Below are positions 1 to 64,000 of a stretch of DNA of 64,000 nt, one piece after another. Position 1 is the first letter of the stretch. Each line of letters begins with the position of its first letter. The stretch is taken from the NCBI GenBank assembly GCA_938001865.1, contig CALLAW010000083.1:1-64000 (forward strand). The letters are read 5' to 3'. The notes beneath the pieces are model-generated. The model saw nothing but the letters and a program-made list of their open reading frames with translations. It searched no databases and was not told where the DNA came from. A program made the position numbers and the translations under genes. The DNA is from an uncultured Saprospiraceae bacterium. GTDB taxonomy: Bacteria > Bacteroidota > Bacteroidia > Chitinophagales > Saprospiraceae.

Positions 1-3000
1 CTAAGTCTTCTGACTTGATGACTTGTACATGTGTCGCTTGCTCTTGCGTACACCAGTCGATCAATGTCCATGTTCTGATTACTTTCTCGTTACCTGCACA
101 GTCTTCTCCGCATGCTGATAGCACTTGGTCACTGTAGATCGCATAGATGCTACACACTTGATTTGCGATCGGCTGAGCATGTAACTCTCCATCACATCCC
201 TTGATATTGAATGTTGGGTAAGCTGTGCTATATCCTTCATTGTTCTCTATGATATCATCACTTCCTGGGTTACATCCTTGATCATCTGTCGTACTTGGAT
301 CATCAAAGGCTGCTGCGATTGCTTCTGGGCTAGAATCAGCTCCACATCCTAGGATGACTGTCAGTGGTGGTCGGATGATTTCTGATAATCTTATCGGCTC
401 AAAGATGTACTCTTGTGTACATGTGCCTGTCATCTCTCCGTGTGTATTGCTCACTGACGCTAACCATGTCCTAGTGATAACTGTGTTACCACATTCGTCA
501 TAGATGATCTCATCTGCAAAACTGATCTCATAGTCAGAACATGTCTCTACTAATGGCTCAGGTGTACAAGCAGTGCTGTTCAAGATATTATCTACTTCAT
601 AACACTTATACGTACATGGTGCCATGATACCACATGGCCCAGTAAATGTCCATTCGTATTCTCCAAATTGACCCGTACCCCAAGTACTACTTACTAAGAT
701 GTATGTCGTACCTGCTGTCAGTGTCGCTGTGAAGACTGGCTCAGTTTCAAACCCTCCTGAGTCATCATCACCAGCTATCGGACTGCTTACTCCACATGGA
801 TCTAACGGGTCAAATGTCGTCTCATATATCGCTGCAATTCCATCAAACTCTTCGCTATCTGTCATCGTAAATGTGAATTCGCCATCACATGGTACTGTGA
901 ACTGGATCTCATCATATAATGTCCCTGCCTGTGGTGCACCACCATCAAATGCCCAACATGCTCCAGCATCAAATACTGGGTCTGATGTATCCCAAATTCC
1001 CAATAACGTATTCAACTCACAGATCGGTGACTGACATGTTATCTGGGGTGCTTGTTTGTCTTCGATATTGACCTCTGACCAACACATATTACCTGTATTT
1101 GGATCAGTAATAGAAACATAGATAGGCGTATTGGCATCTAGATTCGCCTGATCGAATACTATCATCATTCCTGTACCACAATCACCTTCAACACTCGTTC
1201 CGAAATCAGAAGAGAGAATATAGTTATTATAACAACCGTAATTGCCTCCTTCTAGCAACATACCAGCAGTCACTGTAGCTTGACAATTTGCATCTAAGGA
1301 GATATTAACTACATCATTGCATGATAACGCAGTTGCTGCCTCACCATTTGGAACAATTTCTCCATTTTCAAGAGAAGTACCAAACTCAATAACATAGACT
1401 TCCCAAGAACATACACTTACATTTCCACACTCGTCCTCTGCAGTAAACTCAAAGAAGTAAGGTGAGTCTTCATAACAAAGATATGTCCCACTCACATCGC
1501 CAGCTGTCTGAGTAATCACTGGCTCTGCTGCACAATTATCTGTTGCTGTTACTTGGAACAAAAATATCTCTTCACACTCTCCTGATTCAAGTCCTATTGT
1601 TACATCATTAGGGCAATTCATCACTGGAGCAATATTGTCTTCTACAGTTACATTGACATCACAAGTTGTACTATTGTCACATTCATCAGTAACAGTCAAT
1701 ACTACTGGGACTATAGTTGTACATGCTGGAGTACCTGTGACCAAATCACCACATGTAAATACAGTCTGTGAAGCTGCAAACCTTAAATCTGCATCATCTG
1801 TACAATTATCTGAGCTACCACCATTAAGCATGATTGGTGTAATCGTTGCTAATCCCGCTTCGTCTAACTGTACAGTAATATCCATACATACGGCATCTGG
1901 TGCTACATTATCAATAATAGTGATCGTCTGTACACACTCCTCTGTTGTATTATCATCAGCAATTGTATATGTACGAGTTATGATCAATGGATCACTAGGA
2001 CATCCTGCGCCTCCATTATCTGCATCCACTGATGTAATAACCAGGTCACCGCAAGGTCCAGGTACATCTGCAATAGCTCCGCCAATTGCAATGAAACCAG
2101 CCTCATCAGTTACAGCTGCTGGCAGATCATCAATACAAGTTATCCCTGTTACATTAGTCGGACATGCTGTAACTTCCAACATACAACAGACTGTACACAT
2201 CTCCACTTCAGTCACTTGAGCACAAGGACTCAGCTGAACGATTTGCATTGAATCTGCTGGCGCTTCTGGTATAGTAGTAGGGCAACCAAAATCAAACCAA
2301 TCTCCATTGACATCTTGTATCCACTGGACCACTGGGCTGTTTGGATCCTCAGGGCAGTCATCAATATCAAAAACTGTAAGCGGACATGTTGGTAATCCTA
2401 GACCCAACTCAGTATGGCAAACACCGATTCTAAACCTTGCTAAATCGAAAGAACAACCGCCATCAGGATTTACGTATTTGAAATATAATTGTGTTACACT
2501 TTGAGGTGATACAGTATAAGAAGCGTCACCTTGATTACTACAACTTGGATGATCATTGATGATTGTCGAAGCATCTGGTTCGACATCCATAAACTCAGAG
2601 CCTGCACATTGTGTAATAGTCCAGCCAGATAGTACTGCCGTTTGATCCAATGTAGTAGATGAAGTACCAATCGATGTTACTGACTCTGTCTCTAGACCGA
2701 TGATATCTAATTGATTAACCGTAAGAGGTTCACAGAATGTCAATCTCATCAAAAGTGTACCTCCATCGTTATCGAATGCTCCAAATTCTGTACCTGAGAC
2801 ATCAGAACTTACATCTAAATCGTTAAATAAAACTTCTGACTCTCCGTACTTAACACCTTCCAGGAAAATATCCCCAAGCATTGTCGCATCATCAAAGTTT
2901 GCCAAATTAATGTACGTATATTCAGAACCCTCAGGACACTCTACACATGGTGCAGGAGGATCACAGAATGTACATAAAGTATTTTCAACTAATTCGGCAC

Positions 3001-5293
3001 ATGGGCTGACACTTACACCAGCGACAACGCTACCTGCATCTATCACTCCATTTTCATTAACGTCTAGATCGCCTTCATCTACCATACCATTACCATTGAC
3101 GTCTATATCAGCTACATCATCTTGGATCTGATTACAGTCTAAGTCAAAATAATTACCATTCGCATCTCTGATTACTTCAAATGAATTGCTAGAGGTTGCC
3201 CCGTTCAATAAATAATCATCTGGATCTGTAGTGAATGTCAATATCTCCATTGGACATTCAGGTATTGCATCTTCTACAGGAGCTATACATGTACCAATTC
3301 TAAACGTAGCTTTATCGAATGTACATCCTCCTACTGGGTTATGATATTTGAAAAACATCTCAGTTACCATTGTTGGAGCTATCGTATAACCTCCATCACC
3401 TTGATTTCCACAACTAGGGTGATCATTGATCACTGTGATACCATCAGGTTCTACATCCATTGCGTCATCTCCTTCACAAAAAGTAACCGTCAATCCACCC
3501 AAGACTGCATCTGCACCCATCGTACTGGCTGATGTTCCAACTGATGTAATAGATTCTTTTTCTAATCCAAGGATATCCATCTGATTAACCATTATAGGCT
3601 CACAGAATGTCAATTTCATAAGAAGTGTACCTCCATCATTGTCAAATGCCCCAAATGAAGTGCCTGACAAATCAGAACTTACATCTAAGTCATTGAAGAG
3701 TACTTCAGAGGTACCGTAAAGTTCACCATCTAAAAATATGTCTCCCATCATTGATACATCATCAAAATTTGCAAGGTTGATGTAAGCATACTCAGTGCCT
3801 ACAGGACACTCCACACATGGTGGTGGTGGATCACAGAATGTACATTCCTCTTGCTCAACCAATTCAGCACATGGACTAATCAAAGTAGTCGCCACTGCAT
3901 TGCCAAGATCTACATTACCATCGCCATCATAATCTGTATCTTCTGGATCAATTATACCATTACCATTCAAATCAATATCAGCAATATCATTTTGCAATTG
4001 ACCGCAATCCATATCAAAGAATACACCATTCGCATCTCTCATCACGACAAAGGCATTGGCATCACTACCCGCAAAGTCCGGACCGTTAGTCGCATAATCT
4101 TCAATATCAGTTGCATATGTTAAGAATTCTAAAGGACACACAGGTACTGCATCAGATCCATCTGGAACACAAGTCCCGATTCTGAATGTTGCCTTATCAA
4201 ATTGACAACCGCCTACTGGATTGTTATATCTAAAATATAAGATGTCAGTAGTAACACCGCCTACTGTATAATTTCCATTCCCTTGATTAGAACAAGACGA
4301 ACTTGTATTAACGACCATATTGCCAGTAGCAGCCATCGTGATAGGACCTCCACATTGTGTAAAAGTTAATCCAGTAGGAATTCCGGCTTGTCCAGCACCG
4401 CTCAATCCAGTTCCGACCCACACTTCAGATTCTGTTTCTAATCCAAGTATGTCTAGTTGCTGGACTGCAATTGGCTCACATAACTGCACCTCTAATAAGA
4501 ATGTCTCTTGCATAGCACTACCGCTTGCAAAGGCACCAAATGCAGTACCTGATAAGTCTTCAGCAACAGATAAATTAGAAAATAAAACTTCAGCTTCACC
4601 AAACAGTACACCATCGAGAAAGACATCTGAAATTGCTCCAGTACCATTACCAGTAGCGTTAGCTAGACTTATGTACTCAAATTCTGTATCCGCAGGACAC
4701 TCTGTACAAGGTGGGTTAGGATTAGCCCCTAGACACGTACCTACGGTGATACTATATGTGTCATTTCTATCAGTTGAAACATTAATAATAAAACAATTCA
4801 ATGTACCAATAATCTGGACTTCATCATCACCCATTCCATCATAGGCATTTCCGGTAGAAATATCGATAGGTGTAATAGGCACGCCATTACAATCCGTAAA
4901 TTCAACTTGTGTATCGCTGAATAAATCATCCAAATTTATCACTGGATTAGTTAAGTCTTCTGAAAATGTAATTGTCCAAGAGTCAACCCAAGGATCAGAC
5001 CCCTGATTATTAGCACCAAAGCCTACGCCATTATAATCTGGAGATACATCATTTCCTGTATATTCGATCTCACCATTGATGACAGTATTACATCCAGAAT
5101 CAAATGCCTCTCCTTCGCCTAAAACGATGTTGCCAGTAGCTGGATCAGTAAATGGTGTCCAATCAAATAAATCATAACAATCTGCACCGCATTCTGAATC
5201 TGAGTCGGCATTGGGAGGTGTTACTTGTGAATAAGAGTTTGCTGCACTCAATAAGAAGCAACAACAAATCAGTAGTTTGAATATTGTGTTCAT
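1..5293 (-). CDS. Giant secreted HYR-like multidomain surface protein (N-terminal part, C-terminus outside window)
   Basis: One frame is read from an ATG at 5293 to the left edge; I read it codon by codon over about 1022-1760 and at both ends and found no stop there, so at least 1764 residues are visible. A signal peptide (about residues 1-23, ending NSYSQ) is followed by a unique Asp-rich domain, then three tandem copies of a Cys-rich module (C at residue 199, next copies 297 and 290 residues later), then HYR/Ig-like units marked by 'VEDNIAPVMNCP', 'IIDNVAPDA' and 'RTWTLIDWCT', typical of long Bacteroidota surface proteins. A domain around 640-1030 resembles PPC-type beta-sandwiches. By family it should be exported by T9SS and act in adhesion or matrix formation, but the sorting domain would lie beyond the window. 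A promoter lies 58 bp upstream. The exact ligand is unknown. Confidence 0.85.
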   Translation of the reverse strand, partial: MNTIFKLLICCCFLLSAANSYSQVTPPNADSDSECGADCYDLFDWTPFTDPATGNIVLGEGEAFDSGCNTVINGEIEYTGNDVSPDYNGVGFGANNQGSDPWVDSWTITFSEDLTNPVINLDDLFSDTQVEFTDCNGVPITPIDISTGNAYDGMGDDEVQIIGTLNCFIINVSTDRNDTYSITVGTCLGANPNPPCTECPADTEFEYISLANATGNGTGAISDVFLDGVLFGEAEVLFSNLSVAEDLSGTAFGAFASGSAMQETFLLEVQLCEPIAVQQLDILGLETESEVWVGTGLSGAGQAGIPTGLTFTQCGGPITMAATGNMVVNTSSSCSNQGNGNYTVGGVTTDILYFRYNNPVGGCQFDKATFRIGTCVPDGSDAVPVCPLEFLTYATDIEDYATNGPDFAGSDANAFVVMRDANGVFFDMDCGQLQNDIADIDLNGNGIIDPEDTDYDGDGNVDLGNAVATTLISPCAELVEQEECTFCDPPPPCVECPVGTEYAYINLANFDDVSMMGDIFLDGELYGTSEVLFNDLDVSSDLSGTSFGAFDNDGGTLLMKLTFCEPIMVNQMDILGLEKESITSVGTSASTMGADAVLGGLTVTFCEGDDAMDVEPDGITVINDHPSCGNQGDGGYTIAPTMVTEMFFKYHNPVGGCTFDKATFRIGTCIAPVEDAIPECPMEILTFTTDPDDYLLNGATSSNSFEVIRDANGNYFDLDCNQIQDDVADIDVNGNGMVDEGDLDVNENGVIDAGSVVAGVSVSPCAELVENTLCTFCDPPAPCVECPEGSEYTYINLANFDDATMLGDIFLEGVKYGESEVLFNDLDVSSDVSGTEFGAFDNDGGTLLMRLTFCEPLTVNQLDIIGLETESVTSIGTSSTTLDQTAVLSGWTITQCAGSEFMDVEPDASTIINDHPSCSNQGDASYTVSPQSVTQLYFKYVNPDGGCSFDLARFRIGVCHTELGLGLPTCPLTVFDIDDCPEDPNSPVVQWIQDVNGDWFDFGCPTTIPEAPADSMQIVQLSPCAQVTEVEMCTVCCMLEVTACPTNVTGITCIDDLPAAVTDEAGFIAIGGAIADVPGPCGDLVITSVDADNGGAGCPSDPLIITRTYTIADDNTTEECVQTITIIDNVAPDAVCMDITVQLDEAGLATITPIMLNGGSSDNCTDDADLRFAASQTVFTCGDLVTGTPACTTIVPVVLTVTDECDNSTTCDVNVTVEDNIAPVMNCPNDVTIGLESGECEEIFLFQVTATDNCAAEPVITQTAGDVSGTYLCYEDSPYFFEFTAEDECGNVSVCSWEVYVIEFGTSLENGEIVPNGEAATALSCNDVVNISLDANCQATVTAGMLLEGGNYGCYNNYILSSDFGTSVEGDCGTGMMIVFDQANLDANTPIYVSITDPNTGNMCWSEVNIEDKQAPQITCQSPICELNTLLGIWDTSDPVFDAGACWAFDGGAPQAGTLYDEIQFTVPCDGEFTFTMTDSEEFDGIAAIYETTFDPLDPCGVSSPIAGDDDSGGFETEPVFTATLTAGTTYILVSSTWGTGQFGEYEWTFTGPCGIMAPCTYKCYEVDNILNSTACTPEPLVETCSDYEISFADEIIYDECGNTVITRTWLASVSNTHGEMTGTCTQEYIFEPIRLSEIIRPPLTVILGCGADSSPEAIAAAFDDPSTTDDQGCNPGSDDIIENNEGYSTAYPTFNIKGCDGELHAQPIANQVCSIYAIYSDQVLSACGEDCAGNEKVIRTWTLIDWCTQEQATHVQVIKSEDL
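2208..4699 (-). repeat. Three tandem copies of a 240-297 residue module inside the giant protein
   Basis: The copies occupy 3809-4699, 2939-3808 and about 2208-2938. Each begins with 'ECP' plus an aromatic strand, has 'EVLFxxLxVxxDxSGTxFGAF', 'CEPxxVxQxDIxGLExES', 'SCxNQGxxxYTV' and 'GGCxFDxAxFRIG', and ends with a Cys-rich 'CTFCD' type link. The first two copies contain an Asp/Asn-rich insert (for example 'DIDLNGNGIID') that looks like a calcium-binding type 3 repeat; the third lacks it. The copies clearly diverged but remain alignable, which points to intragenic duplication. Confidence 0.85.
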
Positions 5294-5350
5294 AAAAAAA
5301 TCATTCTGCGACTGAGTCGCTAATTAAGGTTGGTTATTAAATTGAGATAC

Positions 5351-5382
5351 CAAACTTACGTATATGTTAAATTACATTACAA
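5351..5382 (-). promoter_or_regulatory. Bacteroidota-type promoter of the giant surface protein gene
   Basis: On the minus strand there is TTG (5380-5382), a 21 bp spacer and TAAGTTTG (5351-5358), matching the Bacteroidota vegetative consensus TTG-N19-21-TAnnTTTG. Transcription would start near 5344, giving a leader of about 50 nt before the ATG at 5293. Confidence 0.6.
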
Positions 5383-5587
5383 CTTCAACTAAACTTAGGT
5401 GTCGAACTACAAAACTTAGATGATAAACAGCTGATTGAAGTCTCTAACTGTTTAGTTTTTTGCTTCCAAAATTGTTGGGTAAAACTTTATCCAAATATTA
5501 GTTTGAATCACTTGCAAAAATTGAATTATATGTTAATATTTGACATTCTAACCCAAATACATTAAGAGATAAAACCCTATTTATATC

Positions 5588-7594
5588 GTGAAGAACAACC
5601 TCATATTCGCATTCCTGATTCTATTGACTTTATCGATAAAAGGACAAGTAATCGATGAAGAAAGGCTGCCCACTATAAGAACTCAAGCCGAACAATGTAA
5701 TAAAGAAGGTCTCATAGCTTTGGACTCATTAATCACTCACCAATACAATGTAATGGCTCCTCAAAAGAAGTATAGAGCCAATATCAATAAGATGATCAAT
5801 TGCTCTAAAGAAATTGGTCAAAACAATCAACTGGCATCTGCCTATTCTTCTTTGTTTCTTTATCATTATGATTACTCCAGCTTAGACTCATTGTTGTATG
5901 CAACAAAGTTGCTAAATGAGCTTTACCTGATTGACAATAGTCGTGAAATTGATAGGTATAACTCTATAACCAAGATCTGGATCGGTTCATACTATTACTA
6001 CAAACTTGATGATGTTGAAAAAGCTTACAGCTACTATGTCGAAGCTTTAGATGAATACTATACAAAAGGACATTATGATCATTATCTGTTAGTAGTCAAA
6101 CAGTTAGCAAATTACTACAGTGATGACGAGGAATATCAAAAGGCAATCACAACTATAGACGAACACACAGCAAAGCTCCCAGATCCGCAAGATGTGAATG
6201 CGTTTGTCAATACAGATATGAATGTGTTCAATAGAATCTCATCAGATTTAAAAATATTGAAAGCCACATCAATACTCTACGATAATGACAGCGAAAAAGA
6301 TAAAATCCATGAAGCCTATCTCATACTAAGTAATTATGTGTCAAAATCAAAAGACACAAATCCATACAACTCATTGATGTCGATCAACTACATACTTGAT
6401 AGAGTAAGTCATCTACCTCTTGATACTTTGGTATCTTATGGAGAACTCGGGATATCAATTGATAAGCAATATGGATATAATGACAATTACATTAGAACTT
6501 TTCACTCCGAAAATCTTATCAAATCAGGCAAGCTAACGGAAGCAAAATATTTGTTGGAGGAAGCACTTACTATCTCAAAGGGCAAGCCTAACTACTATTA
6601 CGAAATTGCTCAAATCTACAATTCTCTAGCAACTATTGATTTGAAAAAAAGTGGACAGGATGATGTTAGGCTTCTCTTCGATAAGCATATCACTTACATG
6701 GATTCGACCTATCGAAGACGGAAAAAGAACGATATCGAAATCATCGAAACAAAATATGAACTCATAGAAAAAGAAGCTCAGAACCAACTAATCCAGCAAA
6801 AACAAGCTACTCTCAAACAAAGATTTACATTATTGGCAATCGGAGGATCTCTCTTGTTAATCTCTCTCATTTTGTCTCTTTTCTTTTATCAGCGAATGCG
6901 AAAAAACGCATCCTTACTTGCAAGTCTAAATGAAAAGAAAAATAAGTTGTTCGCTATCATTGCTCATGATCTAAGGACACCAATAATGGGACTCAGTAAC
7001 CTTGCCGAAAATGTGGAGTACCTCAGCAAGCAAAATAAAATCGAAGCTCTATCAAAATATGCCAAAGAAGCTGACAGTAGGGTAAAAGCTCTTGATCAGA
7101 ATCTAGACAGCCTCCTATTATGGGCAGTGAAAGAATCTAATCTGATATCAAAGAAAACTGAGAGTGTTAAGATGAGGACAATTGTTCAAAGCATCATAGA
7201 TCTCTATAGTGAACAGATAAAACTCAAAAATATTAGAATTGAAAATTCCATTCCAGAGTTAGCCCAGGTTGATACAGATATTGCGGTATTGAGAACACTT
7301 GTTAGAAATCTTGTAAGTAATGCAATTAAGTTCTCGCATACATATGGGAATATCAAATTCTCTATCTCTGATGATAACGATCAGGTCAAACTATTAGTTG
7401 CGGATTCTGGCATCGGGATCAATACTTCCAAGATTGAAGAATCAGAGGAAAACCAAAGGCTGAGAGAAACAATGAGTGGCAGTGGAATAGGATTGAAAAT
7501 CTGTAACGAATTGGCAGAAAAGTCTGGGATACTTTTTGATCTAATCCCTAATCCCACTGGTGGTACTATAGGATTGATCGCCATTGCCAAGTAA
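5588..7594 (+). CDS. TPR-containing sensor histidine kinase
   Basis: The 668-residue protein has a signal peptide (1-19), a periplasmic region of TPR-like helical repeats (about 60-375), a short coiled coil, one membrane segment (about 412-433) and a cytoplasmic kinase. The HisKA box 'FAIIAHDLRTP' puts the phosphorylated His at 460; the HATPase has N box 'NLVSNAIKFS' (574-583), G1 'DSGIG' (606-610) and G2 'GSGIGLKI'. No receiver domain is fused. The start is a GTG giving a good signal peptide; no clear Shine-Dalgarno is visible. Its natural partner is the LytTR regulator convergently encoded 35 bp downstream. TPR kinases of this kind are common in Bacteroidota and the signal is usually unknown. 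Confidence 0.92.
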   Translation: MKNNLIFAFLILLTLSIKGQVIDEERLPTIRTQAEQCNKEGLIALDSLITHQYNVMAPQKKYRANINKMINCSKEIGQNNQLASAYSSLFLYHYDYSSLDSLLYATKLLNELYLIDNSREIDRYNSITKIWIGSYYYYKLDDVEKAYSYYVEALDEYYTKGHYDHYLLVVKQLANYYSDDEEYQKAITTIDEHTAKLPDPQDVNAFVNTDMNVFNRISSDLKILKATSILYDNDSEKDKIHEAYLILSNYVSKSKDTNPYNSLMSINYILDRVSHLPLDTLVSYGELGISIDKQYGYNDNYIRTFHSENLIKSGKLTEAKYLLEEALTISKGKPNYYYEIAQIYNSLATIDLKKSGQDDVRLLFDKHITYMDSTYRRRKKNDIEIIETKYELIEKEAQNQLIQQKQATLKQRFTLLAIGGSLLLISLILSLFFYQRMRKNASLLASLNEKKNKLFAIIAHDLRTPIMGLSNLAENVEYLSKQNKIEALSKYAKEADSRVKALDQNLDSLLLWAVKESNLISKKTESVKMRTIVQSIIDLYSEQIKLKNIRIENSIPELAQVDTDIAVLRTLVRNLVSNAIKFSHTYGNIKFSISDDNDQVKLLVADSGIGINTSKIEESEENQRLRETMSGSGIGLKICNELAEKSGILFDLIPNPTGGTIGLIAIAK

Positions 7595-7629
7595 TATCAC
7601 TTTGGCATTGAACTCATATAAAGTGCCAA

Positions 7630-8340
7630 TTAAATGAGTTTTTCGAAGAGTTTCATGATTGTACTCTTATATTTCCTGCCCATAGGAATACTATGGTCTT
7701 CTATTTTGATCGTACCATTAGAAATATTGATATGTTCTACATGAGAAACATTGACATAATACCCTCTATGTGCTTGAATCAACAAATTGTAATCCAATAC
7801 CTCTATCGCCTTCTTCAATGAAGATTTAATGACGAGTTTCGAACTCTCTAAGTAGATGTAACAGTAGTTGCCCTCTGAGGTAACAAATAATATTTCGCGG
7901 AGTTTAATACCAACCAATTTACCTCTAGACTTAACAAAAACATTTCCTTTTTCAATCTTGATATCATTGCTACTTGGTTTTGATTCTCTCTTTTTAGTAG
8001 CCCCTTCGATAGCACTTCTTAGGGTAATCTTGTCTATTGGTTTGGTCAGATAGATGTAAGGGTTTATTACTTTGCTCTGCTCGTAAAGTTCTGGTTCTAC
8101 ATAGCTTGAAAATAATATTACAGGTATCTCACCGACCCTTTCTTTGAGAAGATTGAATGCAAAGGTCTCTTTTCCCAATTTCACATCACTTAGGATGATA
8201 TCCGCCTCTTCAAAAACTTGGCATTGTCCTACTTCTTCCTTATTATTTAGTACTGCTAGTGTTGTATAACCAAGTTCTTCAACCATTCTTTGAATGTTGA
8301 CAGCAATCATAAAATCATCCTCAATAATTATACAGTTCAT
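7630..8340 (-). CDS. LytTR-family response regulator
   Basis: The 236-residue protein has a receiver domain (1-120) with acidic pair 'EDD' at 7-9, phosphoacceptor Asp52 in 'ILSDVKLG', and Lys100 in 'LTKPID', followed by a LytTR DNA-binding domain (about 130-236) with 'HRGYYVNVSHV'. I chose the ATG at 8340 because the receiver begins right there and an AGGA lies about 10 nt upstream; an in-frame start 21 codons further upstream adds a sequence unlike the family. The gene converges on the TPR histidine kinase, which is the likely phosphodonor. LytTR proteins bind direct repeats in promoters; the targets are not known, the giant surface gene nearby being one possibility. Confidence 0.93.
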   Translation of the reverse strand: MNCIIIEDDFMIAVNIQRMVEELGYTTLAVLNNKEEVGQCQVFEEADIILSDVKLGKETFAFNLLKERVGEIPVILFSSYVEPELYEQSKVINPYIYLTKPIDKITLRSAIEGATKKRESKPSSNDIKIEKGNVFVKSRGKLVGIKLREILFVTSEGNYCYIYLESSKLVIKSSLKKAIEVLDYNLLIQAHRGYYVNVSHVEHINISNGTIKIEDHSIPMGRKYKSTIMKLFEKLI

Positions 8341-8926
8341 TAAGATTAATCCTGAAATGGAAATTGTGAATTGAAAAGTTATGCAAATGAATGAAATATA
8401 CAAGCAACAGGATCAATTTTAAACGGATTTGGTGACAAACGTAACGATAAAGGTGACGTAATAAGAAAAAATCAGATTTTATACCATCATATCTTATCCT
8501 CAATTACCAAAGTAATACAATATTATAGTGATTATTTGCCTGATAAGTCGAGATCTCTTGGTCTTTCTTGAAGGTAAATCTGACTGGATGTTGAAAAGAA
8601 AAATAATGCAGGCCCAACTCACAAATCATGACATACAGCAAAGGAAACAATCCTTCAAGAAATGCTTGACTGGATACTTCGATACGCAGAGTTATCTGCT
8701 CTCTAAATCTCTTTAGACAGGTTTTACATTTTTTTATCTTGAGATAGTCTATTCAACTCTTCTCAGTTTTAGTATCGATTTCTGGAGTTGTACATTCATA
8801 ATTAGTGAGGTCTTGGTACACGGATTTCCCATTGCGACTATTTGCAATCCTTAGAAATTACAGTACTTTTGCAGACATCTGAACGTCGAACTAATTAAAA
8901 AACTTCAACAGAAAAAACAAATTAAT
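8341..8926. other. Intergenic region between divergent regulator and pyrophosphatase genes
   Basis: The stretch holds the pyrophosphatase promoter at 8842-8871 and the leader of the LytTR regulator. A 62-codon open frame at 8528-8716 shows no recognisable protein features. I see nothing else. Confidence 0.5.
8842..8871 (+). promoter_or_regulatory. Bacteroidota-type promoter of the membrane pyrophosphatase gene
   Basis: TTG (8842-8844), 19 bp spacer and TACTTTTG (8864-8871) fit TTG-N19-21-TAnnTTTG exactly. The start point would be near 8878, giving a leader of about 50 nt to the ATG at 8927. Confidence 0.7.
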
Positions 8927-11110
8927 ATGAATCAAAACATTATTTACATTATTCCAATTTTCGGTGTGATAGCTCTCGCATACACGATGTGGAAATCTGC
9001 ATGGGTAAGCAAGCAGGAAGTTGGAACAGAGAAAATGGGAAGGATTGCAAACAATATCGCAGATGGTGCCATGGCATTCCTTAGAGCAGAATATAAGGTG
9101 CTCGCAATCTTTGTAGCGATAGTAGCATGCCTCATGTTTTGGAGTGGAATGAATGAAGGTTCATCACCATTCGTGGCACTCTCGTTTATTCTAGGTGCTA
9201 TTTGTTCGGCACTTGCAGGATTTATCGGTATGAAGGTCGCTACCAAGGCCAATGTAAGGACGACTAATGCAGCAAGGACTGGATTGGGTAAAGCCCTAGA
9301 GGTAGCATTTGGTGGTGGAGCTGTGATGGGAATGGGAGTTGTCGGACTTGGAGTACTTGGATTGGGAACACTCTTCTTACTCTATTCTGGAATGTTTGGA
9401 GTCGATAGTCAAGCTAATGTCACTAAGGTCATTACAGTACTTACTGGATTTTCATTTGGTGCATCATCTATTGCACTCTTTGCTAGAGTTGGCGGTGGTA
9501 TCTATACTAAGGCAGCAGATGTAGGTGCTGACCTCGTAGGGAAAGTCGAAGCTGGTATTCCAGAAGATCACCCTCTCAATCCTGCAACGATTGCAGATAA
9601 TGTCGGAGATAACGTAGGAGATGTAGCCGGTATGGGTGCTGATCTCTTCGAATCATATGTCGGATCTATCATCGGTACGATGGTACTCGGAGCAGTATTT
9701 ATCGGTAGTGCTACTGTTGGTGGTGGTGGTTGGTCTGATGAGTTTGGAGGTCTCTCGGCAGTCTTGTTACCATTGGTCTTAGCTGCGGTAGGTATTATTA
9801 CATCTATCATTGGTACATTCTTCGTCAAAGTTGGTGAAGGTGGTGATCCACAGAAAGCACTCAACAGAGGAGAGTTTATCGCAGGGGGTATCATGGTTGC
9901 ATTTACATACCTAATTGCTTCTTGGATGTTGCCTGAGTCTTGGGTGTTTAACGGAGAGACATATACACCACTAGGAATATTTACAGCAGTGGTTATAGGG
10001 TTAGTCGCAGGTGTCTTGATCGGTATGGTCACAGAGCACTATACCGGTACAGGTACTAAGCCAGTCATGTCAATCGTAAAGCAATCACTCACAGGATCTG
10101 CAACTAACATCATCGCTGGTCTCGGAGTAGGGATGATCTCTACAGCGATTCCTATTATCATTTTAGCGGCAGCGATTATAGGAGCTCACTACTTTGGTGG
10201 TCTCTATGGTATCGCGATCGCAGCAGTAGGGATGCTCTCTAACACTGGGATCCAGTTAGCTGTAGATGCATATGGACCAATCGCAGATAATGCAGGAGGT
10301 ATCGCAGAGATGGCAGAACTGCCAAAAGAAGTAAGACAAAAAACTGATAAGTTAGATGCAGTAGGTAATACGACAGCGGCAATCGGTAAAGGATTTGCTA
10401 TCGGATCAGCTGCATTGACAGCATTAGCATTGTTTGCTGCCTTCATGGCAACTGCTGGAATCACGTCTATCGATATTGCACAGCCAAAAGTGATGGCAGG
10501 ATTGTTACTCGGTGGTATGCTTCCATTCCTCTTCTCGGCACTGTCAATGAATGCAGTGGGTAGAGCAGCGATGGACATGATCAATGAAGTAAGAAGACAG
10601 TTCAAATCGATCCCTGAGCTCAACAAAGCGCTTGCCGTAATGAAGAAGAACGATGGAAAAGACATGAGTGAATGGTCGGCAGCAGATGTTGCAACATTTG
10701 AAGCAGCAGACGGTAAAGCAGAGTACGATAAGTGTGTAGCAATCTCAACGGAAGCATCTATTAGAGAGATGAGAGTACCTGGATTGATCGCAGTGATCTC
10801 TCCAGTGTTGATTGGATTTACTGGTGGAGCAGAGATGCTTGGTGGACTCCTTGCAGGGGTAACAGTTTGTGGTGTATTGATGGCAATCTTCCAGTCTAAT
10901 GCTGGTGGTGCTTGGGATAATGCTAAGAAGATGTTTGAAGAGGGAGTAGAGATTGATGGTGAGATGCACTACAAAGGATCTGAGGCTCACAAAGCAACAG
11001 TAGTAGGTGATACAGTAGGTGATCCATTCAAGGATACTTCTGGACCATCACTCAATATCTTATTGAAGTTGATGTCAGTAGTGGCTCTTGTCATAGCACC
11101 ATTCATCTAA
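8927..11110 (+). CDS. hppA: Membrane-bound ion-translocating pyrophosphatase
   Basis: The 727-residue integral membrane enzyme hydrolyses pyrophosphate and pumps H+ and/or Na+ across the cytoplasmic membrane. The length and about 16 hydrophobic segments fit the family. Catalytic motifs are intact: '[13 protein letters not shown]' (198-210), '[20 protein letters not shown]' (224-243) and the late '[19 protein letters not shown]'. The segment '[11 protein letters not shown]' (480-490) carries Ala where K+-independent enzymes have Lys, so this should be the K+-dependent subclass. Which ion is pumped cannot be told here. It is a single-gene unit: promoter at 8842-8871 and terminator at 11156-11192. 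Confidence 0.98.
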
Positions 11111-11155
11111 GACTTACACAATAAGAATAAGTCAGATATAAACTATAATAACAAG

Positions 11156-11192
11156 AAGGTCTTCTGCATCAGTAGAAGGCCTTTTTTTTTTT
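11156..11192 (+). terminator. Rho-independent terminator of hppA
   Basis: A stem AAGGTCTTCTGC / GTAGAAGGCCTT with a short loop is followed by a run of 11 T, 45 bp after the hppA stop. Confidence 0.9.
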
Positions 11193-11510
11193 GTGTCTAA
11201 GGTCTTTGTTGCACAAGAAGAGATACTCATCACATACAAGTCTCGTCATACACACCCACAAGATTAGAGGAGGACCAATAAAATGATGTAGAGATATTGG
11301 TATCAGACTACAGTGCCTCAATCGACAAATTGATTAGATAGAGTGAAAATCACTTAGATCGAGCTCTACTCTCTCATTGGGAATAGACAAATCAATGACT
11401 ATCAATTCATTAGAATGTACTTATTCTGCTCAGATTTGAGAGATTAATGGCGAAATGTACACATTAAAGATATTTATTTATATAAATTTTAGTAATGTAT
11501 ATAAAATTAG
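11193..11510. other. Intergenic stretch without recognisable gene
   Basis: Between the hppA terminator and the small RNA candidate promoter I see no ORF with protein-like features, no repeat and no clear hairpin. The right part becomes strongly AT-rich (about 11465-11530). Confidence 0.4.
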
Positions 11511-11541
11511 TTGCTAATAAGATATAATTGGTATACATTTG
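11511..11541 (+). promoter_or_regulatory. Bacteroidota-type promoter of the small RNA candidate
   Basis: TTG (11511-11513), 20 bp AT-rich spacer and TACATTTG (11534-11541) match the Bacteroidota consensus fully. No coding ORF follows; instead a terminator appears about 60 bp after the predicted start point. Confidence 0.65.
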
Positions 11542-11547
11542 TGATAT

Positions 11548-11638
11548 GGGACTCAAGAACCGAGTAAGATGTAGTTTTCTTATTTTGAGACCTTAGTCGA
11601 AAGAGCCTGGAATTGCAGAATTTCAGGCTTATTTTTTT
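11548..11638 (+). ncRNA. Candidate small RNA of about 90 nt, two hairpins
   Basis: The unit is bounded by a consensus promoter (11511-11541) and a rho-independent terminator (11604-11638). Predicted transcript start is near 11548. Its 5' half can fold through GGACTCAAGA (11549-11558) pairing with TTTTGAGACC (11583-11592), 9 of 10 positions including one G-U; the 3' hairpin AGCCTGGAATT/AATTTCAGGCT ends in TATTTTTTT. There is no plausible ORF. The 3' end runs antisense to the last few codons of the Mla-like ATPase gene. I do not recognise it as a known RNA family; it is an inference from signals alone. Confidence 0.5.
11604..11638 (+). terminator. Rho-independent terminator of the small RNA candidate
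   Basis: An 11 bp stem (one G-U type mismatch) with a GCAG loop is followed by TATTTTTTT on the plus strand. The minus-strand side lacks a T run, so it does not look like the terminator of the neighbouring minus-strand gene. Confidence 0.75.
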
Positions 11639-12387
11639 GCCTGATCCTTAAGTCTCTGTAAGAATGGTGAAGCGAAGATAAATGAGTTCAGATTTTCATT
11701 ATCGCTGTTCATCACTGCATGACGATCCCCCTTCCATACGATCTTACCCTTATCTAAGAAGCAGATATTCTGGCCGATCTCCATCACACTATTCATATCA
11801 TGAGTATTGATGACTGTAGTGATATTATCAGCGATAGTTATCTCTTTGATGAGCTCGTCTATGGTGATTGATGTCTTGGGATCTAAGCCACTATTGGGCT
11901 CATCACAGAAGAGGTACTTAGGCTTGTATACGATAGCTCTAGCGATGCCTACCCTCTTCTGCATCCCGCCGCTGATCTCTGATGGATACTTATCGTTAGA
12001 TCCTTCAAGACTTACTCTTGACAGACACTCGTCGACACGGATATTTTTTTCTTTGAGAGTCATCTTGCTGAACATGTCGAGGGGAAATCTCACATTCTCA
12101 GCTACGGTCATCGAATCGAAGAGGGCATTTCCCTGGAAGAGCATACCTACTTCCATCCTCAGTTGTCTCAGTTCTTCTTTACCTAGAGTGAAGAACTCAC
12201 GATCATCATACCATACCTTACCCTCGGTAGGCTTGAATAATCCTACGAGTATCTTGAGGAGTACTGTCTTACCTGCTCCACTCCGACCAATGATAAGATT
12301 GGTCTTGCCAGCTTCGAAGACAAAGTCTAGTCCCTTCAATACTTGTACATCGTCAAATGACTTGTGGATGTTCTCTATGGTAATCAC
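11629..12387 (-). CDS. ABC transporter ATP-binding protein, MlaF-like
   Basis: The 252-residue cytoplasmic ATPase has Walker A 'GRSGAGKT' (34-41), the signature 'ISGGMQKR' (138-145), Walker B 'YLFCDEP' (158-164) and an H-loop 'NTHDMNSV'. The 'GGMQKRVGIARA' signature and overall pattern are those of MlaF/Ttg2A, which powers phospholipid or lipid transport between outer and inner membrane. It starts with GTG 43 bp after the MlaE-like permease gene, so the two are co-transcribed. No MlaD (MCE domain) gene follows, so the periplasmic part must be elsewhere. Confidence 0.92.
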   Translation of the reverse strand: MITIENIHKSFDDVQVLKGLDFVFEAGKTNLIIGRSGAGKTVLLKILVGLFKPTEGKVWYDDREFFTLGKEELRQLRMEVGMLFQGNALFDSMTVAENVRFPLDMFSKMTLKEKNIRVDECLSRVSLEGSNDKYPSEISGGMQKRVGIARAIVYKPKYLFCDEPNSGLDPKTSITIDELIKEITIADNITTVINTHDMNSVMEIGQNICFLDKGKIVWKGDRHAVMNSDNENLNSFIFASPFLQRLKDQAKK

Positions 12388-12430
12388 GTGCTGAGATATT
12401 TATATAAATGTAAGAGATATTGCAAGATTG

Positions 12431-13177
12431 CTATCCTGATGTCAAGAGTATCGCCACGACATAGTCTGAGACCAATACGAGGACACATGAGTAGACTACA
12501 GCTCGGGTGCTTGCTTGTCCGAGTTCGATATTACCTCCTTTGACGAAGTAGCCTTGGTAGCATGATACAGTGATGATAATGTAGGCAAATACTACAGACT
12601 TGACGAACATCATGACAACATTGTAATCATTGAAGAAGGACCGGAGTCCCTTGACGTAATCAAAGTTGGTAAATAGTCCTGTCGGTACTGATGCAAGATA
12701 GCCACCTCCGATATTGACTATTGCTGCGATGAATACTAGTATTGGTATGGCGATGAGTCCACCTATGATCTTAGGCAGGACTAGATAGCTGGCGGTATTG
12801 ACACCCATGATCTCCATTGCATCGATGTGTTCTTTCTGTCGCATCCCTCCGATCTCAGCAGCGAGATTACTCCCTACTTTACCTGCGAGTACGAGACAAG
12901 TAAATGTCGCTGCAAGCTCAATGATAGCCATATCTCTCACGATATATCCGATATAATATGCCGGTATAGATGTCCCAGTCAGTTGATAATACATCTGCTG
13001 GGCTGTCACCGCTCCGATAAAGATGGAGATAATGAATACGATCAAGATTGACCCGACGCCGATATCATAGACTTGACGGACGACTTCTTTGTAGAACATA
13101 GAGAAGTTGCCAGTCTTCTGATAGATGACTTTGTGCCAAGCGATGTATCGACCGAGATGAAAAAAAAGTCCTTTCAT
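12431..13177 (-). CDS. ABC transporter permease, MlaE family
   Basis: The 248-residue inner-membrane protein has five to six hydrophobic segments and the MlaE hallmark region 'EIGGMRQKEHIDAMEIMGV' in the middle, the loop that contacts the ATPase. It is the usual length of MlaE/YrbE permeases. It directly precedes the MlaF-like ATPase (43 bp gap) and follows, at 58 bp, a beta-barrel protein gene on the same strand. By family it moves lipids for outer-membrane maintenance; the actual substrate in Bacteroidota is not established. Confidence 0.93.
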   Translation of the reverse strand: MKGLFFHLGRYIAWHKVIYQKTGNFSMFYKEVVRQVYDIGVGSILIVFIISIFIGAVTAQQMYYQLTGTSIPAYYIGYIVRDMAIIELAATFTCLVLAGKVGSNLAAEIGGMRQKEHIDAMEIMGVNTASYLVLPKIIGGLIAIPILVFIAAIVNIGGGYLASVPTGLFTNFDYVKGLRSFFNDYNVVMMFVKSVVFAYIIITVSCYQGYFVKGGNIELGQASTRAVVYSCVLVLVSDYVVAILLTSG

Positions 13178-13235
13178 AGTTATATATACTCCTTAACGTA
13201 CAGTCACCTTGGCATGGTGTCAAGTAGTGTAAATA

Positions 13236-14138
13236 CTACTCTGATGAGTGATCCATACTGGTTGCTGACGCTGCAGTTTGATTATTATTGAGATCGTATC
13301 TTACTCCGATTGATAGACTCAATGGGTCATATCGATTCTCTATACCGACAAAGATGTTACTCATATTCTTCATTACGCCTATCTCTATCGATAAATTTTG
13401 TAATATTTTATAGCTCATCCATGTATTCCATCCGATTTGGAGGTTATTGATATTATTCCCTGTCTTATCGATGTCGGTAATGGCTACGTACTCACAGATA
13501 TTTTCATCATCTATGGTCTCTCTGTGGATATTGATGTACTGACGAGTTCTACTTGACCATAATGGAGTCTGCAAGTAGAGTCCCGCTCCTACATTGAACT
13601 TAGATTGTAATAATTGGTAAGAGAAGGCTATAGGTACTCTCAGCGAGACGACCTCTGTAAGCGTACCCTCTGAGATAGTCTCTATGACATCCGAGTAAGA
13701 GTTGATTGTTTGATCACAATATGGTGTATTGTTTACTGTAGGGAATGATAGGTCGATTGTGTCCATTGGGACAGATCTGATGACTTGGCTTATAGAGGTA
13801 CTCTGTGTACTCCTAAAATGGATCAAATTGACACCGAGGCCTGTCCTGATATTCCAGTTTTTTCCGAGGTCCAAGTTCATACCTATTTCAAAGTTCTTTC
13901 CACTCTTTGCTTCATTTGTATATGTGGTCTCATACACCACTTCATTTATAATCCTGATTGCAGTGGTCTCATCGAGAAATTGGTAAGTATAATAGCTATT
14001 GTTCTGTGTCAAAGACATCTCAGCATTGAGTGGTTGCACTAGACTTGCCCTAAGATCAAATGTAGGACCTTGAGCATAGACTGTCTGTAATGCTCCGATT
14101 ACGGCCAGAGTTAGGAGGAGTATGAGTAGTTTTTTCAT
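13236..14138 (-). CDS. Predicted outer-membrane beta-barrel protein
   Basis: The 300-residue protein begins with a clear signal peptide (about 1-23, ending TVYAQ) and continues with alternating beta strands rich in aromatic residues, ending in strands 'QIGWNTWMSYKI', 'LSIEIGVMKNMS' and 'LSIGVRYDL' and a polar tail. This is the pattern of PorT/OmpW-like Bacteroidota barrels. I chose the ATG at 14138; a GTG one codon upstream is possible. It may form one transcription unit with the MlaE/MlaF-like genes downstream (58 bp gap), which would suit a role at the outer membrane, but no specific function can be given. Confidence 0.75.
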   Translation of the reverse strand: MKKLLILLLTLAVIGALQTVYAQGPTFDLRASLVQPLNAEMSLTQNNSYYTYQFLDETTAIRIINEVVYETTYTNEAKSGKNFEIGMNLDLGKNWNIRTGLGVNLIHFRSTQSTSISQVIRSVPMDTIDLSFPTVNNTPYCDQTINSYSDVIETISEGTLTEVVSLRVPIAFSYQLLQSKFNVGAGLYLQTPLWSSRTRQYINIHRETIDDENICEYVAITDIDKTGNNINNLQIGWNTWMSYKILQNLSIEIGVMKNMSNIFVGIENRYDPLSLSIGVRYDLNNNQTAASATSMDHSSE

Positions 14139-14141
14139 CAC

Positions 14142-14617
14142 TTATATGTTGTCTTGATCAGTACAGGATGAGATCTTATCTGCTGTGAGTACTCTAGGTA
14201 AATGTCTAGGCAATATCTCTTATCACCATTGATCGTGGCGACTATAATCATATTTGCATAAGCAATACTCACAATGATCTCACCTGATCAAAAATAGTGA
14301 AAATTAACGACTCTTCTCTCTGCATACTCCGATTAACTGAGCTCGTCGACCCATCTATTTGTTTCATTTTGACTTGATCTCAAGAGTAGGATGTTTTCCT
14401 TCATGTGCCCTAGCACGATATACTTCTTCTCTAGCTTGATCCTATGTACTACTCATACATGATAACCATACGGTGATAGATAGTCACTGAGATTCAATAA
14501 GTCATACCACGGACCAATGACTCATGGTGTATGACTAGGTCTACCTACCTCTATATGCTAAGGATAATTGTGAGTATTCAGCTTAGCCAGCTATGGTCAG
14601 AGTAGAGATAATCTCTC
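14142..14617. other. Intergenic region with an imperfect inverted repeat
   Basis: It lies downstream of murA and upstream of the barrel gene (both minus strand). The only structure I see is GTCATACCA (14501-14509) facing TGGTGTATGAC (14525-14535), a possible hairpin after murA without a T run. No ORF with protein features is present. Confidence 0.4.
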
Positions 14618-15937
14618 TTACGACAGAGTTACTCTCTTGATATTAGCCCCTAGTGCATTGAGTCTACCATCAATATTTTCATATCCTCGATCGATCTGAT
14701 TGATATTGTAGATTGTACTCTCTGACTTAGCTGATAATGCTGCGATCAAGAGTGAGACACCTGCACGGATATCGGGAGATGTCATCGAGATTCCTCTGAG
14801 TTGGTAGTTTCTTTCTGTGCCGATAATGGTTGCTCTATGTGGATCACAGAGGATAATCTGTGCACCCATATCTATGAGCTTATCTACGAAGAAGAGACGA
14901 CTCTCAAACATCTTCTGATGGATGAGTACACTCCCCTTAGCTTGTGTAGCAGCGACGAGTAAGATACTCATCAGATCAGGGGTAAATCCCGGCCATGGTG
15001 CATCATAGATCGTCAAGATAGAACCATCTATAAATGTCTGTATCTCATAAGTATCCTGCTCTGGGATATGGATATAATCCTCTCCAATATTCATCTGGAT
15101 ACCGAGCTTCTGGAATGTCGCTGGGATATTGCCAAGCATCGGGATATTGACATCTGTGATGGTGATGTCAGAGTTAGTCATAGCAGCTAATCCGATAAAA
15201 CTCCCAATCTCAATCATATCTGGTAGGATACGATGTGTAGTCCCACCGAGTTGTGTCACTCCCTGGATAGTCAAGAGATTAGAGCCTACTCCTGAGATCT
15301 TAGCTCCCATCCGATTGAGCATCTTACAGAGCTGTTGGAGGTAGGGTTCGCAAGCTGCATTATAGATCTGAGTCTCCCCCTCTGCGAGTACAGCCGCCAT
15401 CACGATATTGGCAGTACCTGTCACTGAGATCTCATCCATATGGATATATGTTCCCTTGAGTGATGAACCATCGAGATAGTAATTATCTCCCGACTCCTCA
15501 TACTTAAATTCTGCACCCAACTTCTTGAAAGCGAGGAAGTGTGTATCTAGTCTTCTCCGTCCGATCTTATCACCTCCTGGCTTAGGAAGGAATGCCTTGC
15601 CAAATCTTGCTAATAAAGGGCCTAGCAACATCACTGACCCTCTAATCTTACGTGCCTCAGCTTGGTAGTCCGCTGACGCAAAGTATTGGAGGTCGATGTC
15701 ATCAGCTTGGAATGTGTAACTATTCTTAGATAATCTATTGACCTTGACTCCCAGACCTGTGAGTAGGGCGATGAGCTTCTGTACATCTACGATATCTGGC
15801 ACATTTTCCAATGTGATCAAGTCCTCTGAGAGGAGTACCGCACTGACGATTTGGAGTGCTTCATTCTTTGCCCCTTGAGGAGTGATCTTTCCTGAGAGTT
15901 TTGCATTTCCTTGTACGATGAATGCTTCGTTAGCCAT
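14618..15937 (-). CDS. murA: UDP-N-acetylglucosamine 1-carboxyvinyltransferase
   Basis: The 439-residue cytoplasmic enzyme adds enolpyruvate from PEP to UDP-GlcNAc, the first committed step of peptidoglycan synthesis. Length and motifs fit the EPSP-synthase-like family: N-terminal 'GKITPQGAKNEALQIVSA', 'KIRGSVMLLGPLLARFG' and 'PDIRAGVSLLIAAL'. In the mobile catalytic loop the usual Cys of 'PGGC' is Asp here ('PKPGGDKIGRRRLDTH', Asp123). Natural Cys-to-Asp MurA enzymes are active and insensitive to fosfomycin. The gene stands alone between two intergenic regions; it starts at an ATG right before the conserved N-terminal beta strand. Confidence 0.97.
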   Translation of the reverse strand: MANEAFIVQGNAKLSGKITPQGAKNEALQIVSAVLLSEDLITLENVPDIVDVQKLIALLTGLGVKVNRLSKNSYTFQADDIDLQYFASADYQAEARKIRGSVMLLGPLLARFGKAFLPKPGGDKIGRRRLDTHFLAFKKLGAEFKYEESGDNYYLDGSSLKGTYIHMDEISVTGTANIVMAAVLAEGETQIYNAACEPYLQQLCKMLNRMGAKISGVGSNLLTIQGVTQLGGTTHRILPDMIEIGSFIGLAAMTNSDITITDVNIPMLGNIPATFQKLGIQMNIGEDYIHIPEQDTYEIQTFIDGSILTIYDAPWPGFTPDLMSILLVAATQAKGSVLIHQKMFESRLFFVDKLIDMGAQIILCDPHRATIIGTERNYQLRGISMTSPDIRAGVSLLIAALSAKSESTIYNINQIDRGYENIDGRLNALGANIKRVTLS

Positions 15938-16137
15938 AGTCCGTGATGTTAGTATTGAGAATTAAACGAAGAACAAATATATTAAATATTTTCATAATAT
16001 ATATTTTGTGGATGAGTTATGCTCTCTCAGGAGTGTTAAGGTAAAGAGGGAGAATCAGAAGTGAATTGTCCAACATATCTCTGCGAATAATTTGGCGATA
16101 ACATCACAAAGTCATCCCTCAGTCATCCCTAGACACT

Positions 16138-16145
16138 TATCTTTG
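16138..16145 (+). promoter_or_regulatory. Possible -7 element immediately before a start codon
   Basis: TATCTTTG matches TAnnTTTG and ends 4 bp before the ATG at 16150, so a transcript would start at or next to the start codon (leaderless). No TTG is found 19-21 bp upstream, so the call is weak. Confidence 0.3.
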
Positions 16146-16149
16146 TCCG

Positions 16150-16701
16150 ATGAAATTACCAGTAATAGCTCGACAGATTAGTCACTTGACAGATGCGAGA
16201 TACTTCGCAGCACTAGAGGTAGATTATATGACTTATGATCTTGGAGCATCGGAGGATGCGATAGACGAGGTCACTTATCATGGTATCGCAGAGTGGGTCG
16301 AAGGCCCAAAGACATTAATAGAGAATCCACCACACAGAAACTTTGGCCCTGATGTTGGTTATGTATATGGTTATCCGATGGTTGCTGAAGAAGAGTCTAC
16401 CTTCATAGAGATGACAATCGGCCAACTCAAGACCCTCGAGTCTCATCCTAGAGGTAACTACATCATCCTACTTGAAGATAAAGAATATCCTGGTGCTGCC
16501 CTCTTGACAGCTCTCTCCAAGTATGATGGTACGGCTAAGTTTTACTTTCAGTCAGAGATCTACCTGACACCATTTATTCAGTTTTTGCTAGATGACTACC
16601 CTACGATGGGGATCGTCTTCTGCGGTAGTAAGGAAGAAAAAACAGGGATGAAGTCATATGAGGCCCTAGATGATGTCATAGAGTTGCTCGAGGAGTATTA
16701 G
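16150..16701 (+). CDS. TrpF-like (phosphoribosylanthranilate isomerase fold) protein
   Basis: The 183-residue soluble protein starts 'IARQISHLTDARYFAALEVD', which follows the TrpF pattern 'KICG-T--EDA--A---GAD', and ends 'GSKEEKTGMKSYEALDDVIE', which follows the TrpF pattern 'SG-E--PG-KD---i---i'. The Cys of the TrpF start is absent and the chain is shorter than the usual 200 residues or so, so it may be a diverged TIM barrel without tryptophan-pathway activity. No trp genes are nearby. A -7-like element lies only 4 bp before the ATG. Fold assignment is inference from patterns; enzymatic function is unknown. Confidence 0.6.
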   Translation: MKLPVIARQISHLTDARYFAALEVDYMTYDLGASEDAIDEVTYHGIAEWVEGPKTLIENPPHRNFGPDVGYVYGYPMVAEEESTFIEMTIGQLKTLESHPRGNYIILLEDKEYPGAALLTALSKYDGTAKFYFQSEIYLTPFIQFLLDDYPTMGIVFCGSKEEKTGMKSYEALDDVIELLEEY

Positions 16702-16789
16702 TGAGTATGATAAAAAAAATGTGAGGCTCAATTTCACAGTACGCAACGATTCCAATTGATATCGCATATAGGATTATGAATATAAGAAT

Positions 16790-18400
16790 ATGAAAAAATT
16801 GCACCTAGCTACCTTGTTATTATTGCTTTTTAATCATTCGCTAAAAGCACAAATCCTAACAGAAAGTAATCTGCCAATAATCATAATCGACAGCAGTACA
16901 AATGAAATTCCAGATGAGCCTAAAATTCCAGCTATTATGGGCATCATCGATAATGGTACTGGACAAGTAAATAGCTCTGACGACACTTTCAATCATTATG
17001 ATGGGCATATTGGTATTGAAACACGAGGCAACTCTACTCAGCTCTACGATAAAAAAACTTATACAATTGAACTTTGGGACGAAGCAGAAAATGAAATCTC
17101 AGAGCCGTTATTAGGCATGGGTAAAGAAGAGGATTGGATATTGCACGCCATGGTACTTGATAAAACTCAATTACGTGTTCCATTGTGTTTTGATCTATTT
17201 AGAAAAATGGGCCATTATGCAGCTAACTATAGATTTGTCGAATTGATTGTAGATGGAGAATATCAAGGGATTTATATATTGACAGAAAAGCTCAAAAGAG
17301 ATGATGATCGTGTGGATATTGCAAAATTAGATGAAGATGACATTGCAGGAGATTCACTGACGGGTGGATATATCCTGCGCATAGATTGGACGTGGGATGT
17401 TGATGAGCAAGATCTTTTTGAATCCAATCATGATTCTCAAGCAGGAATTCCTATGAAATATCAATGGTATTATCCCAAGCCTGAAAAAATTCAACCAGAG
17501 CAAAAGGAATACATCAGTAACTATGTACATGACTTTGAAAATGCCGTATTTGGTACTGAGTTTACAAATGAAGACGGGCTTCGTTATACCGATTATATAG
17601 ACCTAAATTCTTTTGTTGATTTTGTACTCATAAATGAATTTACCAAAAACTCTGATGGATATAAATTGAGTTCCTATATGCACAAGGACAAGGATAGCAA
17701 AGGAGGAAAACTAACGGCAGGGCCCATTTGGGATTTTGATCAAACGTATGGCTTGTCAATAGTATGTTCCAGTCATATTCCTTCAGGTTGGACCTACTTG
17801 CAAAATCAAGAAGATTGTGAAGATCTTGGAACCATGCCATTATGGTGGCGAGTGATGATGGAAGATCCTATTTTTATCAACCGACTTAATTGTAGATGGA
17901 AAGAGTTTAGGAGTAGTTTTTTGCAACAAGATTCACTCTTTCAATGGATGGATACACAGACTACTCTTTTAGAAGATCCTTTGGGTCGTAACTTTGAAAG
18001 GTGGGATTTTATAGGAAATAATATTTGGTTTGAACCTTCTCCAATTCCGCAAACTTATGATGGAGAAATCAACTCTATGAAAAACTGGATTCAAGATCGT
18101 TTGGAATGGATGGATGCTAATATGGTGGGGAATTGTGATGAAGATATTACTTCAACAAAAATAGTTCTCAGCGAACATAATTTTTCATTTACACCCAATC
18201 CAGCGATCGATAATATTTTACTTTATAACCTTAATGGAGAACGAATATTAATACATGATGTCAATGGAAGGAAGCAAATCACAACTCCAATAGATGAATC
18301 TAAAAAATATATAGATATAAGTAATTTATCTAGTGGGATATATTTTATTACAGTTGAATCGGCAGGAAACAGAATGACTCAAAAACTCATTATTTTGTAA
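16790..18400 (+). CDS. Secreted CotH-family protein with T9SS type A sorting domain
   Basis: The 536-residue protein has a signal peptide (1-20, ending LKAQ), a CotH domain and a C-terminal sorting domain. CotH features are 'HIGIETRGNST', 'KKTYTIEL', 'FVELIVDGEYQGIYILTEK' and 'GPIWDFDQTYG'. CotH proteins are atypical kinases that can phosphorylate extracellular proteins; catalytic activity here is not proven. The last 75 residues ('FTPNPAIDNI' to 'MTQKLIIL') are a typical type A T9SS domain, so the protein should reach the cell surface or medium. Base composition is more AT-rich than the flanking housekeeping genes. It converges on the flippase gene. Confidence 0.93.
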   Translation: MKKLHLATLLLLLFNHSLKAQILTESNLPIIIIDSSTNEIPDEPKIPAIMGIIDNGTGQVNSSDDTFNHYDGHIGIETRGNSTQLYDKKTYTIELWDEAENEISEPLLGMGKEEDWILHAMVLDKTQLRVPLCFDLFRKMGHYAANYRFVELIVDGEYQGIYILTEKLKRDDDRVDIAKLDEDDIAGDSLTGGYILRIDWTWDVDEQDLFESNHDSQAGIPMKYQWYYPKPEKIQPEQKEYISNYVHDFENAVFGTEFTNEDGLRYTDYIDLNSFVDFVLINEFTKNSDGYKLSSYMHKDKDSKGGKLTAGPIWDFDQTYGLSIVCSSHIPSGWTYLQNQEDCEDLGTMPLWWRVMMEDPIFINRLNCRWKEFRSSFLQQDSLFQWMDTQTTLLEDPLGRNFERWDFIGNNIWFEPSPIPQTYDGEINSMKNWIQDRLEWMDANMVGNCDEDITSTKIVLSEHNFSFTPNPAIDNILLYNLNGERILIHDVNGRKQITTPIDESKKYIDISNLSSGIYFITVESAGNRMTQKLIIL

Positions 18401-18477
18401 AAGATGCGAATGTGATTCTTCAAAAAAAAGAATCGATCATAATTCACCATTAGCATACAGATCTGCATCTATCAACC

Positions 18478-19947
18478 CTAGCCAAGCATCTCTCGATGTA
18501 TAAACTGCCTATTGACCCCATACGAGGCGATGAGATATCCTCCTAAGATTAGAGTATTGATACCGAGCTTAGTCATCACTGGCACTTGCATCGCATTTAC
18601 CTGGAGTGCAATGATCACAAATGCTAAGGTAAGTAACAGGGCTAGCAATATCCTCCCTATAGGATAAGGTATCGGATAGTGCCGCTGACCAAGGAGATAA
18701 GCAAGTGTAACCATGGTCATATAACATGCTAGAGCTGCCCATGCTGATGCGACAAATCCAATCTGAGGAAGTAATATGATACTCAATGTCAAGGTAAGAA
18801 TCACTCCGACGATAGAGATATAAGCTCCGTACTGCGTCTTATCAGATAGCTTATACCAGATGGAGATACTGTAGTAAAGTCCAAGGCAAAAGTAAGCGAA
18901 GAGTAAGATAGGAACTACGACAAACCCCTCCGCGTACTTAGTGACATCGGTCAGGTGCTTGAGTATCTCAAGGTAGCACATAATCCCTACGATCACTGCC
19001 CCCATAAAGAGGGTAAATGCCAAGGCAATCGTACCATAGACAGTCCGATCATCAGAGTGTGCAGCATGCTTAAAGAAAAATGGCTCAGCAGCATAATTGA
19101 ATGCTACTGTAACAAGCGATACAAGGGCCGCGATCTTCTGCGGACCAGCATAGAGTCCACCATCACTGAGATTGTCAGCATAGTCGCCACCTAGGAAAAA
19201 CTTCTGTATCGGTACACCAAAAAATTGATTGATAGAGTTAGCAATCCCAACGATGACGAGTGGGGCACAGTACGCTAGCATCTGTCTGATCATCGGTCTA
19301 TCTACCTCTGAGAGTTTCGCTTTCGCTAAAATGGGTAGCATCAAGAGTAGCATCACGGTACTCGTGATCAAGTTAGCCAAGAAGACGTACTCTACATCCT
19401 CTAGCGCAGGGATGATCCCATGCTTACCTACCGGCTTGATCTCTAAGAAATAATAGACGAGTCCTATAGTCAGAATGATATTGAACAGGCGATATGCTGT
19501 GAAGAGGACTGCCTTATTCTCAAGTCGCAATCTTGCATACGGTAAGAGCATCAATACATCAAACCCAATGATAAGCGCAAACCACTTGATATAAAATGCC
19601 TTGTCAGGATATGCTAACCATGTGGAGATAGACCCTGCATTGGAGTAGATCAAACTCACCATCACCATACCTCCTAATACCACAGGTAAGAGTGCAGTAC
19701 TGAATGCCTTACTCAGACTTCCCGTCTTACTTCCAAATCGGAATAACGCTGTATCCATTCTGAATGAAAATAACACTATCAATAAGGTAGAGTAGCCGTA
19801 GAGCTCATTGTATACACCAAAAGAGTAGGTGTCCTCTAACCTCCGAGTAAGGTATGGTACCAAAAAGATGAAATAAAACCCCTTAGACATGATATGCCCC
19901 AATCCGTAGATCGCAGTATGGCTAGCAAGTTGTTTGAGTTGTGACAT
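18478..19947 (-). CDS. Polysaccharide/lipid-linked oligosaccharide flippase (Wzx/MATE superfamily)
   Basis: The 489-residue protein has about 14 hydrophobic segments and opens with 'SHTAIYGLGHIMSKGFYFIF', the usual N-terminal pattern of Wzx-type exporters in the MOP superfamily. Such proteins flip undecaprenyl-linked sugar units across the inner membrane. Bacteroidota often keep one such gene outside polysaccharide loci, and there are no glycosyltransferase genes next to this one. Substrate cannot be deduced. The gene is transcribed alone, converging on the CotH gene. Confidence 0.88.
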   Translation of the reverse strand: MSQLKQLASHTAIYGLGHIMSKGFYFIFLVPYLTRRLEDTYSFGVYNELYGYSTLLIVLFSFRMDTALFRFGSKTGSLSKAFSTALLPVVLGGMVMVSLIYSNAGSISTWLAYPDKAFYIKWFALIIGFDVLMLLPYARLRLENKAVLFTAYRLFNIILTIGLVYYFLEIKPVGKHGIIPALEDVEYVFLANLITSTVMLLLMLPILAKAKLSEVDRPMIRQMLAYCAPLVIVGIANSINQFFGVPIQKFFLGGDYADNLSDGGLYAGPQKIAALVSLVTVAFNYAAEPFFFKHAAHSDDRTVYGTIALAFTLFMGAVIVGIMCYLEILKHLTDVTKYAEGFVVVPILLFAYFCLGLYYSISIWYKLSDKTQYGAYISIVGVILTLTLSIILLPQIGFVASAWAALACYMTMVTLAYLLGQRHYPIPYPIGRILLALLLTLAFVIIALQVNAMQVPVMTKLGINTLILGGYLIASYGVNRQFIHREMLG

Positions 19948-20332
19948 GAGTACGTGACGATTCTAAGTGTCTAGTTACATTTGACGAAAGTAAAGGAATC
20001 TTTTTAAATAAAAGTATGTAGAAATGTCATCTCAAGCGGAGTCAACGAGAGTGGGATCAGAATCAACGAGTATCTGTGGCAAAAGAAGGAGAAACTGCTC
20101 AGCCGACAGTGTATTGCACAACTTGAGATGGAGATCCTTGACTGCTGATCTGCAAAAGCAACAATACTATTGCTACACCCTGACTGAGACCAATAAAATC
20201 GGTTCTTTATCTTGTGTGATGTGGATATCTATGGGTAAAGGTCGATAATGTGTACCTACCCAGTCACCTCATTGGATCCAGTATACTCTGTAACCTGAGG
20301 ATCAGGCAATAAAAGGATGTTAGAGATAAGCT
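19948..20332. other. Intergenic region without recognisable gene
   Basis: A 74-codon open frame at 20024-20248 has no protein-like features and its Ser/Arg/Thr-rich composition looks like a chance frame. No hairpin, promoter or repeat stands out. Confidence 0.4.
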
Positions 20333-21031
20333 ATGAATAAAAGACTGATAACTAAATATAAACTATTAAAGAGATTATACGAGATTGAAATAAGTATAGA
20401 AATTAAATACGGAACTGAATCCTCACAAATAGAACATCTAATAATCAATACATCTTCTAATGAAAATGCAATTGCTGCAAGTCTATCAGAATTCAATGAA
20501 GTATACGGTTCAACAACAAAAATGTACCTGCATTTAATTAATCAGTATCAAAATGAAAATCTCACTACTCATCTTCTGAATTATTGGATGTTTATTTTAT
20601 TGGTGTCAAAAAATGATGCTATTTCACCAGAAACTGAAGAATTTTGGGAACAAGTTAAATTGGAGAATATAAAAGTAAAACGTAAAAATAACAGACTATT
20701 AAATATTCTAAAGAAAGGCTATGTTGGCGGTGATTTTGATAGAGAAATATTTTATTTTGGAATAAATAAACTTATTAAGAGTGAAGTGTTTAAAAGAGTC
20801 TACAGCAAAGATATTGAAGATGAAATCAACTTATTTATCAAAAATCAAACAGAAAGATTAATAACAAATGGTGAAACTATAATACGCAAAAAAAAGAAGT
20901 CAGTAAAAGACTTGTACAAATTAGAAGATATAATCATCCAATTTCAACGATACAATTTGGTATTGAAAATTTCAGTAGAAAAATTAGAACTATTTAAGGT
21001 AGAACAGATTAAAATGAAAGCCTATCTCTAA
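20333..21031 (+). CDS. Hypothetical AT-rich orphan protein
   Basis: The 232-residue protein is not recognised. It has no signal peptide or membrane segment, is rich in Lys, Ile, Asn and Glu, and appears mostly helical with possible coiled-coil parts ('KNQTERLITNGETIIRKKKK'). Codon use is strongly AT-biased compared with ftcD 160 bp downstream, which suggests recent acquisition or a fast-evolving gene. An AGGA-like sequence lies upstream of the ATG. No partner gene, toxin motif or nuclease motif is visible. Confidence 0.65.
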   Translation: MNKRLITKYKLLKRLYEIEISIEIKYGTESSQIEHLIINTSSNENAIAASLSEFNEVYGSTTKMYLHLINQYQNENLTTHLLNYWMFILLVSKNDAISPETEEFWEQVKLENIKVKRKNNRLLNILKKGYVGGDFDREIFYFGINKLIKSEVFKRVYSKDIEDEINLFIKNQTERLITNGETIIRKKKKSVKDLYKLEDIIIQFQRYNLVLKISVEKLELFKVEQIKMKAYL

Positions 21032-21190
21032 CACATGATGATGATGGCATACCCTTCGGGATACACCACATATCATAATTCCGTTAACTTGACGACGACA
21101 AGAGGATTTTTAAATCTCTGACAAATAAGGTAGAATAAGTGATCACTTAACTTATTTTTACGCAAGTAATCTATAACTAACTCAACAGAC

Positions 21191-22885
21191 ATGGCAACAG
21201 TCAAAAGACTTATCGAATGTGTCCCTAACTTCAGCGAAGGGGTCAACGCTACGATCATCCAAAATATCGCAGACGAAATCCGTAATGCGAAAGGTGTACA
21301 ACTCTTAGATGTCGATCCTGGTCAAGCCACAAATCGAACAGTTGTAACATTTGTAGGTGAGCCAGAGGCAGTAATCGATGCTGCATTCTTAGCGATAAAG
21401 AAAGCAAGCCAACTCATAGACATGACTACTCACACTGGCGAGCATCCTCGGATGGGAGCTACTGATGTCTGTCCTCTCATCCCGATCAGTGGTGTGACTA
21501 TGGAAGAGACTGTAGAGTATGCTCAGCGACTCGGTAAGCGAGTAGGAGAAGAACTAGGTATCCCCGTATACCTCTATGAAGAAGCAGCTAGTCAGCCAGA
21601 GAGAAAAAATCTTGCCACTATCAGAGCTGGAGAATACGAAGGGATGGCAGCCAAACTGCTCAAACCTGAGTGGAAACCCGACTATGGACCGACTACCCTT
21701 CCTGTCAAGCACGGTGTAACTGCCATCGGTGCCAGAGACTTCTTGATCGCCTATAATGTCAATCTCAATACTACCTCTGTACGGAGAGCTAACTCAGTTG
21801 CATTCGATGTGAGGGAGAAAGGTCGGATCAAACGAAAAGGCGGCAAACTCGATGGAGATATCCTGAGAGATGCTGATGGCGAACCACTCAGAGAGCCGGG
21901 TGCTTGTCCAGGTGTCAAAGCAATCGGATGGTATATCGCTGAGTATGGAGTAGCCCAGATCTCCATGAACATTACTGACATCAATCAGACTCCTCTTCAC
22001 AAGGCATTTGAAGAGTGTAATCACTCTGCTACTCGGAGAGGACTTAGAGTCACTGGATCAGAGTTAGTCGGTCTAGTACCCAAGCAGGTCATGCTCGATG
22101 CTGGCAGATACTTCCTCAAAAAACAACAACGATCGATCGGAGTAAGCGAAGACGAACTCATCAAAATAGCCGTCAAGTCTATGGGGCTAGACGAGTTGGC
22201 TCCATTTGATCCACGAAAAAAAATCATCGAATATCTCATCACTTCAGAGAGTGGTAGACTCGTAGAGATGTCCCTGACCAAGTTTGCCCATGAGACCTCT
22301 AGCGAAAGCCCAGCTCCCGGTGGTGGGAGTGTAGCTGCCTATGTAGGATCACTCGGCGCTTCTCTCGGTGCTATGGTGGCTAATCTCTCCTCTCATAAGC
22401 GTGGATGGGATGATAAGTGGGAGTACTTCTCAGAGTTGGCGGTAGAGGGGCAGACGATCAAGGATACTCTCCTAGACAAAGTAGACGAAGATACTGATGC
22501 ATTCAATCAGATCATAGATGCCATCAGACTACCAAAGGCAACTGATGCAGAGAAGTCTACGCGTCGATCTGCAATCAATGATGCGACACGACATGCCATA
22601 GAAGTGCCATACTCTGTGATGAAGCTCTGTATCGACGCCTACGACTTCCTAGAGAAGTTGATAGAGACTGGTAATCCTGCCTCTATCTCTGATATCGGAG
22701 TAGGTGTGGCTTGCCTAGACGCTGCGATCATAAGTGCCAGTCTCAATGTCAAGATCAATTGTAAAGACTATCATGACGAAGCCTATGTCACCAAGATGCT
22801 CAATGACACCAATGCACTAGTCACAGTCTCACAAGACAAACGTAATGACTTGATCAGCAAGGTAGAGGCGGTTATCCTAGGATAA
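21191..22885 (+). CDS. ftcD: Bifunctional glutamate formimidoyltransferase / formimidoyl-THF cyclodeaminase
   Basis: The 564-residue protein is a fusion. Residues 1 to about 330 are formimidoyltransferase ('IECVPNFSEG', and 'HTGEHPRMGATD' at 81-92 with the catalytic His), which transfers the formimino group from N-formimino-glutamate to tetrahydrofolate. Residues about 350-564 are cyclodeaminase ('ESPAPGGGSVAAYVGSLGA', 'DTDAFNQI'), which releases ammonia and gives methenyl-THF. The fused form is as in animals and many Bacteroidota. It serves histidine degradation, but no hut genes are adjacent. The ATG at 21191 opens directly on the conserved N-terminus. The EGF-like lipoprotein gene follows after 24 bp. 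Confidence 0.97.
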   Translation: MATVKRLIECVPNFSEGVNATIIQNIADEIRNAKGVQLLDVDPGQATNRTVVTFVGEPEAVIDAAFLAIKKASQLIDMTTHTGEHPRMGATDVCPLIPISGVTMEETVEYAQRLGKRVGEELGIPVYLYEEAASQPERKNLATIRAGEYEGMAAKLLKPEWKPDYGPTTLPVKHGVTAIGARDFLIAYNVNLNTTSVRRANSVAFDVREKGRIKRKGGKLDGDILRDADGEPLREPGACPGVKAIGWYIAEYGVAQISMNITDINQTPLHKAFEECNHSATRRGLRVTGSELVGLVPKQVMLDAGRYFLKKQQRSIGVSEDELIKIAVKSMGLDELAPFDPRKKIIEYLITSESGRLVEMSLTKFAHETSSESPAPGGGSVAAYVGSLGASLGAMVANLSSHKRGWDDKWEYFSELAVEGQTIKDTLLDKVDEDTDAFNQIIDAIRLPKATDAEKSTRRSAINDATRHAIEVPYSVMKLCIDAYDFLEKLIETGNPASISDIGVGVACLDAAIISASLNVKINCKDYHDEAYVTKMLNDTNALVTVSQDKRNDLISKVEAVILG

Positions 22886-22909
22886 GTCTTTAACTATACA
22901 GACTTAAAC

Positions 22910-23635
22910 ATGAAATCAAATCACTTTCTTTTGGTAATTCTACTCCTAGTGCTCTCTATCGGTTGCGAGCCTATTGACCCATGCGAAGATAGAGACTGTG
23001 GACCAGGCAACTGTGTCGAAGGAATCTGTGATTGTCCCTGTGGGTTCACTGGCGACAATTGTGAGGAAGAGGATCTCTGTCTCGATGTAATCTGTTGCAA
23101 TGGCGTATGTGATCCCGTAACACTCACTTGCAATTGCGACACTAATTACTACGGAGAAAGCTGCAATATCTTATGCGTCAATGGAGAGTATGCAGATGGA
23201 AGTTGCAATTGTTCTCCGGGCTACGAAGGGATATCATGTGAAGTTGAAAGCAGGGATGGTTTCCTCGGTTGGTGGGGATGCGAACAATGGACTTGGACTT
23301 CAGCACTTGGTGATTCCACATTCTATGCACCTTCTCTTGGATCTATCAAGTATGAATGTGGTAATAGCACTCCAGAGCTAATAATGTTTGCGACTCCAAA
23401 TAGCAACGGCCTGATGCTTCTCAATCCTGAGTATAGACTCTTAGGCCAAGTGACTCAAAACACTCTCAACTTTGAATTGCAATCCTTTACCGATGTCTCT
23501 ATCTATGGGTCTGCTAGATTAGTTGATAGTCGTACGATGAGTGTTGAACTCTTTGTTACCAATCTCAATACATCTGTAACTGAGGTGGCCGTGGGAAGAT
23601 TTACTATTTATCGCTATTGGAAAGACTGTGATTGA
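22910..23635 (+). CDS. Lipoprotein with EGF-like repeats
   Basis: The 241-residue protein has a lipoprotein signal ending 'LSIGC' (Cys at 19). Residues about 24-110 are Cys-rich and fit EGF/laminin-type modules ('CDCPCGFTGDNCEEE', 'CNCDTNYYGESC', 'CNCSPGYEGISCE'). The C-terminal 130 residues form a beta-rich domain without a recognised family ('GWWGCEQWTW' near its start), of a lipocalin-like size. It should sit in the outer membrane. Only 24 bp separate it from ftcD, so it may be read through from there, although a shared function is not evident. Confidence 0.75.
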   Translation: MKSNHFLLVILLLVLSIGCEPIDPCEDRDCGPGNCVEGICDCPCGFTGDNCEEEDLCLDVICCNGVCDPVTLTCNCDTNYYGESCNILCVNGEYADGSCNCSPGYEGISCEVESRDGFLGWWGCEQWTWTSALGDSTFYAPSLGSIKYECGNSTPELIMFATPNSNGLMLLNPEYRLLGQVTQNTLNFELQSFTDVSIYGSARLVDSRTMSVELFVTNLNTSVTEVAVGRFTIYRYWKDCD

Positions 23636-23662
23636 TCTCTGGGGGAGGTATCGTAGACTCTC

Positions 23663-24253
23663 TTATACGGAGAAGTTGCTCACTGTTCTTTTTCTATAGA
23701 ATATGTACGAGCCATCATACTCCTCCATACCAACATTGTTGAATGACTTGTGATAGTCTGACTTAAATGTATTGCCAAAGTCATCTTCGATTCTAATTTT
23801 CCATCTCCTTATTCTCTCGTACATAATACAGTCATCAGGATTGCTATGCAGACAATTCTCAGGATGTACTCCTCTGATGCTCATTGCTGTTTTGTCTTCT
23901 ATTTCTTTGACATAAAGATATTCTTTTACTTCGATGAGTGTATCAGAGATGTTGTGATACGGAGATGCCTCTGACCACCTATTCCAATCTTGAATCAATA
24001 CATCTAACCGATTGATGTCATTCAATATTTGGACATTATCCAACTCTGTAGAATCCTTCTGCACAAGTAGCTGTTGCAAACTCTCTCTGGCATCTGTGAT
24101 TTCCATGACATAGAATACACTTGGATTAGATTGTTTGACCATTACATTCTTAGGTCCGAAGTACACTTTTGACATTTGCTTAGAGCAAATGGCTTGACCG
24201 TGCAATAGGTGACTGAGTATTATAACCAAAAAGACTGATACACTATATTTCAT
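23663..24253 (-). CDS. Hypothetical secreted protein
   Basis: The 196-residue protein has a signal peptide (about 1-19, ending LLHGQ) and then a mixed domain with four Cys in the mature part (two in 'CLHSNPDDC'). No family is recognised. It starts 14 bp after the stop of the next upstream gene on the same strand (24268-25659), so these two are probably translated from one mRNA and may work together. Confidence 0.7.
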   Translation of the reverse strand: MKYSVSVFLVIILSHLLHGQAICSKQMSKVYFGPKNVMVKQSNPSVFYVMEITDARESLQQLLVQKDSTELDNVQILNDINRLDVLIQDWNRWSEASPYHNISDTLIEVKEYLYVKEIEDKTAMSIRGVHPENCLHSNPDDCIMYERIRRWKIRIEDDFGNTFKSDYHKSFNNVGMEEYDGSYIFYRKRTVSNFSV

Positions 24254-24267
24254 ACTTTCAGATCTAA

Positions 24268-25659
24268 TTATTTTCGATAATCTTTTATGAGTTCATTTCT
24301 GACAACTTGCATGTTCTTCTTATCCAATAAATCTTCATTTCTAAGGAGATACGTAGAGCTTGATTTTTTGAATTTGCCCTCTTCTACCAATTCATCAAAT
24401 TTTTGTGAATATATCTTGCTAATGTCGCCATACTTAGAATAGATGTAGGCTTCAAGTGCTGCGTCACAGGCCCTATCTGCTGGATAATATAGAGGAATAG
24501 TACTACAGAATTTCATAGGGTTAGCATTCTCTCCAAAGAGTGGGAGTTTGTTATTGAAGAAGGATTGAAAATATTGTTCAGCTTCTTTAGAGTGTGTCAT
24601 TTTTAATTCACTTATCCAACTTCTCCAACCGCTCAAGTTTTCACTAGACAACTTATTATTAGTTACTAAGACTTGTGAGGCATAATCCATAATCTGATTA
24701 TACATTTCTGTTTTTAATTTAGTATTGTATTTCCACAAGTCGTGATGCTTGTCAAGCAGTGAGAGATATTGATAGTGATTGTTATTGTTAATCTTGAAAG
24801 ACTGAATCAATGGCTGCAATAAGGTATCATGCCAATAAAAATGGAGTTGCCTGAAAGTAAGCGTACTTGGCTTTTGCAATTCCGTTGTATAGAATGCATT
24901 CAACTCATCATTGTATCCAAAGCGTTTAACGAAGGCTTTTATGATATCTCTACTTGTAGAGAATGAATCTTCTTTGTTTTGAGTAATTAATTTGACATAG
25001 GTACTTTCTGGTATGTGGTGAGTTATACTTGTGTCTTTTGATAAACTACCCACTATCCAATAATTACCTCTTAGGTGGATTGAATCATAGGAATCAATCA
25101 GTCTGCTTGATAGCATGTTGCTCTCTACGCTTTTCCATACAAATTTAAATTCTGGAGATGCTGCATCAAACTCAACTTCTTTACCTTGGAGGGTATATTT
25201 ACATTTTGCAATAACTTTGGAGTGAATCGTAAGGTTTGTTTCATTGTCATATCCCAAGAGTACAGATGCATAGTTAGAGATGCTCCTATAGCCAACAACA
25301 CTCTCCTTAGGTCTAAGTATTACATCATATTTTGAAGGATTCTTTTTTGCTTCGAATATTGGAAACACATCAAACTTACTTCCCTGACCCAAACTGCTTC
25401 CTCTATTCTCTATGAGGTCAAAACTCAGTGTATCGTAAGAGGCACTATATGTAAATTTCTCTATTGTAATCGTGTCATCTGATTTATTCGTAAACGAAAA
25501 TGACAGCCAATTTTTGTCCAAGATATTTGCTTCTGAAAAAGCAATAATTTCAATTTTAATCTTTTGATCTTCATACAGATCTATATCTGTTGAGTGTTGG
25601 CCTACACATATCATGGAGGTGAAGAATAATAAGATTATACTGTTTACACTCTGTTTCAT
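24268..25659 (-). CDS. Hypothetical secreted protein, 463 residues
   Basis: A signal peptide (about 1-20, ending VCVGQ-type) precedes a beta-rich N-terminal half ('LSFSFTNKSDDTITIEKFTY', similar in style to Ig-like domains) and a mainly helical C-terminal half. No catalytic motif is recognised. The gene lies in a minus-strand run with a T9SS protein upstream (35 bp gap) and a small secreted protein downstream (14 bp gap). Function unknown. Confidence 0.7.
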   Translation of the reverse strand: MKQSVNSIILLFFTSMICVGQHSTDIDLYEDQKIKIEIIAFSEANILDKNWLSFSFTNKSDDTITIEKFTYSASYDTLSFDLIENRGSSLGQGSKFDVFPIFEAKKNPSKYDVILRPKESVVGYRSISNYASVLLGYDNETNLTIHSKVIAKCKYTLQGKEVEFDAASPEFKFVWKSVESNMLSSRLIDSYDSIHLRGNYWIVGSLSKDTSITHHIPESTYVKLITQNKEDSFSTSRDIIKAFVKRFGYNDELNAFYTTELQKPSTLTFRQLHFYWHDTLLQPLIQSFKINNNNHYQYLSLLDKHHDLWKYNTKLKTEMYNQIMDYASQVLVTNNKLSSENLSGWRSWISELKMTHSKEAEQYFQSFFNNKLPLFGENANPMKFCSTIPLYYPADRACDAALEAYIYSKYGDISKIYSQKFDELVEEGKFKKSSSTYLLRNEDLLDKKNMQVVRNELIKDYRK

Positions 25660-25694
25660 TTTTTGTAATTTACTCAGAGATTACGGATGCTTCT

Positions 25695-26567
25695 CTAGAG
25701 CTTGATGATCTTGGCAGTCTTTACTCTACCCATAGAATATGTCTTTACCAAATAGACTCCTGGATTCAAGTGTGAAATATCGGTAGAAAGTGATTTAGAG
25801 CTTGCAGCATGAGTAAAGACCTCTTGGCCATTGACATTGAATATACCTACACGATCTTGAAGTTCCTCTGAAGTGATGGTAAGTTCGTCCACGACTGGGT
25901 TAGGAAAGAAACTGATATTCTGCGGCTCCACTTCAGTGGTACTGAGTACTAATTCGCAATCTCCAAAATAAAATTGAGATACCGTCTCTATCAATGTATT
26001 GCCAGGGTTTTGCAATTCGATACGTTCAATAGCCTCTACTGAAGAGAAGCCTACGAACTGCGCAATATTGCTTGCGTCATCGTATGTCACTGTCTGTAGC
26101 AACTCTGTCGACACACCGTATACTCTCATCTCTATGGCTCCAGATCCTATGGGTGAGTATAAGTCAAACGCTATATTGTGTACTGGGATATTCCCAGTAA
26201 AGAGTACATGGGTAGAAGAGAAAAAATTGTTAGATGATATCCCAGGATTTGGAATATCAAAGAATGACCCACTATTTACAAAAAGCATTGTAGCTCCGAC
26301 ACTGGCACCACTATTTGTAAATATTACTCCTTCTTGTATTTCTCCAGCAGGATAACACTCTCCCTCAAGTGAACTCACTGCTGTGCCGCATTTTTGGAAA
26401 TCGTCGACAGGTCCGCCTTCAAAATCTTCAAATGTAAGCGAACTAGGATTAGGGCATGCCTCAAAAAATGCATCCAACGTAGTATAAAATTGGATAGGAT
26501 CTTGCTGAGCTACAAGCGACAAAGTAGTCAGAAAAATAAATAGAGTCAAAAATACAATCTTTTTCAT
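25695..26567 (-). CDS. Secreted protein with T9SS type A sorting domain
   Basis: The 290-residue protein has a signal peptide (1-20, ending LVAQ), a beta-sandwich domain of about 190 residues with 'LTFEDFEGG' near its start, as in choice-of-anchor type domains, and a type A sorting domain from 'ISFFPNPVVDELTI' to 'RVKTAKIIKL'. It is expected on the cell surface. It is the first gene of a three-gene minus-strand run (35 and 14 bp gaps). The binding function is unknown. Confidence 0.85.
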   Translation of the reverse strand: MKKIVFLTLFIFLTTLSLVAQQDPIQFYTTLDAFFEACPNPSSLTFEDFEGGPVDDFQKCGTAVSSLEGECYPAGEIQEGVIFTNSGASVGATMLFVNSGSFFDIPNPGISSNNFFSSTHVLFTGNIPVHNIAFDLYSPIGSGAIEMRVYGVSTELLQTVTYDDASNIAQFVGFSSVEAIERIELQNPGNTLIETVSQFYFGDCELVLSTTEVEPQNISFFPNPVVDELTITSEELQDRVGIFNVNGQEVFTHAASSKSLSTDISHLNPGVYLVKTYSMGRVKTAKIIKL

Positions 26568-26901
26568 ACTTATGCTGCTTTAGGTTTTATCGTAGTGAGT
26601 ATATCAAGTCGGCAACTATTGCTTATCTCTTTGTTCTTTCTACTCTTGACTTAGTAAGCGATAGTGTCAACTCTGTCAATATAAATAGCCCCAAACTAAA
26701 ATAAAGATACGTGAATAATTTCTAGTTTTTGGATTTCTCTTATCTGACAGTTAACAGAAAGGTGGATCTCGAAGTCTTTGACAAACGAGGGTATGTTATC
26801 TCTAATTATGAGACGTTCATCATTTAATCTAAACTTAAAAGAGGCTATTCGTAAAACACGAATAGCCTCCCTGCAAGTCTAGATTTTTGATTTGAAGATT
26901 G
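26568..26901. other. Intergenic region with a terminator
   Basis: It separates two minus-strand units. Apart from the hairpin at 26841-26869, I see no gene or repeat. Confidence 0.45.
26837..26869 (-). terminator. Rho-independent terminator after the SnoaL-like lipoprotein gene
   Basis: GAGGCTATTCGT (26841-26852) and ACGAATAGCCTC (26858-26869) form a perfect 12 bp stem; on the minus strand a TTTT run follows. It lies 33 bp after the stop at 26902. Confidence 0.8.
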
Positions 26902-27765
26902 TCAAAACTTTCCATTTTGATTCTTTCTCTTAGATTCTTCTAGAATAGGTTCTATGACATCCCAATGCTCTACTATCTGTCCATTCTCTAGTCTAAAAAG
27001 ATCATAAAAGGAAGTATCTTCTCCTCTGCCAAATTTGCCTTCACTTATTGCAAGTACAAAGTTACCTTCGCCTAGGATCATGTGATTCTTGGCATACTCC
27101 ATCACAAGTCCATTCTCAGCAAAATATTTCATTGCAGCACCGAATCCTTCAAGACCATCTGCCACTGCTGGATTGTGTTGTTTGTAGTTACTTGCATTGA
27201 TATATTTGGTCAACTTATCATTTTGATGATTAAGCAAGACATCATTAATGAAGCCTTTGATAGTCTCCTTATTATCTTTGGTCTTATCGAGGTCTGTAAT
27301 TTCAGTCGTTCCATCAAATTGGGTTCTGCCGCTTGGGTTAGGCGGTGCTACCTCAATCAAATTATCCCAATGCTCAACGATCAGCCCATTTTCAAATCGA
27401 AATACATCAAAGGCAGCCTTTGGACCAAAAAAATCATACTCGGTATGTGTAAATACAAAGTCACCATCTTCAAATGCTCTTACCACATTAGCCTTAAAAC
27501 CACCTTCTGGTTTGTTTTTTATAACTTCTCCAAAACCTTCTAATCCATCACCTACTGCGAGGTTGTGCTGGATATACTTAGTAGGGTTTATGTAAGATAT
27601 TGGGGTTTGGTCTCCTGTATTAAAACTGTTGAGCAAAGCGACCACTTTCTCTTTGTTTGATAATTCCATTTTTACTTCTTTTTTAGTTTGTGAATTTTTT
27701 GACGAATTACAACTGTTAAGTATCATTACCAGTGTAATAAGCCCGAATTTTAAGAGTGTTTTCAT
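26902..27765 (-). CDS. Lipoprotein with two tandem SnoaL-like (NTF2-fold) domains
   Basis: The 287-residue protein has a lipoprotein signal ending 'ILNSC' (Cys at 19). Two copies of one domain follow (about 36-155 and 165-287): both have 'YIQHNLAVGDGLEGFGEVIKN' / 'YKQHNPAVADGLEGFGAAM' type segments and end 'FRFENGLIVEHWDNL' / 'FRLENGQIVEHWDVI'. This is the SnoaL-like polyketide cyclase / aldol-condensation family. The substrate is unknown. The AraC regulator upstream, on the same strand, could control it. A strong terminator follows the gene. Confidence 0.9.
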   Translation of the reverse strand: MKTLLKFGLITLVMILNSCNSSKNSQTKKEVKMELSNKEKVVALLNSFNTGDQTPISYINPTKYIQHNLAVGDGLEGFGEVIKNKPEGGFKANVVRAFEDGDFVFTHTEYDFFGPKAAFDVFRFENGLIVEHWDNLIEVAPPNPSGRTQFDGTTEITDLDKTKDNKETIKGFINDVLLNHQNDKLTKYINASNYKQHNPAVADGLEGFGAAMKYFAENGLVMEYAKNHMILGEGNFVLAISEGKFGRGEDTSFYDLFRLENGQIVEHWDVIEPILEESKRKNQNGKF

Positions 27766-27862
27766 CGATGAATTTTAATTTAATTAATAATGCAAAGATG
27801 AATATCGGGTCTATTGCGGAAGCTATACTTACATGCTCAATGACTGTAAAAATGGGAAAGTG

Positions 27863-28732
27863 TCATGTCACATCTCTGAATTGCTCGGGTGTAACATTTG
27901 TTTGACGCTTGAAATATTTATAAAAATTCGTAGTCTCTTCAAAACCTGATCTGTATGCAATTTCTTTGACAGATAATTTTGTATTTATAAGTAAGCGTTT
28001 GATTTGTTTCGTGCATATCTCATCTATAAATTCCTTTGCTGATTTGTGTATTATGCTTTTAGTTATTGAGTTCAAAGTTTTACTGCTGAAACCCATCATT
28101 TGTGCATAGTCTCTGACAGTTCTAGTTCCTGTAATGTTTTCCTCTATCAATTTCTGTAATGAAACAAATTCAGAAAGGTACTTTTTGCCAAAATCAATTT
28201 TTTCTGATTTTGCCTTTATTCTAAATAACTTAGTTATCAAAATATGAAGCTCACTTCTTATGATACCTAGAGAGTGAGAATCATTAACTTCGAAGTATTC
28301 CTCCTTGATTCTATTAACTATCTCTAAAACATCTCGAAAACCAGAGCCTAATAACTGCAACCTTGGAGAGCCTAATAATTCGTTAAACAATAACATGGTT
28401 TTTTGACTTTCCATTTCCTCCAAATAACTGACAAGTAACTCATCAGTAAATAATAATAGACTCCCCTTGATATTTTTACCCTTTATAAATTTGTGTATTT
28501 GGTCTTTTCGTATAGTGATCAATGTTCCAGGTTCACACTGATAGTCTATAAAATCAATTGTGTGAAATCCTTTTCCTTCTTCTATAATAAGGATGATATA
28601 AAATTCTACTTTATGTAAAACCTCTGGTGAATGATCCATTTCTTTTCGCAAAAACAGTTCTTCTAGCCTTATCAAATCGAATTGAGATCCTCGGTTCTGA
28701 TTATTGCTGAATTTTACATTTTTGGTATTCAT
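27863..28732 (-). CDS. AraC-family transcriptional regulator
   Basis: The 289-residue protein has an N-terminal cupin-like sensing domain (about 20-160, 'GKGFHTIDF' and 'CEPGTLITIRKDQIHKF') and a C-terminal AraC double helix-turn-helix (about 190-289) with 'MGFSSKTLNSITKSI' and 'VKEIAYRSGFEETTNFYKYF'. It should bind DNA as an activator responding to a small molecule. It lies 97 bp upstream of the SnoaL-like lipoprotein gene on the same strand, the likely target. An inverted repeat 30-68 bp upstream of its start may be its own operator. Confidence 0.93.
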   Translation of the reverse strand: MNTKNVKFSNNQNRGSQFDLIRLEELFLRKEMDHSPEVLHKVEFYIILIIEEGKGFHTIDFIDYQCEPGTLITIRKDQIHKFIKGKNIKGSLLLFTDELLVSYLEEMESQKTMLLFNELLGSPRLQLLGSGFRDVLEIVNRIKEEYFEVNDSHSLGIIRSELHILITKLFRIKAKSEKIDFGKKYLSEFVSLQKLIEENITGTRTVRDYAQMMGFSSKTLNSITKSIIHKSAKEFIDEICTKQIKRLLINTKLSVKEIAYRSGFEETTNFYKYFKRQTNVTPEQFRDVT

Positions 28733-28761
28733 TATTCTCTTACAAATTCTAACTAACGTTG

Positions 28762-28800
28762 ACTCACTAATTTTTTAAGTGTTTTTATTCATTAGTGAGT
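28762..28800. promoter_or_regulatory. Inverted repeat upstream of the AraC regulator gene (operator or terminator)
   Basis: ACTCACTAAT (28762-28771) and ATTAGTGAGT (28791-28800) are perfect 10 bp arms around a 19 bp AT-rich spacer. The position, 30-68 bp before the AraC ATG at 28732, suits an operator. It also lies 140 bp after the sigma/anti-sigma unit and could act as its terminator. Confidence 0.4.
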
Positions 28801-28940
28801 TTGTATTTGGGTTCTTGTAAAGATTTCCAAAATACGTAGGGTTGATGTCGAATTTACAGATTTTATCCTTAAGGTAAAGCTTTGATTTCGGTTTTGATCT
28901 AAGAAGTAGATAGGTGCTATCTGTTTGCTCTATGTAATAA

Positions 28941-30287
28941 CTAATAACCCAAAAGAAAACTTAGATCTAATCCTAGCTGATTAATGCTCAAGTCACTTCG
29001 CCTTGATGGATGTATCCTCCAATAAGGTTGGAGTGAGAGACGTGATGAGAGATGGTACTTCATCCTCAGATCCATGCAGATCTGAGAGTCTCCACTCCTT
29101 GCCGAGTCAACCAAGTGGTTATTCGTCGTCATGTTAGAGGTAGATTTGACTTGTTGGTAGATGTATGCGCTACCGACGGAGATTGATAGTCTAGAGGAGA
29201 TACGATAATCTGTGGAGAGAGAGAGTCCGATTTGATTGATCTTTGTGATTGTGGTATTAGATGTTGCTGATCCATAGTCTTCCATTTCTTGAGTTGTTGA
29301 TTCTTCAGTGTCACTCCCACCGATAGCTACTGTATTGTCTAGTTCTCTTTTGGGGAGTGAGGACCACCACTGTCCATCTTGCCGTAAGTGACTATAGATA
29401 AGATTGGAAGAGATACTCAGCCGCTGAGCTCGTGGAAGCTTATGATTCAGACCAAATCCAACATTGAATCCCCTCTTAGCTCGACGCGAGTAGAGATATC
29501 CTACGGTCAGCTGAGGGACGAATTTACGATATTTGGGTACGTCTCTTTGGGCTGATAATTCTAAGCTTCCCCTTGATCTAGAGAGGAGGTCACTCAGTGG
29601 ATAGCGAGACAGAGATGCTAGGCTTGGGATTACTTGTCTTACTTCTTGATGATCTCCGATGTGCCCAGTATGATTGCTCGTCGCTTGTGAGACCTGTTGT
29701 GGGTGATCAGCTGAGGTACTCGGAGTATGACTCTGGGATACGGAGATATCTATCGGCTTGATCGGGATAGAGAGACCTGATAAGATGAATGGATCTAATC
29801 CTTGTCTACTCCCTCTGATAGAGATCTTTGCTGGCGAAGTTGTTTGATGGATCGCTGTTTGATGGATCGCTGTTTGATCGGATGTTGATTGGGGGAGTTG
29901 TGGGGTCTGGCTTACTCTATCCTTATATGTTGAGTCCTCTTTTTGTTTGACTTGATCAATATCCTCCTGGATAAGAGGAGTCTGAGGTGACGTACTCTGA
30001 TCGACATGCTCAGGACTTGATAGCGAGTATTCTGTGTGAGCATTATGACCTTTACCTAGAGTGATAGATTGCAGCTGATCTGGCTCGATCGAGAGATTTG
30101 ACGATGGCAAGTGACGGTGGTGCATCGTATTGAGTATCGCCAATCCGAGTAATAGTATGCTCGTGACAAGGTACAGGGGAGCTTGCCCCCTTCTAGTGAG
30201 AGGAAGTTCTCTATCCAGACGACTCGACATTTCAGTCCAGCCTTTATTGAGTAATTGTTGATCTGTTGATCTATTTTTAGCCTGCAT
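28941..30287 (-). CDS. Dual membrane-spanning anti-sigma (Dma)-like protein: cytoplasmic anti-sigma segment, one inner-membrane helix, linker, outer-membrane barrel
   Basis: The 448-residue protein has no signal peptide. Residues 1-36 are a short cytoplasmic segment with 'GWTEMSSRLDRELPLTRR', the pattern of anti-sigma segments beside Bacteroidota ECF factors. One membrane helix follows (about 38-56), then a roughly 190-residue linker rich in Ser, Thr, Gln and His with short repeats ('AIHQTAIHQT'), then beta strands to the end (about 256-448, last strand 'QLGLDLSFLLGY'), a barrel pattern. This fits the Dma proteins described in Bacteroides thetaiotaomicron, which join inner and outer membrane and control an ECF sigma factor. 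It overlaps the sigma gene by 11 bp. The Dma assignment is inference. Confidence 0.75.
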   Translation of the reverse strand: MQAKNRSTDQQLLNKGWTEMSSRLDRELPLTRRGQAPLYLVTSILLLGLAILNTMHHRHLPSSNLSIEPDQLQSITLGKGHNAHTEYSLSSPEHVDQSTSPQTPLIQEDIDQVKQKEDSTYKDRVSQTPQLPQSTSDQTAIHQTAIHQTTSPAKISIRGSRQGLDPFILSGLSIPIKPIDISVSQSHTPSTSADHPQQVSQATSNHTGHIGDHQEVRQVIPSLASLSRYPLSDLLSRSRGSLELSAQRDVPKYRKFVPQLTVGYLYSRRAKRGFNVGFGLNHKLPRAQRLSISSNLIYSHLRQDGQWWSSLPKRELDNTVAIGGSDTEESTTQEMEDYGSATSNTTITKINQIGLSLSTDYRISSRLSISVGSAYIYQQVKSTSNMTTNNHLVDSARSGDSQICMDLRMKYHLSSRLSLQPYWRIHPSRRSDLSINQLGLDLSFLLGY

Positions 30288-30819
30288 GGACGGTCTGATT
30301 ATGTTGTTGAGTCAGTAGGGATTGCAATCTTTTTCTTGCTTCTGAGTAATGCCATTTACTTGTTCCTTCTGAGATGTGTTTGAGGTTACTGATTTCGCGA
30401 TGTGTATATCCGTGGATTGCGTAGAGCACGAATACCTCAGCACTTGCATTGGGTATCTGTTCTATGAGAGCCAAGATATCTTCTTCGTAGAGGTGATTCA
30501 GGGCATCGGGTATCTGCTTTTTGTCATTATCACCAATTTCAAGGAGTCTCACTTTTTTCTTTTCTTTCCGGAGATTATCGCAGATGGCGTGATAGATAAT
30601 TTTCTTCATCCAAGGGACCAGCTTTTCGACATCTTTGAGTGATTGAATATTCTTGAATACCTTCATGAAGCCATCATTGATATAGGTGATCAGTGCATCT
30701 TCGTCAGTTGCAAATCTTCGGCAGAGTGGAAGCATCACAGGGAAGTACGTTGTGTATAGCCACTCTTGGGCTCTCCTATCATTGGAGATACAGCCTTGTA
30801 TAGCTTCATTGAGATCCAC
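30277..30819 (-). CDS. ECF-type sigma-70 family RNA polymerase sigma factor
   Basis: The 180-residue protein has region 2 (about 10-95: 'EWLYTTYFPVMLPLCRRFA', 'INDGFMKVFKNI', 'PWMKKIIYHAICDNLRKEKK') and region 4 (about 115-175: 'HGYTHREISNLKHISEGTSK'). Length and order fit ECF factors. It starts with GTG, and no in-frame ATG gives a full region 2. The downstream gene overlaps it by 11 bp and encodes a protein with an anti-sigma-like N-terminus, so the two should form a regulatory pair. Envelope protein genes precede it on the same strand (50 bp gap). Confidence 0.93.
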   Translation of the reverse strand: MDLNEAIQGCISNDRRAQEWLYTTYFPVMLPLCRRFATDEDALITYINDGFMKVFKNIQSLKDVEKLVPWMKKIIYHAICDNLRKEKKKVRLLEIGDNDKKQIPDALNHLYEEDILALIEQIPNASAEVFVLYAIHGYTHREISNLKHISEGTSKWHYSEARKRLQSLLTQQHNQTVHAG

Positions 30820-30869
30820 TCGATTCTATTCTTGTGATTAGATATTGGTGCTCTTGTAAAGTAGTCTCC

Positions 30870-31622
30870 TTAGAACAAAAATCCTAAGTTAAATACGATT
30901 CGACGGTATTGTCTGTCTTCTCTTACGATGCCTCCATTCCAAGGATGGATCGCCTCTAGTTCGTTCTCTTGGAGCTGTAGTCCCACGCCTATGGTCGTCC
31001 TGAAACCTCCCGACCCAAATCTCACGCCTACAGATGTCTGACTGTAGAATCCTCCTTGGTTAGAGATGATCTGCTGACTCTTACTGCTTGCGATTCCATA
31101 TCCAAGTTTGACATCGAGATAGGGACTCTTATGTGCATCTTTGACATAGCTACGAGCTTGGATATACAGAGGGACGAAGCTTCTCATCTGGTTGAAGTTA
31201 TAATTGTCATACCCGATACCCACGCCTGCGGCCAAGAAGTGCTTCCATTGATAGAGATAGCTAAGACTGATACCTACTCCGGAGTCAGTATTGTTGAAGT
31301 AGAGTTTGTTTTGCCAGTCAAAGTACCACCGATCAGTTGGGAGTGGTTCTCTTACTTTGGGTGGTTTGGTCTTAGTTGGCTTACTCTTACCATAGAGTAC
31401 TTGGCCATCATCTAGGATCGTTCTGATCTCGTTAGTCGGGATAAATACTTGAGTATCACCCTCAGTCTGGATTACGACGTAACCTCCTATTTCGTATTTG
31501 ATCAGCTTACCTGTGATTGGCTCACCTTGCTTGAGGATCACCCGATCTTGACTAGAGAGTATCGTGCTGATAGATAGCATGAGTACGATGCCTACGATTG
31601 CTCTTTGTATTATCTGTATCAT
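30870..31622 (-). CDS. Predicted outer-membrane barrel protein in the sigma factor cluster
   Basis: The 250-residue protein has a signal peptide (about 1-24), then a short beta domain with 'ILKQGEPITGKLIKYEIGGY' and 'VFIPTNEIRTIL', a pattern seen where Bacteroidota proteins sense or bind near the membrane, then barrel strands ('WYFDWQNKLYFN', 'VGISLSYLYQW', 'FRTTIGVGLQL', 'RRIVFNLGFLF') ending in Phe, as BAM substrates do. It lies 35 bp after the LVIVD gene and 50 bp before the sigma factor gene. No exact function is recognised. Confidence 0.75.
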   Translation of the reverse strand: MIQIIQRAIVGIVLMLSISTILSSQDRVILKQGEPITGKLIKYEIGGYVVIQTEGDTQVFIPTNEIRTILDDGQVLYGKSKPTKTKPPKVREPLPTDRWYFDWQNKLYFNNTDSGVGISLSYLYQWKHFLAAGVGIGYDNYNFNQMRSFVPLYIQARSYVKDAHKSPYLDVKLGYGIASSKSQQIISNQGGFYSQTSVGVRFGSGGFRTTIGVGLQLQENELEAIHPWNGGIVREDRQYRRIVFNLGFLF

Positions 31623-31657
31623 CTTGTTCTAATTATTATTTTTAGCTGGACTTGATA

Positions 31658-32929
31658 TTACTCACTTACGACTGGGATGTGACTCAGTAGGACTGGCGTA
31701 TCAGCTACACTCACATCATACTGATAGAAGCCATCACTCCCGATGACGAGGAGGATAGAGTTGGGTAGTGAGATCACATCTGTAGATTTGATCGTCTCGA
31801 GATTAGCGATGAGATTTTTGTCGATCTTGTCAGTCTCGCTTGCATCGAAGATCTTGAGGCCATGCTCTCCTTCGCAGATATAGAGTTGATTATCTCTGAT
31901 GGCTAGACCGTGAGGATTAGTCATAGGATAAGTCTTGATGAGTGTGGGTTGGGTGATCGTAGAGATATCGATGACATCTAGCTGATTGATAAATGACTGA
32001 CAGACACTCCCATTCCTCAAAGTCACGTAAGCTGTAGTACCCTCTACGACGACTGGATCGCATGCTCTTGCATGTTGGAATGTTGAGAGGAGAAATATAC
32101 CCTCAGGATCTGTATTGTCATAGATAAACATCCCAGAGTTAGACCCAATGAAGAGGTACTCCTCATAGGGAAATATCGTCTCGATACCCCATCCTATCTC
32201 ATGTGTAGCGACTCTTGTGAGAGTACTCTGGATATTCCAAGTCATCAAACTCGATTGATCGACATTATACAGATAGTCTCCCACTATTGTAAATCTTGCC
32301 GTAGAACCTCCCGTACCGACTGATCCACCACTCGTAACAGTCGACCCAGCACTGGAGTCAAAGACAGCGACATCTATAGTGCTCTCTAGGAAGAGGGCAT
32401 TGCCTCTCAAAAATCCTCCATCTAGGACGTCTTGATTACAATCAAATGATTCGACGACATTGCTCGAGACATAGTATCCTAGGTAGAGATCATTCCATGG
32501 GTGCTTGTCAAAGGCTTCCTCCTCTCTGTGGACCAATACTGGTGCAGCGAGATTGGTGATGTCTAGTGAGATAATATCCATGACATTGTCAGCATAGAGG
32601 ATATTGTTCTTGATAGCGATATCAAAGTTACCGACGATAGGGTAGAATCCGAGCTGTACAGGATTGCTCGGGTCGACATTATCATAGAGGTGGATACCGT
32701 GGCCTTGCTCATTGATAAACAGGATATCATTGTAGATATAGAGCTTACCTGGATTGACTAAGTCTCTTGGTGACTCTAGAGAGACTGCTTGTCTGATCTG
32801 TGTCGCCGTGAGATAGACTGGATCATATCTTCTAAACTCTCTAATCCCTTCACACTTATCTTGGAGGCAAGATTGGAAGAGTAGTGTCAGCATGAGGATG
32901 GTAGCAAGTGAGATAATTGACTGTTTCAT
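31658..32929 (-). CDS. LVIVD-repeat beta-propeller lipoprotein
   Basis: The 423-residue protein has a lipoprotein signal ending 'LFQSC' (Cys at 21) and several LVIVD-type repeats, seen as 'LYIYNDILFINEQGHGIHLY', 'NILYADNVMDIISLDI' and 'DNQLYICEGEHGLKIFD', which form a beta propeller. It should be an outer-membrane lipoprotein; ligand unknown. It is the first gene of the four-gene minus-strand cluster with the barrel protein, sigma factor and Dma-like protein, and similar propeller plus sigma combinations suggest a surface function under that regulation. Confidence 0.88.
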   Translation of the reverse strand: MKQSIISLATILMLTLLFQSCLQDKCEGIREFRRYDPVYLTATQIRQAVSLESPRDLVNPGKLYIYNDILFINEQGHGIHLYDNVDPSNPVQLGFYPIVGNFDIAIKNNILYADNVMDIISLDITNLAAPVLVHREEEAFDKHPWNDLYLGYYVSSNVVESFDCNQDVLDGGFLRGNALFLESTIDVAVFDSSAGSTVTSGGSVGTGGSTARFTIVGDYLYNVDQSSLMTWNIQSTLTRVATHEIGWGIETIFPYEEYLFIGSNSGMFIYDNTDPEGIFLLSTFQHARACDPVVVEGTTAYVTLRNGSVCQSFINQLDVIDISTITQPTLIKTYPMTNPHGLAIRDNQLYICEGEHGLKIFDASETDKIDKNLIANLETIKSTDVISLPNSILLVIGSDGFYQYDVSVADTPVLLSHIPVVSE

Positions 32930-33168
32930 ATTTATCTAGTATTTTTTTGATTTTAAGTATTGCTCGTTGGATTGATCGGTTGGTCTCTTCGAGTCTGATG
33001 ATCTTTCTATGCATATAGACACTGACTCGAGGTCAAATGGTTGGGTGTTAGAGAAAAAATAATTTTATCCACTGAGATAAGAAAGGACATTCTGTAGGCG
33101 TTTAAGTCATCAATTCACCCAACTTGAGTTCCTAATATTCCTTTAATATATCACAAACTCTACAGACT

Positions 33169-34314
33169 ATGAGAGCTATTATCATCACATTTGGACTCAT
33201 CCTCGCATTTACGCAAGTATTACCAGCACAGTCTGACGCAGTACTCAAGGCGATTGATCACTACAACTCTGCCGTAGAAGCACTCAATACTAATGATAAT
33301 AAGACTGCGATCTCTGAGCTCTCAGCTGCCATTGCCCTCGACGGCAAGTTCCACAAGGCAATCTATCAACGTGGACTGACATACATCCAAGAGCAGAAAT
33401 ATCACGAAGGTGTCAAAGATCTCGCTGACTATCTAGCACTCAGACCAGATGAGGCACAAGCTCTCTACTACAAGGGATACGCAGAGATGCAATCTAAGCA
33501 AAACCCCGCAGCCATCAAGAGTCTTACCGCGTCTCTAGCACTTGATGATACCCAAGAGAAGGCATACTACTACAGAGGATACCTCCTTATCTTACAAGAA
33601 AATTACGATAATGCCATCAGTGATATGGATCTGGCCCTCGCCAATGGATACCAATCTGACAAACTCTGGAAGTATAAGGCAATGTGTCACTACAAACTCC
33701 AAGAGTATCCATCCGCTGCGATGGCATATGATCGCTACTTAGAGAATAATCCGTCTGATACCAAAGCGATGCTGACGAGATGTCTAGCACTCTATAAGAT
33801 GGAAGACTATGAGGCATATATCCCACAGATGCAGCGCTACCTTAGCCAAGCACAAGGGACCAGAGACCACTACTACTCGCTTGCTACTGCTCACCTCAAA
33901 CTAGAGCAATATCGCGAAGCGGCATCTACATATGAGCAAGCGATCAGTATCGACCCTACATATATCCCTGCACTCAAGAATGCAATGTACGTCGCATCTA
34001 AGTTGGGCGATAAGACCAATCTCCTCCGTGACTATGACAGGCTGATCGATGCAGAAGGACCTCAGTCAGAGTACTACTATAAGAGAGCTGTCTTACTCAT
34101 GCAGCAAGAGGATTGGACAAGAGCAGAGAGTGATCTGACTACGTGTATCACTCAAGATCCTGATCACGCAGAGGCTTACTTCAATAGAGCTAGTATCTAC
34201 ACTACGACTAAGCAATATGCCGAAGGTTGTGCAGATATGCGTAAGGCTGCAAGTCTCGGTATGGAGTCAGCGTATCAGTATATCCCATCTCTGTGCAAGG
34301 CAGCAGGTAACTAA
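33169..34314 (+). CDS. Secreted tetratricopeptide repeat protein
   Basis: The 381-residue protein has a signal peptide (1-20, ending LPAQ) and about ten TPR units from residue 25 to the end, for example 'KAIYQRGLTYIQEQKYHEGV', 'KAYYYRGYLLILQENYDNAI' and 'EAYFNRASIYTTTKQYAEG'. TPR arrays bind other proteins; this one should work in the periplasm. It has no extra domain. It converges on thiL with a 30 bp gap and stands alone on the plus strand. Confidence 0.9.
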   Translation: MRAIIITFGLILAFTQVLPAQSDAVLKAIDHYNSAVEALNTNDNKTAISELSAAIALDGKFHKAIYQRGLTYIQEQKYHEGVKDLADYLALRPDEAQALYYKGYAEMQSKQNPAAIKSLTASLALDDTQEKAYYYRGYLLILQENYDNAISDMDLALANGYQSDKLWKYKAMCHYKLQEYPSAAMAYDRYLENNPSDTKAMLTRCLALYKMEDYEAYIPQMQRYLSQAQGTRDHYYSLATAHLKLEQYREAASTYEQAISIDPTYIPALKNAMYVASKLGDKTNLLRDYDRLIDAEGPQSEYYYKRAVLLMQQEDWTRAESDLTTCITQDPDHAEAYFNRASIYTTTKQYAEGCADMRKAASLGMESAYQYIPSLCKAAGN

Positions 34315-34344
34315 GCATCATGATGGATGGTGAGGAGTATTCCT

Positions 34345-35385
34345 TTACTCTTTACTCTCGAAGTGATTCCAACCTTGTGCCTTCATCGGATGGAGTTTGC
34401 CTCCGGTGGAGAAGAGTTTCACTCCATTGGCATGCTCTACGATATCGCCAATGATGAAGACATCGGGCATATACCTGACCTTATCCAAGTCTCTAGGATT
34501 GACAGTGAATAGCAATTCGTAATCTTCGCCACCATTGAGAGCACAAGTGATCGGATCGATATTAAACTTTAGAGCCATCTCCTGAGTGTCAGGATGGATA
34601 GGCACCTTGGACTCCTCTATGATGATCCCCACACCACTCGCCTTAGCGATATGGAAGAGCTCACTTGCGAGTCCATCTGAGACATCAATCATCGCTGTAG
34701 GTACGAGACCTACTTTGGTGAAGTAGTCGACGGCCGCCTTATTAGCCTCTGGCTTGAGTTGTCGTTCGACGAGGTAACTTGCTTGCTCTAAGTCTGGTTG
34801 GGTCTCTGGCTGTGAGAGGTAGAGTTGTTTTTCTCTCTCGAGGAGTTGGAGTCCGAGATAGGCTGCACCGAGATCTCCTGTGACACAGACGATATCATCG
34901 AGTGCTGCACCAGATCTGACAGCTTCCTTACCCTTCTCTACTTTACCGATCGCAGTGACACTGATGATCATCCCCTTAGGTGATGATGTCGTATCGCCAC
35001 CGATCAAGTCTACCCCATATCTCTTACATGCTGTGTTGATCCCTTGGTAGAGCTCTTCGAGGGCTTCCACTGAGTACTTACTAGAGATAGCGATAGAGAC
35101 TGTGATCTGATCTGGAGTAGCATTCATCGCATAGATGTCGGAGAGATTGGTCACGACTGCCTTATATCCGAGATGCTTGAGTGGTGAGTACATGAGGTCA
35201 AAGTGTATGCCTTCGACCATCATATCAGTACTGATGACACTGTAGTAACCATCACCTCTATCTATCAAGGCTGCATCATCTCCTATGCCTAGGTAGGTCT
35301 CACCATTGGAGAGTTCTACATGCTGAGTAAGGTGGTCGATAAGACCAAATTCTCCAAGCGTATTGACATCTGTATGTTTAGACAT
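34345..35385 (-). CDS. thiL: Thiamine-monophosphate kinase
   Basis: The 346-residue cytoplasmic enzyme phosphorylates thiamine monophosphate with ATP to thiamine diphosphate. AIR-synthase-fold motifs are present: 'GIGDDAALID' (36-45), 'STDMMVEGIHFD' (54-65), 'VVTNLSDIYAMNATP' and 'GGDTTSSPKG', which hold the metal-binding Asp residues, and 'DVSDGLASEL' and 'GGEDYELLFTV' in the C-terminal domain. Length fits the family. A -7-like TACTTTTG (minus strand, 35434-35441) lies about 50 bp upstream but without a TTG at the right distance. No other thi gene is nearby. Confidence 0.96.
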   Translation of the reverse strand: MSKHTDVNTLGEFGLIDHLTQHVELSNGETYLGIGDDAALIDRGDGYYSVISTDMMVEGIHFDLMYSPLKHLGYKAVVTNLSDIYAMNATPDQITVSIAISSKYSVEALEELYQGINTACKRYGVDLIGGDTTSSPKGMIISVTAIGKVEKGKEAVRSGAALDDIVCVTGDLGAAYLGLQLLEREKQLYLSQPETQPDLEQASYLVERQLKPEANKAAVDYFTKVGLVPTAMIDVSDGLASELFHIAKASGVGIIIEESKVPIHPDTQEMALKFNIDPITCALNGGEDYELLFTVNPRDLDKVRYMPDVFIIGDIVEHANGVKLFSTGGKLHPMKAQGWNHFESKE

Positions 35386-35583
35386 AGACGAGTGATTTTT
35401 TTATTGATATTTTGTAATCTAGCAGTTGCCCCTCAAAAGTACTGTGAATAAGATTAATGGCGACACTCCTCTTAAGTTTTCTATTTGATGCGATGAGAGG
35501 TAAGTTTTTGAGTATTGTATTGTGTAGCTTTGGAGAGATAATCACTTGATCGTAAGTACGCTAATATTAAAAATGATCTCACA

Positions 35584-36411
35584 ATGTCAATAGAGAGTAA
35601 TGCCTACATCTTAGGCACATATGATGATGAGCTGTACCGTCTTGGTCTCCAACACCAAGTCTGGGCATCAGAGGCCCAAAGGGGTTGGAGGACAGCTGGA
35701 TTTACAGCAGGGATGCACTTATTGGACCTCGGTTGTGGTCCAGGATTCTGTACCAAAGAGCTTGGATTCATTGCTGGTCCTACAGGGAGTGTGACAGGAG
35801 TAGATCGATCTGCACACTATATCCATTATCTCGAAGAAGTATCTCGGTTGCATGGATTGAATATAGACGGACTATTAGCTGACTTTGATCAGATGGAGCT
35901 CGAGGCAAATCACTATGATGGGATGTACTGTAGATGGGCGATGGCTTGGATAGATAATCCTCAAGAGATCCTTACCAAGGTCTATCGTGCTCTCAAACCT
36001 GGTGGCAAAATGGTCTTACATGAATACTATGATTGGTCAACTCATCAGACCGAACCTGTGATGCCTCACTTGTCACAAGCTATAGCAGCATGCCTCAAGA
36101 GTTTCAAGACTCCTCCTGGAGACATTGACATAGGAAGGCATCTGCCCACTCTGTTGTCGGACATCGGTATGAAGGTATCGAGTAAGCGGTTGATGTCAAA
36201 GATCGCAACACCACAGAGTATCGAATGGCACTGGCCTAAGTCATTCTACTTGACGTACTTTCCAAGACTGGTAGAGATGGGATATCTCGATCAAGAGACG
36301 ATGGATGGCACTCTGAGAGACCTTGATCAACTTGAGCAATCTGACAATAGTACACTCTTCTGTCCTATACTGATAGAGGTGATAGCTGAGAAGCCAATAA
36401 GCACTCTCTAG
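35584..36411 (+). CDS. SAM-dependent class I methyltransferase
   Basis: The 275-residue protein has the SAM-binding motif I 'LLDLGCGPGFCTKELG' (46-61), motif II acidic residue in 'VTGVDRS' (about 73-79) and 'MYCRWAMAWIDNPQEIL' plus 'LKPGGKMVLHEYY', all typical of Methyltransf_11/25 families (UbiE/COQ5-like). The substrate is unknown. Its stop codon overlaps that of ruvC: the two convergent genes share the palindrome CTAG at 36408-36411. Confidence 0.9.
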   Translation: MSIESNAYILGTYDDELYRLGLQHQVWASEAQRGWRTAGFTAGMHLLDLGCGPGFCTKELGFIAGPTGSVTGVDRSAHYIHYLEEVSRLHGLNIDGLLADFDQMELEANHYDGMYCRWAMAWIDNPQEILTKVYRALKPGGKMVLHEYYDWSTHQTEPVMPHLSQAIAACLKSFKTPPGDIDIGRHLPTLLSDIGMKVSSKRLMSKIATPQSIEWHWPKSFYLTYFPRLVEMGYLDQETMDGTLRDLDQLEQSDNSTLFCPILIEVIAEKPISTL

Positions 36412-36986
36412 AGACCTTTGACTCGATCTGGATTCTTCGACATAAAGGCTTTCCAAGATTTGGCACCAGTCATGCCGATGAGTGGATTGCTCATTTCTTG
36501 ATACTTGGTTACTGCTGCAGCGAGAGCATCTGAGCTATCGAGGAGATTGCTATTGATCGTAATCTTGAGCATCCTACAGAGCATGGCACTGACTTGTTCT
36601 TTAGAGGCATTCCCGTTGCCAGTCACAGCTTTTTTGATTTTTTTGGGACTATACTCTGTGATACTAAGGCCCATCGTCATCGCAGCTGCCATGGCTACTC
36701 CCTGTGCTCTCCCTAACTTGAGCATCGACTGGACATTCTTCCCAAAGAATGGTGACTCTACAGCCATCTCTCTGGGCAAGTAAGTTTCTATGACTTCTTG
36801 GAGTTGGAGGAAGATTTCTTTGAGTTTCTCTTGGTGTGATTCAAACTTGGAGAGGTGCATCTCTCCCATGGTAATGACTTTCAATCGCTTACCATCTACC
36901 TCTAGCACAGCATATCCGAGGACATTAGTACCTGGATCGACTCCAAGTATCTTATATGGTAGCCTTGATGTATTACTTTTTTTCAC
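36408..36986 (-). CDS. ruvC: Crossover junction endodeoxyribonuclease
   Basis: The 192-residue protein resolves Holliday junctions with RuvAB. The four catalytic acidic positions are visible: Asp17 in 'ILGVDPGTNVLGYAV', Glu in 'MAVESPFFGKN', and the two Asp of 'SSDALAAAV' with its preceding 'LLD' segment. 'MLKLGRAQGVAMAAA' and 'YSPKKIKKAVTGNGNASKEQ' also fit the family. The start is a GTG at 36986; no ATG leaves the first beta strand intact. The 3' end overlaps the convergent methyltransferase gene by 4 bp. Confidence 0.96.
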   Translation of the reverse strand: MKKSNTSRLPYKILGVDPGTNVLGYAVLEVDGKRLKVITMGEMHLSKFESHQEKLKEIFLQLQEVIETYLPREMAVESPFFGKNVQSMLKLGRAQGVAMAAAMTMGLSITEYSPKKIKKAVTGNGNASKEQVSAMLCRMLKITINSNLLDSSDALAAAVTKYQEMSNPLIGMTGAKSWKAFMSKNPDRVKGL

Positions 36987-37014
36987 AATATGTAAAGCTA
37001 CTGATATTTAGCGA

Positions 37015-37419
37015 CTATTCGGGTTTTTCTTGGACTAATTCGATCAAGATACCGCCAGTAGTCTTTGGATGGAGAAAACAGACAAGCTTATTGTCAGCAC
37101 CTTCTTGTGGCTCCTCACTTAGAGGTTGGAAGCCTTCACTCTTCAATCGATCTATCTCTGACCTGATGTCTGTCACAGCAAATGCTACATGGTGTAGTCC
37201 CTCCCCTTTCTTAGCGATATACTTATCTATGACATTACCTTCTTGTGTACCGGCTACTAGCTCGATCTTGTTAGGCCCACACCTCAGGAATGCTGTCATT
37301 ACATGTTGACTCTTGACTTCTTCTCGTTTGTAGACCTGAGTATTGAAGAGAGCCTCATAGAGAGCTTCACTCTTAGCGAGATCTGAGACTGCGATTCCTA
37401 AGTGTTCGATTTTTTGCAT
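37015..37419 (-). CDS. mce: Methylmalonyl-CoA epimerase
   Basis: The 134-residue protein interconverts (R)- and (S)-methylmalonyl-CoA in propionyl-CoA metabolism, the step next to the B12-dependent mutase. VOC-fold motifs: 'IEHLGIAVSDL' with metal His, 'KIELVAG', 'EGLHHVAFAV' and 'GGILIELVQ' at the C-terminus. I chose the ATG at 37419 because the conserved protein begins 'MQKIEHLGIAV'; an upstream in-frame start would add 29 residues foreign to the family. It lies 28 bp upstream of ruvC on the same strand. Confidence 0.95.
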   Translation of the reverse strand: MQKIEHLGIAVSDLAKSEALYEALFNTQVYKREEVKSQHVMTAFLRCGPNKIELVAGTQEGNVIDKYIAKKGEGLHHVAFAVTDIRSEIDRLKSEGFQPLSEEPQEGADNKLVCFLHPKTTGGILIELVQEKPE

Positions 37420-37554
37420 TGGTATAGAGAGTTGATCATTTGGAGAGTATAAGCATTTGGGAGGTATAAAGATAAGTATTCCGTAAGTGATGGAGTACAT
37501 AATCACTTTCGTGAAATAGCATTTTTATCCTATCCTCTTACCTAATCTTAGGAG

Positions 37555-39165
37555 CTACACCTCATCCACAAGGTCTCTTACTACATAATACCTCGGATCG
37601 TCAATTGACGTCTCTATGATATCAGCAAATTTTGGATTTGCCTTGAGTAAGAGAGCCTGACACTCGGAACTAAGGTGAGTAAGCTTGATCGTCCGACCAC
37701 TCTCGAGGTACTTATTGGCGATATTCTTAAGCGCTTCGATACTAGAATGATCACTGACCTTTGACTCGATGAAGTCTATCTCTACATTGTCTGGGTCATT
37801 CTTGACATCAAACTTGGCGTTGAAGTTCTGGATAGATCCGAAGAAGAGTGGTCCCCATATTTCGTAGACTTTCGTGCCGTTTGGTTTCATTTTTTTTCTT
37901 GCTCTAATCATTGTCGCATTTTTCCATGCAAAAACCAGAGCAGACATAATCACACCTACGATTACGGCGATTGCGAGATCCTGCCACACTGTGACGGCTG
38001 AGACAGTCACGAGTACGATAGCATCAGCGATTGGTATCTTATTGAGGATCCTGAAACTACTCCAGGCAAATGTCCCTATCACGACCATGAACATGACTCC
38101 AACGAGAGCTCCTATTGGTATCTGCTCGATAAGACTAGCACCGAATAGGATAAATGCCAAGAGAGCTACTGCTGCTACGATACCTGAGAGTCTCCCTCTA
38201 CCACCACTCTCTACATTGATGATAGACTGACCGATCATGGCACAGCCTCCCATCCCTCCAAACATCCCACTGAGGATATTGGCACTCCCTTGGGCAATAC
38301 ACTCACGATTACCACTCCCTCTCGTATCTGTAAGCTCGTCCACAAGGTTAAGCGTCATCAGTGACTCGATCAGACCTACCGCTGCGAGCAAAAATGCTGT
38401 GGAAACAATCAATCCCCAGTGTCCTGAGACTGAAGCTAGCATACTCGGTATCTGTACTTGGAGTGATGGCAACCCTCCTTGGAGACCAGTCCCTCCGCCA
38501 TCTCTAATAAATGAACCCACAGTACTGACATCTAGATTGCCAAATATCGTGATCGCAGCTACTACGATGATCGCAACTAATGCGGATGGAATCTTATCAG
38601 TCAACTTGGGGAGTAAGTGCATAATCGCCATGGTCAGTGCTACTAGACCGAGCATGATATAGAGTGGACTGCCTGTGAGCCACTCTGCACTCCCGCTAGA
38701 CATCTCCTTGAACATACCAAGCTGCGACAAGAAAATCACTATCGCAAGACCATTGACAAATCCCATCATCACTGGATGAGGAATCAATCTTACAAACTTA
38801 CCCAACTTGAATAGACCAGCTATGATCTGGATAGCCCCGACGATAAGGAGTGTGATGAAAAGCCACTGGAGACCTAGATTATCAATCGGTGTCGCTAGAG
38901 ACTTCCCTACGAGATTACCCTGCTGTATCATATGCACCATCACTACGGCCATCGCTCCTGTAGCACCTGAGATCATGCCTGGTCTACCGCCAAATACTGA
39001 AGTGATAATACCCATAATGAAGGCACCATAGAGACCGACCAAAGGATCGATACCCGCTACGAATGCAAATGCAACTGCCTCAGGGACCAATGCTAGAGCT
39101 ACTGTCAATCCTGAGAGAATATCATTTTTCGGGTTTTCGGTTAACCGCTTTATCAATGGTGTCAT
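37555..39165 (-). CDS. SulP-family anion transporter with STAS domain
   Basis: The 536-residue inner-membrane protein has 10-14 hydrophobic segments and SulP motifs 'DILSGLTVALALVPEAVAFAF' style near the N-terminus and 'GLIESLMTLNLVDE' with 'GSGNRECIAQGSANILSGMF' in the middle, then a C-terminal STAS domain (about 430-536). SulP members carry sulfate, bicarbonate or dicarboxylates; the specificity is not readable. I preferred the ATG at 39165 over a TTG nine codons upstream; a -7-like TATCTTTG (minus strand, 39201-39208) lies 36 bp before it. Confidence 0.94.
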   Translation of the reverse strand: MTPLIKRLTENPKNDILSGLTVALALVPEAVAFAFVAGIDPLVGLYGAFIMGIITSVFGGRPGMISGATGAMAVVMVHMIQQGNLVGKSLATPIDNLGLQWLFITLLIVGAIQIIAGLFKLGKFVRLIPHPVMMGFVNGLAIVIFLSQLGMFKEMSSGSAEWLTGSPLYIMLGLVALTMAIMHLLPKLTDKIPSALVAIIVVAAITIFGNLDVSTVGSFIRDGGGTGLQGGLPSLQVQIPSMLASVSGHWGLIVSTAFLLAAVGLIESLMTLNLVDELTDTRGSGNRECIAQGSANILSGMFGGMGGCAMIGQSIINVESGGRGRLSGIVAAVALLAFILFGASLIEQIPIGALVGVMFMVVIGTFAWSSFRILNKIPIADAIVLVTVSAVTVWQDLAIAVIVGVIMSALVFAWKNATMIRARKKMKPNGTKVYEIWGPLFFGSIQNFNAKFDVKNDPDNVEIDFIESKVSDHSSIEALKNIANKYLESGRTIKLTHLSSECQALLLKANPKFADIIETSIDDPRYYVVRDLVDEV

Positions 39166-39324
39166 ACTTGGTAATTCAAATCTTAATCTCAAAAAAGATG
39201 CAAAGATAGACTAATCTCGTCCCTATGCGATATCTCCTATTGGTAATCTAGATTGGTCTCAATTCGCATATTGAGATTTGTGTCGTACTTATTTGACTTG
39301 TAATCTTTTCTTTCTTAGTGCTGA

Positions 39325-40005
39325 TCATGCCTTATCATACTCCAAGTAAGCGTCCCAAGCGATCTTCCAGAGGTTATCACTTAAGTTGGGCGGAGAGACG
39401 AACTTCTCTCGGTTACCCTTCCAATCAAACTCTAAGTTACAGGCATGGAGGTAGATGGTCTTGTTCTTATTAGATCGACGAGCACCATACTTGACATCAT
39501 CTTTGATCCAGAGATTCCGATGTGCTAGTTGACATCTTATCTGATGGAATCTTCCTGTCACGAGTTTGACTCTGATGACATGGTATCGATCGAGGGTAGC
39601 AATGATCTGATACTCTATGATAGACTTTTTACTCTTAGGATTGGCCTCGGTACTGATCCGTGCCTTATTGTGATTGCCATCTCTGATGAGATAGTCGGTA
39701 AGTGTGCCTTGCTGGGGGATTTTATCTCCGATATTGCAGATGGCGATATAGTGCTTACCTACTTGATAAGTATTGATCAGATGGTTGAATGTGTGGGCGG
39801 AGTCAGCATTGGTAGAGACAGTCATGAGTCCACTGACTGGTGTATCTATCCGCTGATTATAGTGAAGTGATTCGGCGTCATCGTGCCCTGATAGTGCCTC
39901 TTGTACTGAGTAGAGGTCGAGATCACTCTGAGTCGTCTGGATACCCGCAGGCTTAGAGATGACGATGAGATCTTGGAGTTTTTTTACAATTTTTATTCCT
40001 TTCAC
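39325..40005 (-). CDS. RluA-family pseudouridine synthase
   Basis: The 226-residue protein has 'LIVISKPAGIQTTQS' and the catalytic block 'NQRIDTPVSGLMTVS', with the catalytic Asp after Arg-Ile, then 'YQIIATLDRYHVIRVKLVTGRFHQIRCQLAH', the usual 'TGR-HQIR-h' signature. It lacks an S4 domain. It would modify uridines in rRNA or tRNA; the target is not clear. The start is GTG. The 39-residue DUF4834-like gene lies 26 bp upstream on the same strand and may be in one unit. Confidence 0.92.
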   Translation of the reverse strand: MKGIKIVKKLQDLIVISKPAGIQTTQSDLDLYSVQEALSGHDDAESLHYNQRIDTPVSGLMTVSTNADSAHTFNHLINTYQVGKHYIAICNIGDKIPQQGTLTDYLIRDGNHNKARISTEANPKSKKSIIEYQIIATLDRYHVIRVKLVTGRFHQIRCQLAHRNLWIKDDVKYGARRSNKNKTIYLHACNLEFDWKGNREKFVSPPNLSDNLWKIAWDAYLEYDKA

Positions 40006-40031
40006 GTTTGGGATTTATGGATCGTTGCTGA

Positions 40032-40151
40032 CTACTCTACTTCTTCGTAGTCAGTATATTGATCTGTGCTCTGATCTGGTGTAGTCAATGACTTACGATT
40101 ACTGTACCTGTAAGCGATGAATAAGAGAGCTGCTAAGATGAGATACTTCAT
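40032..40151 (-). CDS. Very small DUF4834-like membrane protein (39 residues)
   Basis: An ATG at 40151 opens a 39-codon frame: an N-terminal hydrophobic helix ('YLILAALLFIAYRY', 3-16) followed by a polar tail ending 'QYTDYEEVE'. The combination of an N-terminal membrane helix, positive residues and an acidic 'DYEE(I/V)(D/E)' C-terminus is that of the Bacteroidota DUF4834 family, here in a short form. It lies 26 bp upstream of the RluA-type gene, same strand. The function of the family is unknown. Support is pattern-based only. Confidence 0.5.
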   Translation of the reverse strand: MKYLILAALLFIAYRYSNRKSLTTPDQSTDQYTDYEEVE

Positions 40152-40273
40152 AAGTAAGAGAGTCTATATAAAGTACAAAGGTAAGGATAACTCTCAAGAC
40201 TTGGCTCCTCTCTGATCAGACTCACTGAGAGAGTTGAGTATCCTGTTGGCGATGGCGGTGTACTCTGTATCGA

Positions 40274-40954
40274 TTACTTGGGTTGTTCGCTTTTTTGAGC
40301 TTTTTTCAATTCCTTCCTTCTTTGCTTTCCTTCTAGTCGATAAGAGAGGATATTGAGTCTAGCGTTGAGCTTGTAGATACTCTTCTTCAGATATTGGGTG
40401 TAGACTTCTTGGGTCTCAGTGCCCTCTGCAAAGATTTTGTTGAGATTGGTCATGACTCCATCGAAGTATTGAGGAAATGGACCAGGCACATGCACATTGT
40501 CTGCATTGACGACACCTAATTCTCTGACATCATTTCGCTTGACGAGGATGAGATACGGCTCATCGAGCATGTGAAGGGAGTCACGATAAGCCTTGAGGCG
40601 AGTATCCGGTATGACGACATACTTACCGTAATCATAGTTAGCCTCAAATGCCTCATTGGCACTCTGTTGGAAGATTTCTCTAAATTGAATCTTACGTTGT
40701 CTCTCTTCTATCAGTTCTGCTTTACGCTTGACACTTGTCTCTGCATCGATGAATGTATTGAGAGCTTCTATGCTCTTAGTCTGTGTATCTACGCAGACGA
40801 TCATCGTCCCTACCTTGGCTGCTCTGATTGCATCGAAGGCGACCTGCCTCGAGGACTGACTCCTGAGTGTGCCTGTCCAGATGATAGCAACCAATGCGAT
40901 TGCGAGAGATAACTTAGAGCTTAATGATCTGCTGGAGATAATCTGTGCCTTCAT
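40274..40954 (-). CDS. Hypothetical secreted protein overlapping the DUF4465 gene
   Basis: The 226-residue protein has an N-terminal signal sequence (about 12-33, ending 'GTLRSQ'), a mixed domain with 'VGTMIVCVDTQTKSIEAL', a helical stretch with charged residues ('RKAELIEERQRKIQFREI'), and a Lys/Arg-rich C-terminus. No family is recognised. The start overlaps the end of the DUF4465 gene by 41 bp, so translation is probably coupled, placing it in the TonB receptor cluster. Confidence 0.75.
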   Translation of the reverse strand: MKAQIISSRSLSSKLSLAIALVAIIWTGTLRSQSSRQVAFDAIRAAKVGTMIVCVDTQTKSIEALNTFIDAETSVKRKAELIEERQRKIQFREIFQQSANEAFEANYDYGKYVVIPDTRLKAYRDSLHMLDEPYLILVKRNDVRELGVVNADNVHVPGPFPQYFDGVMTNLNKIFAEGTETQEVYTQYLKKSIYKLNARLNILSYRLEGKQRRKELKKAQKSEQPK

Positions 40955-41873
40955 AGGAGACTAAGATAGTATATATTCCACTTGCATATACAGAAAGATC
41001 AATGATCTGAGTCGTTCTGTCTGATTCGCTTCTATATCTGACATTACCTTGAAGATCATATAGGGTTACTGCATCTGCCGGTTGTTGTGTGGTGAGGATG
41101 ATATAGTCTTGAGTCGGATTGGGTCCGACCTTGATCTCTACAGATGTCGAGATATCTGCTGTATTCCCTACTACAGTGGTAGAGACATCATCCAGGCAGA
41201 AGTACGCTGGTGTATTCATCCCGAATACTCCGACATCAGTACTACTCAACTCAAATGTAAGATTGTCAGCCTGACCTATCGTCTGTAATATATCGAGGAT
41301 GACCCAATCACTCTGGATATAATCTTGACTGTTGTCCTCAAATCTAAAATCAGCTAAGTAGTGATCAAGAGTATCGGGAAGTAACTCTCCATCTCTATAA
41401 CCCTTGATCGTAAGGAGGAAGTAGTCTGGATCATCTCCTGTCAATCCACCAAACTTCTTGGCATAGTTATCTCCATCTAACATACTCAGATAGGCATAAG
41501 TACTATTGTTGATTGCTATCTGCTGTATAATGGTCCCATCCTGGATCGTCTCTATCGATGGTGTAGGTGAGGCAAAACTGACTGCATAAGACTGACTCCC
41601 ATCATTCCCTGCTCCTGCAATACAGCTATATTGGTTACCAAATCCTGGTGTAGTCACATCTGTATCGGCAGAGATCGCAAATCCATCCCATGAGTCCCAA
41701 TCTGGGTTATAGTTATTATAAAGAAGGATATTATTTCCTTCAAATGAGACACCATTATCTGCTTGGTTGAGTGGATTACCGTCTGTCACTCCGAATGATT
41801 CGAAGTCTTCAGTCTGACTGAATAGTGATGTGATAAATAAAAGAGCAAAGCAAGTTGTGTAGAGATGTTTCAT
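40914..41873 (-). CDS. DUF4465 surface protein with T9SS type A sorting domain
   Basis: The 319-residue protein has a signal peptide (1-19, ending LFSQ), a DUF4465 beta-sandwich (about 20-235: 'FEGNNILLYNNYNPDWDSWD', 'YAYLSMLDGDNYAKKFGG', 'DYFLLTIKG', 'PAYFCLDDV') and a type A sorting domain ('KVGPNPTQDYIIL' to 'YLQQIIKL'). DUF4465 proteins often lie beside BtuB-like receptors in Bacteroidota. The receptor gene is 27 bp upstream here, which suggests capture of the ligand at the surface and hand-over to the receptor. Confidence 0.92.
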   Translation of the reverse strand: MKHLYTTCFALLFITSLFSQTEDFESFGVTDGNPLNQADNGVSFEGNNILLYNNYNPDWDSWDGFAISADTDVTTPGFGNQYSCIAGAGNDGSQSYAVSFASPTPSIETIQDGTIIQQIAINNSTYAYLSMLDGDNYAKKFGGLTGDDPDYFLLTIKGYRDGELLPDTLDHYLADFRFEDNSQDYIQSDWVILDILQTIGQADNLTFELSSTDVGVFGMNTPAYFCLDDVSTTVVGNTADISTSVEIKVGPNPTQDYIILTTQQPADAVTLYDLQGNVRYRSESDRTTQIIDLSVYASGIYTILVSYEGTDYLQQIIKL

Positions 41874-41900
41874 ATCTGTAAGTAAGTTGTTGTTACTAAT

Positions 41901-43781
41901 CTAGGGTGCTAAATGCGGGCAAATGTATACAAAATTTAATTCTGCATACGTGCCTGGCATCGGTCTTCTCTCTATAATCGAGTAGGCTTGATTGAAAAGG
42001 TTTACTCCTCGGAGCTCCACTGTGACTTGGTGCTCTCGCTGTGAGTTGTCATCACTCCACTTGATCTGGTGGCTTAGACTTGCATTTACCAGAGTGTATG
42101 GCGGTAAGGTATCATTGATCCCTCGATATCCACGGGTATGCTGAAGGTCGATCGTGAGTTGAGATCTCAGATATCGGAGGCTTGCTGTGAGATGACTCTT
42201 AGCTCTTGGGATGTAGATGAGTTGTTCATTTTTGATGAGACCGATACTGTTATTGTCTTGGTCTGGAGTACTGTAGATGAGGCTTTGCTTGGAGAGCAGT
42301 GTGAGGCGAGAGTTGTCTCGCTGGAGAGTCCACTTCGTCTCTAGATCTATCCCTCTTGCCCATACTCGACTCACATTACTCGCGGTAAATGGGCTACCCA
42401 CTTGCTCAGGGGCCCACAAGATATAGTTGTCTACCCATCGACTGAAGAGCAGCCCTGTAAATGTCAGTGCCTTGTCCTTATTGATAAGGATACCTATGTT
42501 GCTTTCCCAGCCCTGTTCTGGGAGTAGGTCTGGATTGCCTCCACGTGCCCAGTAGAGGTCATTCATCGCTGGAGCTCTCCACAATCTCCTTGCACTGATC
42601 TTGAGCTGGGCTGTGGGATTGAGTGATACCTGATGGCTGAGGTAGCCACTTATATGCTGACTAGCGCTATCCGATTGATGGAGTGAGATCCCTCTGAGGA
42701 GTATCTCGGTAGTATGTCTAGAGTGTTTTTGGTATTTGGCAGCGACCAACATCTTGTGAGTTGCGAGGTCTTTATCACTATCAAATCCTCCATTGCTTGC
42801 TTGGTTGTAATCACCCTGGTATCCGACGCGATATTGGAGTGGTTGCTCTTGAGAGAACTTGGCGATTGACTCCAGGTAAATGGTTTGGAAGTTTCCAGTA
42901 TTTTGATAATTGATCAGTAGATCTTGATAATCGATGCTCTGCTGTGTATATCCGATACGTGTCTTGATACTGTGCTGATCGGAGTAGTATGTGTGTGTCA
43001 CTCCGAGTCTTGAGAGTCTATCATCTTGTGACTGCTGACTTTGGTTCTGGACGAGTGTAGGTGGGATATTACGTGTCTGGTCATGCCACCAGTAGTCAGC
43101 TGAGACCTCTTGACGCTTGGTCAGTATCCACTTAGCTGAGAGGTAGAGGTTGGATGCTGAGTTCTCCGCATGGTGTTGTCTCCTGACTTGATCGAGCTCT
43201 GGGACTGGATATCGATACGCATTCTTTGCATCCAGTCTTGAGAGAGAGATTGAGTAGGTTGCCCTACGAGTATTGGCTGAGTAAGTGAGGTATGACTCTA
43301 TGCTGCCATAATCTTTGGTCTGTGTACCGATGGTCAGGTCGGGTCTCTCTCCATCAGAGGTGTCTATATCTACGGTGCCAGCAATACTTCCTGTCTCTGA
43401 GAGCTTAGCTGAGAGCCCCGTATTGATCGTCATCCCTTGATGAAAAAATATTGGCAATAATGAAAAATCCAACTGACCGATGAGTGGATTGGTTACCGGT
43501 ATGCCATTTAGCGTAAGCGCTGTATGACTAGCGTTGCCACCAAGCAAGCTCGTAGTGATGGATGATCCTGGACCGATGGTCTTAAGGAAGAATGATGACT
43601 GTCGATCTAGAGTTGTAGATACGGACTGGGCAGACTCACTCTCCACGCTAGTGATGAAGTCTTGCTGATCCGTGTGGGTAGAGATGATATTGATGTCGGG
43701 GACTAGGATGGTATCTACTGACTGACTACTGAGCACTATACTCAGGAGCCCAAGTGTCATCGTGCTTATCCATCTCAACAT
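41901..43781 (-). CDS. TonB-dependent outer-membrane receptor (BtuB-like)
   Basis: The 626-residue protein has a signal peptide, a plug (about 25-150: 'SSITTSLLGGNASHTALTLNGIPV' style, with 'NPLIGQLDFSLLP') and a 22-strand barrel region ('RRLWRAPAMNDLYWARGGNP', 'RAKSHLTASLRYL'). It imports a ligand by TonB energy. The plug and barrel patterns resemble BtuB, and the DUF4465 partner supports a cobamide ligand, but no B12 riboswitch is seen. I chose the ATG at 43781; a GTG 6 codons upstream is possible. Oddly, the last strand 'AELNFVYI' is followed by 'CPHLAP' instead of ending in Phe. Confidence 0.88.
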   Translation of the reverse strand: MLRWISTMTLGLLSIVLSSQSVDTILVPDINIISTHTDQQDFITSVESESAQSVSTTLDRQSSFFLKTIGPGSSITTSLLGGNASHTALTLNGIPVTNPLIGQLDFSLLPIFFHQGMTINTGLSAKLSETGSIAGTVDIDTSDGERPDLTIGTQTKDYGSIESYLTYSANTRRATYSISLSRLDAKNAYRYPVPELDQVRRQHHAENSASNLYLSAKWILTKRQEVSADYWWHDQTRNIPPTLVQNQSQQSQDDRLSRLGVTHTYYSDQHSIKTRIGYTQQSIDYQDLLINYQNTGNFQTIYLESIAKFSQEQPLQYRVGYQGDYNQASNGGFDSDKDLATHKMLVAAKYQKHSRHTTEILLRGISLHQSDSASQHISGYLSHQVSLNPTAQLKISARRLWRAPAMNDLYWARGGNPDLLPEQGWESNIGILINKDKALTFTGLLFSRWVDNYILWAPEQVGSPFTASNVSRVWARGIDLETKWTLQRDNSRLTLLSKQSLIYSTPDQDNNSIGLIKNEQLIYIPRAKSHLTASLRYLRSQLTIDLQHTRGYRGINDTLPPYTLVNASLSHQIKWSDDNSQREHQVTVELRGVNLFNQAYSIIERRPMPGTYAELNFVYICPHLAP

Positions 43782-43845
43782 CCTGCAAATGTAATACACT
43801 TATCGAAGTAGATCTTGCTCACATGAGGAGAAATAATACGTGTTA

Positions 43846-44370
43846 TTACTCAACCAATGTAATCTCATCTATGTGTAGCGCAAATGTCTCCTCGACACCA
43901 TTGGCAATGAGGAAACCTACCTCTTGCATAGCCCTACCATCATATACAGGGATATCTAGGAGTTGTCCTCTGAAGATGGGCTGGAGTTGATTGAGTGGGA
44001 CTGTGAGAGTCTGCCACTCTCCCGTCGTCTGGAGAGTGTAGGTATATTGGTGATAGTCTCCTCGGTTGCCTTTGATCCTAAGTTGGTATGTCTTACCATC
44101 TCCTTTGACCTTGAGTCTGAGACTCCGATATCTCCGGATGTCCGAGAGGCCACACTCGTATCTTACTGATGCAAATCCACCATTATTCTCTAGTGAGACA
44201 TGACCCGCGAAGAGACCATGACCGTCTGGATCTAAGGTAATCTTACTCTGTGAGACTCCTCCCATGACTCCGTCGTTGACGATTCTCCAGTTAGAGAGTT
44301 CTGCCTCTGGGTTAAATACAAAGACATTGAATAGTGATGAGATCATCGTGTGATAGAGTAGTACATTCAT
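43846..44370 (-). CDS. CIA30-family protein
   Basis: The 174-residue protein matches the complex I intermediate-associated protein 30 family: 'WRIVNDGVMGGVSQSKI' (27-43), 'GHVSLENNGGFASVRYE', 'LRLKVKGDGKTYQLRIK' and 'EVGFLIANGVEETFALHID', a galactose-binding-like beta fold. Bacterial members have no proven complex I role. It may have a weak signal at its N-terminus. It lies 64 bp upstream of the TonB receptor gene on the same strand and may be in one transcript. Confidence 0.9.
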   Translation of the reverse strand: MNVLLYHTMISSLFNVFVFNPEAELSNWRIVNDGVMGGVSQSKITLDPDGHGLFAGHVSLENNGGFASVRYECGLSDIRRYRSLRLKVKGDGKTYQLRIKGNRGDYHQYTYTLQTTGEWQTLTVPLNQLQPIFRGQLLDIPVYDGRAMQEVGFLIANGVEETFALHIDEITLVE

Positions 44371-44521
44371 AATGATGAGATTTCCTTAGTGATAGTATAG
44401 TAACCAACAGCAGGCAATAAGGTTGTGATTACCAATGAGTTAATACAACAGGAGAGGACAGAGTACTTGTACACTGTGATGGTGGAGGGATGGTAAGATG
44501 TGAAATGATGGGGGCTCAAAT

Positions 44522-44567
44522 AAAAAAATTGAGCAACCTTGAATAAGGGGTTGCCCAATTTTTTTTT
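44522..44567. terminator. Bidirectional rho-independent terminator
   Basis: TTGAGCAACC (44529-44538) and GGTTGCCCAA (44549-44558) form a 10 bp stem with one mismatch, flanked by seven A on the left and nine T on the right, so it works in both directions. It ends the unit of the 35-residue membrane protein (stop at 44577). Confidence 0.85.
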
Positions 44568-44576
44568 ACTCAAAAA

Positions 44577-44684
44577 CTATCCCGGGTAGCTCATCACTAA
44601 GAAGCCTATCAAGACTATACTGGTAACGAGAACAAACCAAAAACGAGCATCCGAGAGGACGGAATCTTCATTGTGTTGAAGCAT
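44577..44684 (-). CDS. Very small predicted membrane protein (35 residues)
   Basis: An ATG at 44684 opens a 35-codon frame: a polar N-terminus ('MLQHNEDSVLSDARFW') and one hydrophobic helix ('FVLVTSIVLIGFLVM'), ending 'SYPG'. A strong terminator follows 10 bp after the stop, and the upstream 400 bp contain no other ORF, so this is the only coding content of the transcription unit. No family is recognised; single-helix proteins of this size often attach to respiratory or transport complexes, but this is speculation. Confidence 0.5.
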   Translation of the reverse strand: MLQHNEDSVLSDARFWFVLVTSIVLIGFLVMSYPG

Positions 44685-45096
44685 AATATGAATATGGTTT
44701 TGGTTATTAAAGCTGCAGTCCTAATCCTTGCTTTCATGATTAATAAAATCTGCAACATTCAATCATCCATACTAAGACAATAACGATACCATAAGAATAT
44801 TTGGTAATGTGAAACCTATACCAAATCTTATGTGTGTTTTTGGGTAGATAATAGGATGCTCAGAATCCTATGTATGTAATCAGCTTATTTAGAGGGGATT
44901 ATAGATGCTTGATATCATGATTTCGACTCTATAGAGAATGTCCCTCTTCAAAAATTACCCAATATATTTAGATAGATCTCTACCCAATATCTATAGTGTG
45001 ATCTCAGGGTATATTACATATCAGTACTATCCAACATGCACTCTCTACCGCTAATGACTTAGCATCTTGAGTCGTGATATCTCTCATCTGCTCTAC
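44685..45096. other. Intergenic region
   Basis: It contains the upstream region of the 35-residue protein and the downstream region of the BamA-like gene. I see no cobalamin box, other riboswitch, strong promoter or further ORF. Confidence 0.4.
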
Positions 45097-46509
45097 TTAG
45101 AATGAGATGCTAGTCTTGACATAGATGCCTGTCTCTAAGTCTTGTGTGATCCCATACTCTATAGCGAAGAGATAATTGTGATAAGCGATGATGTCGATAG
45201 CTGGCCCAAATCCATAGATCAGTCGATTGTTGAGGTCATTAGTCTGGATATAGGTGGGCTCATTGACATAGGCGAGATCAAAATTGGCACGGAGATATGC
45301 CTGCAGTGGGAGGACTCTAAACTGAGTAGGCACAAAATCAAAAAAGGAGAATTGGAAATCAAAAAGCTGAAAGGAAAGATAATTCTTAGTGATGATATAG
45401 TCTGGACCATCCATCACATAGAGGTCATAGCCTGTGACTAAGAAGTCACTCCACCCCAGTCCTGTATTATTAGAGAATGAGAGCGGAGTCCTCGAGAGAT
45501 TGGTCCGACCCTCCCACTGAGTTGTGAGTATGACCTTCTCTCCCAGAGGTTGATAATATTTACCAGAGAGTGTAATGAATGTATTGTCTACCTCATCGAA
45601 GATGAAGAGACCCTCCTTCTTGATATTGAATCGCCACTTATATCCTCTTGATGGATAGAGGCTGTAATCGGTCTTGTCTTGCTGGATATCATACTCTGCC
45701 ATGAAGAAGCGTAATCTATTCCCTCCATCTGGGAAGTAATCAGGGTTGAAGTGTTGGGCTATGGTATCAGCGACAGTATTCTGATGGAACTCTAGTCTGA
45801 TGACTTGATCAACAAATGTGGTAGGTCTATAGATGAGTTTGGTACCCACTCTGAATCTCTTGAGGAGTACTCGTTCGTCCTCTGCTTGGAAGAAAAGTGT
45901 CTTGTTATATTCTGTTTTGTATCCGATTTCTTTTCGATCGGAGAAGAAGAGGTTGACGCCAAGTCCCCAGTTGTCCCCGATGATATTGGGTAGATCGTAG
46001 GTGAGCTCTAGCTTACGCTGGTATCCAGTATGCGCTACGAACTTGATCTTGTCTCTCCGTCCGGTCAGATTGTAGTGTGCTACTCTGCCCCCATAGATCA
46101 CCCGAGAGAGATCTCTGTCAAACTCTTGCCACCAGACATTGAAGTTGCGATCTGCTAACTCGAGTATCGGGACTGGGAAGAGATACCAGTTCTCTATGAA
46201 GTCATAGTGAAGGTGAGCCGCAGTCGTATCTTGATTGTATGTGATAGTGGTCTCTACGGCATTGAATAGGCCAGAGCTGAGGAGTTGGAGTCGAGAGTTG
46301 TCAATCGTAGCATCTAGCGAGTCAATCGCTATGTGTAGACCACGTTTGATGGGATTTTCGAAGTTGATCGTCTTAGCAATGGTCTTCTTATTTCCCGCAA
46401 GGGTAATCGAGTCTACCCTGACAGTCTGGCCGACTATATGAGCTGTCACTAACGTACTCATGATCAGAGTCGCTATCAATGCCTTAAGTCTGTGGCTAAA
46501 ACTACACAT
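45097..46509 (-). CDS. BamA/TamA-type outer-membrane protein with a single POTRA domain
   Basis: The 470-residue protein has a signal peptide (about 8-28, ending IVGQ), one POTRA domain (about 30-110, 'VRVDSITLAGNKKTIAKTI') and a 16-strand Omp85-like barrel ('DYSLYPSRGYKWRFNIKKEG', 'TQWEGRTNLSRTPLSFSNNT', ending 'GIYVKTSISF'). The usual BamA has five POTRA domains, so this short form is a BamA/TamA relative. The role is probably insertion or export of outer-membrane proteins or lipids. It overlaps the CBS gene by 8 bp, so both come from one mRNA. Confidence 0.9.
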   Translation of the reverse strand: MCSFSHRLKALIATLIMSTLVTAHIVGQTVRVDSITLAGNKKTIAKTINFENPIKRGLHIAIDSLDATIDNSRLQLLSSGLFNAVETTITYNQDTTAAHLHYDFIENWYLFPVPILELADRNFNVWWQEFDRDLSRVIYGGRVAHYNLTGRRDKIKFVAHTGYQRKLELTYDLPNIIGDNWGLGVNLFFSDRKEIGYKTEYNKTLFFQAEDERVLLKRFRVGTKLIYRPTTFVDQVIRLEFHQNTVADTIAQHFNPDYFPDGGNRLRFFMAEYDIQQDKTDYSLYPSRGYKWRFNIKKEGLFIFDEVDNTFITLSGKYYQPLGEKVILTTQWEGRTNLSRTPLSFSNNTGLGWSDFLVTGYDLYVMDGPDYIITKNYLSFQLFDFQFSFFDFVPTQFRVLPLQAYLRANFDLAYVNEPTYIQTNDLNNRLIYGFGPAIDIIAYHNYLFAIEYGITQDLETGIYVKTSISF

Positions 46510-47164
46510 TGAGGTATGTCATCAGATGATCGTAGCGATCCTTGAGTGTGTCCGTATAGTCATTAGAGGTGAAGCTCGCAATGATGTCATAGCCATATCG
46601 TTCAAATGTGGCAAGGACAAATTGGATATCCATGCGATTTACCTTGAGTGTAATCTTGATATGATCTTGATCCTTGCCATCAGAGAGATAGCATGAGATA
46701 ATTGCTGCATTCTCTGACTCGACGATCTGAGCTATCTCTGACATGGTATATGCTGTACGCTTGGTCTCTACGACGATGATGGCTCCTGTCTCCCTTACGG
46801 AAAAACTCGTGGCAAAGGCTCTGAAGATATCCTCTTGACTGATGATCCCTCTATACTTCCCTTCCTTGTTGAGGACTGGCATCATCGTCCAAGATCTCTC
46901 ACCGAGGAGTTTGATGATATCATAGATATGAGCTATCGGTGCTACGTGATCTATATGCCCCTTGTGCAGGTGATCGCCGATCTGATCCTCTGGGAGTAGA
47001 GTCTCGAGGGCTTTCATATTGATAATGCCGACGACCTCTCCATCGCTATCAAGTACTGGCAGCTCATTGAGCCTATAGATCTCTAACTGGTCTATGACAT
47101 CTTGTGCTGTGTCAGTTGTCTTGGCTGGGAAGATACTCTCTGATATTAGTGCTCTTGCTATCAT
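46502..47164 (-). CDS. CBS-domain protein with C-terminal ACT-like region
   Basis: The 220-residue cytoplasmic protein has two CBS domains (about 1-60 and 70-135: 'LNELPVLDSDGEVVGIINMKAL', 'WTMMPVLNKEGKYRGIIS') and a C-terminal region of about 85 residues ('GAIIVVETKRTAYTMSEIAQ' and 'IKITLKVNRMDIQFVL') with the pattern of an ACT domain. CBS pairs bind adenine nucleotides. Bacteroidota genomes keep this gene next to an Omp85 gene, as here (8 bp overlap), which hints at regulation of envelope processes; the mechanism is unknown. Direct repeats lie upstream. Confidence 0.88.
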   Translation of the reverse strand: MIARALISESIFPAKTTDTAQDVIDQLEIYRLNELPVLDSDGEVVGIINMKALETLLPEDQIGDHLHKGHIDHVAPIAHIYDIIKLLGERSWTMMPVLNKEGKYRGIISQEDIFRAFATSFSVRETGAIIVVETKRTAYTMSEIAQIVESENAAIISCYLSDGKDQDHIKITLKVNRMDIQFVLATFERYGYDIIASFTSNDYTDTLKDRYDHLMTYLNV

Positions 47165-47484
47165 ATCTGCTCATGTATAGGGTGTGATGTAATGCTCCTT
47201 ACTAACGTGTACTCTGTCGCTAAGGTTACTTACGCTGTCGCTAAAATAGAACTTTAACTCTGTGATAAGGAAAAAGAGTCGTGAAAATGACTCAATGAAG
47301 GGTTACGAATGATAGGAGGCGTCTGCCGAAGGGTAAGCCGTCATTAGCATTGGTTACCTGCTGGGTGTGCTGTAAATCGTCCATACATCCAAAAGAGTAG
47401 GAAATAGCTGCTACATCAAGCCTTTTTTTTATAGGCTGTTATTGGATACAGATCCAAGTGTGAGAGTTGTCACTTGGCTGACTG
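47165..47484. other. Intergenic region with direct repeats
   Basis: It separates the CBS/BamA-like unit from the nucleoside-hydrolase-like gene, both on the minus strand. The direct repeat CTGTCGCTAA lies at 47214-47223 and 47235-47244. I see no gene. Confidence 0.4.
47214..47244. promoter_or_regulatory. Two direct repeats CTGTCGCTAA, candidate operator
   Basis: Two perfect 10 bp copies start 21 bp apart, two helical turns, 50-80 bp upstream of the CBS protein ATG at 47164. The spacing is that of sites for dimeric regulators such as LytTR proteins, which bind direct repeats. Regulator not identified. Confidence 0.35.
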
Positions 47485-48339
47485 CTAGATGTGCTGTTGA
47501 ATGTATCTGAAGTATTGAGAGCAATCATCAATATTTGGGATTTGGAATATCCATTGGACTTCACTGAAATCAGAAAAATCCAATCCTCCTGACTCGATAC
47601 TCTTATTATTGTATCGATCGTCTACCCCATTGTACTTATCGGCTAATGTCACAGCCAACCTCCATAATGAGAGTACCTCTTCATCCTCGAGGATCTTGTA
47701 CCAGAGGATGGGTGTCTCCGAGTTGTAGCCTGGTGTATCGTTGTCAGTAGCATTGCCATCTGCGATCTTATGGTAATCGGTATATTGCTTGACATAATCT
47801 AGATTTTCCTTTCTGGTCATCTTTTCGTTCCAGTCGCTATGTTGTACGATATGTATTCTTTGCGTTGTATTGAGAGATGGTTTTGCTTCTCTTAATCTTG
47901 CAACAAGGTGAGCTGAAAAATCTGATTGTCCCGCTTCTGCGATCCAGATATCCCCTTGGTTCTGATCGAGTACAGCAAGAGCCTTAGCATATACCTCATC
48001 TAATGCGACCTCAATATCGGCATGTGCATCACTCCAATGATCCTTATATGCTGCATCGAAGAGGATATTAGGTGGGATATAGCTGCCCTCCTGAATCCCA
48101 TAGCTCCCCGCAACAGCATGATAGTCCACATCAGCATATCGATCTAGATGTATCAATGAGCCAAAGGCTGCGATAGAATGAAGATCATCCGCATCGGTCT
48201 TACAATCATAGTGCAAGAGAAGTAGATCAGTATCAATGTCAAATCTGCCATAATTTACCTCCGAGTGTGCAGGGACAGCAGATCTATTGCAACTGAGGCA
48301 GCAATTAAAGATGAGAATTATGCCGAGTATTTTTTTCAT
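47485..48339 (-). CDS. Nucleoside-hydrolase-like lipoprotein
   Basis: The 284-residue protein has a lipoprotein signal (Cys at 17 in 'CLSC'). Just after it, 'LLLLHYDCKTDADDLHSIAA' resembles the Asp cluster 'D-D-DDA-A' that binds Ca2+ in inosine-uridine nucleoside hydrolases. Further segments such as 'WIAEAGQSDFSAHLVARL' and 'ILWYKIL' fit the layout of this superfamily. The exact substrate is unknown, and the first Asp pattern differs from the classic 'DTDPG', so it may be a diverged member. It is expected to face the periplasm or surface. It lies 48 bp downstream of the esterase gene. Confidence 0.6.
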   Translation of the reverse strand: MKKILGIILIFNCCLSCNRSAVPAHSEVNYGRFDIDTDLLLLHYDCKTDADDLHSIAAFGSLIHLDRYADVDYHAVAGSYGIQEGSYIPPNILFDAAYKDHWSDAHADIEVALDEVYAKALAVLDQNQGDIWIAEAGQSDFSAHLVARLREAKPSLNTTQRIHIVQHSDWNEKMTRKENLDYVKQYTDYHKIADGNATDNDTPGYNSETPILWYKILEDEEVLSLWRLAVTLADKYNGVDDRYNNKSIESGGLDFSDFSEVQWIFQIPNIDDCSQYFRYIQQHI

Positions 48340-48386
48340 TATTTGAGTAGATTGATCGTAAGTGATGTGGAGTACACATATCGGTT

Positions 48387-49403
48387 CTATTCTATGCTCA
48401 ATGATTGTCTATCGGTGATAAAGTCAAAAACCATCTGTGCTAAACTCTTGTCGTCTACTGTTGCATTCCAAGGACCATGACCTTCTCCCTCCAGCGGGAC
48501 TAGGTTGCAGTAGATACCGAGTGATTGATAGATACTATCGAGCTCAGTGGCTTCTGCGTACAGTACAGTAGGGTCAAGAGTACCATGTGCAATGAACAGT
48601 TCTGGATCATCTGCATCATAGCGATCCAGCCCATATACGGAATCAAATAATTCCAGTTTTACATTGCCTCCCCAGAAGTCTATCATACTCCTTATCGTGT
48701 AAGTCTCAGTCAGATTGGTAGTGTTCAGAGTAGGATCATCGCTGAGCGGTATCTCATCTCTGAAGTCTCCTTGATCCGAGATGCCAAGAGCAATCGTCGT
48801 AATACCACCAGCTGATGCACCTCCTACAGTAATGTACTCAGGATTAATCTTATACTCATCCTCATTGGCAACGATCCATCGTAGTGCAGCTTTGGCGTCT
48901 CTCTGAGCAGCATACATAGCTATGCTAGTCCTTGCTTCATCTGGAGTTGAGGCATTAGCAATTGTATAATCTATCCAGTCTTGTGGGGCTATTCCTCTGA
49001 AGTCAGTACCTCCGAAGTCACTCGTCGTCCTATAATCTACAGATACAAATACCCAACCTCTTGAAGCAAAGTAGTGTCCCATATCGACAATTTCTGGTTT
49101 GGTCTTGGTACCTCCTTGGAAACCTCCACCGTGGACAAACATAAAGACTGGGCGATGGGGAGCATTGTTATCTGGAGAGTAGATATCTAAGCGTTGGGGC
49201 ATCTCAACAGGAGTGCCGTCAGCTCCACTGTGACTGAGGCCATCAGCATACACAATATCCAGGTCAGACAAGACCTCATATGAAGATTCAAGAGTGACGA
49301 TTGGTACCTCGTTATTATGGATGACTGGTTGGTCGGTATTGCATGCCACTAAGAGGATTATCGCCATCACGATAAGACTAGAGATAAGGATTGGAGACTT
49401 CAT
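48387..49403 (-). CDS. Alpha/beta hydrolase lipoprotein (carboxylesterase/HSL type)
   Basis: The 338-residue protein has a lipoprotein signal ending 'LLVAC' (Cys at 21). The hydrolase shows the oxyanion motif 'FVHGGGFQGG' (about 88-97), nucleophile elbow 'GGASAGG' (about 195-201) and late 'FIAHGTLDPTV' and 'EGEGHGPW', giving Ser, Asp and His. These are features of the HSL / BD-FAE type esterase family. The substrate is unknown, likely an ester of sugars or lipids. It is the first gene of the two-gene unit with the nucleoside-hydrolase-like lipoprotein. Confidence 0.9.
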   Translation of the reverse strand: MKSPILISSLIVMAIILLVACNTDQPVIHNNEVPIVTLESSYEVLSDLDIVYADGLSHSGADGTPVEMPQRLDIYSPDNNAPHRPVFMFVHGGGFQGGTKTKPEIVDMGHYFASRGWVFVSVDYRTTSDFGGTDFRGIAPQDWIDYTIANASTPDEARTSIAMYAAQRDAKAALRWIVANEDEYKINPEYITVGGASAGGITTIALGISDQGDFRDEIPLSDDPTLNTTNLTETYTIRSMIDFWGGNVKLELFDSVYGLDRYDADDPELFIAHGTLDPTVLYAEATELDSIYQSLGIYCNLVPLEGEGHGPWNATVDDKSLAQMVFDFITDRQSLSIE

Positions 49404-49966
49404 TGACTGTAGTATTTTGAAGAAGCTAATTTATCTAATTCCAAATAACAAAAATAATAATATCTGACTCCCCTCAGTGACAATGCTCTTTAGAGGAGAG
49501 AAAATTCTCAGCCAGCAGAAGCATCTTAGTTATGCTTCAGTTTCACTTCTATCCTTTGTTTGATTCAAGGGATGTTCTTTGAAGAGTGTACATTGACTCC
49601 AAATCTTTTTATTGGTAAATAATTTTCAAGTGATACAACCAACATGGTCAAATGTGACAGAATTGGGTAATTGCAGGTGTCCCTTCGCTTGTAGATAACA
49701 TATACAACTCTATTCTCTTTTCTTTTCTCTTACATTATTCAAAAAGTTACTTTCTCTATAACTACTTCATTATCAGATTTATATCCGTTTACAAATGTAT
49801 ATAAGCAGATGCAACCGTAACCAACCGTTTATATTTTGTTATTCGCTTGGTCTTGCTCTCATCTTTGCATTGTCAACGATTGATCACGACGATCTTTCAT
49901 TTTATTGTTTTAACCCGTTCCGTACATCGGAATACAATTTAATCACTCTTTAAAATTTTTATTATT
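49404..49966. other. Intergenic region between divergent genes
   Basis: It holds the probable ssb promoter at 49836-49867 and is AT-rich to the right. No ORF with protein features or repeat was seen. Confidence 0.4.
49836..49867 (+). promoter_or_regulatory. Probable ssb promoter
   Basis: TTG (49836-49838), 21 bp spacer and CATCTTTG (49860-49867), one mismatch to TAnnTTTG. The leader to the ATG at 49967 would be about 90 nt. Confidence 0.4.
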
Positions 49967-50317
49967 ATGAATTCAATTAAGAATCACGTACAACTCATCG
50001 GTAATGTAGGAAAGGATGTAGAAATCAAAACATTCGACAATGGTAAGAAAGTAGCACGTCTCACACTTGCAACTAACGAATACTACAAAGATGCAAAAGG
50101 CGAAAAGCAGCAGTCAACACAATGGCATAATGTCGTCGCTTGGGGCAAACTTGCTGAAGTCTTTTCTTCAACTCTTACTAAAGGTACTCAGGTTGCTATC
50201 ACTGGCAAATTGACCTCTCGGTCATATGACAATGCTGACGGTCAGAAGAGATATGTCACGGAAGTCGTAGCTAACGAATTTATGAAAATCACTAAGGCTG
50301 TTGCTGAACCATTCTAA
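49967..50317 (+). CDS. ssb: Short single-stranded DNA-binding protein
   Basis: The 116-residue protein is an SSB OB fold: 'VQLIGNVGKDVEIKTF', 'KVARLTLATNEYY', 'TQWHNVVAWGKLAEV' and 'VAITGKLTSRSYD'. It covers ssDNA in replication and repair. It lacks the long acidic C-terminal tail of full-length SSB; the chain ends 'AVAEPF', which keeps only the last Pro-Phe of the usual 'DDDIPF' tip. Bacteroidota often have a short SSB paralogue next to the main one, so this may be the accessory copy. A terminator hairpin follows. Confidence 0.95.
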   Translation: MNSIKNHVQLIGNVGKDVEIKTFDNGKKVARLTLATNEYYKDAKGEKQQSTQWHNVVAWGKLAEVFSSTLTKGTQVAITGKLTSRSYDNADGQKRYVTEVVANEFMKITKAVAEPF

Positions 50318-50381
50318 GTAGATCTCTGAGTATGATCTCAATCTAAGATTGCAACTATCTGACTCTGAGATTGCCAATAAT

Positions 50382-50420
50382 AAATGGGCTATAGGTTACT
50401 GAATAATCTATGGCCCATTT
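50382..50420. terminator. Hairpin terminator between ssb and the DEAD-box gene
   Basis: AAATGGGCTATAG (50382-50394) pairs with CTATGGCCCATTT (50408-50420), a 13 bp stem with one G-T type mismatch, in the gap of two convergent genes. T runs are short, so it could serve both sides weakly. Confidence 0.6.
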
Positions 50421-50550
50421 TACCTTTATTCCTGTTCTGCTTGATGCAAAATCATTGCAGTCTTGGAGACCGAAGTGAGTGAGGAGCTGTGAGTCAGCCG
50501 CATAAGATGTATCGCAATCGATTGGAAAAAGTATTCTCTCCTTCACCTCA

Positions 50551-51675
50551 TTATGCTTCTAACTTCATCTCACTAAATCTGATCCCTAGAGCTTGTTGAA
50601 TATCCTTAATGTTTGCTATCTCGCTAGGGATGATTAAAGCGATTGACTGTCCAGTCTTACCGCCTCTAGCAGTCCTACCACTCCGGTGAGTATAGTAATC
50701 AAGTGAGTCGGGGAGTTGGTGGTGAAGGACATAAGCGAGATTATTGACATCTATGCCTCTCGCTGAGACATCTGTAGAGACTAAGACTGAGAGCCTTTCT
50801 TTTTTGAAAGCTCTCATCACTTTCTCTCGTTCTCTCTGTTGCATATCTCCCTCTAATGCACCTACTTCATATCCTGATTCCTGTAAGATGGTTACAAGGG
50901 ATCGAGTACCTGCTTTGGTCCTGCAAAATATGACGCCTCTTTCGTTCTTCCTTCTCTCTAGTATTGTAGTGATCACATTGACTTTGTCAGGGATCTCAGT
51001 GATGATATAGTGGTGTGAGATATTTTCATTGACAAGCGAATTCTTATTGACCTCTACTCTGATTGCGTCATGAGAGAGATATGTCTCTACCATTTCCTTG
51101 ATCTCGGACGACATTGTAGCTGAGAATAACCACGTCTGTCTCTGAGCAGTATTGTGACTCAGTATCTTATTGAGGTCTTCCTTAAATCCCATACTGAGCA
51201 TCTCATCTGCTTCATCTAGGACGAGAGTCTTGACCGCTGAGATATCCACAGCCTTCCTCTCCAGTAAGTCAAGTAATCGACCAGGTGTGGCGACAATAAT
51301 CTGCGTTGGCCTTCTCAGAGATCTTATTTGTCTTTCTATCTTTTCACCACCATAGATACCCTCTACAAATATTTTTTGGTCTAAGTACTTTGTAAATTTA
51401 AAGAGCTGCTTCTTTATCTGCTGGACCAGCTCACGAGTCGGAGCGATGATTAGTCCTTGTACATTAGGTTGGCTTGGATCTACTCCATGTAGGATTGGGA
51501 GTCCAAATGCTGCCGTCTTCCCCGTACCCGTCTGAGCTAACCCCACGAAATCGGTCTTCGTATCGAGGAGGATTGGTAATACTCTTTGTTGGATCTCTGT
51601 CGGATGGATGATATTCACCTCGGTAAGTGCCTTGATATAAGCATTACTGATTCCTAAGTCTGCGAATGTTGTCAT
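50551..51675 (-). CDS. DEAD-box RNA helicase
   Basis: The 374-residue protein holds all DEAD-box motifs: Q motif ('FADLGISN...PTEIQQ'), motif I 'AQTGTGKTAAFG', Ia 'PTRELVQQ', motif II 'VLDEADEML', III 'SAT', and VI 'HRSGRTARGG'. It unwinds short RNA duplexes with ATP in ribosome assembly or RNA decay. It is at the short end for the family and ends right after the helicase core, without the basic C-terminal tail seen in RhlE and DeaD. A -7-like element (minus strand, 51693-51700) lies 18 bp upstream of the ATG. Confidence 0.96.
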   Translation of the reverse strand: MTTFADLGISNAYIKALTEVNIIHPTEIQQRVLPILLDTKTDFVGLAQTGTGKTAAFGLPILHGVDPSQPNVQGLIIAPTRELVQQIKKQLFKFTKYLDQKIFVEGIYGGEKIERQIRSLRRPTQIIVATPGRLLDLLERKAVDISAVKTLVLDEADEMLSMGFKEDLNKILSHNTAQRQTWLFSATMSSEIKEMVETYLSHDAIRVEVNKNSLVNENISHHYIITEIPDKVNVITTILERRKNERGVIFCRTKAGTRSLVTILQESGYEVGALEGDMQQREREKVMRAFKKERLSVLVSTDVSARGIDVNNLAYVLHHQLPDSLDYYTHRSGRTARGGKTGQSIALIIPSEIANIKDIQQALGIRFSEMKLEA

Positions 51676-51845
51676 AGATAGATATTATGACACAAAGGTA
51701 ACTGCACTTTTGACAATGAAGTCTCTTTGGATCATTCTGCTTCTGGATACAGAGAGTCCATTACTTGATTTCTTTTTTGATTGCGTCTTCATTGCTTGTC
51801 CATCATAGGTCACTCATCTGAGTAGCAGTTGATGACGACACCCAA

Positions 51846-53675
51846 CTAGAACATCTTCTCTAAGCTATTGAGATCCATCTCTACGAAGCATTTCTTACCA
51901 CTCGGAGTAGCGAATGGTACTTGACATGCAAAGAGTTCGTCGATAAGTTTGGTCATTTCCTCTGGAGAGAGTGGTTTATTCTTTTTGAGACAAGTATTCT
52001 TCGCGATACTTGATGCGAGGGATTCGATGATACCTGAGTTGAAGTCTAGCTCTTCTGCAGAGAGACTAATCAACTCTATGAGGAGTCCATGGATATTAGT
52101 CTCTTGGAGGATGGAAGGCACACCGTTGACGATATAGCTCTGCTTACCGAAGTCCTCGATCACGAATCCCAGTTTTTGGATAGATGGCAAGAGCTTTTGC
52201 AATAAGATTGCCTCATCAGGATTGAGATTGAGAGTAATAGGGAAGAGCAGATTCTGAGTTACCGTCTCAGCTGAGTCGATTGCTTTGAGGAGCTTCTCGT
52301 ACATGATTCTCTCGTGAGCATATTGCTGATGGATAATCAGATATCCCGACTTGATCTGATTGATGACATAGGTATTGTGGATTTGGTATGCACGCTTCTC
52401 GATACCTAGCATCTGCGAACTCTCTTTCTGTGGTATGAGTAAGTCTGGACTATCTGCACCACTCTGCATCCTGATGACTTGACCATCTTTAGATTCGTCA
52501 GGGATGACGCTGTCTTGTCCGAGTTGTTTATAGAGATTTTCCCATGATTGTTTCTCAGATGATGTTACTTGCCGCTGATGCGGAAATGCTGGACTTTGCC
52601 CATGAGCAATATTCTGATTTTGATAATAATCTGGTCTATTGCCGATGAGTGTATTCTCTGCATCGAAGTCGATACTTGGAGTGACATTGTACTTACCCAA
52701 TCCGTGCTGTACGGAGACCTTGAGATACTGATAGATGAGTCTTTCGTCTTCGAACTTGATCTCAGTCTTCGTCGGGTGGACATTGATATCTATCCTACTC
52801 GGATCTATCTCCAGGAACAGGACAAAGAATGGGGAGTGATCCTCGCCAATCAAAGATGAGAAGGCCAGCTTGATTGCATGATTGAGATAAGAGCTCTTGA
52901 TATATCTATTATTCACAAAGAGAAACTGATTACCCCTACTCTTTTTGGCTAGACCAGGCTTACCGATATAGCCGTTGATCGTAAGGACATCTGTAGACTC
53001 CTCGATCGGGACAAGCAGCTCGTTGACACTCTTACCGAAGATATTGATGATCCTCTTACGTAGGTTGTTTTCATTGAGGTGATAGACCTCATTATCATTG
53101 TGCTTAAGGCTAAACTTGATTTCTGGATTAGCGAGTGCTACTCGTTTGAATTCTTCCATTACATGTTTCAGCTCGACTGGATCAGACTTGAGGAACTTCC
53201 TTCTGGCTGGGATATTGAAGAAGAGATTCTTTACGGAAGTATTCGTCCCTCGTGGTGCTTGGCAGTACTCCTGACTCTTGACCTTAGATCCAGCGACTTC
53301 TAATCTCACACCCATGTCACTCTCTTCATTACGTGTGACGATGACCATCTGCGCTATCGAGGCGATACTTGCCATTGCCTCTCCCCTAAATCCCATAGTC
53401 CTGATCGCAAAGAGGTCTTCTGCTCGAGTAATCTTAGAGGTTGCATGTCGTTCGAGACTCATCCTAGCATCAGTCTCCGACATACCGATCCCATCATCTA
53501 TCACCTGTACGAGAGTCTTACCTGCATCCTTGAGGATGAGCTGGACGAATGTACTCTGTGCATCGATGCTATTTTCGAGGAGTTCTTTGACTACAGAGGC
53601 AGGCCGCTGGATGACTTCTCCGGCGGCAATCTGATTAGCTATAGACTCGGGTAGTAGCTGAATGATGTCAGCCAT
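51846..53675 (-). CDS. mutL: DNA mismatch repair protein MutL
   Basis: The 609-residue protein has a GHKL ATPase N-terminus: 'ELLENSIDA' (31-39), 'DDGIGM' (60-65), 'GFRGEA' (95-100), then the transducer ('NNRYIK', 'DINVHPTKTEIKF'), a variable linker (about 330-425) and a C-terminal dimerisation domain. The endonuclease motif DQHA-x2-E-x4-E reads 'HQQYAHERIMYE' (449-460), so the metal-binding Asp and His are changed; nicking activity is doubtful. It stands alone between two intergenic gaps. Confidence 0.97.
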   Translation of the reverse strand: MADIIQLLPESIANQIAAGEVIQRPASVVKELLENSIDAQSTFVQLILKDAGKTLVQVIDDGIGMSETDARMSLERHATSKITRAEDLFAIRTMGFRGEAMASIASIAQMVIVTRNEESDMGVRLEVAGSKVKSQEYCQAPRGTNTSVKNLFFNIPARRKFLKSDPVELKHVMEEFKRVALANPEIKFSLKHNDNEVYHLNENNLRKRIINIFGKSVNELLVPIEESTDVLTINGYIGKPGLAKKSRGNQFLFVNNRYIKSSYLNHAIKLAFSSLIGEDHSPFFVLFLEIDPSRIDINVHPTKTEIKFEDERLIYQYLKVSVQHGLGKYNVTPSIDFDAENTLIGNRPDYYQNQNIAHGQSPAFPHQRQVTSSEKQSWENLYKQLGQDSVIPDESKDGQVIRMQSGADSPDLLIPQKESSQMLGIEKRAYQIHNTYVINQIKSGYLIIHQQYAHERIMYEKLLKAIDSAETVTQNLLFPITLNLNPDEAILLQKLLPSIQKLGFVIEDFGKQSYIVNGVPSILQETNIHGLLIELISLSAEELDFNSGIIESLASSIAKNTCLKKNKPLSPEEMTKLIDELFACQVPFATPSGKKCFVEMDLNSLEKMF

Positions 53676-53829
53676 AGGCAGGTTTTAGGAGATTTGGTTA
53701 GACTACGAAGGTATGAGATTCTCTACAGAGTAAGACGATGAGTTATCCACATCTTAGTGGATACTCTTACACTTGGATTGATGAGATTTGCCTCTGATAG
53801 AGAGGCTTCTAGACCAGAGATGTTGGTCC

Positions 53830-54534
53830 TTATCTTGTCACTGTTGTCCCCAGTTTTTCGCCGCTTAAGAGCTTATTGAGATTCCCTTTCTGATGGATAT
53901 CGAGGACGACAACTGGCATGTCATTCTCATTACACAAGGTAAATGCTGTCATGTCCATCACCCTCAAGTTATTCTCTATTACCTCAGAGAATGTGATGTG
54001 TTCATACTTGACAGCGTCCTGATGCTTCTCAGGGTCTTTGTCGTATATCCCATCCACTCTTGTGCCTTTGATCAACGCATCAGCGCCGATCTCATTGGCC
54101 CTAAGTGCAGCTGCAGAGTCTGTCGTGAAGTAGGGACTCCCTGTACCTCCAGAGAATATCACAACTCTGCCCTTCTCTAAGTGACGGATAGCTTTGCGTC
54201 GGATGTAGGGCTCGGCTATCTCTCTCATCTCTATCGCTGAGACGAGCCTCGTATAGACGCCTACTGACTCGAGGACACTCTGGAGAGCCATACCATTGAT
54301 AACAGTAGCGAGCATACCCATGTAATCTCCTTGCACTCTCTCTATCCTATTAGCACTTGCCTGCAGGCCTCTGAAGATATTACCTCCGCCGATGACAATA
54401 GCTACTTCGATGTCTTTGGCAATGAGTTCTTTGATCTCATGGGCATAGTGAAGTATCATATCAGGGTCGATACCGAAGCCTTTATCGCCTACGAGAGATT
54501 CACCGCTGAGTTTGAGGAGGATACGTTTGTACAT
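53830..54534 (-). CDS. pyrH: UMP kinase
   Basis: The 234-residue hexameric enzyme phosphorylates UMP to UDP. Family motifs: 'LLKLSGESLVGDKGFGID', 'AIVIGGGNIFRG' (glycine-rich loop), 'GDYMGMLATVINGMAL', 'FSGGTGSPYFTTDSAAALRA' and 'TRVDGIYDKDP'. The length fits. It follows tsf in the same direction, a common order, but the terminator at 54645-54679 separates them, so it probably has its own promoter in the 160 bp gap. Confidence 0.98.
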   Translation of the reverse strand: MYKRILLKLSGESLVGDKGFGIDPDMILHYAHEIKELIAKDIEVAIVIGGGNIFRGLQASANRIERVQGDYMGMLATVINGMALQSVLESVGVYTRLVSAIEMREIAEPYIRRKAIRHLEKGRVVIFSGGTGSPYFTTDSAAALRANEIGADALIKGTRVDGIYDKDPEKHQDAVKYEHITFSEVIENNLRVMDMTAFTLCNENDMPVVVLDIHQKGNLNKLLSGEKLGTTVTR

Positions 54535-54644
54535 ATTAGTTATTGGAGTTAAGTGATTATGAAGATGAGTTGTTGCTCTTCTGACACGGTGTAAAGCTAT
54601 TTCTTTTTTTTACCTCTAATGGTAGGGTAAGCTAGATTTATGGC

Positions 54645-54679
54645 ATAAAAAAAGCGACTCTAATAAAAGAGTCGCTTTC
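54645..54679 (-). terminator. Rho-independent terminator of the rplM-rpsI-rpsB-tsf operon
   Basis: On the minus strand AAAGCGACTCT pairs with AGAGTCGCTTT around a TTTATT loop and is followed by a further run of T. It lies about 20 bp after the tsf stop. Confidence 0.92.
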
Positions 54680-54696
54680 AATAATAATTTTTCAGC

Positions 54697-55533
54697 TTAT
54701 CCAAGCTTGACATGCTTGAACTCTGTGACTGTTAGTTCTTTGTCAACTGACTGTAAGAAACCTTCAACTGTTTGCTTATTGTCTTTGACGAATGCTTGAG
54801 CAAGTAGTGTATTCTCTTTGAAGAATTTGTTGAGTTTACCTGTTGCGATTCTTTCAATCATTGCTTCTGGCTTTCCTTCCTTCAGTGCTATCTCCTTACC
54901 GATTCGGAGTTCTCTATCGATAATATCTTGTGGGATAGACTCTTGGTTGAGAGCTACTGGCTTCATGGCAGCGACTTGCATTGCGACATCTTTACCTGGA
55001 TTGACGAAGTCATCAGATGCTTTATTCAATGCGACGAGTACACCAGCTTTGTTCCCCATATGGATATACTTTACGACCATAGGTGCCTCTACTTTTTCGT
55101 AGCTAGCAAGTTCTACTTTCTCACCGATGACACCGATCTGTTCAGTAATTTTATCTCTGAGAGCCATTCCTTCGTATTGGAGGTCGAGGAGTCCGTCCTT
55201 CGTATCTGGGAAGTTGTTCAGTGCTAGATCTGCGATAGATTTCGTCATATTTACGAAGTCTTCATTCTTTGCTACGAAGTCAGTCTCACAGCTGAGTTTG
55301 ATTACGATACCTTTAGTCTGGTCATCGTTGACTTGTGCAATGACTACACCTTCGTTTGCTTCTCTATCTGCTCTTTTGGCAGAGAGTTTTTGACCTTTCT
55401 TTCTGAGTACTTCTATTGCTTTATCAAAGTCTCCTGCTGCTTCTACTAGGGCTTTTTTACAGTCCATCATCCCTGCACCTGTTGCATCTCTCAACTTCTT
55501 TACGTCAGCAGCTGATAGTTTTACATCACTCAT
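54697..55533 (-). CDS. tsf: Translation elongation factor Ts
   Basis: The 278-residue protein exchanges GDP for GTP on EF-Tu. The UBA-like N-terminus 'VKKLRDATGAGMMDCKKALVEA' is followed by two Ts domains with 'KLSCETDFVAKNEDF' and 'VKYIHMGNKAGVLVAL'. The length is that of Bacteroidota EF-Ts. It is the last gene of the operon with rpsB 48 bp upstream and the terminator downstream. Confidence 0.98.
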   Translation of the reverse strand: MSDVKLSAADVKKLRDATGAGMMDCKKALVEAAGDFDKAIEVLRKKGQKLSAKRADREANEGVVIAQVNDDQTKGIVIKLSCETDFVAKNEDFVNMTKSIADLALNNFPDTKDGLLDLQYEGMALRDKITEQIGVIGEKVELASYEKVEAPMVVKYIHMGNKAGVLVALNKASDDFVNPGKDVAMQVAAMKPVALNQESIPQDIIDRELRIGKEIALKEGKPEAMIERIATGKLNKFFKENTLLAQAFVKDNKQTVEGFLQSVDKELTVTEFKHVKLG

Positions 55534-55581
55534 TTTTATACTTATTTAAGTGTTTATAATTTTTTTTGACAATCTCCTTAC

Positions 55582-56295
55582 CTATGCTTTAGCATCAGGG
55601 TTAGAGTTTTTTCTTTCATCTAATCCTTCTTTGATCGCTCCTACGAGGTAGTCTACTACGATCTTGACTGACTTAGATGCATCATCATTCGCAGGGATAG
55701 CGAAGTCTACATCATTGGGATTAGAGTTAGTATCTACTAATCCGAATGTCTTGAGACCTAACTTCTTAGATTCTGCGATAGCGATATGCTCGTGGAATGT
55801 ATCTACGATGAATACTGCTGATGGCAATCTATTGATGTTAGCGATACCACCGAGTACTTTCTCTAGCTTATCTTTTTCTCTTGAGAGAGTCAATCTTTCT
55901 TTCTTCGTGATACTCGTTGCAGACTTATCAGCGAGGAGTTTTTCGATTGTATTCATCTTCTTGACAGACTTTCTGATCGTAGAGAAGTTAGTCATCATCC
56001 CTCCTAACCATCTTTCCGTGACATAAGGCATATTTACGCTTTTTGCAGCGTTCATTATCACTTCTTTGGCTTGCTTCTTAGTTGCAACGAAGAGAATTTT
56101 CTTTCCTGACTTAGCGATTTGCTTCATTGCTTGAGCAGAAGTCTCGAGGCAGTCAAGTGTCTTATTGAGATCGATGATATGTATCCCTTGCTTCTCCATA
56201 AAGATATATGGAAGCATCTTAGGGTTCCACTTACTCTTCTGGTGTCCGAAGTGTACTCCAGCTGTAAGCAGATCATTATATTTTGGTAAGTTCAT
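55582..56295 (-). CDS. rpsB: Small ribosomal subunit protein uS2
   Basis: The 237-residue protein begins 'LLTAGVHFGHQKSKWNPKML', includes 'IHIIDLNKTL', 'RWLGGMMTNFSTIRKS' and 'GLVDTNSNPNDVDFAIPAN', all uS2 signatures, and ends with a short polar tail. It binds at the neck of the 30S subunit. It sits between rpsI (35 bp) and tsf (48 bp). Confidence 0.98.
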   Translation of the reverse strand: MNLPKYNDLLTAGVHFGHQKSKWNPKMLPYIFMEKQGIHIIDLNKTLDCLETSAQAMKQIAKSGKKILFVATKKQAKEVIMNAAKSVNMPYVTERWLGGMMTNFSTIRKSVKKMNTIEKLLADKSATSITKKERLTLSREKDKLEKVLGGIANINRLPSAVFIVDTFHEHIAIAESKKLGLKTFGLVDTNSNPNDVDFAIPANDDASKSVKIVVDYLVGAIKEGLDERKNSNPDAKA

Positions 56296-56330
56296 ATTTC
56301 AGAATCTTTTTTACTATTAACAAATAAATA

Positions 56331-56720
56331 TTAACGCTTAGAGAACTGGAAGCTCTTTCTTGCTTTAGGTTTACCGAATTTCTTACGTTCGACTACTCTA
56401 CTATCTCTAGTGAGGAATTTTCTTTCTTTGAGAGGCTTTCTGTACTCTTCGTCGATTTTGACGAGAGCTCTTGAGATTGCAAGTCTGATTGCTTCACTCT
56501 GGCCTTTGAATCCACCACCGTTGACATTCACCTTGATATCATACTCAGTCGCTACTTCGACGATATTCAATGGATCAGTTAAGTTAGTTTGGATCATTTG
56601 TTGCGGAAAATATTCTTTGTAATCTTTTCCGTTGACTGTAATAGTTCCGTTTCCTTTGCTCATGTAGATTCTTGCTACAGATGCTTTTCTACGGCCTATT
56701 GTGTTTATTACACTTTCCAT
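56331..56720 (-). CDS. rpsI: Small ribosomal subunit protein uS9
   Basis: The 129-residue protein has 'TIGRRKASVARIYM' near the start, 'GGGFKGQSEAIRLAISRAL' and the C-terminal 'RDSRVVERKKFGKPKARKSF', and it ends 'QFSKR', the conserved Lys-Arg tail that reaches tRNA in the P site. It follows rplM by 8 bp, the usual pair. Confidence 0.98.
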   Translation of the reverse strand: MESVINTIGRRKASVARIYMSKGNGTITVNGKDYKEYFPQQMIQTNLTDPLNIVEVATEYDIKVNVNGGGFKGQSEAIRLAISRALVKIDEEYRKPLKERKFLTRDSRVVERKKFGKPKARKSFQFSKR

Positions 56721-56728
56721 ATCTTATC

Positions 56729-57172
56729 TTAGAAATTAAATGTTTCTGGTTTCTGTCCTTGGTGAGTATGCTCAGCACCTGTAAAGACATGTAACTTTCT
56801 AAATATTGCTCTTCCAAGTTTGTTTTTTGGAATCATCCCTTTGACTGCCTTTTCGATGACTGCTTCAGGTCTTTTTTCGAGCATTTCTTTTGCTGTTCTG
56901 ACTTTTCTACCTCCTGGATATCCAGTGTAGTGGTCGTACTCTTTCTGGTCGAGTTTGGCTCCAGTAAACTTGATCTTCTCAGCATTGATAACAATCACAT
57001 GATCTCCACCATCTACATGTGGTGTATAGTCAGGCTTATGCTTACCTCTGAGTACATCAGCAATCTTAGTTGCCAATCGTCCAACGACTTCGCCGTCAGC
57101 ATCTACTACATACCACTTACGCTGTACGTCTTGTGGTCTGAGAGATTTTGTTTTATAACTTAATGTATTCAC
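56729..57172 (-). CDS. rplM: Large ribosomal subunit protein uL13
   Basis: The 147-residue protein has '[17 protein letters not shown]', '[20 protein letters not shown]' and '[20 protein letters not shown]', typical uL13 motifs. I chose the GTG at 57172 because relatives begin 'MNTLSYKT'; a TTG two codons upstream is the other option. It is the first gene of the four-gene ribosomal operon, with the promoter at 57222-57252. Confidence 0.97.
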
Positions 57173-57221
57173 TTCCAATTATTTAGATAAAAGTTCTTAA
57201 TTGTTCGCTTCTTAGCGGGTG

Positions 57222-57252
57222 CAAATGTAGTCTGACCTTTTTAGTGAAACAA
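57222..57252 (-). promoter_or_regulatory. Bacteroidota-type promoter of the rplM-rpsI-rpsB-tsf operon
   Basis: On the minus strand TTG (57250-57252), a 20 bp spacer and TACATTTG (57222-57229) match the consensus. The start point near 57215 gives a leader of about 43 nt. The -7 octamer is identical to that of the small RNA candidate at 11534-11541. Confidence 0.75.
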
Positions 57253-57468
57253 GTATTTTGCACTCTTTTTTCACACATGCCTTCATAATCTATTGATAAT
57301 CAGTGTAAAAATCGCATCTTTTTTGAAATAACTGTTGTGAATAGTGAAGTATTTAGGGGGATTTAAGGTCAGTATATCGCATTTACCTAGAGTGAGTGTA
57401 AGGTGAGTCGCTTGGATCTGATACTTGTCTGTTGCTCTCTAGGGGGTACTGTTGGTAAATGCCTGCTG

Positions 57469-59319
57469 CTATCTTACCACTGTCAAATCACCTGTATAGA
57501 CTATTGATTCTCCATCTATAAATTCTACTTCCGCGTAATAGACATAGACTCCACTTTGGACTCTCTGGTCATTGAGGGTTCCATCCCATCCGCATGTCTT
57601 ATCATTTGGTCTACCATCTTGGCATTGATAGATTAGGCTCCCCCATCTATCGTAGATTTGGAGTGATAGGATACTGGTGATACTTGCTGCTGATCCTTGG
57701 ACGTAGAAGGTCTCATTGCCAGCTGTAGCAGGGCTGATGATATTAGGGATAAAGACCTTCCTGTCTTTGTTGACTTGGATATAGAGTGTATCATCAGTGG
57801 AGCAGTTATTACTATCTGTGACAGTAAAGATGACTTGCATGGAGTTAAGTGGTTGTATCTCTATAGAGGTACAGTCTGAGTTGCATGTGTAGTCTATATT
57901 GGCACTATACTCTGGATCTATCATATCCGTGATCGGTGTGAGGGTTACCTGATCACCAAGTGATATCTCTAAGTCCGGACCAATGTCTAGTGTGGGTTGG
58001 TCTGGGAGTATGATAGGGACCTCTTGACTCAGAGTACAGCCATGTCGATCTACGATCATAAGTGGGATGAGCCCAGGACTGACAGTGACTTCGACCAAGT
58101 CTGGAGTAGTTATCCCGTCTATAAGTATGGTGTATGGTGGATAACCATTCGCTGCATTACCAGCTATGATACCTCCTGTCTCTGAATACCAACAATCGGG
58201 GTCAATAGGGATAATGTCTGCTGTGATCCCCGGATCTGCCACTACTGATAAGTTAACTGTCACTACACTGTCACATCCTAGAGTAGTCAAGAGACTATCA
58301 ATATAGACTCCCTCCGCCTCTATGATCTGATCGACAAGAGTGTATGTATTGCCCTCACAGATGGTATCATATACTGTGTAGTACTTAGGTTGTACATAGA
58401 TGATTTTAGTATTAGAGAAGACCCTACACCTTGCATTGAGCAACTGGGCTGGAGAGTTGGCGAGTACATATCTGTAATAGTAAAATCCTCCATTGAGATC
58501 TGTATGTGTATATGTCATACCGTTTTCGCCTATGAGATCTACCCAAGTCATCCCTTCATCAAAACTTTGTTGCCATTGGTACTGTGGATTATCATATTGG
58601 TTACCTATGATGGTGGCTTCGATGATGATAGGGTCTCCATCCTCACAGATATTATCTACTGTCTCTGGTAAGATCAAGGCCTCTGGTCCACATGGTCTGA
58701 ATGTAATATTGTCCAGTGCTAGATCATTACCTATCCCTCCATCTGCGTTGTTGCTCAATGAGAGGACTATGGATGTCTGATTGGGGCCTGTCTCAAATGA
58801 GAATCCAAAGGTCTCCCATGCTCCAGTCTCCTCAATATTACCTGTAGAGAACTGTAATACATCATCGATAAGAAATGATACATTAGGCTTGATCAATCCT
58901 GAATTAGGTTCTATCATATTGATGATATCTACGGAAAACTCATACCCAGTATTCTCACAGAGTCCCGTCACCTCTTCTTGATAGAATAGGCCGGCATCAA
59001 AGCTTGCGTTGACTACCATCATATAGCCGTTGGGGTCGCTGCTATTATCCTCTATTGATAGCCATCCATCGAAGATATCACTCCACCCACCAGTATTATT
59101 AGTTAAGAAGTAGAAGCCATCAAATGGAGGAGGATCAGTGGTATATTGGTAGCCTGGTGCAATATTGGGATCTGTCTGGAGGATATTATCAACTCCACTC
59201 CCAAAGTCTCCTTGGTCAAAGATGTTCTGTCCGATATTGCCATCACATTGAGTGTAACTGTGTGTAGTGCTCAGGAGGAGTATCCCGCATAATATGATGA
59301 GACGCTTGTACTGGTGCAT
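57469..59319 (-). CDS. Secreted protein with gliding-motility type (T9SS type B) C-terminal domain
   Basis: The 616-residue protein has a signal peptide (about 1-23), an N-terminal beta-sandwich of about 190 residues ('GSGVDNILQTDPNIAPGYQY', 'GGIGNDLALDNITFRPCGP'), an Ig-like part ('QYQWQQSFDEGMTWVDLIGE'), SprB-like repeats ('DTICEGNTYTL', 'DPDCWYSETGGIIAGNAANG') and a type B sorting domain ('KVFIPNIISP', 'LQIYDRWGSLIYQCQDG', 'CGWDGTLNDQRVQSGVYVYY'). It should be exported by T9SS and anchored or released at the surface. It overlaps the small membrane protein gene by one base. Confidence 0.93.
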   Translation of the reverse strand: MHQYKRLIILCGILLLSTTHSYTQCDGNIGQNIFDQGDFGSGVDNILQTDPNIAPGYQYTTDPPPFDGFYFLTNNTGGWSDIFDGWLSIEDNSSDPNGYMMVVNASFDAGLFYQEEVTGLCENTGYEFSVDIINMIEPNSGLIKPNVSFLIDDVLQFSTGNIEETGAWETFGFSFETGPNQTSIVLSLSNNADGGIGNDLALDNITFRPCGPEALILPETVDNICEDGDPIIIEATIIGNQYDNPQYQWQQSFDEGMTWVDLIGENGMTYTHTDLNGGFYYYRYVLANSPAQLLNARCRVFSNTKIIYVQPKYYTVYDTICEGNTYTLVDQIIEAEGVYIDSLLTTLGCDSVVTVNLSVVADPGITADIIPIDPDCWYSETGGIIAGNAANGYPPYTILIDGITTPDLVEVTVSPGLIPLMIVDRHGCTLSQEVPIILPDQPTLDIGPDLEISLGDQVTLTPITDMIDPEYSANIDYTCNSDCTSIEIQPLNSMQVIFTVTDSNNCSTDDTLYIQVNKDRKVFIPNIISPATAGNETFYVQGSAASITSILSLQIYDRWGSLIYQCQDGRPNDKTCGWDGTLNDQRVQSGVYVYYAEVEFIDGESIVYTGDLTVVR

Positions 59320-59633
59320 TACATCCCTTGTATGATATCTATGACTTGCTGTGACATCATGATCATGTAGACCACGACACAGAGGACTATGACGATTCCT
59401 AGTAGTCGTAGATTGGATTGGTTGACGAGAGTACTTCTGTAGTTTTTGTCAGATGGACTGACCCCTGATCTCAATCCTGCTCTGATATTGTGCTTGAGTG
59501 ACTCGACATCCTGATCTTGACCTTCGCGATTGTATCGTGCTAACCGCTCTTGCAATGCCTCTTTCTCAGCATCATAATAGCGAGTTTTATAATCAAACGT
59601 TTTGTGCTTTTGTCTGTATTTTAAGTTGAACAT
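59319..59633 (-). CDS. Small conserved Bacteroidota membrane protein
   Basis: The 104-residue protein has a basic N-terminus 'LKYRQKHKTFDYKTRYYD', a charged helix ('EKEALQERLARYNREGQDQD') and one C-terminal membrane helix (about 77-98, 'LLGIVIVLCVVVYMIMM'). Similar proteins in Bacteroidota begin with the 'FNY-PRYY' motif and are sometimes wrongly named riboflavin synthase beta subunit. Function unknown. I chose the ATG at 59633; a GTG lies one codon upstream. It overlaps the T9SS type B gene by one base, so both are translated from one mRNA. Confidence 0.82.
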   Translation of the reverse strand: MFNLKYRQKHKTFDYKTRYYDAEKEALQERLARYNREGQDQDVESLKHNIRAGLRSGVSPSDKNYRSTLVNQSNLRLLGIVIVLCVVVYMIMMSQQVIDIIQGM

Positions 59634-59874
59634 CACGTGTCATGTTAGTCAATAGTAACGAATAAAGTCAACAGCAGGTATGAGTATCTCACATACTCAT
59701 CTCCTTATGTCTCATCTATAGAGATGCAAGTTAGAAAAGTTATGACCGAAGAACATTCCTTTTGGACCAAATAATTATCCTTATGCTCTGATTGTCAAAT
59801 CATCTGTAGCAGACTATTCGATATTACTCAGATCACGATATTACCATTAATATGAGATCTGTAGTGAGAGTACC

Positions 59875-62100
59875 CTACTCTTTGACAACAGTGAAGTGAC
59901 TTGCTTTGTCTCCTGCTTCTGTTTGTAGTCTGATCAAGTATACGCCTCTTTGTGCAAAGTGTTTGGCATTTACCTCGAGTGTATTGCTCCCTTTGGAGAG
60001 AGAGATCTCTTGGCTGCCGACCAGTCTTCCTACTACTGTATAGACCTCTAGTATCATCAGAGTATTGATTGGCGACTCTAAGGTAATCACTGGACTCCTG
60101 TGGAATGGATTGGGAGAGATGACAACGTCTGTAATCTCTGCTGCTAAAGTAGTGCTGCTCTTCTCTCTGGTTATGACAGATTGTGCTTCGCTAGCAATAT
60201 CAATCTCCACACCTGAGCTCAGGCCAGTATCTGCAGCAGCATCGACTAGACTCGAGATATCTCCCTTGAGTACTGCTAAGAAGTTATTGTCATCTATAGA
60301 AGCGTCAAAGTCTTGGATCTCAATCGCTGTTACAAACTCGCCACTCTTAGCATAGTGCTTGACATCTATGGTCGTCCAATATGCATCTATTGACTCAGGG
60401 AATGTCCTAAATCTCACAACCTCCATCAAGAGGTAAAAGTCTTCTTCGTCTACTGTACCACTCTCATCCATATCAGCGGCTAGTAGCATATATGGATCTG
60501 TAAGTTTGACATTTCCCCAGAGGTGAGCAGATAATATCTCAGCATCTCTGGATGAGACTAGGCTGATATCAAATGTATCGATGACTGGCTGTAAGAGGTA
60601 GTCTCCCATCAACTCTACATGATCGATTGCATATGTGCCATCTGCTGATGCCTCTACACTGATTTGGGATTGAGTGATCAGTGTGTCGATGATATTGTCG
60701 ATAAGAGTATCATAGAGTATGGTCGTGACGAGAGTACCGTCAGAGAGCAGAGTGGTCTCTTGTCCTATCTCTAGATATGTCGTATCCTGTAAGAGGAATG
60801 CTAGGGTGTCAATCTCTACACTCGTCAAGGCGAGCCTTGGTGTCTGAGATTGAAGATCTTGTAACGATGCCACTTGACCACTGATCAAATAGTCATGATC
60901 TTGGCTTGCGGACAACCCTAGAGTACAATTAGGGATGTCGTCAGTATTATTTTGAATCTCTAGAGTGACGATACAGTAAGACTGATTGCCATGTGTATCT
61001 GTGACATACATCTGGAGTGTATTATCACCCAAGTGATCACATGTAAATGTCTCATGTGTATGTGTTACGTCAGGCGAAAATGAGAACTGCAGCATCCCAG
61101 AAGCACAATTATTGGTACTACCTATGTCGAAGTCTTTGGCCCAGATCTCTACTTTACCGTCATCGTTGATCCCATCACCATCTGTATCTACAGGGCAGAG
61201 AACTGTCGTGATCTTAGAGATGCAGTATGGGTATGGATTCGCATCATTCTCTACTACTATCGTCTGGTAGAAAAACTTCTTGAGGCTACAACCATAGTTG
61301 ACTACATAGCCTACTGTATGTGTACCTATTGGATATACGCCACTTGCATTGACTCCTGTCGTATCAGCATAGACAGAGTTATGTGTAATGGTATACTCTC
61401 CACCACAGCTAGACGGTGCTAACTCTATCTCTGGTACTTGGACATATGCATCTACACAATTATAAGATCCGACAGTGAGTGTATCTAGCTCAGTGTGTAT
61501 AGGCTCTGTAGAGTCAGAGACTTTGATTGTCTGCGTGAAGAAATATTCTCCTGCGCCACCAAGATCAGGGTCATATGTACACCAATCAATGATATGCCAT
61601 ACCCTTCTAATCTTTTTGCATTGTGGTCCAAATACGAGCTCTGTATCTGTATAGTTAGTGCCGATAATTGCACATGGATTGGTATTGACATAGCTCGGAT
61701 ACCCTGTGATATCTGGTGAGGTATCAGGATTGCATCCCTCTACAGTGAGTGGTGACTCAGGCCATGTAATATCAAGATCCCCACTCTCTGGTCCCACAAC
61801 GGTAATGATCTGAGTACATGAGTGTTGATTCCAATATTGGTCTTCGACAGTCCAGGTACGCTTGATGATACCGATGTTACAACTGTTGAGAAAGTACTCT
61901 ATGGATGGTAACCCTGCATCAGATGTTACATAGTTTTCGGTGTAGGTGGCATTGCCATACATCGAGAGGTCCCACAGCTCATCTTTACAATCTAGCGTGA
62001 CGGGATCAGGACAGTCTATGCTAAATGAAATATCCTCCACAGCGAAGAGATGAGTAAACGCAAATAACAAAATCAAAAGAGTTGATACTGAAAGTCTCAT
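59875..62100 (-). CDS. Secreted HYR-like protein with dockerin-like motif and T9SS type A sorting domain
   Basis: The 741-residue protein has a signal peptide (1-20), then HYR-like units with 'DCPDPVTLDCKDELWDLSMY', 'KRTWTVEDQYWNQHSC' and 'RRVWHIIDWCTYD', the same style as the giant protein at the start of the window. A calcium-binding, dockerin-like loop 'AADMDESGTVDEEDFYLLME' lies at about 540-560, and a type A sorting domain at the end ('VVISPNPFHRSPVITL' to 'SHFTVVKE'). It should be exported to the surface. It is a single gene with intergenic gaps of 238 and 323 bp. Confidence 0.92.
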   Translation of the reverse strand: MRLSVSTLLILLFAFTHLFAVEDISFSIDCPDPVTLDCKDELWDLSMYGNATYTENYVTSDAGLPSIEYFLNSCNIGIIKRTWTVEDQYWNQHSCTQIITVVGPESGDLDITWPESPLTVEGCNPDTSPDITGYPSYVNTNPCAIIGTNYTDTELVFGPQCKKIRRVWHIIDWCTYDPDLGGAGEYFFTQTIKVSDSTEPIHTELDTLTVGSYNCVDAYVQVPEIELAPSSCGGEYTITHNSVYADTTGVNASGVYPIGTHTVGYVVNYGCSLKKFFYQTIVVENDANPYPYCISKITTVLCPVDTDGDGINDDGKVEIWAKDFDIGSTNNCASGMLQFSFSPDVTHTHETFTCDHLGDNTLQMYVTDTHGNQSYCIVTLEIQNNTDDIPNCTLGLSASQDHDYLISGQVASLQDLQSQTPRLALTSVEIDTLAFLLQDTTYLEIGQETTLLSDGTLVTTILYDTLIDNIIDTLITQSQISVEASADGTYAIDHVELMGDYLLQPVIDTFDISLVSSRDAEILSAHLWGNVKLTDPYMLLAADMDESGTVDEEDFYLLMEVVRFRTFPESIDAYWTTIDVKHYAKSGEFVTAIEIQDFDASIDDNNFLAVLKGDISSLVDAAADTGLSSGVEIDIASEAQSVITREKSSTTLAAEITDVVISPNPFHRSPVITLESPINTLMILEVYTVVGRLVGSQEISLSKGSNTLEVNAKHFAQRGVYLIRLQTEAGDKASHFTVVKE

Positions 62101-62423
62101 AATAATGACAAATTACACATTAAATAAAAGTCTAATATATAAAACATTGTCTTTATGGTGGTAGCATCAATATGGAAAGTGTTAAAAAAATAGTGGTTTA
62201 CCCTATGATTCTTCTAATACCAGCAAAATCTGTGATGATATAATGACCCGTAGTATCCAACTCTCAGGATGTCTATCGCCAATCTGTCGATGCATCACTA
62301 GTATAGATCATCTGATCATCGGAGTGAAATAGACTACCTCATATAAAACTTATCTCTTAGTCAAAACGTTTTTTTGATTGGAAGTACCCAATCTTATTAT
62401 CGGTAACGAAATTATTGTCAATT
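62101..62423. other. Intergenic region between divergent genes
   Basis: It must hold the start signals of both divergent genes, but I find no full TTG-N19-21-TAnnTTTG match on either strand and no repeat. Confidence 0.4.
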
Positions 62424-64000
62424 ATGCCAAACACCATCCTCCAAGAATCGTCAAAGCTCACTCCAGGAATACTCAGTCTCATCCCAACACTCTATGTCGG
62501 ATGGGCTGATAGTATCTTGAGTCCAAGTGAGATCGAATTCGTCCAATCCAAAATCAAAGAACTAGACTTCCTTACCGAAGATGATAAGGCATATTTACTC
62601 AAGTATACTGATCCTAGAAATCCGCCAAGTGACGAAGTATTCAAGACTTGGAAACTTGCTATACAGAGGCACTCTACCACACTCAATGCTGAGGATATTG
62701 CCTCCCTTGAGTCTCTTGGCTTAGAGATAGCTAAGAAAGGGATTGGATATCAAAATGAAGCTCTCTGGAAGGCTCCTCAGACTAAGCAGGCCATCAGAGA
62801 TATCCGTAAATCTCTCGGCATCCAAAATAGAGATGGTGCTCGCATACTCCCGGGACACCTCGTCAAGGTCAATCCTCATACTGACATCAATATCGTCCTT
62901 GCCAAAGAGATGCAAGAACATCTTGATGGTGACTATAAGGAGATAGGTGATAAGATCAAGAAGTTGCTCAGAGATCCATTCTTTGCATATAAGACACTAA
63001 GGAATAAAGATGAATATCGAGATCATGTCCTAGAACAACTCAAAACATTGGCAAGACAAGGATTGACCTCTTACTCATTTCCCACAGAGTATGGTGGGCA
63101 GAATAAGCCAGGAGATCATATCGCCATCTTTGAGAATCTCGCTTACCATGACCTCAGTCTCACAGTCAAGTATGGTGTACAGCTCGGACTCTTCGGCGGT
63201 GCTATCCAAGGATTAGGGACTGAGTCTCACCATCGCAAATATCTCAAGCCAATGATGGATATGGACCTACTCGGTTGCTTCGCCATGACTGAGACCAATC
63301 ATGGATCCAATGTCAAAGGACTAGAGACCGTAGCTGTCTACGATCATGCATCAGAGAGCTATATCATCAATACTCCTCACGAGAAAGCAGGCAAAGAATA
63401 CATCGGTAATGCCATGCACTGTACGATGGCAGCAGTATTTGCCCAATTGATCGTAGATGGTAAGTCACATGGTGTCCATGCCTTCCTCGTTGAAGTCAGA
63501 GACAAAGATCACAATCTATTGCCTGGCGTAAGGATAGAGGACAATGGATACAAGATGGGACTCAATGGCGTAGATAATGGTCGCTTGTGGTTCCAGAATG
63601 TATCAATCCCAAAAGAGAATCTACTCAACAAATATGGAGACGTTGACGATAATGGTCAATATACCAGCCCGATAGAGAATCCTAACAAGCGATTCTTCAC
63701 GATGCTCGGTGCCTTGGTAACAGGGAGAGTGTCTGTCGGTCTTGCAGGAAATAGTGCCGCCAAGACTGCTCTGAGTATTGCTACCAAATATGGAAGTCAA
63801 CGAAGACAATTTGCAAGTAAGGATGGTATAGAAGAAACAATCATCCTCGACTATCCTACCCATCAAGACAGGCTCTTCCCACTCCTTGCTAAGACCTATG
63901 CACTCCACTTTGCACTCCAAAAGCTCAATACAGACCTTGCAGCTGACTCGGACCACAAAGACCGGAGAAAGATAGAGACCAAGGCAGCAGGGCTCAAGGC
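62424..64000 (+). CDS. Acyl-CoA oxidase/dehydrogenase family protein (3' end outside window)
   Basis: The frame opens at the ATG at 62424 and is still open at the right edge (525 codons seen). The first 150 residues are a helical N-terminal part as in acyl-CoA oxidases; then comes the acyl-CoA dehydrogenase core: 'SYSFPTEYGGQNKPGD', 'LLGCFAMTETNHGSNVKGLE' (FAD/substrate motif), 'GYKMGLNGVDNGRLWFQNV' and 'SQRRQFASKDG' with 'YPTHQDRLFPLLAKTYA', which is the acyl-CoA oxidase pattern. It should oxidise acyl-CoA to enoyl-CoA with FAD; whether O2 or ETF is the acceptor is not readable. Confidence 0.9.
   Translation, partial: MPNTILQESSKLTPGILSLIPTLYVGWADSILSPSEIEFVQSKIKELDFLTEDDKAYLLKYTDPRNPPSDEVFKTWKLAIQRHSTTLNAEDIASLESLGLEIAKKGIGYQNEALWKAPQTKQAIRDIRKSLGIQNRDGARILPGHLVKVNPHTDINIVLAKEMQEHLDGDYKEIGDKIKKLLRDPFFAYKTLRNKDEYRDHVLEQLKTLARQGLTSYSFPTEYGGQNKPGDHIAIFENLAYHDLSLTVKYGVQLGLFGGAIQGLGTESHHRKYLKPMMDMDLLGCFAMTETNHGSNVKGLETVAVYDHASESYIINTPHEKAGKEYIGNAMHCTMAAVFAQLIVDGKSHGVHAFLVEVRDKDHNLLPGVRIEDNGYKMGLNGVDNGRLWFQNVSIPKENLLNKYGDVDDNGQYTSPIENPNKRFFTMLGALVTGRVSVGLAGNSAAKTALSIATKYGSQRRQFASKDGIEETIILDYPTHQDRLFPLLAKTYALHFALQKLNTDLAADSDHKDRRKIETKAAGLK

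Follow-up and report, generated by a model that had tools for sequence, protein, structure and literature searches.

The closest described relatives of the system presented here are the Dma and Das proteins of Bacteroides thetaiotaomicron and the EcfO-Reo pair of Phocaeicola and Bacteroides, which we cite from the available parts of the respective papers. In Bacteroides thetaiotaomicron, deletion of dma2 raised das2 by 4.54 log2 units together with its operon neighbours, and the vesicle phenotype of Dma2 loss needed das2 (PMC13088901). Both BcpT and Bd-A induced the Phocaeicola pair ecfO-reo (PMC13114119). We take Bd-A to be bacteroidetocin A, for which inhibition of, or binding to, BamA has been described (PMC9308784). 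No paper on anti-sigma factors in Saprospiraceae was found in the limited literature set that we searched.

We analyzed a 64,000-nucleotide stretch (the window) from an uncultured Saprospiraceae bacterium whose draft genome is 3.58 Mb. We conclude that it probably encodes a Dma-type envelope-sensing switch. The genes lie on the minus strand, and read 5' to 3' they encode an LVIVD-repeat lipoprotein-like protein, a small outer-membrane barrel, an ECF sigma factor and a 448-aa Dma-type partner.

33017 to 33043, minus strand: predicted ECF-type promoter, CAACC-N18-GTCT, an exact match conserved before orthologous operons
31658 to 32929, minus strand: LVIVD-repeat protein gene, first of the operon, 423 aa (Pfam PF08309, E 1.7e-7)
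30870 to 31622, minus strand: small outer-membrane protein gene, 250 aa, predicted OmpW-like barrel (AlphaFold2 model)
30277 to 30819, minus strand: ECF sigma factor gene, GTG start, 180 aa (Pfam match and tree)
28941 to 30287, minus strand: Dma-type anti-sigma candidate, ATG start, 448 aa, overlapping the sigma gene

The preliminary description had placed an 11-bp overlap between the sigma gene and the next gene, and the shared bases were indeed found at 30277-30287. It had overlooked the two upstream genes (31658-32929 and 30870-31622) and the promoter-like motif (33017-33043). Elsewhere in the window, the product of a minus-strand gene at 25695-26567 has a secretion sorting domain at its C-terminus (PF18962, E 1e-12).

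In the 180-aa sigma factor, Pfam recognised two domains at scores exceeding the gathering threshold, Sigma70_r2 (E 2.2e-5) and Sigma70_r4_2 (E 6.3e-10). A direct protein search with the 448-aa partner reached only 6 of 60 related genomes; therefore, the relatives were collected through the sigma factor. This gave 30 sigma loci, namely the window itself and the best matches from the 60 related genomes. A long open reading frame with the W motif described below lay directly 3' of the sigma gene in 28 of them, and exactly 11 bp were shared in 17 of these 28 pairs, indicating that the pairing of sigma factor and partner is not due to chance. Among 80 named sigma loci, the W-motif partner was at least 340 aa long in 57 and short in 15; one partner was cut by a contig end, and no motif-bearing partner was found in the other seven.

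The 448-aa partner was modelled by AlphaFold2 from a 25-sequence alignment. The mean pLDDT (63.4) and pTM (0.46) were low because of the disordered linker. The following parts were distinguished.

30207 to 30272, minus strand: cytoplasmic helix, predicted sigma-binding segment, residues 6-27 (22 residues, AlphaFold2 model)
30216 to 30239, minus strand: W-x2-M-x3-L motif, WTEMSSRL, residues 17-24 (conservation in 25 sequences)
30114 to 30182, minus strand: predicted inner-membrane helix, residues 36-58 (AlphaFold2 model and hydropathy)
29523 to 30113, minus strand: predicted disordered linker, residues 59-255 (197 aa, mostly pLDDT below 50)
28947 to 29522, minus strand: predicted eight-stranded OmpA-like barrel, residues 256-447 (model and structure alignment)

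The model has the N-terminal helix and eight-strand barrel that the preliminary description had expected of an AlphaFold check, and the other parts of the layout it had read from the letters were recovered as well. The quoted N-terminal segment, GWTEMSSRLDRELPLTRR, corresponds to residues 16-33 of the partner. The single inner-membrane helix (residues 36-58 in the model) coincides with a hydropathy peak of 1.83 over 19 residues starting at residue 34. The Ser/Thr/Gln linker, put at roughly 190 residues, measures 197, and these three residues make up 35% of it; a low-confidence helix (232-239) is included in the disordered stretch. As for the proposed C-terminal outer-membrane barrel, eight predicted strands fall between residues 256 and 445, with a pLDDT of 65-98 in ten-residue blocks, and the long stretch from 304 to 345, which separates strands 3 and 4, is poorly modelled. 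The barrel aligned with the OmpA transmembrane domain 1qjp at Z 18.5 (rmsd 1.7, 133 of 137 residues, VIA-align), with a Foldseek TM-score of 0.81 on the target. This superposition suggests that the barrel would be closed.

Family searches with the partner gave no Pfam or NCBIfam match above the curated cut-off; the barrel matches were sub-threshold and the N-terminus had none. When 25 members of the partner family were scanned against NCBIfam, at most three matched any one family at E≤0.01. A profile compared with solved structures matched 36 sequences at E≤1, mostly barrels, the best being Opa60 (7.7e-6), and no anti-sigma factor was among the molecule names of the 36 matches listed.

The invariant residues in 25 relatives were M1, W17, L24 and P29, with M20 conserved in at least 90%, and all five are in the cytoplasmic part. 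We pooled the partners of both locus sets (the 30 loci and the 80 named loci), giving 99 distinct proteins. The expression W-x2-[MILVAF]-x3-[LIMV] was found in the first 75 residues of 97 of the 99, barrel-less partners included, and in 10 of 405 windows of equal length taken from elsewhere in these proteins. It is a loose expression, composed after the sequences had been viewed, matching 21.7% of shuffled N-termini, and a motif-bearing open reading frame was preferred where several lay downstream. The chances are about even that the partner belongs to a wider, as yet unnamed Bacteroidota class of anti-sigma factors, with a cytoplasmic helix of about 20 residues carrying W-x2-[MIL]-x3-[LI], interchangeable sensors and, in Saprospirales, a promoter output. 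The sensor parts fitted onto this helix would be either outer-membrane barrels, as in Dma, or short periplasmic tails, and in the Saprospirales branch the switch would control the lipoprotein/small-barrel pair via the CAACC-N18-GTCT promoter. The small barrel protein, as an outer-membrane product of such a response, might then be located next to the barrel that does the sensing. Class I anti-sigma domains are reported near only 6% of Bacteroidetes ECF factors, compared with 32% overall (PMC7406223, available part), and a wider W-motif class, if real, would help to fill this gap. A motif common to barrel-bearing and barrel-less partners offers a handle on the regulation of most Bacteroidota ECF factors.

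For the comparison with Bacteroidaceae, loci of Bacteroides-like genomes stood in for the Bacteroides thetaiotaomicron sequences. A DUF4943 search of 295 genomes of the class matched seven, and four places were fetched. Loci L133 and L134 have a dma2-like order of two other genes, a DUF4943 gene, a Dma-like gene and the sigma gene; this matches the order expected from bt_1555 to das2, the two outer genes being named by position only. The other two were rejected as dma2-like loci: L136 had no sigma factor among its listed open reading frames, and in L135 (330-3345) the DUF4943 gene is preceded by a sigma gene of a different type and, downstream of that, a gene for a protein of 492 aa. The L135 arrangement implies that DUF4943 may accompany other sigma systems too. 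Starting from the sigma factor of one locus, identified as dma2-like by the adjacent DUF4943 gene, we collected sigma relatives in 26 genomes of the family, and these led to 16 complete Dma-like proteins carrying the W motif.

A hidden Markov model of the Saprospirales N-terminus, at E<0.01, matched 2 of 18 Bacteroidaceae rows, 16 of 26 other long rows, 3 of 14 short rows, 2 of 9 rows of the window's own genome (two of the nine not being anti-sigma candidates) and none of 335 decoys. It was too weak to prove Bacteroidaceae kinship, and profile-profile comparison was therefore used. With hhalign, 24 Saprospirales and 16 Bacteroidaceae proteins matched in the N-terminal part with a probability of 93.4 (reversed control, 3.8), a score that may owe part to the hydrophobic helix. 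The C-terminal barrels matched at 97.9, a figure without a control and weak as evidence of kinship, since many small barrels have the same fold. Taken with the barrel model and the conserved gene pair, this profile similarity bears out the earlier claim of a Dma-like layout outside the gut Bacteroides. The window system very probably works like the Dma family, as a distant member of it.

We then placed the sigma factor of the window in a midpoint-rooted tree of 70 sigma factors, in which many inner forks are unresolved and several rows of the own genome are long. The sampled W-motif systems came together in one starred clade (59 rows, 100/95). Two separate starred clades are nested within it: one (18 rows, 99/92) is made up of the Bacteroidaceae Das factors, and the other (26 rows, 99/94) contains the sigma factor of the window. 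This second clade also holds six sigma factors with short partners, so that sensors with and without a barrel are interspersed in the tree.

The genome of the window holds 23 matches to sigma region 2; two of the matching proteins measure about 290 aa and are probably not ECF factors. Besides the window, it has at least seven more sigma genes paired with a Dma-like downstream protein of 448-550 aa (L174, L175, L176 with the sigma gene at contig position 29481, L177, L178, L181 and L186). Four of these seven proteins fit the W expression and three do not; the L177 partner has several W-containing segments ahead of its hydrophobic helix. A Pfam scan of six of the seven gave weak barrel matches below the cut-off in four. 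In other loci, L085, L091, L097, L099 and L112 have short partners (196-237 aa) after the sigma gene and upstream neighbours that look similar by eye, perhaps another conserved trio. The operon on a 4.3-kb contig labelled Thermoanaerobaculia (L067) closely resembles that of L074 from Bacteroidota, and the contig is probably mis-binned.

Upstream of the sigma gene, the LVIVD protein begins with a lipobox-like QSC, as read by eye. The small outer-membrane protein was modelled from 15 sequences with a mean pLDDT of 85.5, and the model has a signal-type helix (2-18), a small beta domain (26-77) and an eight-stranded barrel (98-249). OmpW was the closest Foldseek match, and OmpW 8qxp aligned at VIA Z 15.6 (rmsd 2.4, 154 of 178 residues aligned); the top VIA row was 9nh2 (Z 17.7). 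We judged 29 of the 80 named loci to share the sigma group of the window. Homologues of the LVIVD protein were found upstream of sigma in 15 of these 29 orthologous loci and those of the small barrel in 18, with neither in the 51 others, which include L051 and L065, two excluded loci that could have belonged to the group. No paper treating LVIVD proteins together with a sigma factor and the outer membrane was found in the limited set searched.

The promoter-like motif of the window has a -35-like CAACC at 33039-33043 and a -10-like GTCT at 33017-33020, about 88 bp upstream of the LVIVD gene. It was discovered in 300-bp upstream windows, where the dyad CAAC-N19-GTCT occurred in 10 of 30; any dyad reached at most five in three shuffles. 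Within 3 kb upstream of the sigma gene, CAAC[CT]-N16-18-GTCT was present in the sense direction in 23 of the 29 orthologous loci and in reverse in 2. In 12 of the 23 positive loci the motif lay outside the 300-bp discovery windows. Depending on the locus, the site precedes the sigma gene or the small barrel gene; where the operon is longer, it precedes the LVIVD gene. In 11 operons that begin with the LVIVD gene, the motif was 47-130 bp before that gene in seven, 565 bp before it in one, and, in the other three, near the gene start as called mechanically or slightly within the gene. Independent loci, from other genomes and absent from the discovery set, had the motif in sense in 13 of 20 and in reverse in 1 of 20, compared with a mean of 0.985 loci and a maximum of 4 in 200 shuffles. 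The tested form was missing from 6 of the 29 orthologous and 7 of the 20 independent loci. Among the motif-negative loci are those of G002 and G003, siblings from the same genus, where GTCA variants were seen. Neolewinella aurantiaca (L084) has the lipoprotein, barrel, sigma and Dma-like genes, and there the motif was absent in the tested form.

We also compared LVIVD loci by their distance from the regulator. Beside an orthologous sigma gene, the widened motif (GTC[TA]) was upstream in 9 of 14 loci, 8 of them with the strict form, and beside a paralogous sigma gene it was found in none of 4. Among LVIVD loci not beside a sigma gene, as judged on draft contigs, the motif was upstream in 7 of 12, all strict (shuffle mean 0.19, maximum 2 in 500). 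In two cases, L226 and L231, the contig breaks off some hundreds of bases past the gene, and the motif-positive L231 may have its sigma gene on the next contig; the count without both is 6 of 10. In reverse, the motif occurred in none of the 30 LVIVD loci of relatives, including the 12 apart from sigma. The LVIVD gene thus keeps the motif when it is apart from the regulator, which is good comparative evidence for regulon membership. A genome-wide search gave seven matches, three of them within genes, compared with three for the backward pattern, and thus yielded no trustworthy genome-wide regulon. Individual matches in the own genome were seen before a small lipoprotein-like gene (L194, C86:4434), before a TPR-like gene (L192, C69:11727), both named by eye, and before another sigma gene with a short W-motif partner (L190, C50:32732). 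In Bacteroidaceae, a loose AAC-N17-20-GTC search before das-type genes gave 4 of 20 upstream windows versus 3 of 20 in reverse, which amounts to nothing. By eye, a TGCAGTATTTTT-like box was seen upstream of das-type genes in L163, L164, L140 and L141, with variants in L142, L165 and L143. This box differs from the Saprospirales motif and is a possible Das promoter.

The locus is most simply read as monitoring barrel insertion or outer-membrane integrity, with negative feedback. The cytoplasmic helix with W-x2-M-x3-L would tether the ECF sigma factor to the inner membrane, and this helix would be linked, through the membrane helix and a disordered stretch of about 197 residues, to the OmpA-like barrel, which would need to be inserted in the outer membrane. 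If the barrel were uninserted or disturbed, the anti-sigma factor would be inactivated, whether unfolded, cleaved or pulled away, and the sigma factor would be freed. The freed sigma factor would transcribe from CAACC-N18-GTCT promoters, its own operon first (LVIVD lipoprotein, small barrel, sigma and Dma) and, in relatives, also a lipoprotein/barrel pair located elsewhere. Fresh Dma made from the same operon would then switch the response off. Given what has been reported for Bacteroides and Phocaeicola, envelope stress would be a plausible signal. With the predicted promoter and the lipoprotein and small-barrel genes, an outer-membrane sensor gains named outputs that can be assayed in relatives, Neolewinella aurantiaca (L084) being one of them.

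The barrel might instead act as a surface receptor, with a ligand such as a glycan on its outer loops altering the barrel and the change travelling along the linker to free the sigma factor. The authors of the Dma2 work propose sensing of an unknown glycan (PMC13088901), and the long, low-confidence segment 304-345 could be a recognition loop. The partners also vary widely, as the whole-protein identity of 24 relatives to the window partner is 13-24%. Nevertheless, a flexible linker of 197 residues would, by reasoning, convey a conformational change poorly, and the parts of the Dma-related literature examined do not report a ligand. The induction by BcpT and Bd-A (PMC13114119) and the binding of bacteroidetocin A to BamA (PMC9308784) fit assembly or integrity sensing better. 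We consider a surface receptor possible but rather unlikely.

Another reading concerns the sign of the effect: the partner might not inhibit the sigma factor but be a membrane-bound co-sigma or activator that the sigma factor needs for activity. Sigma-membrane fusions exist in Bacteroidaceae, where five sigma matches lie in open frames of 553-616 aa, two of which were read, and such fusions imply that tethering alone can be used. L166 and L154 are single open frames of 547 and 567 aa with a sigma domain, a membrane helix and a long C-terminal part, resembling Dma3. An activator is at odds with the rise of das2 and its operon on Dma2 loss and with the need of the vesicle phenotype for das2 (PMC13088901), as well as with the finding that interruption of the anti-sigma gene turns genes on in Phocaeicola vulgatus (PMC9308784), and we regard it as very unlikely. 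A third alternative is hardly credible, namely that the start is mis-called and that the true product, lacking the N-terminal 35 residues, is an ordinary outer-membrane protein that carries a signal peptide. The sub-threshold barrel matches and blank N-terminus in Pfam and NCBIfam would suit such a protein, but the only invariant residues in 25 relatives are within the N-terminal 29, and the overlap with the sigma gene is conserved. In addition, no methionine occurs between M20 and M54, and a start at M54, which falls within the membrane helix, would destroy that helix.

The insertion or integrity check that we favour can be compared with the known systems. Dma1/Dma2 with Das1/Das2 have the same membrane helix, disordered tether and C-terminal barrel (PMC13088901), and the cytoplasmic helix of the window partner is the candidate counterpart of their N-terminal anti-sigma segment. 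Their ECF sigma gene is directly upstream, as in the window, for which autoregulation is predicted. The window sigma factor lies outside the Bacteroidaceae Das clade, in another host group, and its promoter-like motif was not seen upstream of Bacteroidaceae das-type genes. The Dma interpretation of the preliminary description therefore stands for the architecture, but the locus is not merely the Bacteroides system carried by a different host. The neighbours of Dma2 are DUF4943 and DUF4858 genes (PMC13088901), whereas the window has the LVIVD lipoprotein and small barrel genes. EcfO-Reo, likened here by its published description, has an anti-sigma factor that crosses the periplasm and reaches an outer-membrane barrel, as in the window model, with the sigma gene upstream and envelope stress as the likely signal; it differs in a regulon with NigD proteins and longer O-antigen (PMC9308784, PMC13114119). 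Dma3 combines the sigma domain, membrane helix, linker and barrel in one chain (PMC13088901), and the window has the same parts in two genes. Finally, class II anti-sigma factors such as CnrY have a cytoplasmic segment of fewer than 50 residues and no class I domain (PMC7406223), and the window partner is alike in both respects. By the description in that paper, CnrY has two helices, compared with one in the window model.
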